Source of the DNA: Chloroflexota bacterium
Lineage (GTDB): Bacteria; Chloroflexota; Dormibacteria; Dormibacterales; Dormibacteraceae
Direction of reading: 5' to 3'
NCBI GenBank assembly: GCA_005881155.1
Contig: VBHN01000205.1
Location: 1-44,800, forward strand
Length of the DNA: 44,800 nucleotides
Shown here: positions 1 through 44,800 of the stretch, piece after piece
Layout of the letters: each line of letters begins with the position of its first letter
Position numbering within the stretch: the first letter of the stretch is position 1
The notes under the pieces: model-generated
Told to the model about the DNA's origin: nothing
The model's database searches: none
What the model saw: the letters and a program-made list of their open reading frames with translations, nothing else
Position numbers and translations under genes: made by a program

Positions 1-333
1 ATCCCGAGCCTGGGCGACGGGGCGGATCGAAAGCGCGTAGGCGGCCGGCAGGCCGAGGACGATCACCAGCAGCGTCGAGCCGATGGTGGCGACCGCGGAG
101 TTGATGAAGAAGGGCGGGAAGTCCCGTGAGAGCACCTCCTGGAACTCCGTCAGCGTCGGTACGAAGAAGATCGTCGGCGGGATGCTGGCAGCCTGGGATT
201 CGGTCTTCAGCGCCTCCAACATCATCCAGAGGACTGGGAAGAAAAAGACGAAGGCGACCAGCCAGGCGAGCGCCGACCAGCCCACCTTGGAACGACCCTG
301 TCCGGCCTTGGCAACCGTCACCGCCCGGCTCAT
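1..333 (-). CDS. Carbohydrate ABC transporter permease, MalG-like (partial, runs off the window start)
   Basis: Reverse-strand translation from ATG at 333 reads MSRAVTVAKAGQGRSKVGWSALAWLVAFVFFFPVLWMMLEALKTESQ..., typical N-terminus of a MalG-type permease; 4-nt overlap with the upstream MalF-like gene. Confidence 0.85.
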   Translation of the reverse strand, partial: MSRAVTVAKAGQGRSKVGWSALAWLVAFVFFFPVLWMMLEALKTESQAASIPPTIFFVPTLTEFQEVLSRDFPPFFINSAVATIGSTLLVIVLGLPAAYALSIRPVAQARD

Positions 334-1328
334 CGCCTGGCCTCCACGTGGAAGATCGTGAACAGGGTTCGCAGCGCGAAGGTGGCCACGATCATGGTCA
401 GGATCACGGCGATGACGCCGATCGCCGAGGCCTTCCCGATGTCGAAGCCCTGGAAGGCGACCAGGTAGAGCAGGAAGGGCAGGTTGGTGGTCGCCTCACC
501 AGGCCCGCCCTGGGTGGTCATGAAGATGGAGTCGAAGGTCTGGACGATGAACAGCGAGCCCAGCAAAGCGCCCAGTTCCACGAAGGGCCGGATGAACGGC
601 AGCGTGATGTAGCGGAGGGTCTGGAGCGCATTCGCTCCATCGACGCCCGCAGCCTCCAGCACCTCGAGGTTCTGAGACTGGAGGCCGGCGAGCACGATCA
701 GCATCATGAAAGGCGTCCACCGCCAGACCTCGATGGTGACGATGGTGGCCATCGGGAACTGGCTGACCCAGTCCACCCGGCCCAGCCCGATCGGCGAGAG
801 CAGCCAGCCGACGAGGCCGAAGATGGGGTTCAGGAGGGTGTCCTTCCAGATCAACGCCCCCGCCACGGGCATGACCAGGAAGGGACCGATCATCAAGGTC
901 CGCAGCACGCCCTTGCCGAAGATCTCCTTGTTCAGGAGCAGGGCGATCGCCACCCCCAGCACGACGGAGATGCCGACCGCCAGAACGGTGAGCAGGACGG
1001 TGTTGAAGAGGGCGGTCCGGATGCTCGGATCGGTCGCGACCGTCAGGTAGTTCTGGGCGCCGGCGAACTCGGGGTTGCCGGGCCGGAGCAGGTTCCAGTT
1101 GAAGAGGCTGTAGTAGATGGTCAGCAGGAACGGCACCTGGGTGACCAGGACGACGTAGATCAGTGCCGGCAGCAGCGGCAGCCAGCGGAGCCGGCCGTCC
1201 CAGGCAGAGGCGGAGGCGGCGGACCTGGTCCGCCCGCCCCCGCCGGCCGGCGGTGACGCCCTTACCGTCGTTTCGGTGCTCGTTGCAGGGAGCCTACTTC
1301 CGGTAGTTCTTGCCCACGGCGTCGGCAA
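330..1328 (-). CDS. Carbohydrate ABC transporter permease, MalF-like
   Basis: 332 aa multi-TM protein with binding-protein-dependent permease EAA-like region (EAAGVDGANALQTLRYITLPFIRP). Confidence 0.9.
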   Translation of the reverse strand: MPTPWARTTGSRLPATSTETTVRASPPAGGGGRTRSAASASAWDGRLRWLPLLPALIYVVLVTQVPFLLTIYYSLFNWNLLRPGNPEFAGAQNYLTVATDPSIRTALFNTVLLTVLAVGISVVLGVAIALLLNKEIFGKGVLRTLMIGPFLVMPVAGALIWKDTLLNPIFGLVGWLLSPIGLGRVDWVSQFPMATIVTIEVWRWTPFMMLIVLAGLQSQNLEVLEAAGVDGANALQTLRYITLPFIRPFVELGALLGSLFIVQTFDSIFMTTQGGPGEATTNLPFLLYLVAFQGFDIGKASAIGVIAVILTMIVATFALRTLFTIFHVEARR

Positions 1329-2673
1329 GCTGCTGCGCTCTCGCCAGGGCGTCGTCGAGGGTGGCAGTCCCGGCGATCACCGCGGCGAACTGTTGGGAAA
1401 CCTGGTCACCCAGTTGCTGGAACTCGGGGATCCCGACGTACTGGACCCCGATGTAGGGCACCGGGTCCACGGTCGGGTGGTTGACGTCGGCGTTGGCGAT
1501 CGAGTCGAGGGTGATCTGGGCGAAGCCGCCGGCGACCTTCTTATAGTCGGCGATCGAGTAGGTCGAGGTTCGGGTCCCGGGAGGAACGTGGTTCCAACCC
1601 AGCTTGGTGCCGACCAGCTGGATGTAGTCCTTGGAGGTCGCCCAGGAGGCGAAGGTCCAGGCCGCGTCCTTCTTCTTGCTGGTCGAGGGCACGCTCAGCG
1701 ACCAGGCCCACAGCCATCCTGAGTAGGGCTTGATCTTGGTCGGCGCGAAGGCGTAGCCGGAGTTGGCCGCGGCGTCGCCGGTGAAGTTGCTGGCTCCGAC
1801 CGTCGCGTCATACCACATGGCCACCTTGCCGCCGTTGTAGGCGGTCAGGCACTCGGTGAAGCCGGCGCTGGCGGCGCCGGGCTCGCCGGCCGTCTTGATC
1901 AGGTTCACGTAGAAGCTGACGGCCGCCTTGAAGTTCGGGGAGGTCAGCTGGGGCTGCCAGTTCTGGTCGAACCAGCGCCCGCCGAAGGTGTTGACGACGG
2001 TGTCAAGCGGCGCCAGCTGCTCGCCCCAGCCGGGCAGGCCGCGGAGGCAGATGCCGGAGACGCCCTTGGCGGGGTTGTTCACCTTCTGCGCCGCCGCCGC
2101 CACCTCATCCCAGGTCGGCTTCTGGGAGAGCGTGACTCCCGCCGCCTGGAGGAGGTCCTTTCGATACATGAGCATCGATGACTCGCCGTAGAAGGGCACG
2201 GCGTAGAGGTTCGAGTTGTAGGTGAGCGCCTTGGCAACCCCGGGGATCAGGTCGTCGGGCGCGTAGGACGAGGACTTCTGGATGTAGGGAGCGAGATTCT
2301 CGATCCAGCCGTTCTTGGCCCAGATCGGAACTTCGTAGGTGCCGATGGTGAACAGGTCGTAGCGGCCGCTCTTGGTGGCGACATCTTCGGTGACCTGCTG
2401 CCGGAGCTGGTTCTCGGGCAGGATCACGATCTTGACCTGGATGTCGGGATGAGCCTTCTGGAAGTCGGGCACCAGCTTCTGGAGGTCTTCCATCTGCGGG
2501 TTGTCGACCGCGGCGAGGGTGATCGTCTGCGTCGCGCCACCGGTGCCACCTCCCGCGCCCGGCGTACAGGCCACGACTGCTAAGAAGGTCGCAACGAGGC
2601 TCACCAGCCTCAGATGTGGGAGCCGGGAAGCGCCGAGTCCTCGCCTCGGCGACCGATTGCTCTCGTTGGCCAT
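1294..2673 (-). CDS. Extracellular sugar-binding lipoprotein (ABC transporter solute-binding protein)
   Basis: 459 aa, lipobox VVACTPG, family-1 extracellular solute-binding features (MYRKDLLQAAGV, PTWDEVAAAAQK, WTFASWATSKDY). Confidence 0.9.
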   Translation of the reverse strand: MANESNRSPRRGLGASRLPHLRLVSLVATFLAVVACTPGAGGGTGGATQTITLAAVDNPQMEDLQKLVPDFQKAHPDIQVKIVILPENQLRQQVTEDVATKSGRYDLFTIGTYEVPIWAKNGWIENLAPYIQKSSSYAPDDLIPGVAKALTYNSNLYAVPFYGESSMLMYRKDLLQAAGVTLSQKPTWDEVAAAAQKVNNPAKGVSGICLRGLPGWGEQLAPLDTVVNTFGGRWFDQNWQPQLTSPNFKAAVSFYVNLIKTAGEPGAASAGFTECLTAYNGGKVAMWYDATVGASNFTGDAAANSGYAFAPTKIKPYSGWLWAWSLSVPSTSKKKDAAWTFASWATSKDYIQLVGTKLGWNHVPPGTRTSTYSIADYKKVAGGFAQITLDSIANADVNHPTVDPVPYIGVQYVGIPEFQQLGDQVSQQFAAVIAGTATLDDALARAQQLADAVGKNYRK

Positions 2674-2740
2674 GCGAACTACCCCCTGTGTGAAGGAACG
2701 CTTCCACGCTCCCGATGTGCCATGGGTCGAGCACGATTAA

Positions 2741-2752
2741 GACAACGTTGTC
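2741..2752. promoter_or_regulatory. Operator-like palindrome GACAACGTTGTC in the divergent SBP/LacI intergenic region
   Basis: Perfect 12-bp inverted repeat with central AACGTT, typical of LacI-family operators. Confidence 0.6.
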
Positions 2753-2834
2753 ATTCTTATAGCACAAGGACTTGGCGGAGGCAAGTTGAACTTGTTACCA
2801 TGCGCACCGTCTCGGAAAGCCCGGCAGCGGAGGT

Positions 2835-2844
2835 CCAACGTTGG
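2835..2844. promoter_or_regulatory. Second CG-centred palindrome CCAACGTTGG overlapping the lacI-family start region
   Basis: Perfect 10-bp inverted repeat, same AACGTT core as the 2741 palindrome, about 93 bp away. Confidence 0.4.
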
Positions 2845-3872
2845 CAAGGGTCGATGAGGACGCCAGGAGCAGACCCACCATGCGCGAGGTCGCGGCACTC
2901 GCCGGGGTGAGCCTGAAGACGGTGTCGCGGGTGATCAACGCCGAGCCGGCCGTCTCCTCCGAGCTGGCCTCGCGCGTTCACGCCGCGATCGAGCGTCTCG
3001 ACTACCGCCACAACCGGGCGGCCAGCAGCCTCCGGCGCTCCGACGGCCGGAGCGCTGCCATCGGCGTTCTTCTCGAAGACGTGGCCAACCCGTTCTCCTC
3101 GACGCTGCACCGCGAGATCGAGAACGTCGCGCTGCAGCGAGGAGTGCTGGTCTTCGCGGGCAGCTCGGACGAGGATGCCGAGCGGGAGCGCTCTCTGATC
3201 GCCGAGTTCACCTCCCGGCGGGTGGACGGCCTGATCATCGTGCCCGCCAGCCACGACCACAGCTATCTCCTGAGCGAGCGCCGGGCGGGGACCGCCATGG
3301 TTTTCGTCGACCGGCCGGCGGCGTACCTGGATGCCGACACGGTCCTCACCGACAACCAGGGAGGTACCCGCGCGGGCATCGCCCATCTTCTCGACCGCGG
3401 CCACCGGCGAATCGGGTATCTAGGCGACCTGGAGACCATCGCCACCGCCGCCTGGCGCTTTCAGGGCTACTCGAGCGAGCTGGCCGCGCAGGGGATCGAG
3501 CTCGACCCCGGGCTGGTGCGCCTGGACCTCCGCGGCATCGAGAGCGCTGCGACTGCCGCCGCCGAGCTGCTCTCGGTGGCGGCGCCGCCGACGGCGATCT
3601 TCGCCGGCCAGAACCTGCTCACCATCGGCGCTTATCGTGCCCTGCGCAAGCTGGACCTGCACCACAGGGTCGCGCTGGTCGGCTTCGACGACTTCCTGCT
3701 CGCGGACCTCCTCGAGCCGGGGATAACCGTCGTCGCCCAGGACCCGGCAGCGCTGGGGCGGACCGCGGTCGAGCTTCTCTTCCGGCGCCTCGACGGTGAT
3801 CGCTCGCCGTCGATTCACGCGGTGATCCCGACGCGCTTGATCCCGCGCGGCTCAGGTGAGATTCAGCCTTGA
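2841..3872 (+). CDS. LacI-family transcriptional regulator
   Basis: 343 aa, N-terminal HTH TMREVAALAGVSLKTVSRVINAEPAVS, periplasmic-binding-protein-like effector domain; TTG start. Confidence 0.93.
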   Translation: MARVDEDARSRPTMREVAALAGVSLKTVSRVINAEPAVSSELASRVHAAIERLDYRHNRAASSLRRSDGRSAAIGVLLEDVANPFSSTLHREIENVALQRGVLVFAGSSDEDAERERSLIAEFTSRRVDGLIIVPASHDHSYLLSERRAGTAMVFVDRPAAYLDADTVLTDNQGGTRAGIAHLLDRGHRRIGYLGDLETIATAAWRFQGYSSELAAQGIELDPGLVRLDLRGIESAATAAAELLSVAAPPTAIFAGQNLLTIGAYRALRKLDLHHRVALVGFDDFLLADLLEPGITVVAQDPAALGRTAVELLFRRLDGDRSPSIHAVIPTRLIPRGSGEIQP

Positions 3873-4789
3873 TCGTCGTCTGCGGGGAAGCGCTGATCGA
3901 CCTGATCGACAACGGCGACGGCACCCAGCGGCCGACGCCAGGCGGAGGACCCTTCAACACCGCCCGCGCTCTGGCCCGGCTCGGCGTGCCGACCGCCTTC
4001 CTGGGTCGGCTGTCAACCGATGCTCTCGGGCGGGAGCTCGCCGACCTCCTGGTGGCCGACGGCGCCAGCATCTCGCTGGCGAGCTGCGGGCCGGAGCCGA
4101 CGACGATCGCCGTGGCCGCGGTCGACGGCGACGGCCTCGCCGAGTATCAGTTCGTCGTCGAGGGGACTTCGGCGCCCAACCTCACCAGCTCGATGCTGCC
4201 CGAGTCGCTCCCCGAGGAGGTGGACTCGATCCATCTCGGCAGCTTGGGCCTGGCCTTGGAGCCGATGGCGTCCACCCTCGTCGAGCTCGTCGGCCGTGAG
4301 AGCGGCCGGCGCCTCGTCATGCTCGACCCCAACGTGCGGCCAGGGCTGATCTCGGACCACGAATACCGGGACCGGTTGGAGGCGGTGATCCCGCTGAGCA
4401 CCATCGTCAAAGCGAGCGTCGCCGACCTGGACTGGCTGTACGGCGGGCTTGGCTACGAAGTCGCGGCCGAGCGGATGCTGGACGGCGGCGTCCGGCTGGT
4501 GCTGGTGACGCTGGGCGCGGAGGGAGCTTTCGGCGCCACGGCCGATCTGCGAATCCGCGTCCAAGCCCCCCGTGTGGAGGTCGTCGACACCATCGGCGCC
4601 GGTGACGTCTTCGGAGCCGCGGTCCTCGCGCGTCTGTATGAGAGTGACCGGCTCCGGCCGGAGCTGAAGCTCGATGCGGACGAGCTTCGAACCCTCCTTG
4701 GCTTCGCTTGCGAGGCGGCGGCGATCGTCTGCAAGCGGGTGGGCGCCGAGCCCCCCTGGCGGTCGGAGCTCGGCGCCGGCGCTGGCTGA
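3869..4789 (+). CDS. PfkB-family carbohydrate kinase (fructokinase-like)
   Basis: 306 aa; PfkB signatures GGGPFNTARALARLG and DTIGAGDVFGAAVL; 4-nt overlap with lacI-like gene. Confidence 0.92.
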   Translation: MIVVCGEALIDLIDNGDGTQRPTPGGGPFNTARALARLGVPTAFLGRLSTDALGRELADLLVADGASISLASCGPEPTTIAVAAVDGDGLAEYQFVVEGTSAPNLTSSMLPESLPEEVDSIHLGSLGLALEPMASTLVELVGRESGRRLVMLDPNVRPGLISDHEYRDRLEAVIPLSTIVKASVADLDWLYGGLGYEVAAERMLDGGVRLVLVTLGAEGAFGATADLRIRVQAPRVEVVDTIGAGDVFGAAVLARLYESDRLRPELKLDADELRTLLGFACEAAAIVCKRVGAEPPWRSELGAGAG

Positions 4790-4793
4790 CGCG

Positions 4794-6290
4794 TCAGGAG
4801 GCCGGGGCGGGCGCCGGGACCTCCTCGCTCTCGTAGCGGCTGCCGATCCCGCGCGCCATTTGCGGGTCCCGTGCGCGGACGATGAAGTACCAGACGAGGC
4901 CGATCGCCACCCACGCCAGGAAGATGTAGGGAAGCCAGGAGTAGACGCCGGTCAGGGCCGGGAAGAGCCCCCCGGGAATGAGCTGGGGCAGCCAGTTGGC
5001 CCAGAAGACGAAGATCATCGACAGCAGGCCGATGACGCCGACGACCCAGACGAGCGGGGACGGAGTCCCGCGCTGCCGAAGGTAGAAGGGCGCCGCAAGC
5101 GAGACTAGCGCGTAGGCGAGCATGAAACCGAAGGTCGCCACGGTGCCCACCCAGCCGGTGAGGTCCACCGCGCTGGCGCCGAAGAGGACGGGGACGATCG
5201 CGATCAAAACCATCGGGGTAGCCACCACGTAGATCGCGACGTGCGGCGTGCGGTGGGAAGTGTGCGTGCGCGTCAGGGCCGGTACGCCCATGCCGTCGTG
5301 CGCCATCGTCAGCGCCATCCTTGCCGAGGCGTTGATGCAGGCCAGGGTGCACGCGAAGAGGCTGAGGCAGATTGCGATGTCCATCACCGGTGCCAGGAAG
5401 GTGAGGCCGACGATGTTGGCGAGGTCGGGCAGTGGAGCCAGGCTCTTGGCAAAACCGGTCTTGCTGCCCGCGAAGCCGAAGACCTGGGAATAGACCACCA
5501 CGACGTAGAAGAGCCCGACGACCAGGGCGCTGTAGATGATCGCGCGCCCGATCATCCGATAAGGATCACGCGCCTCGATTCCGAGCGCGCCGGCGCTCTC
5601 GAAGCCCACGAAAGCGAAGATGGAGAGGACGACGCCGACCAGGATGCCGCCGATCGTCACGCCCTTGAGCGTGAACTGGTCGCTGTGGAAGAGGCTGCCC
5701 GCATGGAGCCAGATGGCGACGCAGAGGATCAGGATCAGCGAGACCGAGATCACCTCCAGCGTGAGGCTGGTCCGAGCCGAGAGGCGCATGTCCATCACCG
5801 CGACCGCCACCGGGACCGCGATGTCGATCAGGAAAAGGACGGTCAGCAGCCAGCGGTTGTCGGCTGGGATCGCCCCGCCGCTGACCCGGTTCAGGAAGTC
5901 GGCGCCGAAGATTCCGAAGCCGGTGATCGTCGCCACGCCGGTGATGATGTAGCCGAGCTGCAGCGCCCAGCCCGCGGTGTGCCCGGAGCCGGAGCCAAGG
6001 CCCCGGGTCACCCAGACGTAGAAGGATCCGGCCGAGTTGGTGTTGCGGGAGAACTGGGCGCAGCAGTAGCCGATGCAGACCATCAGCACGACGGCGATCA
6101 CGAAGGAGATCCAGGAACCGTTGCCGGCATTTACGAAGACCAGCAGCGGCAGGAGCGCCATGGCTCCCGTCGGCGACATGTTCGCCACCGACTGGGCGAA
6201 GACCTCGGGAAAGCTGAGGGTGTTTCGACGCAGGGTGCTGGCGCCGGCCGCGCCAGATTGGTCGCCGGCGCTCTCTTTGTGTTCGACCAC
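4794..6290 (-). CDS. APC-superfamily amino acid/amine permease
   Basis: 498 aa, about 12 hydrophobic segments, N-terminal SFPEVFAQSVANMSPTGAMALLPLLVF typical of APC permeases. Confidence 0.88.
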   Translation of the reverse strand: MVEHKESAGDQSGAAGASTLRRNTLSFPEVFAQSVANMSPTGAMALLPLLVFVNAGNGSWISFVIAVVLMVCIGYCCAQFSRNTNSAGSFYVWVTRGLGSGSGHTAGWALQLGYIITGVATITGFGIFGADFLNRVSGGAIPADNRWLLTVLFLIDIAVPVAVAVMDMRLSARTSLTLEVISVSLILILCVAIWLHAGSLFHSDQFTLKGVTIGGILVGVVLSIFAFVGFESAGALGIEARDPYRMIGRAIIYSALVVGLFYVVVVYSQVFGFAGSKTGFAKSLAPLPDLANIVGLTFLAPVMDIAICLSLFACTLACINASARMALTMAHDGMGVPALTRTHTSHRTPHVAIYVVATPMVLIAIVPVLFGASAVDLTGWVGTVATFGFMLAYALVSLAAPFYLRQRGTPSPLVWVVGVIGLLSMIFVFWANWLPQLIPGGLFPALTGVYSWLPYIFLAWVAIGLVWYFIVRARDPQMARGIGSRYESEEVPAPAPAS

Positions 6291-6305
6291 TTTCTATTCC
6301 CCCCG

Positions 6306-8270
6306 CTACTGGCCGTTGTGGTGCGCGTGATGCGCGCTGTGCGTCGACGGGACGTCGAGGCCCGGGTTGCCGTCGAAGAATCCGTTGGGCCTGAGCTGGA
6401 ATCCAAGCTGGATCACGGGCATCACCGGCCAGTCCTCGGGCCGGACCGGGTGATGGGCTCCGAACGAGTACCAGACCACGACATCGGTGTTCTCGAGCGG
6501 TCGGTCGGCTGCCTGGTAGGCGGGGAGACCGGCTCCGCCCGGGTTCTGGTTCGGGTAGTCGCCGGCCGCATAGAGCTCGCTTCGGTCGTAGGCGGTGACC
6601 CACAGGTGATTGGTCGTGAACTGGGCCCGCTTACTCGCCGATGAGTCCGGCTTGAAGAAAGGAAGCACGTTGTCGCCCGGCATCAGCTTGTAGGCGACCG
6701 GTTCACCGACCAGGTTCTTCTTGTTCGGGTTGGCGATCTTCCAGGTCCGGCCGAGGTGCTGGTTGGTGCGGCTCTTTGCCTCGGACTCCTTCTGGAAGGG
6801 CGTCTGCTTCACGACCCAGGCGTTGCCGTGTGGATTCTCCGCTTCCGGGGCCTGGGCGCCGTCCACCTCGTAAACCGTGTTCTCGAGGCCGTCCACCATC
6901 ATGTCCAGCCGCATGTTGAACCAGTGCTGGTGATTGGGGCCGTAGACGCCGGGCGCCACCAGGCTGCCGAATTTGGGCGTATCGCCCTCGGTCACCGCGC
7001 CGTTCGAGATGACGCCCGTCATCTTGACCTCGTAGCCGATGGTGCCGTCCTGGTAGAAGTACCAGAAGTACCCGTACTCGTAGTTGCCGACGGTGGCGAT
7101 CGTGGACAGCACCAACCGCCGCGACCTCCGGACCTCCGTCTCGCCGGTCCGGAAGTCCATGTGCTTCCAGAGGATGCCGGCGTCCTCCTCGTGCAGGCAG
7201 ACCGCGTTCGTGATCGTGTAGGGGTTGCCGTCGTTGTCGTTGACGACCCCGTTGAAGTAGTGGATCTCGCCCAGGCAGTCGCAGCCCAGCTCGAGGCTGT
7301 TGCAGAGCATCCCGACGCCGTACTCACCCATGTCGAAGACCTGCTTGCGGTAGTGGGTCGGGTTCGGGTCGCCGTAAGGAACGAACATCTCGTTCATCGA
7401 CGCGCGATAGATGATCGGCCGAAGCCTGTCGCCCTCCCGGTATTGGAGCAGGTGGAGGACCATGCCTTCGCGGGGCGTGAAACCCACCCGGAAGCTCCAC
7501 TTCTGCCACTGGACCAGGTTGCCTTCCACCGTGAAGCTGGTTCCCTCGGGTTGGCTGATCTGGAGGTCCTTCAAGTCCTTGCGCGGCCCGTCGGGAAAGG
7601 ACGGCACGTTCTGGGGGTCGGAGATCTGGTCCGCCTCGTAGTTCGCCTTCCGGGTCGCCAGCGGCACGACGCCGAAGTCCTTGACCTCGACCACTTCCAT
7701 CCGATCGAGGTCGAACCGAGTCAGCAGACCTTCGACCGGTCTTGCGTAGCTGTGCTCGCCGGGGCCGCTCCGAACCCAGGTCAGCGGCTGGACGAAACGG
7801 CCCTTGTCCGCGTCATCCTCGGGACCGTTGTGACCAACCGACCACGGGTCGAGGATCACCAGGTCGAAGTCGGTGACGCCGCGCTTGCGCATCGCCTCCT
7901 GCCAGCGAACGTCCTGCTTCATCTTCTCCTCCGCGATCAGGAATTCCTCCTGCATCACCGAGGGCTGGACGCCAGGCACCTTCTTCCAGCTGACGACCCG
8001 CTGGTTGGTCACCGACACGATGGCCTCGTAAGTCGCTCGCTCGGTCCGATGGCGGATGACGATCTTCGCCTGGCGATCGATCTGGCCGCCCGCTTTGAAG
8101 GCGAGCACCTCGCTCTTGTCAGGCTCATGAAGTGCGACGCTGACGAATCGGGCGTCGGAATCCAGGCCTTGCCCCGCCTTGAGAATCGTGGAGGCCGCCT
8201 CGACTTCGTCGGCCGAGAGCGGGTCCAGCGGATGCCGCCTGGTCGCAACCGAAGGCTGGATTGTCTGCAT
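6306..8270 (-). CDS. Copper-containing primary amine oxidase
   Basis: 654 aa; TPQ cofactor motif TVGNYEYG, copper-ligand motifs HQHWFN and HHPVRPEDWPVMP, catalytic-base region FDMGEYGVG. Confidence 0.95.
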   Translation of the reverse strand: MQTIQPSVATRRHPLDPLSADEVEAASTILKAGQGLDSDARFVSVALHEPDKSEVLAFKAGGQIDRQAKIVIRHRTERATYEAIVSVTNQRVVSWKKVPGVQPSVMQEEFLIAEEKMKQDVRWQEAMRKRGVTDFDLVILDPWSVGHNGPEDDADKGRFVQPLTWVRSGPGEHSYARPVEGLLTRFDLDRMEVVEVKDFGVVPLATRKANYEADQISDPQNVPSFPDGPRKDLKDLQISQPEGTSFTVEGNLVQWQKWSFRVGFTPREGMVLHLLQYREGDRLRPIIYRASMNEMFVPYGDPNPTHYRKQVFDMGEYGVGMLCNSLELGCDCLGEIHYFNGVVNDNDGNPYTITNAVCLHEEDAGILWKHMDFRTGETEVRRSRRLVLSTIATVGNYEYGYFWYFYQDGTIGYEVKMTGVISNGAVTEGDTPKFGSLVAPGVYGPNHQHWFNMRLDMMVDGLENTVYEVDGAQAPEAENPHGNAWVVKQTPFQKESEAKSRTNQHLGRTWKIANPNKKNLVGEPVAYKLMPGDNVLPFFKPDSSASKRAQFTTNHLWVTAYDRSELYAAGDYPNQNPGGAGLPAYQAADRPLENTDVVVWYSFGAHHPVRPEDWPVMPVIQLGFQLRPNGFFDGNPGLDVPSTHSAHHAHHNGQ

Positions 8271-8434
8271 CGCGGACCCCCTTTTTGAACGCTTGGTGTG
8301 GCTCCGCTTGGTCCCAGGGGAGGCGACTCCAAGGCGCCCCTTTTCTTTCCCCTCAGGGAGCGCAGTCTGGCGCTAAGTTAGGCCTGCGGTCGAGCCGAAG
8401 TCAAATCGCCTGCCAGCTGCCGCCGGCTGCTGGG

Positions 8435-8620
8435 CTAGGCGGCGCGCTCCTCGGTGGTCGGCTGCGGGTGCGGCTGCCACGTGCGACTGGCGGCGTCCCA
8501 GTGCGCGTGCTCAACCTCAGCGTGCTCAGACCGAGGCGGCTCCGGGGTGACCAGGCTCTTCAGGGCCAGCAGTTTTCCGAACATTGGCTGCACCTCAACT
8601 TGCTTCTCGACTTCGTTCAA
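8435..8620 (-). CDS. Small hypothetical protein
   Basis: 61 aa ORF with TTG start (internal ATG gives 49 aa) filling a gap between two minus-strand genes; no recognised domain. Confidence 0.3.
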   Translation of the reverse strand: MNEVEKQVEVQPMFGKLLALKSLVTPEPPRSEHAEVEHAHWDAASRTWQPHPQPTTEERAA

Positions 8621-8668
8621 CCGGCCGGGCCCGGAATTGCTTCCTCGGCAGCCGAATCAAGCTGCTGG

Positions 8669-10339
8669 TCACGAGGCTCCTCCCCTCTTTCCGAGCGGAA
8701 GGCTGAGCACGAAGGTGCTGCCGCGCCCGAGCGCCGATTCAGCCGTGACATCCCCACCGTGCAGCCTCGCGAGCTCGCGAGCCAGGTAAAGCCCGAGCCC
8801 GGCGCCGCCGATCGACGCCGTGTCACTGGTCACCACCCGGCCGAACTGGCTGAACAGCTGGTCGAGATGGTCGGGATCGATACCGAGGCCCTGGTCGGTC
8901 ACCTTGACCTGTGCCCACCCGGAATCGGCGAGCACCTCGCAGCCGATCTGGCCGCCCTCGGGCGAGTACTTGACCGCGTTGTCCAGGAGCGCAAGGAGGA
9001 TTGTCGACAGCCGGTCGGCATCGGCGATCACGTAGACGGGATCGGCCGGCAGCGAGAGGTCCAGAACGTGATCGGCCGCGGCCACCTCTCGAACCCGCTC
9101 GACCGCCTCGGCCGCGGCCACGCGGAGGTCGAAATCCTCTTGCCGCAGGGCGAGCATGCCGGCGTGCAGCCGCGCCGCCTCCAGCATCTGCCCGATCAGG
9201 AAGTTCAGGTCCTGGACCTGCCGTCTCAGCACCAAGAGAGCGCCCCTGCCACTGTCGTTGAGCTGGCCGAGGGTGCCCTCCTCGAAGAGCGAGAGGTAGC
9301 CTCGGATCAAGGCGACCGGGGTGCGAAGCTCGTGAGAGGCAAGGTTGAGGAAGCGCGACTTGGTCTGTTCCAGGACCGCCAGCTGGTCGGCCAGCTCGTG
9401 GAACCTCGCCGCCTCCCGCCGTTCGGTTTCGAGAAGCTTGTCCTGGACCCGCTGCTGCTCGGTGATGTCGCGCGTGACCTTCGCGAATCCGCGCAGCCGG
9501 CCCGCCTCGTCGTGAAGCGCCGTGATGGTGACGTTGGCCAAAAAGAGCGTGCCGTCCTTGCGCACGCGCCAGCCCTCTTCGCGGTAGGCACCCTCCCGCT
9601 CAGCGACGGCCAGCGCGTTGGCCGGTTTGCCCGAGGCGATGTCTTCGGCTCTGTAGAAGGTCGAGAAGTGACGTCCGAGGATCTCGTCAGCGCGGTACCC
9701 CTTGATCCGTTCCGCGCCTGCATTCCAGCTCGTCACCTGGCCGAGCGGATCGAGCATGAAGATGGCGTAGTCCTTGACGCCTTCGACCAGGAGCTGGAAG
9801 CGCTCATCGCTGTTCCGGAGCTCAGCCGTGACCGCCTCGGCCTGGGCGAGCACGCCAAGCTGGCGCAGCGCCAGTACCGCAACCCCTCCCAATGCCTGCA
9901 GCGTCGCGAGCTCGCTGCCCGTGAAGGGGCGATCTTGTCGCCGGCTCACCGCGACGGTGCCGAAGACGCCGCCGTCGATGACCAGCGGCAAGGTGACCAT
10001 GCATCGCACGCCGGCCAGCTGCTCACGGAAGGGACTCGGGAGCCGCTTCGGGTCCCAGGTCTGGATCATGGGTCGCTGCTCGGCGATCAGGCGTCGGATC
10101 TCGGGAGCGCTGATGCGCCAGCGCCGGCCTGGCTCGGCCGCCGTCCCACCGACGTCGTAGCTGCCCTCGATCACGATCGAGGACTCGCTCTCGATCCTGG
10201 TCAGCGTCGCTCTGTCTGCCCTGACGGCGGTTGCGATGGCTTCGAGGAGCTGGTCGATGAACCGACGGGTGCCCGGCAGGGCGCCACCGTCAGACGAAGC
10301 CGAGCCGGTTGTTTTCAGCCCCGCGGAGTAGACAGACAA
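8669..10339 (-). CDS. GAF-PAS sensor histidine kinase
   Basis: 556 aa; PAS (RFQLLVEGVKDYAIFMLDPLGQVTSWNAGAERIKGY), HisKA (LASHELRTPVALIRGYL), HATPase (DNAVKYSPEGG, GGAGLGLYLARELARLHGG). Confidence 0.93.
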   Translation of the reverse strand: MSVYSAGLKTTGSASSDGGALPGTRRFIDQLLEAIATAVRADRATLTRIESESSIVIEGSYDVGGTAAEPGRRWRISAPEIRRLIAEQRPMIQTWDPKRLPSPFREQLAGVRCMVTLPLVIDGGVFGTVAVSRRQDRPFTGSELATLQALGGVAVLALRQLGVLAQAEAVTAELRNSDERFQLLVEGVKDYAIFMLDPLGQVTSWNAGAERIKGYRADEILGRHFSTFYRAEDIASGKPANALAVAEREGAYREEGWRVRKDGTLFLANVTITALHDEAGRLRGFAKVTRDITEQQRVQDKLLETERREAARFHELADQLAVLEQTKSRFLNLASHELRTPVALIRGYLSLFEEGTLGQLNDSGRGALLVLRRQVQDLNFLIGQMLEAARLHAGMLALRQEDFDLRVAAAEAVERVREVAAADHVLDLSLPADPVYVIADADRLSTILLALLDNAVKYSPEGGQIGCEVLADSGWAQVKVTDQGLGIDPDHLDQLFSQFGRVVTSDTASIGGAGLGLYLARELARLHGGDVTAESALGRGSTFVLSLPLGKRGGAS

Positions 10340-10448
10340 GTCTCATCCAGTATTCGCGGGATCGATTGGCATTGTCAAATTAGGTTGGCGATATCTTGTG
10401 CAAGGGCAAAGAGAGACAGGTCAGTCTTGCCCCGGCTAAAATAGCGGG

Positions 10449-11051
10449 ATGGCCGAGCAAGTCGCCGGCGAGGGACGGGAGAGGGTGCTCTCGGCAGCCT
10501 ATGAGCTGTTCAGCCAGCAGGGAGTGCGAGCGGTCGGAGTCGACACCATCGTCGCGCGAGCGGGCGTCGCAAAGATGACCTTCTACCGTCACTTCCCCTC
10601 CAAGGATGACCTGGTCCTGGCCTTTTTGGAGCGACGCGAGCAGCTCTGGACCCAGCAGTGGCTCGAGACCGAGGTCAAGAAGCACGCCACCGACCCAGGC
10701 GAACGCCTGCTGGCGATCTTCACCGTCTTCGACGAGTGGTTTCAGCGCCAGGATTTCGAGGGCTGCTCGTTCATCAACCTGCTGTTGGAGACCATCGAGC
10801 GAGACCGCCCGACGCGGCTGGCGACCGTTGGTCATCTGAGCAACATCAGGATCTTCCTGCGCGTTCTCGCCGAGGGCGCCGGGGTCACCGACTCGGATGA
10901 CTTCGCGCGGAAGTGGCACATCCTGATGAAGGGATCGATCGTTGCCGCCGGGGAGGGCGATCGGCTGGCGGCGCGGAGAGCGGCGCAGGTGGGAGAGCTG
11001 CTCCTGAGGTCCGAGCTCGACGGAAGGCGCCAGGCGGTACCTTCACGCTGA
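10449..11051 (+). CDS. TetR-family transcriptional regulator
   Basis: 200 aa, HTH GVRAVGVDTIVARAGVAKMTFYRHFPSKDDLVLAFLE. Confidence 0.92.
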   Translation: MAEQVAGEGRERVLSAAYELFSQQGVRAVGVDTIVARAGVAKMTFYRHFPSKDDLVLAFLERREQLWTQQWLETEVKKHATDPGERLLAIFTVFDEWFQRQDFEGCSFINLLLETIERDRPTRLATVGHLSNIRIFLRVLAEGAGVTDSDDFARKWHILMKGSIVAAGEGDRLAARRAAQVGELLLRSELDGRRQAVPSR

Positions 11052-12373
11052 CCGAAACCACCGCGGCGGACCGCGATCGCAACCTTGCCGAGGTCACCCG
11101 GCAGCTCGCGACGACGCGGCTCGACAGCCAGGCGATCCTCACCACCGTGGTCACGACCCTGAGCCGGCTGCGGGCCGGCATGTGGGTCGGCGTGATCATG
11201 AACACGGACCCGAGCACCTCGCGCGTGGTGGTCGCCGACGACGCCGATCCGAAAGCGGCCGCCTACGTGAACCGGTATGTCGCCACGCTGGACCCGCACC
11301 CGGGCCAGGCGCCGACGTCGGGTCTGTCGCAGCGGGTCATCGAATCAGGTCGCCCGCTGCTCGTGCCGCAGATGCCTTTCGAGGAGTACTTGTCGAACGT
11401 CACCTCAGCCGGCCGGGAATGGTTCGCCTCCCAGCCGCCACCGCCGAACTTCGAGGTACCGATGGTTGGCGTGCTGATGGTCCCGATGCGGGCAGGTGGC
11501 GCGGTCATCGGCACGCTTGCCGTCTTCGACCGGAGCCCCACGCAGCTGCTGACCGAGAAGGACGTCGAGTGGGTCCAGGCGGTCGCGGACCGTACCGCGC
11601 TGGCCCTCGAGAATGCGCAGCTCCACAGCGCCGCCATTGATCGCCTGGAGCGCTTGACCGCGCTCCAGGGCGCGGTCTATGCCATCACCGCCAGCCAGGA
11701 CCTGCGACTGACCCTCGACGTGCTCCTGGAACAACTTCTGGCCAGGCTGCGAATCGATGCCGCCGACGTGCTCTTGTTGGACGGGGACGGAAACCTCTTC
11801 ATAGCGGCGAGCACGGGCTTCCAGTCGACGTCGATGCCGGACCATCGCTTCCCGGTGGTCCCGGAGCTTCTGCAGCGCAGCTTTCCGTCGCAGCGTGTCG
11901 ACACCATGGCCGAGCTCGGCCGGCGCGGACAATCGAGCCGCCGTCCGCTCTTCGCGCGGGAAGGCTTCGAGGCCTATCGATCGGTGCCTTTGCTGGCGCG
12001 AAACAACCTCTTGGGCGTCCTGGAGGTGTTTCATCGGTCGGCGCTGGAGCCCGACCAGGAGTGGATCGGATTCCTAGATGCGATGGCAGCCACCGCGGCG
12101 GTGGCGATCGACCACGCGGCGATGTCGGCATCCGCGGTGAGAGACGGCGGGGAACACGAGCGCCAGGCGCGCCGCCCGGCCCCGGACTTCAGCCGCGGCG
12201 AAAGGGAGGTGCTCAAGCTGCTCGTGGAGGGCCATACCAACAAACAGATCGCTGCGACCGTGCACCGGACCGAGAACACGATCAAGTTCCACGTGCGTCA
12301 GATCCGCCAAAAGATCGGCGCTGGAAATCGCACCGAGGTGGCGCGAAAGGCAACCCAGGAGGGCTGGGTCTAA
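11048..12373 (+). CDS. GAF-domain LuxR-type transcriptional regulator
   Basis: ORF open from ATG 10913, but that start overlaps tetR by 139 nt; a CTG start in a CTGA overlap at 11048 fits better. Two GAF-like regions and C-terminal LuxR HTH (SRGEREVLKLLVEGHTNKQIAATVHRTENTIKFHVRQIRQKI). Confidence 0.8.
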   Translation: MTETTAADRDRNLAEVTRQLATTRLDSQAILTTVVTTLSRLRAGMWVGVIMNTDPSTSRVVVADDADPKAAAYVNRYVATLDPHPGQAPTSGLSQRVIESGRPLLVPQMPFEEYLSNVTSAGREWFASQPPPPNFEVPMVGVLMVPMRAGGAVIGTLAVFDRSPTQLLTEKDVEWVQAVADRTALALENAQLHSAAIDRLERLTALQGAVYAITASQDLRLTLDVLLEQLLARLRIDAADVLLLDGDGNLFIAASTGFQSTSMPDHRFPVVPELLQRSFPSQRVDTMAELGRRGQSSRRPLFAREGFEAYRSVPLLARNNLLGVLEVFHRSALEPDQEWIGFLDAMAATAAVAIDHAAMSASAVRDGGEHERQARRPAPDFSRGEREVLKLLVEGHTNKQIAATVHRTENTIKFHVRQIRQKIGAGNRTEVARKATQEGWV

Positions 12374-12378
12374 GCGAC

Positions 12379-12408
12379 CCAAACGGGTAGGCGCAGCTAC
12401 CCATTTGG
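12379..12408. promoter_or_regulatory. Strong inverted repeat CCAAACGGGTAG-GCGCAG-CTACCCATTTGG
   Basis: 11 of 12 bp paired with a 6-nt loop, immediately after the GAF-LuxR stop; lacks a T-tract on the + strand. Confidence 0.6.
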
Positions 12409-12603
12409 ACACCACTTTCGCCAACTCGATGCGCATTGGCGGCGAACACGAGGTGATCTAATTTCCGGCGGGGCCCTGGAACCGTGACCTCAGTCGTATT
12501 CCTGACGCAGTTTGTGTGGCATAGTTCCGCGGCCGTCAAGTGAAGCACTTCCCTTCCTCCTACCGGCGGCCTTGATGCCCGCGATCCTCGACACCGGCCC
12601 GCA

Positions 12604-13803
12604 ATGAGCGCCAGGCCCGCCATAGTCCTGGTCGATGACGAGCGTGCAAACTTGCTGCTCCTCAGGACCTATCTCAAAGACATCGACTGTTCGGTCAGTG
12701 CCTATCAGGATCCAGTCCGAGCATTGGAGGTTGCAGAGCAGGCTCCGCCGGATCTGATGGTCATCGACCTTCAAATGCCGGAGATGGACGGCATCGAGCT
12801 CTGCCGCCGCCTCAAGGCGGCCTCGTCGACTCGACTCGTGCCCGTGCTCGTGGTCACGGCCCTGGATTCCAGGGAGCGCCGGCTGGCCGCCCTGGAGGGC
12901 GGCGCCGACGACTTTCTCAGCAAGCCGATCGACCGCGTCGAGCTCCTGGCCCGAGTCCGGTCTCTGCTCCGCTTGAAGGGCGTCATGGACCAATTGCAGG
13001 ATGCGAACCTGGCCAAGAACGAGTTCCTCGCCAACATGAGCCACGAGATGCGGCAGCCTCTGAACTCCATCCTCGGCTTCACCGAGCTTCTGCTGACCAA
13101 TCCCCAGGCTCTTGCCGATCAGCCGCGCGCGCATCGCTACATCGACAACGTGCAGACCGCCGGCCGCCACCTGTTGGCGCTGATCACCGACGTGCTCGAC
13201 CTGGCGAAGATCGAGTCACGCCGGCTGGAGCTGACACTCATCGAGGTCGAGGTCAAAGAGCTGCTGACGTCGCTCCACGAGATGATGCTCCCCATCGCGC
13301 GGTCCAAGGGTGTCCGGCTGCGAGTCCGCGCGCAGCCGCGACTGGCCGTCGTCGCCGACGACATGCGCCTCAGGCAGATCGTGCTGAACCTGGTCACCAA
13401 CGCTGTCAAGTTCACGCCCAGCGGTGGCTTGGTCTCGATCGGCGCGTCCAGCGGCGCCGGTTGGATGGAGATCACCGTCGCCGACACCGGGGTGGGAATT
13501 GCGGCCGAGGACCAGGGTCGGGTCTTCGAGGCCTTCACCCAGCTCGACGTGGCAACCAATCGGGAGCCTGGCGCCGGCCTCGGCCTGGCGATGGTCAAGC
13601 AATTGACCGAATTGCACGGTGGCCGCGTGAGCCTGGAGAGCGAGCTGGGCCGAGGGACCACGGTCAAGGTTCGCCTACCGCGTGCCGAACCATCAGCACC
13701 GAAGGCCCACGGGAAAAGGGTTGTCACGCGCGCGATCCCTTTAGATACATTGCTCGAAGATGGCGGCCAACAAGCGCTCGAGGGACAAGCGGGCGGCGCC
13801 TGA
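12604..13803 (+). CDS. Response regulator receiver / histidine kinase hybrid (REC-HisKA-HATPase)
   Basis: 399 aa; REC (ILVDDERANLLLL, VIDLQMPEMDG, DFLSKPID), H-box MSHEMRQPLNSILGF, HATPase NAVKFTPSGG and GAGLGLAMVKQL. Confidence 0.92.
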   Translation: MSARPAIVLVDDERANLLLLRTYLKDIDCSVSAYQDPVRALEVAEQAPPDLMVIDLQMPEMDGIELCRRLKAASSTRLVPVLVVTALDSRERRLAALEGGADDFLSKPIDRVELLARVRSLLRLKGVMDQLQDANLAKNEFLANMSHEMRQPLNSILGFTELLLTNPQALADQPRAHRYIDNVQTAGRHLLALITDVLDLAKIESRRLELTLIEVEVKELLTSLHEMMLPIARSKGVRLRVRAQPRLAVVADDMRLRQIVLNLVTNAVKFTPSGGLVSIGASSGAGWMEITVADTGVGIAAEDQGRVFEAFTQLDVATNREPGAGLGLAMVKQLTELHGGRVSLESELGRGTTVKVRLPRAEPSAPKAHGKRVVTRAIPLDTLLEDGGQQALEGQAGGA

Positions 13804-14584
13804 CAGCCTGGGGAAGAAGGGCTACCAGAAGGAGCTCCGGCGGCTCCAGGTGGAGCTCGTGCAGCTGGAGGAATGGATTCAACACGACGGCTTGCGGGTG
13901 GTGGTCGTCTTCGAAGGCCGGGACACGGCCGGTAAGGGCGGCGTCATCAAGCGGATCATGGCTCTGCTCAATCCGCGCTTTGTCAGGGTGGTCGCCCTGC
14001 CCGCGCCGACCGAGCGCGAGCGGACGCAGTGGTATTTCCAGCGCTACATCGCGCACCTGCCCTCGGCCGGCGAGATGGTTCTCTTCGATCGAAGCTGGTA
14101 CAACCGCGCCGGCGTCGAGCGCGTCATGGGCTTCTGCAGCGACGAGGAGTACGAGGACTTCATGCGGACCTGTCCCCAGTTCGAGCGCATGCTCGTCCGC
14201 TCCGGGATCATCCTGATCAAGTACTGGCTCTCGGTCAGTGACGAGGAGCAGGAGCGGCGCTTCCTGGCCCGTATGAACGACACCAGCAAGCGCTGGAAGC
14301 TGAGCCCGATGGATCTCCAAGCTCGCGCTCGGTGGGTCGACTACTCGGAGGCGAAGGACCGGATGTTCGCCCGCTGCGACATCCGGGAGGCGCCCTGGTA
14401 CGTCGTCGAGACCGACAACAAGCAGTCGGCGCATTTGAACCTCATCAGCCACCTCCTGAGCCTCGTCCCCTACCAGGAGGTGCCGCGAGACAACATCGAG
14501 CTTCCCCCGCGGCAGCGACGGAAGTACAACCGGCCCTCGAGGAGCCTGCAGCGGATGGTTCCGCTCCGCTACGAGGTCGTGTAA
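13760..14584 (+). CDS. ppk2: Polyphosphate kinase 2 family protein
   Basis: 274 aa; Walker A FEGRDTAGKGGVIKRI, Walker B/lid motifs VLFDRSWYNRAGVE, SPMDLQARARWVDYSEAKD. Overlaps the upstream ORF end by 44 nt. Confidence 0.94.
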   Translation: MAANKRSRDKRAAPDSLGKKGYQKELRRLQVELVQLEEWIQHDGLRVVVVFEGRDTAGKGGVIKRIMALLNPRFVRVVALPAPTERERTQWYFQRYIAHLPSAGEMVLFDRSWYNRAGVERVMGFCSDEEYEDFMRTCPQFERMLVRSGIILIKYWLSVSDEEQERRFLARMNDTSKRWKLSPMDLQARARWVDYSEAKDRMFARCDIREAPWYVVETDNKQSAHLNLISHLLSLVPYQEVPRDNIELPPRQRRKYNRPSRSLQRMVPLRYEVV

Positions 14585-14684
14585 CCGCCCGCACGACTTG
14601 CTCCGGCTCCTCCGCCCCTGCTACGGTGACTGCAGCGCTCCCAACTTTCAGGGGGAGGCGGTTGTTGCGTTATAGGGGTGCGTA

Positions 14685-16181
14685 ATGAGGCGTTGGCGCG
14701 CAGTCGTACTGGCCGTGGCGGGATCGGTTGCCCTTCTCACCTCCTTGAGTGGAGGCTTGGCGGCGAGTCCGCCGGGCTACTCCCTGGCCAACGTCGGCGC
14801 CTACGGCGGCGAGCCGTCGATCGCCTCCGACCAGCTGGGGCAGCTCTACGACACCACGCCCAGCGGCGGCACCATCACCTACACCTCCAGTAGCCAGGGG
14901 TCGAACTGGCGACAGGTCGCAACGGCCGACCCAAGCAGCGGCGACGACTGCCTCGCGACCGACCAGGCGAATTCCGTCTACCTCTGCAACCTGGCCGGCA
15001 GTCAGGGGGCTGCGCCGCTCCAGGCCGACGTGTGGAAGTCGGTGAACCAGGGCGCGACCTGGTCTCACGGCGCGGGGGCAATCCCGCAGTGCGGCACCAG
15101 CTGCTCGCCGTTCGGCGTCGATCGCGACTGGGTCGCCGCCTCGATCCTGCCGCCGGCCACGACGACCGACAAGGCCGAGGTCGTCCTCATGTACCACGAC
15201 TTCTACGGGCCGAGCCAGATCTGGGTGAACATCTCCCACGACGGCGGCGCGAGCTTCGGAGCACCCCAGGAGGTCCTGGCCAGCCCGGCGGTGACCCCGG
15301 GGGCGATCACCGGCACCCTGGTGGCCCAGGGCTACACCTTTTGCAGCACGGTGCCGGCCGGGGTGGGGATCGTCCCGCCCGGCAAGCCGCATGCGGGACG
15401 GATCTTCGTGGCCTGGATCGCAGCCGACCTGGCCCAGAACGCAACCGGCTGCAACGTGAGCATGCTGCAGTCCTTCCACACCCTCTGGGTGTCCTACTCG
15501 GACGACAGCGGGCTGACCTGGACGCCCCAACAGGCCTTCGACGCCGGCTTCGGCCACGACTCCTCGACGCCCTTCGTCGGCTTCACCCTCGACAGGCAGG
15601 GCGACCCCTACTTCGGCTTCACGATCAACCTCAACTCCGATCCCGCCAAATGCTCGGCCGAGTCGACCGCCGGGACGGTGCAGTCCGACCCTTCCTGCGA
15701 GTACGACATGTACGTGGTCTGGTCACACGACGGTGGTTCGACATGGGACGGCGGAGGGGGATTGATCCCGGGCAGCGCGTCCCGGCCCTACCGTGTCAAC
15801 GCGCCCGCCGACACCGGCACGCACTTCTTCCCCGCCATCACCGCGGGCGATCCCGGCCAGGTGGACGTCGCCTACCTGCGCACCTCGGAGATCCTTCCCA
15901 CCGATCCCTTCGGCAAGGCGGACCCGGGCGGCTGCGCGGGTCCGGGACCGGCCAACGGCAACCCGACCACCTACTCGCCCGTCTGCAGCTGGAACCTCTA
16001 CGCCGCCATCTGCAACCTGGGTATCGCCTGCCTGGCGCCGAGCTCCAACCGAAGCCTGCTCGACTTCATCACCGAGACCTTGGACCCGCAGGGCTGCGCT
16101 CACATCGCCTATGCAGACGACAACAAGGTCAACCTGCTGCGGGCGGCCAACCAGACGTCGAAGTGCTTCAAGCTGCGCTGA
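14685..16181 (+). CDS. Secreted sialidase/BNR-like repeat (Asp-box) protein
   Basis: 498 aa with N-terminal signal peptide and Asp-box motifs SDDSGLTWTP, SHDGGSTWDG, SHDGGASFGAP. Confidence 0.75.
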   Translation: MRRWRAVVLAVAGSVALLTSLSGGLAASPPGYSLANVGAYGGEPSIASDQLGQLYDTTPSGGTITYTSSSQGSNWRQVATADPSSGDDCLATDQANSVYLCNLAGSQGAAPLQADVWKSVNQGATWSHGAGAIPQCGTSCSPFGVDRDWVAASILPPATTTDKAEVVLMYHDFYGPSQIWVNISHDGGASFGAPQEVLASPAVTPGAITGTLVAQGYTFCSTVPAGVGIVPPGKPHAGRIFVAWIAADLAQNATGCNVSMLQSFHTLWVSYSDDSGLTWTPQQAFDAGFGHDSSTPFVGFTLDRQGDPYFGFTINLNSDPAKCSAESTAGTVQSDPSCEYDMYVVWSHDGGSTWDGGGGLIPGSASRPYRVNAPADTGTHFFPAITAGDPGQVDVAYLRTSEILPTDPFGKADPGGCAGPGPANGNPTTYSPVCSWNLYAAICNLGIACLAPSSNRSLLDFITETLDPQGCAHIAYADDNKVNLLRAANQTSKCFKLR

Positions 16182-16290
16182 GGAGATAGACAAGGCCCTC
16201 GCTGTATTCGAAATTGGCCAGTCCCGCGACCAGCTTCTAGAGTTTCCGCGGGGAGGGTGTCGCCGGCCGTTGGCTTGGGGGATTTGAAGC

Positions 16291-16761
16291 ATGAGACGCC
16301 TGCTTTTCCTGGCTATCTTCATCGTGCCTGCGCTCGTCCTGGGCCTGGTGAGCGACGCCGCCGCGGGACAGGTCGACGGCGTCAAGGGCGAAGGGGGGCG
16401 GCCCTTCACCACGACCCTGCTCGGGGCCAACGAGGTGCCCGCCGCACCCGGGTCGGACCTGATGGGGACGGCCCGGATCACGATCAACCTGGGGCAGTCC
16501 GAGCTCTGCTGGGACCTCGACTACAGCACTACCCAGAAGGTGGTCGCGGCCCACATCCACAAGGGCGACCCGGGCCATGCCGGCCCGATCGTCTTCGGCT
16601 TCTTCAACCCGCCGCCCTCCGCCACCGTCGTCAACAGCGGCTGCCGGGAAGGCGATCCCGCGCTTCTCGCCGATATCGCCGCGAATCCAGCCGCCTACTA
16701 CGTCAACGTCCACACCACCGCTCACCCGGCGGGCGCGGGGCGCGGCCAGCTGACTAAATAG
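16291..16761 (+). CDS. Secreted CHRD domain protein
   Basis: 156 aa; signal peptide, then FTTTLLGANEVPAAPGSDLMGTARITIN...AAHIHKGDPGHAGPIV...YYVNVHTTAHPAGAGRGQL, a classic CHRD pattern. Confidence 0.9.
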   Translation: MRRLLFLAIFIVPALVLGLVSDAAAGQVDGVKGEGGRPFTTTLLGANEVPAAPGSDLMGTARITINLGQSELCWDLDYSTTQKVVAAHIHKGDPGHAGPIVFGFFNPPPSATVVNSGCREGDPALLADIAANPAAYYVNVHTTAHPAGAGRGQLTK

Positions 16762-17602
16762 GGGGCCCCGCTCGGGCGGCGATCACGACGGCGGAGTTGA
16801 TCGCCGCCAGGACGAAGTCACTGGTCACGCGCGGGCGGGACAGCCGGGGCGTGGCGTGCTGGGGCCGCGAGGCACCTGTCCAATACGCGCGCGTCTCTTC
16901 CAGAAGTGGCTGCCAGCCAGAACCCAAAGCGCCCAGCGCGTAAGTGCAGGCTTGCGTCTTGGTGGCAATGTCGCCGGTCGTGATCGTGTAGTGCATCCGT
17001 GACGTACCGAGCACGCCCCACGCAACGTAGCGGAGCAGCAGCGCCTTCGCGGCGATCTGCCCGGGACGCCGCAGGTCTCCCGCCCAGCGGCGCCAGTATC
17101 CGTTCAGGTTGCCGAGGGTCCAACGCCGCAGCTCCGCGTCATCTCGCCAGATGCGGAGCTTCGCCGGCGCCAGGCCGCGAACGGCGATACCGGACTCGGC
17201 GAGGATTCGCCAGGTCACCGGATTGACGTCGAAGCCCGCGTCGGCGGTGAGCCTGCCGCCGACGTGTGACGCCAGCGGAACCACGTCCAATGGCGACCTG
17301 GCGACGTCTTCCTTCAATACATACACGCCGTTGCAGACCAGGGGCCAGCGCCAAGGGAGGGATGAGACCGACTCAACCAAAGCTGCGCGGTAGAGGTGCC
17401 GTTGGGCACGGTTGAGCGACGCCAGCTCGGCCGGCGAGAGGCGATGGTCCACCAGGGCGACGAAGTCGATGTCACTGCGCCCGGCCTGGAAGGCTCCGAG
17501 TGCGGCCGACCCCACAAGATAGAAGCCCGAAACGCGACCAGGCAAGGCACGGTCGACGGACGCGAGGTAGCGGTCAACCGCTTCGTCGACTGTCGCTTGC
17601 AC
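16754..17602 (-). CDS. Aminoglycoside-adenylyltransferase-like nucleotidyltransferase (AadA/DUF4111-like)
   Basis: 282 aa; NTase motif VGSAALGAFQAGRSDIDFVALVD with a C-terminal helical region. Confidence 0.75.
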   Translation of the reverse strand: MQATVDEAVDRYLASVDRALPGRVSGFYLVGSAALGAFQAGRSDIDFVALVDHRLSPAELASLNRAQRHLYRAALVESVSSLPWRWPLVCNGVYVLKEDVARSPLDVVPLASHVGGRLTADAGFDVNPVTWRILAESGIAVRGLAPAKLRIWRDDAELRRWTLGNLNGYWRRWAGDLRRPGQIAAKALLLRYVAWGVLGTSRMHYTITTGDIATKTQACTYALGALGSGWQPLLEETRAYWTGASRPQHATPRLSRPRVTSDFVLAAINSAVVIAARAGPPI

Positions 17603-17606
17603 CGGC

Positions 17607-18344
17607 TCAGGTGAGCTCCCGCACCGCTCGCTCGAGGCGGGCGGCCAGGTTGGCGTCTACTTCGCTGATTTCGCTCAGGAGGCAGTCGATCGCCACTCGG
17701 AACGCCCGCCTCAGCTCATCGGCGGCGATCGCCCGGACCAAGGCCTCGGCCGCGGCGGCGGTCACCTCGGCGGGCAGCAGATCCAGGCCCCGGCCCTGGG
17801 AGGTGGGAAGGCCGAGGCGCAGACAGGCGAGCGCGAGTGCCTGGTCGCGCACTCCGCTGACCATGTACTCGGCCTGCCAGAGCTTTCCGCGCTCGAGGCA
17901 GGAGCGGGCGTGCAGGGCGTGGAGCCAGCCCAGCCCGATCAGGTTCGAGGCGGTCGGTGCCGGCGGACGAGCCAGCTCGGCGGCGGAACCGAACAGCAGC
18001 CGGAAGGTCGGGGCGCGGGCGCCGAACTCGGCAGCTGGTGAGAAGGCGAGGTCGACCTGGAGCGTGCTGGGGAGCAGGAAGACCCGGTAGATCGAGGCTC
18101 CGACGGGGACGTCGAGGTGGTGGAGCACGCCATGATCGCGATACATCCGGTCGGTCCAGTCCGCCAGCACCTCCTGGAAGAGGGCGCCGTCCCCGATGCC
18201 GAAAGCAAGGTCGATGTCGGACCATTGGTCCTCGCTCCCAGCCGCGGCCGACCCGGTCAGCGCCCCGCCGGTTATCCGCGGGTCGGCGCGCGCGGCCGCC
18301 AGGAGGGCGGCCCGCAGGCGCTCCCGCTCGGCGGGCGTGTACAC
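17607..18344 (-). CDS. Nucleotidyltransferase domain protein
   Basis: 245 aa; NTase motif GSAAAGSEDQWSDIDLAFGI. Confidence 0.75.
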   Translation of the reverse strand: MYTPAERERLRAALLAAARADPRITGGALTGSAAAGSEDQWSDIDLAFGIGDGALFQEVLADWTDRMYRDHGVLHHLDVPVGASIYRVFLLPSTLQVDLAFSPAAEFGARAPTFRLLFGSAAELARPPAPTASNLIGLGWLHALHARSCLERGKLWQAEYMVSGVRDQALALACLRLGLPTSQGRGLDLLPAEVTAAAAEALVRAIAADELRRAFRVAIDCLLSEISEVDANLAARLERAVRELT

Positions 18345-18483
18345 GGAACTCGGATTCTAGTCCCGCGCCAAAGAGAGTCCAGGGCCTGAAATCTGAAAGT
18401 CCGCTGACAGTGCGCACCTGCCCTCCGGCACCGAGCATTCGGCATCGAACTGCCTCTCGCTGAGGCGCCTGAAAACTAGGAGC

Positions 18484-18963
18484 GTGGATGAAATGCATCG
18501 CGGATTCCTATTCCTGAGCGCGGCTCTCGCCTTCGGCACTGCGGCACTGCTGCCGGTGGGCGCGGCTGCCAGCGGGGTGACCGCCCAGATCGGGCAGGCC
18601 AACCTGCAGTCGCGCGTGCTGGTCGTCGTCACCGTGAACGCCACCTGTCCAGCGCCTTTCTGGGATCCCAGCACCCAGACCATCGCCTATGAGGTGGTCA
18701 ACGCCAGCGTCGAGGAAGCGTCCGGCAAGGAGATCTCCCACGGTTTCGGCGGGGCGTCCGGCCAGTTCTTCAGCTGCGACAACAGCACGGTGGCGATCCC
18801 GGTTTCGGTGCTGGCCGACACCAATGGGCCTCCCTTCCACGGCGGCAGCGCCATCGTCACCGCTTCGGTCAGCGTCGTGGCCGGAACCTCTTGCGGGCCG
18901 GGCTGCTTCTACAACCTGGTCAGCCAGTCCGCGACCGACGGACCCCGGCCGGTCCATATCTGA
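18484..18963 (+). CDS. Secreted hypothetical protein
   Basis: 159 aa, signal peptide FLFLSAALAFGTAALLPVGAAA, paired Cys; no recognised family; GTG start. Confidence 0.6.
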   Translation: MDEMHRGFLFLSAALAFGTAALLPVGAAASGVTAQIGQANLQSRVLVVVTVNATCPAPFWDPSTQTIAYEVVNASVEEASGKEISHGFGGASGQFFSCDNSTVAIPVSVLADTNGPPFHGGSAIVTASVSVVAGTSCGPGCFYNLVSQSATDGPRPVHI

Positions 18964-19026
18964 CGGCGACCACTCGACTCGGCGGTCGGGGTTCGGGGCC
19001 GGCGCCCCGGACCTCGACCTCTTGTC

Positions 19027-19515
19027 TTACTCGCGTTCCCGCCTTCGATACCCGAGGCGTGGGTTCCAGGACTCGATCACGAGGTGGTCGTGGGCGTCGT
19101 TCAACCTCGTGATCACCGCCTCTTGAAGGTCGACCAGGAAGCGGTGCGCAGTGCCGTCGGATTCGACCTGGATCGCCCTGCCCGCAACCTTAGCCTCGCC
19201 CTTCCAGCCGCCCGGGTCGTCCGAGGGCGGATCGTCGGTCGGACCGTGGATGGCCAAGCGGGGGTCGCGGCGCAGGTCTTGCGCCTTGACCGCTCCGGGC
19301 ATCGACCCGATCCGCAGCTGTCCCTCAGCGAACTCCACCTCGGTCCCGCTGATGCGGGGGGAGCCGTCCCGGCGCAGGGTGGCCAGGGTCAGGTGCTTGC
19401 GGGAGGTCAGCAGCGCCCGCACCCGCGCGGCGAAATCGGACTCCACCGCCTCGAACTCGGCCCAGGACGCCACGGCGGGCAAGAATAGGCGTCCTAAACG
19501 CAACGGCTCCAGCAA
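19027..19515 (-). CDS. Pyridoxamine 5'-phosphate oxidase-like / PPOX-class protein
   Basis: 162 aa; FAARVRALLTSRKHLTLATLRRDGSPRISGTEVEF...DLRRDPRLAIHGPTDDP. Confidence 0.8.
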   Translation of the reverse strand: MLEPLRLGRLFLPAVASWAEFEAVESDFAARVRALLTSRKHLTLATLRRDGSPRISGTEVEFAEGQLRIGSMPGAVKAQDLRRDPRLAIHGPTDDPPSDDPGGWKGEAKVAGRAIQVESDGTAHRFLVDLQEAVITRLNDAHDHLVIESWNPRLGYRRRERE

Positions 19516-19538
19516 AAAACCGCGTAGAGTGCCATGTA

Positions 19539-20585
19539 GTGCAGCGGACCGGCGTCGAACCTGGAGCCGGGACTGAAGCAGCGGTCGCTCCTTCCGACTA
19601 CGCCCTGCTGAAGCGACGCGTCCGGGACGCCGGCCTGCTTCGCAAGCAGCCCTGGTACTACGCGCTCTGCATCTCCGCCAACCTCTCCATGCTGGCTGTC
19701 TGCCTGCTCCTGCTTGTCCTGCTCCACAATCCCTGGCTGCTGGCGCTCGACGCGGTCGCGCTGGGCCTGGTCTCCGGGCAGCTCGGGTTCCAGCTGCACG
19801 ACGCCGGGCACAAGCAGATGTTCGAGCGCATCTTCCTCAACGACCTGGTCGGCCTTTTCACGGCAAACGTGCTGCTCGGCATGAGCTACGGCTGGTGGGT
19901 CGACAAGCACAACCGCCACCACGCCAACCCCAACCACGTCGATGACGATCCGGACATCAACAACCTGGCGATCGCCTACAACCGCGCTCAGGCCCTGGAA
20001 CGAAAAGGCCCGATGCGCTGGCTGGCCGCCTACCAGGCCTTCGTCTTCTTCCCGATGCTCTTCCTGCTCGGGGTGAGCATGCACGCGTCCGGCATCGCCC
20101 ACCTGGTTTCGGCGAGGGCGCGCCGGCGCTGGCTGGAGACCGCGCTGCTGTCAGCCCACGCTGCGCTCTACTTCGGCCTCCTGCTCTTCTTCCTCGGTCC
20201 GTGGCTGGCCCTGCTCGTGATCGCCATCCACAAGGCGACCGCGGGCTTCTACCTGGCGTCGGTCTTCGCGCCCAACCACAAGGGCATGCCACAGGTTGAC
20301 GACAGCACCGAGCTCGACTTTCTCCGCTCCCAGGTGCTCACGGCCCGCAACGTGCGCGCCGGGGCGGCCACGGACCTTTGGTATGGATCGCTCAACTACC
20401 AGATCGAGCACCACCTCTTCCCGGCCATGCCGCGCAACCGGGTTCGCGCCGCCCACCGGCTGGTCAGGGAGTTCTGCGGCGAGGTCGGGGTGCCCTACTA
20501 CGAGACCTCGATGCTGCAGTCGTACCGGGAGCTGCTCGCCTTCCTGCACGACGTGGGCCGCCCACTCCGAACCGCCCAGGCGTAG
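19539..20585 (+). CDS. Fatty acid desaturase family protein
   Basis: 348 aa; three His boxes HDAGHKQM, HNRHHANPN and NYQIEHHLFP. Confidence 0.92.
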   Translation: MQRTGVEPGAGTEAAVAPSDYALLKRRVRDAGLLRKQPWYYALCISANLSMLAVCLLLLVLLHNPWLLALDAVALGLVSGQLGFQLHDAGHKQMFERIFLNDLVGLFTANVLLGMSYGWWVDKHNRHHANPNHVDDDPDINNLAIAYNRAQALERKGPMRWLAAYQAFVFFPMLFLLGVSMHASGIAHLVSARARRRWLETALLSAHAALYFGLLLFFLGPWLALLVIAIHKATAGFYLASVFAPNHKGMPQVDDSTELDFLRSQVLTARNVRAGAATDLWYGSLNYQIEHHLFPAMPRNRVRAAHRLVREFCGEVGVPYYETSMLQSYRELLAFLHDVGRPLRTAQA

Positions 20586-20649
20586 TAGAAACGGCGAGGC
20601 TTTCCGCCCCGCCGCTCCAATCGGGTGTGATAGTCGGAGTCGAGGCCGG

Positions 20650-20799
20650 CTAGCGGCCCGCGGGCACGCTGCGCTTGACCATCTCCTGGATGAACTCGTG
20701 GCCCGCGTCGCGCAGGTCGGAGTCCGTGTAGCGATCGATCCAGGTCTGGCGCTCGCCGGGGACCGACAGGTTTCGCTTCTTGCCGTAGACCGGTTTCAT
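20650..20799 (-). CDS. Small hypothetical protein (49 aa)
   Basis: MKPVYGKKRNLSVPGERQTWIDRYTDSDLRDAGHEFIQEMVKRSVPAGR preceded by GGAGGAAGAGAAACC RBS-like sequence. Confidence 0.6.
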   Translation of the reverse strand: MKPVYGKKRNLSVPGERQTWIDRYTDSDLRDAGHEFIQEMVKRSVPAGR

Positions 20800-20916
20800 T
20801 GGTTTCTCTTCCTCCGTTGGCGAAAGTTCGGGATTCCAGGCGAAGGTAAGGTCGAGGGCGACCGGCCGCCTATGACCGGCGGCACAGGCGGTGTGTGACA
20901 TTCGTCACCACCCGCG

Positions 20917-22083
20917 CTAACAGGTCCCGGGCGCGCTCCCCAGGACCACCGGCGTCGAGGCGGCCCGATCCGGAGTGCTGGAAACCGCGAGCAGCGCCTG
21001 GGCGCCGACCGCCGGCACCGCCACCGCACTCTGACTTTCGACGTGCGTCCAGCCCGGCTGGGCGGTGAAGGAGCCGGCGCCAACCTGCACCACCGATCCT
21101 CCGCAGAACTGGACCGACTCCACAGTCCAGGCGACCGAGCGCGGCCGTGGCGAAGGCGTGATCCAGACCTCGACCTGGACCAGGCACGAGGAACCGCCCT
21201 GGCAGGCGGGATCCAGCAGGCGCAGCCCGACGCTGCTGACCTGGCCCGCCGCGGCCGGCGCCAACAGCGGAATGGCCGGCTTCGAAACGGGCGTGCTCGG
21301 CGCCGGCTCCGGAGGCGCCACGTCCCGGACAGTGGCGGCAGCCGGCGCGGCCAGGGCGACCGTGGAGGAGGTCGCGCCGACGCGGCCGTGGTACCCGAGG
21401 GCCGCGCGCAGGCCGGACGGCGGAGAGAGCGCCACCAGGCCGGCGACCAGGGCTGCGGCGGCGCCCGCCCCGACCCAGCGTCCAAGCCGGCGCGGCGCGC
21501 GGCTTTCGGTTCGGCCGGCCGCCGGCGGCTGTGGGTCGGGAGCCGGGCTCTCGGTCGGACCCACGACCAGGTCCGCCAGCCGCTGACGGGCCTGCGCCTG
21601 CACGCGGCGGGTGGCCAGCCGGCCGGCGGCCTCCCAGAGCGCGAGGCGCGCATCGACGGCCGCGTAGATGGTCAGCCGCTTGCTGCGCGTGCCTCTGGCC
21701 ATCCGCCGCGCCAGCGCCTGGAGCGGCTTCTCGGTTCGGCCGGTGGTCCGCGAGTTCCGCCCCGCCGGCTCCTGGTCGAGCCTCAACCGCAGCATCGAGC
21801 AGAGGAGGACGCCGACCGCCTGGAGGTCGGAGGCCCGCAGCTGCGAGTCGGATTGCCCGGCCGGGGCCGGCCGGTTCGCGCCCAGGCGAACCGTGCCGTC
21901 GGCGTGGACGTGGACGTTTTCGGCCTCGAGGGAGCCGTGCCAAAGGCCGACCTGGTGGAGGGCCGCGACCGCGTCGAGGACGCTCATCGCGACCGCGACC
22001 GCGCACATCGGCGGCAGCTTGGCGCGCTCCAAGAGCGCAGCCAACAGCACACCCGGTTCCTCTGCCCCCATCACAGCCGACAA
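20917..22083 (-). CDS. Membrane protein with truncated, degenerate protein-kinase-like domain (pseudokinase-like)
   Basis: 388 aa; ALHQVGLWHGSLEAENVHVHADGTVRLGAN resembles the Hanks catalytic-loop/DFG region without catalytic Asp or DFG; one TM segment, then Pro/Ala-rich linker and C-terminal domain. Confidence 0.6.
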   Translation of the reverse strand: MSAVMGAEEPGVLLAALLERAKLPPMCAVAVAMSVLDAVAALHQVGLWHGSLEAENVHVHADGTVRLGANRPAPAGQSDSQLRASDLQAVGVLLCSMLRLRLDQEPAGRNSRTTGRTEKPLQALARRMARGTRSKRLTIYAAVDARLALWEAAGRLATRRVQAQARQRLADLVVGPTESPAPDPQPPAAGRTESRAPRRLGRWVGAGAAAALVAGLVALSPPSGLRAALGYHGRVGATSSTVALAAPAAATVRDVAPPEPAPSTPVSKPAIPLLAPAAAGQVSSVGLRLLDPACQGGSSCLVQVEVWITPSPRPRSVAWTVESVQFCGGSVVQVGAGSFTAQPGWTHVESQSAVAVPAVGAQALLAVSSTPDRAASTPVVLGSAPGTC

Positions 22084-22136
22084 GTACTCTATGCGGGGCC
22101 GCGCTCGCTTGTAAACCCCAAGATTCAGGAGGTTAC

Positions 22137-22385
22137 ATGAATAACGCGTCAGTCCTCTTCTCGGGCCTGGTGACAGCGCTCCTGGGCGTCGTCTTCCTGC
22201 TCCTCGCGTTCGAGACCTGGGCGCTCTTCAGCGGCCAGAAGCCGATCAGCGACTACGTCCATGCGACAGTCCATGCCTATCCGGGGCCCGCCTTCGTGGT
22301 CGCGGTCGTGATCGGAATGCTGATCGGCCACGTGCTCTGGGGCCCACCCGGCGCCCTCGGCGTGCGGCAGGGCCGGAGCCTCTGA
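22137..22385 (+). CDS. Small double-TM membrane protein (paralogue A)
   Basis: 82 aa MNNASVLFSGLVTALLGVVFLLLAFETWALFSGQKPISDYVHATVHAYPGPAFVVAVVIGMLIGHVLW...; AGGAGG-like RBS just upstream. Confidence 0.75.
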   Translation: MNNASVLFSGLVTALLGVVFLLLAFETWALFSGQKPISDYVHATVHAYPGPAFVVAVVIGMLIGHVLWGPPGALGVRQGRSL

Positions 22386-22388
22386 CCC

Positions 22389-22601
22389 GTGCATGTCACG
22401 GCTGAGGCCATCCTCTCCCTGCTGGCCACCGTCTTCGTGGGCGTGCTCTTCCTGCTAATGCTCGAAGAGACGCAGAGCATCGCCAGGGGGACCGACCCGA
22501 TGACCAGCCGGCTGCACGACCTCACCCGGCGCTTTCCTCGTGCGACCTACGCGCTGGCCGTCGTCCTGGGCATGCTGCTGGGCCACCTCTACTGGCCGTG
22601 A
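22389..22601 (+). CDS. Small double-TM membrane protein (paralogue B)
   Basis: 70 aa MHVTAEAILSLLATVFVGVLFLLMLEETQSIARGTDPMTSRLHDLTRRFPRATYALAVVLGMLLGHLYWP; aligns with paralogue A. Confidence 0.75.
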   Translation: MHVTAEAILSLLATVFVGVLFLLMLEETQSIARGTDPMTSRLHDLTRRFPRATYALAVVLGMLLGHLYWP

Positions 22602-22611
22602 GCGCCGCCGG

Positions 22612-22809
22612 TCAGGCGGTCAGCTCGACCTTGAAAGCCGGTTCCTGACCCGCGAGCTGCCGGCCGGCCAGGATCAGCATTCCGCCGAGGCGGTAGCGAA
22701 GGCCCGCCGGACGCCGCCTCGCGGCCAGCGCGCGGCGCTCCCGGGCTGCCTGCGCCCGAAGCTCTCGAAGCTTGTTCGCGATGACCTCGCCGTAGGTGTA
22801 TTCGTTCAT
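22612..22809 (-). CDS. Small basic hypothetical protein
   Basis: 65 aa from ATG 22809: MNEYTYGEVIANKLRELRAQAARERRALAARRRPAGLRYRLGGMLILAGRQLAGQEPAFKVELTA; purine-rich RBS upstream. Confidence 0.6.
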   Translation of the reverse strand: MNEYTYGEVIANKLRELRAQAARERRALAARRRPAGLRYRLGGMLILAGRQLAGQEPAFKVELTA

Positions 22810-22898
22810 CTCTTCTGCCTCCTCTGCCTGCTCTTTGACAATCAAGACTCTACCGACGAATGCGGACAGCATCCGACCTATAATGTCGCAAGGCGAAT

Positions 22899-23867
22899 AT
22901 GGATCTTTCCGTCGGACGGCTCCTGACACTGCTCGAGCTGCTGCAGGCGCACCGCCGCCTTTCGGCCACCGAGATCGCCGCCCGGCTGGAGGTCGACAAG
23001 AGGACGGTGAGGCGTTACATCGCCGGTCTGCAGGAGATGGGCATCCCGGTCGAAGGCGAACGCGGGCGCGCCGGCGGCTACCGCCTGCGGCCGGGCTTCA
23101 AGCTGCCGCCGCTGATGTTCACCGACGAAGAGGCGGTCGCCCTGGTGCTAGGGCTGTTGGCCGTCCAGCGGCTGGGCCTGGTCCGCGAGGGCCAGGCGTT
23201 GAACGGCGCCATGGCCAAGCTCGACCGGGTCCTGCCCGACGGCCTGCGAAAGAAGGTCCAGGCGATGCAGGAGATGCTCGGCCTGGGCTTGAGCCCGGTT
23301 GCCCGCGGGTCGGCCGACGCTCAGACCGTGCTCACGATCAGCTCCGCGGCGCGGGACGGCAACCAGGTCAAGCTCGACTACCAGGCCGCGCAGGGCGCGA
23401 AGACGACGCGGGTCGTGGATCCCTACGGGATCGCCTTCCAGAGCGGCAACTGGTACCTCGTCGCGAACGACCACCTGCGCCAGGACCTGCGCACCTTCCG
23501 GCTCGACCGCATCCGGGCCGCCGAGGTCCTTCGGGACACCTTCGACCGGCCGGCCCGGTTCGACGTGGTCGCCCATGTCCAGCGCTCGATGGCGCTGCTC
23601 CCCTACGGGCTGACCGCGGAGGTCGTCCTGCACGTCTCCCTGGCCGAGGCACGGAAGCGGATCCCGCCCGCGCTGGGCACGCTGGAGCCCGCCCCTGAGG
23701 GCACGCTGCTGAGAATCGGGGCGGAGGACCTGGATTGGATCGCCCGCTTCCTGGCCGAGCTGCCCTGGAGCTTCACCGTGGTCAGCCCAACCGAGCTCCG
23801 AGGCGCGCTGCTCGAGGTGGCAGCCAGGCTGACCGCCAACGCGGGCCGCGGCGCGGCTCAGAGGTAG
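22899..23867 (+). CDS. HTH-WYL domain transcriptional regulator
   Basis: 322 aa; N-terminal HTH (LSATEIAARLEVDKRTVRRYIAGLQEMGIPVEGERGRAGGYRL) and WYL-type domain (DPYGIAFQSGNWYLVAND...RTFRLDRI). Confidence 0.9.
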   Translation: MDLSVGRLLTLLELLQAHRRLSATEIAARLEVDKRTVRRYIAGLQEMGIPVEGERGRAGGYRLRPGFKLPPLMFTDEEAVALVLGLLAVQRLGLVREGQALNGAMAKLDRVLPDGLRKKVQAMQEMLGLGLSPVARGSADAQTVLTISSAARDGNQVKLDYQAAQGAKTTRVVDPYGIAFQSGNWYLVANDHLRQDLRTFRLDRIRAAEVLRDTFDRPARFDVVAHVQRSMALLPYGLTAEVVLHVSLAEARKRIPPALGTLEPAPEGTLLRIGAEDLDWIARFLAELPWSFTVVSPTELRGALLEVAARLTANAGRGAAQR

Positions 23868-25732
23868 AGCAGCCCGCCGCGGCGCCACCCGCCCAGGCGG
23901 TCGGCCGGGCCGCGGTGGCCGGCAGTAGGGACGGTCGCGACCGCCCGTCGGGGAGTCGTCGGCGGCTGCGACGCGAGGGCGCGCGGAGCCGCAGCGCGGG
24001 GTGAGGGACTGGCGGGGGGGTTGTGCGCGACGGGAGGGCGTGGGGGCGGGGAGCTGGTCGGCGCGGGGAGGACGGGGAGCCGGCTGCCGATGCTCACCAG
24101 GTTCGAGAGTGCTGACTCCGGGCCGATGCCGACGCCGTTGATGGCGGCGACGCTGAAGCGATAGGCGGAGCCGAAGGCGAGCCCGGTGAACGCCTGGTTG
24201 GTCTGTGCGGAAGCGTAGGTGACCGGCGTCCCGGCGCTGGAGCCGCCCAGGTAGGGCGTCACCCGGTAGGCGGTGATGGGACTGCCGTTGTCGGCCGGCG
24301 CCGTCCAGCTGACGCGTGCGTAGGAGCTGAAGGGAACCGCACTGACCCCGGCCGGCGCGGCAGGCTTGGCCAGCGCGTAGTACTGGCCGACGAAGATCCG
24401 CAGGAACCCTCCGTCGTCGTCCGCGTAGACCGAGGTGTGCGTGTTGCAGGCGGTGCAGTACCCGAGGGCGTCGGTCGTGGGAGCCCCGCCGTTGTTGGTG
24501 ACCCCGTCGGCGCGGAGGTCGGTGTTGGTGGTCTGGCAGCCGTTGCCGCTGCCGAAGAGGACCGCGATCAGGCCCGCCGAGAAGAGGTCGGCAGGGTGGC
24601 CCAGGAAGTACTGGGCGACGTTGTCCTGGTAGTGCCCGCAGGTGTTGTTCATGGTCAGGAAGTACTGGTTGCCGACCGGGACCTGCCACGCGACCTGGGG
24701 CCGCGAGGTCTTCGCCGCAAGCTCCGCGACCCAGGCCAGGTAACGGCTGAAGTTCGGAAAGGCGGTGTTGGTCGGGTCCCACCAATGCGTGTGGCCGGCG
24801 TTGATGCAGCCGCCGCAGCCGGTCTCCCACCAACCGGCGTCGTGGTCGTCGAGGTCGTTGAAGACGAGGTCCCAGGTCGAGCCGACGAAGGGGTTGGAGG
24901 CTAGGCACGCCGAGTTGAGAAAGGTGGCGACCTTGTCAGCCTCGGTGGCGGCGTTGACAGCGGGACTGGTGTCGCTGGCGATGTCGACGCCGCTTCCCCA
25001 GGGCGAGGCATGGATCGCCAGCAGGGCGTTGGGCGCGTAGGCGTCGCGGAGCCTGAGCAGCGAACAGGCGAGGCCCCGGGCGGTGTCCTCCGTGCCCGTC
25101 ACGGCGGGATCGTTGTAGCCGGAACTCTTGACGCTGACGGGGGCGGCATTCGCCGTGGTCTTGCCCAGGGCTGCCGCGCGCTGTTCGAGGAAGCCCCAAA
25201 GATCGGGCTCGACCTGGATCACGACCGTGCCTCCGAAGGCCGAGGCCTTGTCGAGCAGCAGCTTGAAGTTCGCGAAGTAGGCGTTCATGACCGCTGCGGA
25301 GCCGAGGTTGGCCAGGTCCTGGGTCGAGTTGTCCTGGTAGCACTTGGGGTCGCCAGGACCGTTCGGGCCGTTCGATTGGCAGATCTCGTAGTAGCTGAAG
25401 ACCGGGACCGCGCCGAAGGACTGGCTGTCGTTCAGGTAGTAGCTGGCGTACTGGCCGGTCGGCGTGTTCCAGGTCTCCCAGCCCTGGTTGGTGTTGACGC
25501 CGCCGCTCAGGTAGGTGTAGCGGTAGCGAAAGGGCACCCCCGAAGCCTGCAGCCAGCCGAAATCGCCCGGCTCGTTGGACAGGCCGAAATGAAGCCGGTC
25601 GTGCGGCAGCGGGCTCGGGGTCCTGGCGGCGGCCGCCCGGGCGGCGAGCGGGAGGTTGGCCGGCGCGCTCGTGAAGAGGAGCAGGACGGCCAGGAGCAAA
25701 GTCGTTCGTGGGCTGATCGGAAAGGACCTCAG
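23858..25732 (-). CDS. Secreted protein with putative glycosidase-like N-terminal domain, FN3 domain and Pro-rich tail
   Basis: About 624 aa from a proposed CTG at 25732 (MRSFPISPRTTLLLAVLLLFTSAPANLPLAARAAA signal peptide); FN3 KPAAPAGVSAVPFSSYARVSWTAPADNGSPITAYRV; Pro-rich tail. The 721 aa ORF extends artefactually across the + strand PCD gene. Confidence 0.7.
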   Translation of the reverse strand: MRSFPISPRTTLLLAVLLLFTSAPANLPLAARAAAARTPSPLPHDRLHFGLSNEPGDFGWLQASGVPFRYRYTYLSGGVNTNQGWETWNTPTGQYASYYLNDSQSFGAVPVFSYYEICQSNGPNGPGDPKCYQDNSTQDLANLGSAAVMNAYFANFKLLLDKASAFGGTVVIQVEPDLWGFLEQRAAALGKTTANAAPVSVKSSGYNDPAVTGTEDTARGLACSLLRLRDAYAPNALLAIHASPWGSGVDIASDTSPAVNAATEADKVATFLNSACLASNPFVGSTWDLVFNDLDDHDAGWWETGCGGCINAGHTHWWDPTNTAFPNFSRYLAWVAELAAKTSRPQVAWQVPVGNQYFLTMNNTCGHYQDNVAQYFLGHPADLFSAGLIAVLFGSGNGCQTTNTDLRADGVTNNGGAPTTDALGYCTACNTHTSVYADDDGGFLRIFVGQYYALAKPAAPAGVSAVPFSSYARVSWTAPADNGSPITAYRVTPYLGGSSAGTPVTYASAQTNQAFTGLAFGSAYRFSVAAINGVGIGPESALSNLVSIGSRLPVLPAPTSSPPPRPPVAHNPPASPSPRAAAPRALASQPPTTPRRAVATVPTAGHRGPADRLGGWRRGGLLYL

Positions 25733-25756
25733 GAGCGCGCCGGCTGCGGACGCGCC

Positions 25757-26104
25757 ATGGTAGGACGTATCGTCAACGCCAAGGTGGCCAAGGCTGGTCG
25801 GCGCTACACACCGGTCGCGCCGGAGGCGGCGGCTGCCGCACTGAAGGACCACCCGGCCTGGGTCGTGGAGCGAAGCCGGATCTACCGTGACTTTCGCCTC
25901 CCCGACTTCAAGGCGGCGATCCGCTTCGTCAACGAGGTCGCCGAGCTGGCCGAGGAGGCGGGCCACCACCCGAACATCCATCTCCACGAGTGGTGCTTCG
26001 TGCAGCTCGAGCTCTACTCGCACGCGGCCGGCGGCCTCAGTCGATACGACGTCGACTTCGCTCTCGCGCTGGACCAGCGCCTGGGGTCCGCCTCCCGCAA
26101 ATAA
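25757..26104 (+). CDS. Pterin-4a-carbinolamine dehydratase family protein
   Basis: 115 aa MVGRIVNAKVAKAGRRYTPV...IYRDFRLPDFKAAIRFVNEVAELAEEAGHHPNIHLHEWCFVQLELYSHAAGGLSRYDVDFALALD. Confidence 0.9.
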   Translation: MVGRIVNAKVAKAGRRYTPVAPEAAAAALKDHPAWVVERSRIYRDFRLPDFKAAIRFVNEVAELAEEAGHHPNIHLHEWCFVQLELYSHAAGGLSRYDVDFALALDQRLGSASRK

Positions 26105-26130
26105 CCGTCCACGGCGGCGTTAACAGGTCT

Positions 26131-28335
26131 GTGGATCGAGGGGACCCGCCACACCGTTCCAGCACGCGCACGCGGCGTCGCCCCGCGCGCCCGAACGGCT
26201 CGGAGTTCCGCTCGGCCTTCCTGGCGGCCGGCGTCGCAATGGCCCGGCTGACCCAGGACGGGATCCTCATCGATGCCAACCCCTCCTTCGTGAGGCTGCT
26301 CGGCCAGTCCGGGAAGAAGCTGGCCGGGCGATCGCTCCTCGACCTTCTCCACCCCGATGACGCGGCGGGCTTGCGGGCCGGCCACTTGAGCAAGCTGAGC
26401 GCGGGCACGATCCTCGCCGAGCTCCGCTTCCAGGCTCCGGGGCGGACTGTCTGGGGCCGTGCCAGCCTGGCTCTCGCCCGGCAGCCGGGTGACACGCCGG
26501 ACGGCCTGGTGCTCACAGTCGAGGACCTCACCGCCCAGAAGGCCCGCGAGGCGAATCTCGAGCAGGAGCGCCTGAGCGACCCGAGCACCGGGCTCGCCAA
26601 CGCCACCGAGTTCATCCGCCGGCTCTCCCGTTCGCTCAGCGCCGCGCGCCGCCGCAAGCGCAAGCTGGCAGTCCTGGTCATCGAGCTGGAAGGATTGGGC
26701 AAGATCGGCGATGAGCTCGGCCAGGGCTCGGCCGACGACCTGGTCGGCCAGCTGGCGGCCCGGCTCCAGGAGCTGGTCCGACCCTCCGACTGCGCGGCGC
26801 GGACCGGCGGCAACGAGTTCGGGCTGGTCCTCAACGAGGTCAGCGAGGCCGACCTGGCAGCCGGAGTGGGACGGAGGCTGATGGCCCGCCTGGAGCCGGA
26901 GTTCCAGTTCGGCGCCGCCGGCGTCCGGGCCCCGGTCGGCCTGGGCGTCGCCATCTTCCCTGACCACGGCCAGGACGCCCAGTCGCTGCTGCGGATGGCC
27001 CGCCTCGACCTCTACCTGGGAGACCGCTCCGGGGCCGCCGCAACATCGCCCTCAGCCGGGTCGGCCGCGGCCACGACAGGACCATCGACCCCGACCAGAA
27101 CCGGCGAGGAGATCCCTGCCGACCTGGAGGCCGGCGACCGGCTGGCAAGGCGGGTCGAGGTCCTGGAGCCAGTCTCGCTCTTCCAGGCCGTGCCCCAACA
27201 GGTCCTGCGCCGGATCGCCCGCTACCTGAGCGAGCAGACCGCGGGCGCCGGCGAGGTGGTGGACGGCGCCGGCTCGCCGGCCGCGCTGCGAATCATCGAG
27301 GAGGGCGTCTGCGAGGTCCGCAGCGAGTCGGTCTCCCTGCTGACCCTGGGACCTGGCGACTTCATGGGCGCCGACTCGCTGCTGCTCGAGAACCCACTCC
27401 CGACCGAGGTCCACGCCCTCACCGACTGCAAGCTGCTGGTCCTCGACCAGGAGCTGGTCGCGCGCCACGCGCCGGCAGGATCGGCTTTCCGGGAAGCCCT
27501 GCGCGTTGCCGCCGGGCAGCGTGACAAGCACCTGCGCTCGCTGCTGGACCGCCCGCGGCGGGCAACCTCCGGCTCCACCGCCACCCAGGTCGCGGTCTAC
27601 TCGACCAAGGGCGGGTCCGGCCGCACCACGCTCGCCCTCAACCTGGCGGCCGAGCTCGGGCACCGGCACCCCGGCGAGGTGCTGCTGGTCGACCTCGCCC
27701 TTCCCTACAACCACGTCGCGCTGCTGGCGAACCTCTCCCCCTCGACCTCCCTGGCGCGGGTTGCCCAGGCGACCGATCAAGGGACGTTCCGTCAGCTCCT
27801 GCTGAGCTCGGTCCTGCCCCATCCGGCCGGCTTCATGGCCCTTCCCACCGCGCTCCGGCCGGAGGAGGCCGAGCTCGTCAAACCCGAGCTCCTGGTCCGG
27901 GCGCTGGAGATCCTCAGCGCCCAGTACCGCTACCTGGTCTTCGACCTCGGCGTCTCGCTCGACGACTGCGTGCTGGCCGCGCTCGAGGTCAGCGACCACC
28001 TGGTCCTGGTCGCCACCCCGGAGCTGGCCTCGATGCACGACTGCCGGCAGCTGATCGACCTGGCCACACGCGTCCTGCACATCCCCGCCGGGAGGGTGCA
28101 CACGGTGCTCAACCACCGGGCGCCCGACTCCGCGATGAGCCGCAAGGTTGTCGAGGAGGTCCTCGGCCACGGGCTGGCCGCCGAATTCCGCTACTTCGGC
28201 GCCAAGCCCGAGCTGGCCGGCCTGGAGGGCAAGCTGCAGGTGCAAACGGATCCCGGCGGCGCCTTCAGCCGCAGCCTTCGGACGCTCCTCGACCAGCTCG
28301 TCGAACGCGTCCCGAGCCGCGGCGCAGCCAATTGA
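26131..28335 (+). CDS. PAS / degenerate GGDEF / cNMP-binding-like / CpaE-MinD-like ATPase fusion protein
   Basis: ORF open from 25990; GTG at 26131 avoids the PCD gene. PAS (MARLTQDGILIDANPSFVRLLGQSGKKLAGRSLLDLLHPDDA), GGDEF-like (DPSTGLANATEFIRRL...RTGGNEFGLVL), cNMP-like (VSLFQAVPQQVLRRIARYL...GPGDFMGADSLLLE), ATPase (VAVYSTKGGSGRTTLALNLAAELGHRHPGEVLLVDL). Confidence 0.85.
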   Translation: MDRGDPPHRSSTRTRRRPARPNGSEFRSAFLAAGVAMARLTQDGILIDANPSFVRLLGQSGKKLAGRSLLDLLHPDDAAGLRAGHLSKLSAGTILAELRFQAPGRTVWGRASLALARQPGDTPDGLVLTVEDLTAQKAREANLEQERLSDPSTGLANATEFIRRLSRSLSAARRRKRKLAVLVIELEGLGKIGDELGQGSADDLVGQLAARLQELVRPSDCAARTGGNEFGLVLNEVSEADLAAGVGRRLMARLEPEFQFGAAGVRAPVGLGVAIFPDHGQDAQSLLRMARLDLYLGDRSGAAATSPSAGSAAATTGPSTPTRTGEEIPADLEAGDRLARRVEVLEPVSLFQAVPQQVLRRIARYLSEQTAGAGEVVDGAGSPAALRIIEEGVCEVRSESVSLLTLGPGDFMGADSLLLENPLPTEVHALTDCKLLVLDQELVARHAPAGSAFREALRVAAGQRDKHLRSLLDRPRRATSGSTATQVAVYSTKGGSGRTTLALNLAAELGHRHPGEVLLVDLALPYNHVALLANLSPSTSLARVAQATDQGTFRQLLLSSVLPHPAGFMALPTALRPEEAELVKPELLVRALEILSAQYRYLVFDLGVSLDDCVLAALEVSDHLVLVATPELASMHDCRQLIDLATRVLHIPAGRVHTVLNHRAPDSAMSRKVVEEVLGHGLAAEFRYFGAKPELAGLEGKLQVQTDPGGAFSRSLRTLLDQLVERVPSRGAAN

Positions 28336-29771
28336 CCGGGAGGCGCGGTCGCCTCAGCCTCGGCCTGGCGGTCGGGCTGCTCGCACTTTCCGGCGCCCTG
28401 CCGCTGGCCAGGCCGCAGGCGGTCCTGGCCAATGTCCCCGGCACCGGCTGCCCGGTCTTCCCGGCTGACAACATTTGGAACGCGGATGTCTCAGGCCTGC
28501 CCCTGAACTCGCACAGTGCCGCCTGGCTGAGCTCCACCGGCGCGTCTTCGGGCAGGAACCTGCACCCCGACTTCGGTGGCCCGCCCTACGGAATTCCCTT
28601 CAACGTCGTCCACTCCAGCCACGCGACGACCAACTTCACCTTCCAGTACGCGAATGAGAGCGACCCCGGCCCCTACCCGTACGGCGGCGACCTCGCCATC
28701 GAGCAGGGCTCGGACGCACACCTGCTGAGCATCGACCAGGACACCTGCAAGCTCTACGAGACCTTCGCCACCAACTCCAACGGCCCCCGCACGGCCGGGT
28801 CGGGCGCCATCTTCGACCTCAGCACCAACGCGCTCCGCCCGGCCGGCTGGACCTCGGCCGACGCGGCCGGGCTGCCGATCTTCCCGGGCCTGCTCAGGCT
28901 GGACGAGGTCCAGTCCGGGTACGTCGGCCACGCAGTCCGCTTCACCGTCGCGCAGAGCGACAGCAGCTACCTCTGGCCGGCGCGTCACCAGGCCAGCGCG
29001 CTCAGCGATCCAAACCTGCCACCGATGGGTGCCCGCTTCCGGCTCAAGGCCGGCTTTGACATCTCCAGCTTCGGTCCCGAGGCGCAGGTGGTGCTGACCG
29101 CCTTCAAGCACTACGGGCTGATCGTCGCCGACAACGGCTCCAACTGGTTCTTCACGGGCACCAGCGACGCGGGCTGGGACGTCGAGCCCTACGCGACCAT
29201 GGTCAGCCAGCTGAAGAGGGTGCCCGCCAGCGCCTTCGAGGCGATCGACGAATCGGGACTGATGCACGATCCGAACTCGGCCCAGGCCGGGACCATCCCA
29301 GCGGCTCCCGCGGCTCCGCACGCGCTGGCCTTGTGGACTTCGGCCGCGGTCAGCTGGGCCCCGCCCGCCAACGGCGGCGAGCCGATCCTCAGCTACACCG
29401 TCAACGGCAGCCCCGGCGGACAGGTGGTGGTCGGTGGCGAGGCGACCAGCGCGACCGTGACCGGGCTGACCACCGGCATCTCCTACACCTTCAAGGTCAC
29501 CGCGACCAACGTCGTAGGCCCGGGGCCGGCCTCGCCTCCGTCCAACGCGGTCGTCCCCGGCGGGCGGCTGCCGGTCCTGCCGAACCCGACGGCGAGTCCG
29601 CCGGTCCGGACGCCTATCCAGCAATCGACCCCGGCCTCTCAACCGCCGTCGCGGCCGGTCCAGGCGAAGCCGTCGCGCCAGTCCCGGGCAGCGCCACCGC
29701 ACAGCGCCGGCCAGGCGCCGGCGGGCGTCCCGCACCTCTGGCGCCCGGATCCGCGATTCAGGTACGAGTAG
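28332..29771 (+). CDS. Secreted protein with C-terminal FN3 domain and Pro-rich tail
   Basis: 479 aa, TTG start in TTGA overlap with the upstream gene; signal peptide; FN3 APHALALWTSAAVSWAPPANGGEPILSYTVNGS...YTFKVTATNVVGPGPASPPSNAV; tail RLPVLPNPTASPP. Confidence 0.8.
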   Translation: MTGRRGRLSLGLAVGLLALSGALPLARPQAVLANVPGTGCPVFPADNIWNADVSGLPLNSHSAAWLSSTGASSGRNLHPDFGGPPYGIPFNVVHSSHATTNFTFQYANESDPGPYPYGGDLAIEQGSDAHLLSIDQDTCKLYETFATNSNGPRTAGSGAIFDLSTNALRPAGWTSADAAGLPIFPGLLRLDEVQSGYVGHAVRFTVAQSDSSYLWPARHQASALSDPNLPPMGARFRLKAGFDISSFGPEAQVVLTAFKHYGLIVADNGSNWFFTGTSDAGWDVEPYATMVSQLKRVPASAFEAIDESGLMHDPNSAQAGTIPAAPAAPHALALWTSAAVSWAPPANGGEPILSYTVNGSPGGQVVVGGEATSATVTGLTTGISYTFKVTATNVVGPGPASPPSNAVVPGGRLPVLPNPTASPPVRTPIQQSTPASQPPSRPVQAKPSRQSRAAPPHSAGQAPAGVPHLWRPDPRFRYE

Positions 29772-29835
29772 CCGCGCCGGGCCGGGACTGCTTCTACAAG
29801 GGCGCCGCGGCTGACACAATTACGGCCCAACTGAG

Positions 29836-30573
29836 ATGCAGGACACCTTCATCGGCCTGCTGACCCTGGTGGTCGGCATCATCCTCTGCTTCGGCGGGCA
29901 CCGCTTCTTCCGCTTCCTGATGGTCCTGGTGGGACTTACGGCCGGCTTCGTGCTCGGCGCCTCCGGTGTCGCCGCGATCACCAAGGGTCAGTTCCTGGAG
30001 AGCATCTGGGGCTGGGTGGTGGCGGTCCTGGTCGCCCTCGCGCTGGGCGGCCTGGCGATCCCCTTCTACGCGGCGGCAGTCGCGGTGCTGGGTGGGGTCG
30101 TCGCCTACCTGGTGGCGAGCGGCGTCCTGGTCTACCTCGGCTACGGGACCGGCACGCTGACCCAGGCGGTGGGAATCGTCGCCGGCGCGGTCGCGATCGT
30201 TCTCATCTACCTCTTCCGGGTTCACCGCCTGCTGGTGATCGCGGTGACGGCCCTGGGCGGAGCCGGCGCCATCCTGGCGGGCGTGCTGGTGCTGCTCGGG
30301 AAGGTGGCGTTCGACGTCCACACCGCGTCGGACCCCACAGAGGCAATCCGAGGGACCCCGGTCTGGCCGCTGCTGCTGATCGTGCTCTTCCTGGCCGGGG
30401 TCGGCGCCCAGTGGAGCATCCGCTCGAAGGCGGCCCCAAAGCCGACCCCGATCGCGACCACCCCGGCGGCGGCTCCCGCGACGCCGGGGCCGGAAGCACC
30501 CGCAGCCGAACCAGTCAGCCCCCCGGAACCGATCGCCGAGCAGCCGCCCGGCGTCGAGCAGCCTCCCGGCTAG
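29836..30573 (+). CDS. Multi-TM membrane protein, DUF4203-like, with Pro/Ala-rich C-terminus
   Basis: 245 aa, about 7 hydrophobic segments ([41 protein letters not shown]...), low-complexity PAPE-rich tail. Confidence 0.75.
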
Positions 30574-31730
30574 GCTCGGACGCCCGCCAGCCAGGTCGCG
30601 CTGACCAGGGGCACGCCCGGCCGGTAGACCAGGTGCGTGTAGGAGGGCGCGTCCAGGAGGAGCGCGTCCGCCCGCGCGCCGGGCGCCAGCCGCCCGAGCT
30701 CGTCGCGACGCAGCGACCTGGCCCCGCCGGCCGTCGCGGCCAGGAGCGCCTCCTCGATCGTCATCCGCAGGTCGCGAACCGCCAGCGCGATGCAGAAGCT
30801 CATCGACGTCGTGTAGCTCGAACCGGGGTTGCAGTTGGTCGCGATGGCGACCTGCGCGCCCGCGTCGATGACGCGCCGGGCATTCGGGTACGGCTGCCGG
30901 GTCGAGAAATCCGCCGCGGGCAGGAAGGTGGCGACGGTGTCGCCGCCGGCGAGCGCCTCCACGTCCGCGTCGGCGAGGTGGGTGCAGTGGTCCACGGACG
31001 CCGCGCCCATCTCCACCGCCAGGCGGACGCCGGGTCCGGCGTGCAGTTGGTTGCCGTGGACCCGAAGGCCCAGCCCGGCGGCCCGGCCGGCGGCAAGGAC
31101 GGCCCGCGACTGGTCGGCGTCGAAAGCGCCCTCCTCGCAGAAGACGTCGATCCAGCGGGCCAGCGGCGCGCAGGCGGCCAGCATCTCGCCGCAGACCAGG
31201 TCGACGTAGGCGTCGGCGCGCTCCCGGAACTCGGGCGGGACGACGTGCGCGCCCAGGAAGGTGACGTCCTCGGTGTGGGCCCGAGCGACCTCGCAGCAGC
31301 GCCTCTCGGTGTCGACGTCCAGGCCGTAGCCCGACTTGATCTCGACATGGGTGATGCCCGCCCGAAGCGCCTCTTCCCGCCGGCGTCGGGTCAGCGCCGT
31401 CAGCTCCTCGAAGGTGGCCGCCCGGGTCGCCTCGGTGGTGACCCTGATGCCGCCGGCCTCGTACGGCCGGCCGGCCATGCGCGCGGCGAACTCGTCGGCC
31501 CGGTCGCCGGCGAAGACGAGGTGGGTGTGACTGTCGACGAAGCCGGGGATGACACAGCGGCCGCCGGCGTCGAAATGCTGGTCGCCGGCTGCGCCCGCGC
31601 GCTCGACCGCGACGACCTTGCCGTCCTCGATCACCAGGGCGGCGTCACGGACGAGGCCCAGCGCGCCCTCGCCCAGGGAGTGGTCGTTGGTGACCAGAAG
31701 GCCGATCCGATCGATGACCGTGGCGGTCAC
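30570..31730 (-). CDS. hutI: Imidazolonepropionase
   Basis: 386 aa; [52 protein letters not shown]; in a hut operon. Confidence 0.95.
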
Positions 31731-33003
31731 CTCGGGATGGCGGCGGCCAGCAGGCGGGGGACGTCGAGGCTAACGTGCGCGCCATCGCGGACCACCCAGC
31801 GGCCACCGACCATGACCTCGCGCACGTCGCCGGCGCCGGCGGCGAAGACCACCGCTTCGAGAGCGTTGGCAGGGCGCGTCCCAGCCAACCGTACGCCGTC
31901 CAGGCCGAGCACGGTCAGGTCGGCGAAGCTCGCCACCGCCAGCTTCCCCGCCGCCGGCCAGCAGAGCGCCTTGCCGCCGGCCGCGGTGGCGGCGCGGAGC
32001 AGCTCGGGCGCGCGCTGAAGGCCGCGGCGGCCGGTCGCCAGCCGCTCGTCAAGCTCCACCGCGCGGGCCTCCTCGAAGAGGTCGACGACGGCGTTGGAGT
32101 CGGAGCCGAGCGAGATCGAGATCCCGGCCCCACGCATCACGTGGGCCCTCCCGATGCCATCGGCCAGGTCCCGCTCCGTGGTCGGACAGTGCCGTGGATC
32201 GCGACCAGGTTCGACTGAACCGCGCCCGAGTCCGCCAGCAGCTGCGCGGGCGACCTGCCGAAGGCCTCCTGGCAGGCCTGGTTCTCGGCCGGCTGCTCAG
32301 AGAGGTGCGCGTGGAGCGGGCGGCCCCGGTGGGCGGCCCAGGCGACCACCGCCGGTATCTGTTCGGGCGGCACCGCGCGGACCGAGTGCAGCGCGGCTGC
32401 GATTCGCACCAGGGGCCCCTCCGAGAGCCCGTCGACCCGCTCGCACCAGCGCTCCGCATCGCCGTCGCCGAAGCGGAGCTGGGCGCCTTCCAGCGGCTTG
32501 CCGATGCCGCCGGCCAGGTAGCAGGTGTCGACCAGCGTCAGCCGGATGCCGGCTTCCGCCGCGGCCTGGATCAGAGCTTGGCCCATCGCGTTCGGGTCTG
32601 CGTATGGCTTCCCGGCCGGGTCGTGGTGGAGGTAGTGAAACTCGCCGGCCAGGGTGATGCCGGCCAGCAGCATCTCGGCAAAGGTCGCCCGCGCGAGGGC
32701 GAGGTAGGAGTCCGGGTCGAGCGTCCCGGCCAGCTCGTACATCCGCTCCCGCCAGGTCCAGAAGCTGTCCCCGTTAGCGTGGGTTCGGCCGCGGAGCGCG
32801 CGCTGGAAGGCATGGGAGTGGACGTTGACAAGGCCCGGGATGGTCAGCCCGGAAAGCCGCTGGGCGCCGGCGGGCGGGGCCGGCAGGTCCGGCGTCACCC
32901 CGGCGATCCGGTCGCCCACGACCTCCAGCAGCACGCCCTCCTCGGCCAGCTCCCCGCCCAGCCAGGCGAGCTCGCACCAGTAGTTGTTCCAGGGGCCGGT
33001 CAC
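31727..33003 (-). pseudogene. hutF: Formimidoylglutamate deiminase, disrupted by an internal out-of-frame deletion
   Basis: N-terminal part (GTG 33003, [28 protein letters not shown]...LVAIHGT) and C-terminal part (CPTTERDLADGIGRAHVMRGAGISISLGSDSNAVVDLFEEARAVELDERL...) lie in different frames; junction near 32188-32194. Confidence 0.85.
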
Positions 33004-34664
33004 GACTCTGCCATGGGCAGCCGGACCCCTCGCTCGCGAGCCACCTGCAGCGCGCGCGGGTAGCCGGCGTCCGCGTGGCGCATGACACCGGTACCAGGGT
33101 CGCTGGTCAGCACCCGGGCCAGCTTCTGGGCGGCCAGCTCGGAACCGTCGGCCACGCAGACCATGCCGGCGTGGATCGAGCGGCCGATGCCGACGCCGCC
33201 ACCGTGGTGGATGCTGACCCAGGTGGCGCCGGCGGCCGTGTTCACCAGCGCGTTCAGCAGCGGCCAGTCGGCGATGGCGTCGGAGCCGTCCTCCATGGCC
33301 TCCGTCTCGCGGTAAGGCGAGGCGACCGAGCCGGCGTCGAGGTGATCGCGGCCGATCACGATCGGGCCCTTCAGCTCCCCCGACCTGACCATCTCGTTGA
33401 AGCGCAGCCCGAGGCGGTCCCGCTGCCCGTAGCCGAGCCAGCAGATCCTTGCCGGCAAGCCCTGGAAGGCGATTCTCTCGCTCGCCTGCCGGATCCCGCG
33501 CGCCAGACCTCCGTACTCGGGGAACTCTTCCAGGACCGCGCGGTCGGTCGCGGCGATGTCGGCTGGATCGCCGGAGAGCGCGACCCAGCGGAACGGCCCT
33601 TTGCCCTCGCAGAAGAGCGGCCGGATGTAGGCGGGCACGAAGCCGGGGTAGTCGAAGGCGCGCGCGAAGCCGCCCAGGCGAGCCTCGGCGCGGAGGCTGT
33701 TGCCATAGTCGAAGACCTCGGCGCCGCGGTCCTTGAAGCCGACCATCGCCTCGCAATGAACGGCCATCGCGGCCCGCGCGCTGGAGATGTACTCGGACGG
33801 CTCCTGCCGGCGCAGCCGCTCCGCCTCGGCCTGCGTCATCTGGTTCGGCAGATAACCGGACAGCGCGTCATGGGCGCTGGTCTGGTCGGTGACGATGTCG
33901 GCCTCGAAGCCCATGGCCAGCAGCGCGGGCAGCGCGTCCGCGGCGTTCGCGACCAGGCCTACGCTGAGCGGTCGACGCTCGGCCTTCGCCCGGCGGCAGC
34001 GCGCCACCGCATCGCCGAGGTCGGAGGCCACCTCGTCCAGGTAGCGGGTCTCGAGCCGGCGCCGGGCCCGCTGCTCGTCGACCTCCACGCAGAGGGCCAC
34101 GCCGCCGTTGAGGGTGATCGCCAGAGGCTGCGCCCCGCCCATCCCGCCCAGGCCGGCGGTCAGCGTGATGGTCCCGGCCAGGGAACCGCCGAAGCGGCGC
34201 CGGGCGATCTCGGCGAAGCACTCGTAGGTGCCCTGGACGATGCCCTGGCTGCCGATGTAGATCCAGGAGCCGGCCGTCATCTGGCCGTACATGGTCAGCC
34301 CCAGCTGCTCGAGGCGGCGGAACTCGTCCCAGGTCGCCCACTCCGGCACCAGGTTGGAGTTCGCGATCAGCACCCGCGGCGCCCACTCGTGGGTCCGGAA
34401 GACGCCGACCGGCTTGCCGCTCTGCACCAGCAGGGTCTCGTCGTCCGCCAGCGAGCGGAGGGAGCGGACGATGGCGTCGAAGGACTCCCAGGAGCGCGCC
34501 GCGCGTCCCGTGCCGCCATAGACGATCAGGTCGTCGGGGCGCTCGGCCACATCGGGGTCGAGGTTGTTCATCAGCATCCGCAGGGCGGCCTCCTGCGGCC
34601 AGCCGCGGCAGGAGAGCTCGGGTCCCCGTGGGGCTCGGACGGGCCTCGCACCGGGCAGCGTCAA
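33000..34664 (-). CDS. hutU: Urocanate hydratase
   Basis: 554 aa; [78 protein letters not shown]. Confidence 0.96.
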
Positions 34665-36190
34665 CTCAGCTCGCCCACCGCCGACTGCACGGCCGCGAGC
34701 AGCTCACCGCCAGCGACCAGCCGCTCAGCCGCGGCCAGCTCCGGGCTCTGCCAGCGGTCGGCGCCCGGCCCGGGCACGGCGGCCCGCAAGACCGACCGCG
34801 CTGCCGCGGTGCCCAGGGCGGGGGCAAGCGGTGCGCGGAGGTCGATCCCGCGAGCCGCGCAGACCAGCTCCACGGCCAGGATCCGGCCCAGGTTGGCGAC
34901 CACCGCCCGCAGCTTGCGCGCGGCACCCCAGCCCATCGAGACGTGGTCCTCCTGCATGGCGCTGGTCGGCAGCGAGTCCACGCTCGCGGGCGCCGCCAGG
35001 CGCCGGTTCTCGGCCACCATCGCGGCCTGGGTGTATTGGGCGATCATCACGCCCGAGTTCACGCCCGCTCCCTCAGCCAGGAAGGGCGGCAGGCCCTGGG
35101 AGCGGCCGGCGTCGAGCAGGCGGTCGGTCCGGCGCTCGGAGATGGCGCCGACCTCGGCGGCGGCGATGGCCAGGAAGTCGCAGGCGAAGCCGAGTGGCGC
35201 CCCGTGGAAGTTGCCGCAGGATTCGACGCGTCCGTCAGGCAGGATCATCGGGTTGTCGATCGCGGAGTCCAGCTCCACGGCGGCCACCCGGGCGCTGTGC
35301 GCGACGGTGTCGCGGGCCGCGCCGTTGACCTGGGGAGCGCAGCGGACGGAGTACGCGTCCTGGACCCGGCTGTCCCCGTGGCGGTGGCTGGCCACGATGG
35401 CCGATCCCTCCAGCAGCCGGCGCAGGTTGCTCGCGCTGGCCACCTGGCCCGGGTGCGGGCGCAGCTGCTGCAGGTCGTCAGCAAAGGCCCGGTCCGTGCC
35501 CAGCAAGGCCTCGGTGGTGAGGGCGGCGGTGACATCGGCGATCTTGAGCAGGCGCCCGAGGTCGTCGAGGGCGAGCAGCAGCATCCCGAGCATGCCGTCG
35601 GTCCCGTTGATCAGCGCCAGCCCCTCTTTCGCAGCCAGCGTTAGGGGATGGATGCCGGCGTCCAGCAAGGCGGATACCGCCGGCCGCCGCCGGCCCACTC
35701 GGTCCTGGAGCTCGCCCTCGCCGATCAGCACCAGCGCGCAGTGGGCAAGAGGTGCGAGGTCGCCGCTGGCGCCCAGCGAGCCATGTTCGGGCACGATCGG
35801 GGTCAGGCCGGCATTGAGCAGCGCCAGCATCGTCTCCGCCAGCTCGGGGCGCGCTCCCGAAAAGCCCATCGCGAGCGTCCGCGCCCTCAACAGGAGCATC
35901 GCCCGCACCACCTCCGGCTCGACGGGCGGACCCATACCGGCAGCGTGCGAGCGAACCAACGCCCGCTGCAGCTCCTCACGCCTCTCGGCCGGGATGTAGG
36001 TGTTGGCGAGGGAGCCGAACCCGGTCGAGACGCCGTAGACCGGCTCTTCCGAGGCGCTCAGCCGCGCCACCACCGCCGCGCCGGCCTCCATGCGCCGCCT
36101 CGCCTCGGCGCCCAGCGCGGCGGGCTCACCCTGGCGGGCGACGGCAACGACCTGCGCGGGCGTCAGCCCGGTTCCGTTCACCTCCACCAC
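34661..36190 (-). CDS. hutH: Histidine ammonia-lyase
   Basis: 509 aa; MIO-forming ASG in [25 protein letters not shown]. Confidence 0.96.
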
Positions 36191-36219
36191 GACGACGCCA
36201 ACAGTATCCTCGGGAGGCG

Positions 36220-36970
36220 ATGGGCTACACGCTGGTGCTGCTCCGGCACGGGCAGAGCACCTGGAACCTCGAGAATCGCTTCACGGGCTGGATCGACGTG
36301 CCGCTCTCGGACCTCGGCAGGGAGGAGGCGGTGACGGCCGGGCGGCAGCTGAAACAGGCGGGGATCAAGCCCGACGTCGTCCACACCTCGCTCTTGCTTC
36401 GAGCCATCGACACCGCCCAGATCGCGCTCGCCGAGATGGGGCTCACCTGGCTGCCGGTGAAGCGTTCCTGGCGGCTCAACGAGCGCCATTACGGCGCTCT
36501 CCAGGGCCTGGACAAGGCGGAGACGGCGGCCCGCCACGGCGAGGAGCAGGTGCAGGCCTGGCGGCGCAGCTACGACATCCGGCCGCCCGGCCTCCGACCG
36601 GGAGATCCGGACAACCCCGCTTCCGACGCGCGCTATCGAGACCTCGCGCCCGACCTGAAGCCGGCCACCGAGTGCCTGAAGGACGTGGTCGAGCGGATGC
36701 TCCCCTACTGGTAACGACGCGATCGTGCCGGACCTGCATCGCTTCGAGTGCGTGCTGGTTTCGGCGCACGGCAACAGCCTCCGGGCGCTGGTCAAGCACC
36801 TGGACGGGATCTCGGACGACGAGATCGTCAAGCTCAACATCCCCACCGGGGTCCCGCGCGTCTACGAGCTGGGCCCGGACCTCGAGGTGCTCAGTGCGGA
36901 CTACCTCGGGGACGCCGCCGAGATCGCGGCGAAGGCCAGGGCGGTCGCCGAGCAAGCGAGCAGAAAGTAA
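36220..36970 (+). pseudogene. gpmA: 2,3-bisphosphoglycerate-dependent phosphoglycerate mutase, apparent +1 frameshift
   Basis: 36220..36714 gives the N-terminal part ([26 protein letters not shown]...VVERMLPYW*) and 36725..36970 gives the remainder in the +1 frame ([47 protein letters not shown]). An extra T at 36712 creates the TAA. Confidence 0.9.
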
Positions 36971-36989
36971 AAACCGGGAGGACTTCGAG

Positions 36990-37463
36990 ATGATCCGAAT
37001 CCCACACCGTGCAGCCGATCCCAAGATCGCGGAGCTCAAACAGCTCCGGATCTTTGCCGGCCTGAGCCCGCGGCTCCTGCGGCGGATGGCGGTCAACCTG
37101 GACGAGGTCACCGTTCCCAGGGGTGAGAAGCTGATGACCGCCGGGCGCGCCAACGACGCGGCCTGGATCCTCCTCGACGGCCAGGCCGAGCTGACCGTCG
37201 GCCGCAAGGTGCGAGAGGTCCTCAAGCGTGGGGACGTGTTCGGACTCCCGAGCATGTTCACGCGCCGCGACTCGGTGGCCGACGTGGTCGCCAGGACGCC
37301 CCTGCGGGCGCTGGTCGCGAGCCACAAGCAGTTCAACTCGCTGGTCGCCGAGCCAGAGGTGGAAATCCGCTTCAAGGCGGCGGTCTTCGACCGGTTTCGC
37401 GACGAGATCGACAAGCTGACCGAGGTAAGCCGGCGCCCGAGGGCTGCGAAAAAGAAGGCTTAG
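36990..37463 (+). CDS. Cyclic nucleotide-binding-like domain protein
   Basis: 157 aa from ATG 36990: LKQLRIFAGLSPRLLRRMAVNLDEVTVPRGEKLMTAGRANDAAWILLDGQAELTVGRKVREVLKRGDVFGLPSMF. Confidence 0.8.
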   Translation: MIRIPHRAADPKIAELKQLRIFAGLSPRLLRRMAVNLDEVTVPRGEKLMTAGRANDAAWILLDGQAELTVGRKVREVLKRGDVFGLPSMFTRRDSVADVVARTPLRALVASHKQFNSLVAEPEVEIRFKAAVFDRFRDEIDKLTEVSRRPRAAKKKA

Positions 37464-37471
37464 CCGAGCTG

Positions 37472-37780
37472 CTAAGTGTCCTTCGGGGCCTTGCGGCGAG
37501 GCCGCGGCGGTCGCTTGCGGGGCGCTTCGGGTTCCGCCGGCGACCCCTGCGCGTACTTGCGCTGCAGCTCGTCCACCACTCGCTGGTTGGCGTCCAGGTA
37601 GGCGGCTATCTCATTGCGCTCCGGTTCGACCGGCTGCTCGGCCGGCGCCGGGCGGGTAGGCTTGGCCACCGGTTCCAGCTCGGGTTCGGCCGCCGACGCG
37701 GGGAGCCAGCGCCAGACGGCAAGGCCACCCAGGGCGAGGCCGGCCAGGAAGGCGATGAAGACCCAGACCGTCGGGAGCAT
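37472..37780 (-). CDS. Small single-TM protein with charged tail
   Basis: 102 aa, N-terminal TM MLPTVWVFIAFLAGLALGGLAVWRWLP and basic C-terminus. Confidence 0.65.
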   Translation of the reverse strand: MLPTVWVFIAFLAGLALGGLAVWRWLPASAAEPELEPVAKPTRPAPAEQPVEPERNEIAAYLDANQRVVDELQRKYAQGSPAEPEAPRKRPPRPRRKAPKDT

Positions 37781-37856
37781 GCGGCCCTAAAGGTAAGCCG
37801 ACGGACGCGGCCGCGGCAGGGACCTATGCCCCACTGACGCTATCATCTTATTTGTC

Positions 37857-38813
37857 ATCGTATTTACCAAAACGCTGCTGCTGGTAGCTCTGGCGGCGGT
37901 CCTCACCGCTTGCAGCTCCGGTTCTCTGCCGATCGTTCCAGCCGGGCCGCCCAAGCGGCCTCCGCCGGCCATGGTCCAGGTCGAGAACGCGCCCCAGTCG
38001 CGGCCCCACTCCGGGCTCCAAAGGGCCGACCTGGTCTACGAGTACCTTACCGAGGGCGGCATCACGCGCTTCACCGTCATCTACTTCAGCCCCAATGGAA
38101 GCGACAAGATCGGGCCGGTTCGAAGCGCCCGCCTGGCAGCGCTCCGGCTGCAGAAGTCTTACGGAGGCGTCCTCTTCTACTCGGGGGCCAGCGATCACGT
38201 GCTGGGCCTGATCGAGGACGGCCGCGTCCCGGCCGTGGACGAGAACACCCAGGGCGGTCACTACTTCGTCCGCGACCCCGGCCGCCCGCCGCCCCACAAC
38301 CTCTACACCTCCCAGGACCGGCTGCTGGCGGGCGTTCAGCAGTCCACTCAGAAGGTCGACTACCAGCTTCCGGCCCACGCCGAACCGCCCAAGGGCGGGG
38401 ACGCGGTGACCAAGCTCAGCTTCCAGCAGACCAACGCGCATTCGGTCGCCTACATCTACTCCGCCGACAGCAAGACCTACCTCTACGCGTCGGAGACCGG
38501 GCCCGAGGTGGACACCGAGAACGGCAAGCAGCCCCTGCAGATCACCAACGTGATCCTGGTCCGGGTCGCGCACCACGGCGCCGGCTACACCGAGGACGTG
38601 CTCGGCGAGCAGGGCATCGACTTCGACCTGGCCGGCCAGGGCCCGGCCGAGTTCTACAGCCGAGGCACCCACCTGACGGGCAGCTGGGATCTCTCCGACC
38701 CGGCCAAGCCGCTTCGCTTCCTGGACGCCAAGGGGAAAGACCTGCCCCTGCCGGCCGGCCTGACCTGGATCCACCTGGTCGATCCGGACCTGGCCGTTAC
38801 CGCGAGCGCCTAG
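37857..38813 (+). CDS. DUF3048 (YerB-like) putative lipoprotein
   Basis: Frame encodes lipobox leader VFTKTLLLVALAAVLTACSSG upstream of ATG 37971, without ATG/GTG/TTG in frame; mature part RPHSGLQRADLVYEYLTEGGITRFTVIYFSPNGSDKIGPVRSAR is a DUF3048 signature. Start approximate. Confidence 0.8.
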   Translation: MVFTKTLLLVALAAVLTACSSGSLPIVPAGPPKRPPPAMVQVENAPQSRPHSGLQRADLVYEYLTEGGITRFTVIYFSPNGSDKIGPVRSARLAALRLQKSYGGVLFYSGASDHVLGLIEDGRVPAVDENTQGGHYFVRDPGRPPPHNLYTSQDRLLAGVQQSTQKVDYQLPAHAEPPKGGDAVTKLSFQQTNAHSVAYIYSADSKTYLYASETGPEVDTENGKQPLQITNVILVRVAHHGAGYTEDVLGEQGIDFDLAGQGPAEFYSRGTHLTGSWDLSDPAKPLRFLDAKGKDLPLPAGLTWIHLVDPDLAVTASA

Positions 38814-40273
38814 CTGCCGACCACGTCCACCCAGACCAGGCCGCGGGGCAGCAGTAGATCTGCACCGGAAGCGGTCTTGAACACCAACGGGCTGGAGCGA
38901 TCCGCCGCCGACCAGGTCCCGGTCACGTGCTTGCCCCGGTAGTAGACGTCGGTCGCCCCGCCCGAGTCCAGGTCGAAGTCCCGGCCGTGCGTGCAGCAGC
39001 CGCTCTCGATGTCCGCGACCAGGAACTCGCGGGCGTGCAGCACGATGACCATGAAGATCTGGTCCGGCTTGCCCAGCGAGGCGTCCGACATGGTGTCGCC
39101 GTCCTCGATCTTGGCGTAGGTGCCCGTGACCGGGTCGTAGGTGTAGGAGGAGCGATGCTCGGCCACGCCGAAGCTGGCCTGGTCGTCCGTGCCCGCGCCC
39201 AGGTCGACCTTGCCGGTCTTGACCGGGGCGAACTCGGGCACCCCTGAGGCTTGCTCCAGGCTGAGCATGTAGTCGCCGAGCAGCATCAGGTTGTTCGGCG
39301 CCGCGCGAGTGTAGTCGCGGAAGACGGGGTCGGCGTTCAAGTGCGCCCGGGCATCGTTGCTGAGCCCGCTCAAGAAGAGGTTGCCGTGGTAATGGCGCAC
39401 CAGCCGGAAGGAGATCTCGCGGCCGCTGCGGGTCGGGCCGACGACGTTCGGCGCATCTGTGTAGAGCGCGGTCAGGCGCTGGATCGAGCCCTCGGTCTGG
39501 TACTCGAAGACCATCGCCGCGGCCTGGATTCCGACCTGGGGCCGGGCGCCGTAGCCGTCGTTGGGGATCTGGACCAGGGCCGGGAAGGGCAGGTGGCGGG
39601 TGGCGATCTGCACCGTGTAGCTGAGGAAGAGATGCCGCTGCCAGCCGCCGACGGCATGGTGGCCGAGCTGGTCTTTGCCGCCGGTGAGGGCCAGGACCAG
39701 GTCCCCGACCGGTAGGCCGGTGGTGAGGAGGGTCGCCGAGAGGCGATCGTCCGACCAGCTCAGCTGGGCGGGCTGGCCGTTGGCGGTGACGGTGGTCTCC
39801 GCCGGGGACATCCGCGTGTTGAAGGTGAGCGTCAACGGCCTGCCCTGGCCGGCGTCGTCGCCCTCGGCCAGCCCCTGTCCGGAATCGTCCTTCACGGCCA
39901 GGACCCGGGGCGTGATCGTGGTCAGGAAGGTCCAGTTCCGGCCCGCGACAGAGTTGCCCTTGGTGTCGGTGAAGGGAAAGACGAAGAAGTGGTAGAGCGT
40001 CGCCTCCAGCCAGCCCTTGGCCGGCGTCCAGGTGAAGTGGCGGCCATCGCCGGCGCTGACCAGCTCCCCGTCGGTGGCGGGCAGGACCTCGATCTTCTGC
40101 GCCAGCTTCTCCGGGTCGACGGGGTTGGTGAACTGGAGGTTCAGGGCCTGGTCGGTGGCGACCTCGACCTGGTTGTTCTTGAGGTTCAGGTCCGCGGCCG
40201 TCGGGGAGACGGGCAGCAACGAGCAGGAGGCGGCGAGGACGGCGATGGTGAGAAGGGCGAGCCGCGACCGCAT
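38810..40273 (-). CDS. DUF3048 (YerB-like) lipoprotein with N-terminal Ig-like (Big_5-type) repeats
   Basis: 487 aa from ATG 40273, lipobox LAASCSLL; Ig-like repeats; ARPQVGIQAAAMVFEYQTEGSIQRLTALYTDAPNVVGPTRSGR. Confidence 0.82.
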   Translation of the reverse strand: MRSRLALLTIAVLAASCSLLPVSPTAADLNLKNNQVEVATDQALNLQFTNPVDPEKLAQKIEVLPATDGELVSAGDGRHFTWTPAKGWLEATLYHFFVFPFTDTKGNSVAGRNWTFLTTITPRVLAVKDDSGQGLAEGDDAGQGRPLTLTFNTRMSPAETTVTANGQPAQLSWSDDRLSATLLTTGLPVGDLVLALTGGKDQLGHHAVGGWQRHLFLSYTVQIATRHLPFPALVQIPNDGYGARPQVGIQAAAMVFEYQTEGSIQRLTALYTDAPNVVGPTRSGREISFRLVRHYHGNLFLSGLSNDARAHLNADPVFRDYTRAAPNNLMLLGDYMLSLEQASGVPEFAPVKTGKVDLGAGTDDQASFGVAEHRSSYTYDPVTGTYAKIEDGDTMSDASLGKPDQIFMVIVLHAREFLVADIESGCCTHGRDFDLDSGGATDVYYRGKHVTGTWSAADRSSPLVFKTASGADLLLPRGLVWVDVVGS

Positions 40274-40301
40274 GGGCGGCAACAGGTTAAGGGCAGCAAG
40301 G

Positions 40302-40643
40302 CTATTGCATCTCGAGGACATTGCCGTCCGGGTCGACCAGGTTGAAGGTCCGCTCCCCCCAGGGGCGCTCGCGCGGCTCACCGTCCGGAGCCAGCCCGGC
40401 GGCGAGGAGACGGCGGTGGAGCAGGTCGAGGTCGGACACGCCGACCTCGATGTGGAAGCCCGGCTTGGGCAGCTGGAGCAGACCCAGCAGACCGTCTCCG
40501 ACCTGGAAGAGGGCGAACTGCCCCGGCCGGTGCACCGCCTCCTTGAAGCCCGGGATCCGTCCGTAGAACTCCCGCGAGCGCTCGACGTCCCGCACGTGGA
40601 GGGTCAGACCGTCGAGGTTGGCGCTGAGGGGCTTAGTTGGCAT
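40302..40643 (-). CDS. Glyoxalase/VOC family protein
   Basis: 113 aa; LDGLTLHVRDVERSREFYGRIPGFKE...RTFNLVDPDGNVLEMQ. Confidence 0.9.
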   Translation of the reverse strand: MPTKPLSANLDGLTLHVRDVERSREFYGRIPGFKEAVHRPGQFALFQVGDGLLGLLQLPKPGFHIEVGVSDLDLLHRRLLAAGLAPDGEPRERPWGERTFNLVDPDGNVLEMQ

Positions 40644-40680
40644 TGGACAGGATGATCATGTTTTATGACGATGGTACCTT

Positions 40681-41142
40681 ATGCCCGAGATGTCAAGCCT
40701 CGACCTCGGCCTCGAGGCCAGCCCGGGCTATCTGCTGGCCCGCCTCGGCGCCGAGTCGCGCCGCCGTTGGAGCCAGGGCCTGGCCACGCTTGGCCTCCGC
40801 ACCGCCCACTTCGGAATGCTGATGACGTTGGCCGCCGTCGGCTCGGCCTCCCAGCGCCAGCTGGGCCGGGCCATCGGCGTCGACCCGCGCAACCTGGTGC
40901 TGCTGATCGACCAGCTCGAGGAGCGGGGACTGGTCGAAAGGGCCGCCGACCTGGGCGACCGGCGCCGCCATGCGGTGCGCCTGACGCCGGCCGGCGAGGC
41001 GGCGCTGGGAGAGCTGCGGCGCGTCGGTGCGGAGGCGGAGGACGAGCTGCTGGCGCCGCTCGACGAACGCGAGCGAAAGCGCCTGCAGGGGCTGCTGTTC
41101 AAGCTGCTGCCGGCTGCCGGCGGCCCTGGGAAACCCGTTTGA
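40681..41142 (+). CDS. MarR-family transcriptional regulator
   Basis: 153 aa; winged HTH ASQRQLGRAIGVDPRNLVLLIDQLEERGLVERAADLGDRRRHAVRLTPAGEAAL. Confidence 0.92.
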   Translation: MPEMSSLDLGLEASPGYLLARLGAESRRRWSQGLATLGLRTAHFGMLMTLAAVGSASQRQLGRAIGVDPRNLVLLIDQLEERGLVERAADLGDRRRHAVRLTPAGEAALGELRRVGAEAEDELLAPLDERERKRLQGLLFKLLPAAGGPGKPV

Positions 41143-41216
41143 GGCCGTTGCGCCCGGCCGCCTGATCTCGGATACTGGCGCCGGATCCTGAATCGGGCGC
41201 CGTTTTAGAAGAGCGA

Positions 41217-42506
41217 ATGAGACATCGACTCCTCCGGTCCATCTCCCTGGCCGTGGTCTTCGGCCTCCTGGTCGCACTCCTTCCGAGCGGAGCTCACGCG
41301 GACGCCCTCGACGACCTCGAGGCCCAGATTCAGCGCTATGAGACGCAGCTGGCGCAGATCAACGCCCAGCAGACCAGCGTCAGGGACCAGATCGCCGTCA
41401 CGCAGGACAAGATCGCCAGGCTCCAGGCCGTCCTGGTTCAGCTCAACTCCCAACTGCTGGAGAACAACGCCCGCCTCAGCCAGAACCAGGCCCGGCTCGA
41501 CGACCTGGTCCGGCGCGAGGATGTCCTGACGGCGCAGCTCCAGGAGACCCAGCGCCGGATGGAGGAGCGGCAGTCGGCCTTCGCCTCCCAGGTTCGGGTC
41601 CTGGACAAGGTCGAGAACCGGAGCCCGGTCAGCCTCCTGCTGACCAGCCACAACTTCGTCCAGTTCGTGCAGCGGCTGACCGGCATCAAGCAGGTGGCCG
41701 ACGGGACCAAGCAGCTGGCCGTCCAGCTCCGGGCCGACCGCGATCTGCTCGCCGCCCAGCGCGCCGAGCTGGACCGGGCCCGGACCGAGCAGGCGAAGGC
41801 CGTCGCCACCGTCGAGCAGGCGCGGCTTGTACTGCAGCAGGAGTACGGCATCCAGAGCACGGCCACCTTCCAGCTCCAGGCGCTGCAAGCCCGGCTCGGC
41901 TTGCAGCAGGCGCAGCTGACCAGCCAGGCCAACGGGGTCGAGGCCCAGATCGTGAGCGACGAGCAGCAGGTCCAATCCCTGCTCGCTTTCAGCCACGGGG
42001 CCGGCGGCGACATCGTGGCGCCCGAGTTCCTCTCCGACGGCTGGGGCAAGTACTACAACCAGCGCGACGCCCGCTGGGGGAACGTCTACCTCGGCCGCAG
42101 CCCCTACCAGGTCTGGGAGATCGGCTGCCTGCTCACCAGCGTGGCGATGGTCTACTCGCACTTCGGCTTCCCGAACGTGACCCCGGGGGTGATCGCCGCC
42201 AACCCCGCCAACTTCACCTCGGGCGGGCTGCTCTACAACTCGGCGCTGAACGTCCCCGGGCACCCGGCGGCGATCAACAACAACCCGACCCGGGCCTGGA
42301 TCAACCAGTATCTGCAGGCGGGCGGGACGGTGATCGTGGGCATGTACATCCGGACCGGCGGCACCCACTTCGTGGTCCTGGTCGCGCAGAACGGGCCCTC
42401 GGACTACTGGATCAACGATCCGTGGGAAGAGAACGCGATGCACGTCTCGTACCTGGGGTCGCCCGTGACGGGACCGATCTACGACGCGATCGGCTACTCG
42501 CCCTAG
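41217..42506 (+). CDS. Secreted coiled-coil protein with C-terminal C39-like cysteine peptidase domain
   Basis: 429 aa; signal peptide, long coiled coil, then YYNQRDARWGNVYLG...EIGCLLTSVAMVYSHFG...GGTHFVVLVAQNG..WINDPW (Cys/His/Asp). Confidence 0.85.
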   Translation: MRHRLLRSISLAVVFGLLVALLPSGAHADALDDLEAQIQRYETQLAQINAQQTSVRDQIAVTQDKIARLQAVLVQLNSQLLENNARLSQNQARLDDLVRREDVLTAQLQETQRRMEERQSAFASQVRVLDKVENRSPVSLLLTSHNFVQFVQRLTGIKQVADGTKQLAVQLRADRDLLAAQRAELDRARTEQAKAVATVEQARLVLQQEYGIQSTATFQLQALQARLGLQQAQLTSQANGVEAQIVSDEQQVQSLLAFSHGAGGDIVAPEFLSDGWGKYYNQRDARWGNVYLGRSPYQVWEIGCLLTSVAMVYSHFGFPNVTPGVIAANPANFTSGGLLYNSALNVPGHPAAINNNPTRAWINQYLQAGGTVIVGMYIRTGGTHFVVLVAQNGPSDYWINDPWEENAMHVSYLGSPVTGPIYDAIGYSP

Positions 42507-42514
42507 ACGGCGCC

Positions 42515-42928
42515 CTAGCGGCCGCGGGTTTCGGTCGTTTCGGAGCGCCAGCCCTCGACGCCCTTGGAGAGCTTGGCGGGCGTCGTCTCGGACTTGATCA
42601 GGTAATCGAGCGCGCCGAGCTTTAATCCGCGATCGACCAACTCCTTCTCGCCGTAGTTCGAAAGGATGATGACGGGAATGTTCTTCGTCACGCCGTCGGA
42701 GCGGAGGTTCTCGAGGACGGCGAAGCCGTCCATCTTGGGGAGGCGGATGTCCAGGAAGACGATGTCAGGTCGCGACTCTCGCGCCATTCGCAGGCCGGTC
42801 TCGCCGTCGGGAGCGACCGTGACCGAATAGCCGTCGAGCTCGAGCTTCAACTTGTACATCTGGGCGACCGCAGGGTCGTCCTCGACGAACAGAACGCGCA
42901 CCTCTTCGTCTCTAACCTGATAATCCAC
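42515..42928 (-). CDS. Single-domain response regulator
   Basis: 137 aa; VLFVEDDPAVAQMYKLKLELDGY, IVFLDIRLPKMDGF, VIILSNYGEKE, DYLIKSE. Confidence 0.92.
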   Translation of the reverse strand: MDYQVRDEEVRVLFVEDDPAVAQMYKLKLELDGYSVTVAPDGETGLRMARESRPDIVFLDIRLPKMDGFAVLENLRSDGVTKNIPVIILSNYGEKELVDRGLKLGALDYLIKSETTPAKLSKGVEGWRSETTETRGR

Positions 42929-43156
42929 CCGATCACCTCCAGGGCACGGCCGACTAGAGGAAAACGTACACCAAACCGGCCCAGAGTGAGTCCGGAAACA
43001 GCCTTTTCGAGCGGCGATTTGATAGTGGCGCTTACACCTTTTCCCGACCGAAATCCCAGCCCGGCCGGGGCTTTACAAGGCGCTCCGAACCTGTATATTT
43101 GCCGGCCATGCCCAGCCTCCAAAAAGCTCTCGCTTGCGCGCTGGTGAACGCCTAGA

Positions 43157-43466
43157 ATGGCCGTCGTGGCTGGCGGGGTAGTGGATCATGACGCTCGTTT
43201 CCAGCGGGCAATCGAGCTGATCGGAAAGCGCTGGACGGGGGCGGTCGTGAAAGCCCTGATGAGCAAGCCGGCCCGCTTCAACCAGCTCCTCGCCGGCATC
43301 CCCGGCATCAGCGAGCCTGGTCGAGCGGCTGGTCGATCCCGGGCCGCCGGTCCGCGTCAGCTATCGCCTCACCGCCAGGGGCCGCGCCGTGCAGCCGATC
43401 CTGGGCGCGATCAGCGAATGGGCTGACACCTGGCTTCCCGGCGGAGCGGTCTCGGTCGCCAGCTGA
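43157..43466 (+). pseudogene. HxlR-family regulator disrupted by an internal out-of-frame deletion
   Basis: N-part FQRAIELIGKRWTGAVVKALMSKPARFNQLLAGIPGIS and C-part LVERLVDPGPPVRVSYRLTARGRAVQPILGAISEWADTWLPGG in different frames; junction around 43311-43317. Confidence 0.8.
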
Positions 43467-43527
43467 GGGAGCGGCCCAGCCGGGCCCTGCCGGACCCTCT
43501 CAGGCCCGCTGCTAACCTAACTAGGCC

Positions 43528-44121
43528 ATGCCCATTGGCGACCTTTTGCGCCGCCGGCCGGGCGACTCCCCACCCTGTCCCGCCTGCGGCGCCGGGGTGC
43601 CCTCGGGGTCGACCTTCTGCCCAAACTGCGGCATCCGCCTGGACGACCCGGACTCGCTGCCCCTGCACGTCGTCGACCGGACCACCAAGCTCTTCAACGA
43701 GCGTTTCATCCGGCCGATCCTGGAGGACGAGCTCGCCCGCGGTCATCGCTACGGGCGCTGGCTGGGCATCCTGCTGGTCGAGCTCCGGACCCAGAACGAC
43801 TACGGCTCCGGCAACCCGGACGGCCTCAAGACCATGGCAGCCTCGCTGATCGGCTCTCTCCGTGACGTCGACACGCCGGGCCTCTTGAAGCGGATGCCGG
43901 CACAGTTCGTGGTCCTGCTCCCGGAGGCCGAGATGTCCGGGACCGCGTACACGGCCAACCGGCTCCTGGAGGCCATCAACACCTCGCTCAAGACGGTCGA
44001 CCTGAAGGTCGCGGTGGGCCTCGTCTGCGTCAACCCGGCCAAGCGCTTCCGGGCCGGCGGGGTGATCGAGGCGGCCGGCCGCAGCCTGCGCACGGGACGT
44101 CCAGAGGTACTCGGCCGATAG
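43528..44121 (+). CDS. Zinc-ribbon protein with degenerate GGDEF-like domain
   Basis: 197 aa; CPACGAGVPSGSTFCPNCGIRL zinc ribbon, then DRTTKLFNERFIRPILEDELARGHRYGRWLGILLVEL... and RMPAQFVVLLPEAEMSGTAYTANRLLEAI; no GGDEF motif. Confidence 0.7.
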   Translation: MPIGDLLRRRPGDSPPCPACGAGVPSGSTFCPNCGIRLDDPDSLPLHVVDRTTKLFNERFIRPILEDELARGHRYGRWLGILLVELRTQNDYGSGNPDGLKTMAASLIGSLRDVDTPGLLKRMPAQFVVLLPEAEMSGTAYTANRLLEAINTSLKTVDLKVAVGLVCVNPAKRFRAGGVIEAAGRSLRTGRPEVLGR

Positions 44122-44702
44122 ACATCTTCCTGGCCCGGCACGGCGAGACCGAGTGGAGCAAGTCTGGGCGCCACACCGGCCTGACCGACCTTCCCCTCTT
44201 GCCCGAAGGCGAGGAACGGGCCCGGTCCCTGCAGCCGCGGCTGGCCGGCGAGAGGTTCGACGCCGTCCTCAGCAGCCCGCTCCAGCGGGCGCGCCGCACC
44301 GCCGTCCTCGCCGGCTTCGCGGACCCGACCCCGGAACCGCTGCTGGTGGAGTGGAACTACGGCGACTACGAGGGCATCACCAGCCGCGAGATCCACTCCC
44401 AGCGCCCGGACTGGGACCTCTGGCGCGACGGCTGCCCTGGCGGCGAGTCGCCGGAGGACGTCCGCGGCCGCGCGACCCGCCTTCTCCAGTCCCTGGAAGC
44501 GCGCGGCACCGCCTCGGTCATAGTCTTCAGCCACGGGCACTTCCTGCGCATGCTGTGCATCGTCTTCCTCGAGCTGCCGCTGGAGTCTGGCGCCAGGCTG
44601 AACCTGGATACGGCCGCCCTCAGCGTCCTGCGGAAGAGCGACCGCGGCCACCTGCTCCAGCTCTGGAACGACACCGGCCACTTGCCCGGATCTTCGGCCT
44701 AG
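44118..44702 (+). CDS. Histidine phosphatase family protein
   Basis: IDIFLARHGETEWSKSGRHTGLTDLPLLPEGEERA...RARRTAVLAGF...VIVFSHGHFLRML. The listed ORF (TTG 44199) would cut off the RHG motif; frame opens upstream with ATA at 44118 overlapping the previous TAG. Confidence 0.85.
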   Translation: MDIFLARHGETEWSKSGRHTGLTDLPLLPEGEERARSLQPRLAGERFDAVLSSPLQRARRTAVLAGFADPTPEPLLVEWNYGDYEGITSREIHSQRPDWDLWRDGCPGGESPEDVRGRATRLLQSLEARGTASVIVFSHGHFLRMLCIVFLELPLESGARLNLDTAALSVLRKSDRGHLLQLWNDTGHLPGSSA

Positions 44703-44718
44703 GGCAAACTTTCGCGCA

Positions 44719-44800
44719 ATGCCCGCCATCACCCACGCCTTCTTGCTCGGCCTCGGGCTCCTGGCCATCTTCGTCGGGCTCGGGCTGGCCATCGTCCCCC
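44719..44800 (+). CDS. Putative membrane protein, partial at window end
   Basis: MPAITHAFLLGLGLLAIFVGLGLAIVP, hydrophobic N-terminus running off the window. Confidence 0.5.
   Translation, partial: MPAITHAFLLGLGLLAIFVGLGLAIVP

Follow-up and report, generated by a model that had tools for sequence, protein, structure and literature searches.

A degenerate GGDEF domain, a cNMP-binding-like domain and a CpaE/TadZ-like ATPase in one open reading frame

The known effects of c-di-GMP on polar machines, Tad pili among them, mainly run via separate effector proteins. Published CpaE/TadZ proteins carry a receiver domain at the N-terminus; CpaE dimers have been placed about the motor, CpaF, and the CpaE REC domains proposed as the points of contact (PMC13170226). 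Their ATPase domain has the signature Lys of a deviant Walker A motif and lacks the P-loop Lys; in Liberibacter crescens CpaE this motif reads KGGVGSS (PMC8513845). In enterobacterial cellulose secretion, BcsE, with an inactive GGDEF domain and an I-site, has two binding partners, c-di-GMP and BcsQ, the latter a MinD-like protein, and the sites for the two are independent (PMC7439463). I-site receptors of the PelD type similarly contain an inactive GGDEF domain in which catalysis has been lost and RxxD retained (PMC7439463).

Here we describe a 734-residue protein encoded in a 44,800-nucleotide window (the whole stretch of DNA that was analysed, contig C63 of its genome). Like CpaE/TadZ, this window protein has an ATPase domain with the signature Lys and without the P-loop Lys; unlike CpaE/TadZ, it has a cNMP-binding-like domain (cNBD) where the receiver would be, a PAS-GGDEF module in front, and no tad locus around it. 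With BcsE and BcsQ it shares an inactive I-site GGDEF domain accompanying a MinD-family ATPase, but those are two proteins, BcsE includes an NTD as well as a degenerate receiver but no cNBD, and homology over the whole length is not established. PelD-type receptors differ from it in having no ATPase fusion.

One reading frame with four domains

The gene, its immediate neighbours and its main features are as follows.

25757..26104 (+): upstream gene, pterin-4a-carbinolamine dehydratase (Pterin_4a, 6.4e-23), 26 bp ahead of the start
26131..28335 (+): whole gene, PAS-GGDEF-linker-cNBD-CpaE/TadZ-like ATPase, 734 aa (open frame, Pfam, codon usage)
26206..26541 (+): PAS domain, aa 26-137 (Pfam PAS_4 1.5e-7 over 36-137, PAS 3.8e-7; confident in the AlphaFold model)
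26551..27033 (+): degenerate GGDEF domain, aa 141-301 (Pfam GGDEF 149-296, 2.2e-25; structure match 4urs/4urg)
26680..26712 (+): IELEGLGKIGD, aa 184-194, with the metal Asp changed to Glu, Phe-Lys to Leu-Gly and the guanine-binding Asn to Gly (alignment with intact GGDEF domains)
26779..26790 (+): RPSD, aa 217-220, the RxxD I-site, kept five residues N-terminal to GGNEF (alignment)
26806..26820 (+): GGNEF, aa 226-230, with Asn in place of the acidic metal ligand (alignment)
27034..27132 (+): linker rich in Ala/Ser/Thr/Pro, aa 302-334 (sequence, codon usage)
27145..27465 (+): cNMP-binding-like domain, aa 339-445 (Pfam cNMP_binding 372-442, 1.7e-8; family alignment)
27367..27411 (+): phosphate-binding cassette GADSLLLENPLPTEV, aa 413-427, without GE and Arg (alignment with groEL-locus paralogs)
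27580..28305 (+): CpaE/TadZ-like ATPase domain, aa 484-725 (AAA_31 486-647, 2.3e-11; 3ea0, 6e-18)
27607..27630 (+): deviant Walker A motif KGGSGRTT, aa 493-500 (K493 invariant, position 498 variable in the family)
28261..28305 (+): amphipathic C-terminal helix, aa 711-725, a possible membrane contact (weak; AlphaFold prediction)
28332..29771 (+): downstream gene, fibronectin type III protein (fn3, 9.2e-13), overlapping the stop by 4 bases

The frame runs uninterrupted for 734 codons from a GTG at 26131 to 28335 (+). This GTG is the likely start, since the upstream dehydratase gene ends at 26104, and the sole alternative in-frame start past that gene, ATG 26239, truncates into the PAS domain. 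GC3 was 0.89-0.93 in each of the four domains and 0.79 in the linker, and this evenness along the ORF marks a single coding frame from end to end, not one kept open by chance at high GC. The Pfam hits ran PAS, GGDEF, cNMP_binding, AAA_31 along the protein, and all four exceeded their gathering cut-offs. The four-domain fusion that a sequence-only reading of this DNA had proposed is thus upheld both by the Pfam cut-offs and by the uniform codon periodicity. Of the neighbouring genes, the downstream fn3 protein is probably secreted, judging from a signal-like segment read at its N-terminus. The N-terminal part of a further ORF, 23858-26023 (-), lies antisense to the dehydratase gene, and its true start is therefore probably further in.

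An AlphaFold model of the whole protein was confident in the PAS-GGDEF half (block means mostly 73-95), whose closest solved structures were the PAS-GGDEF-EAL 5xgb and the GGDEF 4urs/4urg. Pfam, the model and these matches all give a GGDEF fold, a point that the sequence-only reading had left to structure prediction. The C-terminal half, comprising the cNBD and the ATPase, was modelled with low confidence because the alignment used contained no relatives of it; the model is useful for PAS-GGDEF alone, and the folds of the other two domains were therefore assigned by sequence homology. An amphipathic membrane helix at the C-terminus and localisation to the pole or to a machine are further traits of CpaE/TadZ; the helix predicted here at aa 711-725 had a moment of 0.56, similar to the 0.42-0.53 of the other aligned rows, and is not distinctive.

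Residues lost and kept in the three nucleotide sites

In alignment, the GGDEF domain of the window protein keeps RxxD exactly and is altered at five other functional positions. The signature RTGGNEF, as first read from the sequence, was located at aa 224-230; in addition to the changes listed above, the C-terminal Ala-Lys is GD, so that the phosphate Lys is absent. An active diguanylate cyclase has GG(D/E)EF and the metal Asp, whereas the window protein has GGNEF and Glu, and by these residues it is predicted to have lost c-di-GMP synthesis. Neither the metal Asp nor GG(D/E)E has been lost from the nearest PAS-GGDEF relatives or from eight other GGDEF domains in the same genome; since these eight have intact motifs, c-di-GMP is probably made in the organism. 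The degenerate domain is most likely a c-di-GMP receptor acting through its I-site and also carrying the PAS signal. RxxD by itself is no proof of c-di-GMP binding.

The cNBD scored 34.7 bits with the Pfam cNMP_binding model (cut-off 27.5). Its phosphate cassette reads MGADSLLLENPLPTEV, where the groEL-locus paralogs described below have FGE(M/I)AL(I/V)SEE(P/T)RTASV or nearly so. The alignment confirms the lack of a GE...R signature remarked on earlier, showing it to be lost in this cNBD and retained by the nearest paralogs, and the domain is predicted to have lost its ligand pocket. The suggestion that the sensory modules now serve for binding or as scaffolds gains support from the active residues lost in both the GGDEF domain and the cNBD.

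The ATPase domain is of the ParA/MinD type (AAA_31) and, as had been read from the letters, its KGGSGRTT motif keeps the signature Lys (K493) and has Arg (R498) for the P-loop Lys, as in CpaE/TadZ, where the latter is replaceable; canonical MinD/ParA proteins have KGGxGKT(T/S) with both Lys. Against TIGR03815 (Ssd/CpaE, actinobacterial) it scored 52.1 bits, below the cut-off of 154.45. In an alignment with its cNBD-CpaE paralogs (35-46% identity in this domain), the nucleotide-site residues K493, G494, G495, G497, T499, D521, D605 and N661 were invariant family-wide. The second Lys position was Arg in the window protein and in 19/19 groEL-locus copies, and Gly in most members of clade B1. Clade B2 has Thr, Val, Ala or Leu there, and clade C either Lys or Arg. 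The Lys-to-Arg change was therefore rejected as a mark specific to the window protein: it is fixed in the groEL clade and, as the position varies across clades, ordinary in the family. Such a substitution alone need not imply lost ATP binding.

The cNBD-CpaE family and a probable sister

Homologues were searched among 120 relatives and then in 110 genomes of the class, and 399 genomes of the phylum were covered for cNBD-spanning matches. Residues ~335-724 of the window protein have several homologues per genome within its own taxonomic family, and over this core the groEL-locus copies are 41-43% identical to it (E down to 7e-90). The family is defined by a cNBD followed by a CpaE-like ATPase, and the window protein is homologous to it across both. 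Several paralogs lie in long open frames (562-930 aa), but for most of these the gene calls gave cNBD-CpaE proteins of ~390-460 aa; where the calls came to 620-711 aa (L073, L106, L113), the start seems to have been set too far out, inside the divergent tad genes. The exception was G006:C121, a REC fusion described below.

We examined the neighbourhoods of 61 cNBD-CpaE loci and one receiver (REC) fusion, using gene calls from a simple custom script, not a standard gene finder, and our own tallies of the clades. Nineteen loci form a clade next to groEL/groES and an IscA-type gene; groEL itself was visible in 18, the contig of the other ending before it. Clade B1 (22 loci) adjoins RcpC/CpaB and/or TadA, plus TadB/C, TadE and TadG; clade B2 (12 loci) has a second tad arrangement with a divergent TadA; clade C (8 loci), several members of which are the ATPase alone, adjoins histidine kinases and response regulators. 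Pfam confirmed RcpC, T2SSE, T2SSF, TadE, Tad and HEAT repeats in the paralog loci. Since B1 and B2 paralogs occupy tad loci, the cNMP-binding-like domain stands in place of the receiver of published CpaE/TadZ. The family is a lineage-specific form of the Tad-pilus positioning ATPase CpaE/TadZ, and in it a cNMP-binding-like domain is seen to be able to take the place of the receiver. A receiver-type CpaE is also encoded in the window's own genome (L042). No description of this replacement was found in the open-access literature, a scope outside which most subscription journals fall.

The assignment of the window ATPase to the CpaE/TadZ type, first made from its motif, is supported by paralogs that hold the CpaE/TadZ slot in tad loci. 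The window protein itself lies outside such a locus: as had been observed, no tad genes are nearby, and a search of the genome gave no T2SSE or RcpC match on contig C63, all such matches falling elsewhere, where four loci bear RcpC. No conserved neighbour points to a client machine. A histidine-degradation cluster elsewhere in the window includes an amidohydrolase-like gene, resembling HutF by eye, which appears at 31727-33003 (-) as two adjoining ORFs, perhaps through a frameshift.

Several loci merit separate mention. The groEL-locus copies (L040, L052, L060-L071, L107-L111) combine an intact cNMP phosphate cassette with a position beside the IscA-type gene, form a conserved orphan across the family with no adjoining tad genes, and are possibly cyclic-nucleotide-responsive positioning ATPases. 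Tad loci with a cNBD-type, not receiver-type, CpaE/TadZ were seen at L041, L045, L047-L051, L053, L054, L057-L059 and L072-L078; in many, a HEAT-repeat protein precedes TadA. Other families of the phylum have tandem cNBD-CpaE gene pairs without the KGGxG motif (L080, L081, L082, L084), and at 3/4 of these no tad genes were recognised nearby.

The sequence-only reading had looked to homologues of the same architecture for support, and in this it was disappointed: the four-domain order is confined to one genome among those searched. It was present in no other genome of the class (110 genomes), and none of the cNBD-spanning matches from 399 genomes of the phylum had PAS-GGDEF at the loci examined. 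One match, G002:C217, reached residue 248 and was judged a spurious extension, the gene call being 406 aa without GGDEF. A genome-collection scan with the full protein, which detects close relatives only, returned PAS-GGDEF relatives alone. Specific to the window protein are the PAS-GGDEF fusion and the loss of both ligand signatures, GGDEF and cNBD. The groEL-locus protein of the same genome (L040:9315-10538, -) has a core 41% identical to it and the same KGGSGRTT motif, but lacks PAS-GGDEF and has an intact phosphate cassette.

A REC-cNBD-CpaE protein was found in a different genus (G006:C121; L056:8795-10351, -). Like the window protein it has an extra N-terminal signalling module, here a receiver in which the phospho-acceptor and other receiver residues are present by eye, and it differs in having this in place of PAS-GGDEF and in keeping the P-loop Lys (KGGSGKST). 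The window protein was unplaced in an earlier tree; with the REC fusion added, the two paired at 100/97, both as long branches, so that long-branch attraction is a caution on this pairing. They share 18 residues present in <=3% of the rest (other pairings tried gave 2-10), among them the A and S of the cNBD change GA(D/E)SL. On this evidence the REC fusion is the probable sister, and the change, being common to both, is likely old. This suggests that the cNBD pocket was lost first and that different input modules were then added to the same core. The unusual step is the placing of PAS-GGDEF ahead of a pre-existing cNBD-CpaE fusion, as opposed to four modules joining at once.

Possible modes of action

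We favour, at roughly even odds (probability about 0.5), a reading in which the window protein is an orphan positioning ATPase of the CpaE/TadZ type, with PAS input and I-site c-di-GMP as the signals that would gate it. A PAS-GGDEF sensor would have been fused ahead of an orphan cNBD-CpaE paralog; its GGDEF domain, no longer synthesising c-di-GMP, would sense it through the kept I-site and carry the PAS signal, and the pocketless cNBD would relay this or dimerise. The ATPase would bind nucleotide via the Arg-substituted deviant Walker A motif, dimerise and, depending on the state of PAS and c-di-GMP, recruit or position a membrane machine, for which the tad-type systems of the genome are candidates. 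By analogy, BcsE-BcsQ may be taken as the nearest functional precedent, but gating is not implied by it because the two BcsE interfaces are independent. Also against this reading, the contig has no tad gene and no conserved neighbour that would name a client, the window protein and its probable sister are both long branches, and the four-domain form occurs in one genome, with no orthologs across which the I-site could be compared. More tentatively, and at less than even odds, the protein could be a one-chain counterpart of BcsE plus BcsQ, a dead I-site GGDEF domain directly gating a CpaE/TadZ-type ATPase, from a lineage whose cNBD-CpaE cores swap inputs (receiver, PAS-GGDEF) after loss of the cNMP pocket.

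Receiver and PAS-GGDEF modules commonly dimerise. The PAS-GGDEF part could thus be a structural dimerisation or localisation module without a nucleotide ligand, on a constitutive scaffold ATPase with a leftover RxxD. That ligand residues have gone from both GGDEF and cNBD, and that a receiver occupies the same place in the probable sister, would fit; the exact retention of RxxD amid five altered functional positions does not, and we regard this alternative as somewhat doubtful. Less probable still is a decaying or accidental fusion without selected function, in which a PAS-GGDEF gene has run into a cNBD-CpaE paralog that is heading for loss. Occurrence in one genome, a long branch and two eroded domains would be expected of such a fusion, but the 734-codon frame is intact, codon periodicity is strong in each domain, the ATPase motifs are fully kept, and the GA(D/E)SL change is likely old, being common to the probable sister, which belongs to a different genus.

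It is very unlikely that the protein couples the ATPase to a cyclase that is active, or responsive to GTP, and produces c-di-GMP locally. The modelled GGDEF fold is well preserved and some altered-motif cyclases are active, among them VCA0965, with AGDEF (PMC3974145); here, however, Asn stands for the acidic residue of GG(D/E)EF, Glu for the first metal Asp and Gly for the guanine Asn, and there is no phosphate Lys. That two separate genes were put together in frame by misassembly, as a draft genome of 235 contigs and a form unique to it might suggest, is equally hard to credit given the in-frame junction via an interdomain-type linker, the uniform codon usage and the different N-terminal signalling domain of the probable sister.

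If the gating reading is true, receptor and positioning ATPase are fused in a protein with close paralogs in tad loci, and the c-di-GMP link would be testable in one purified protein. Related domain types recur in the window: a stand-alone cNMP-binding protein is encoded at 36990-37463 (+) (Pfam 6.9e-12), and at 43597-44121 (+) a short zinc-ribbon-like start is followed by a very degenerate GGDEF domain (26.7 bits).
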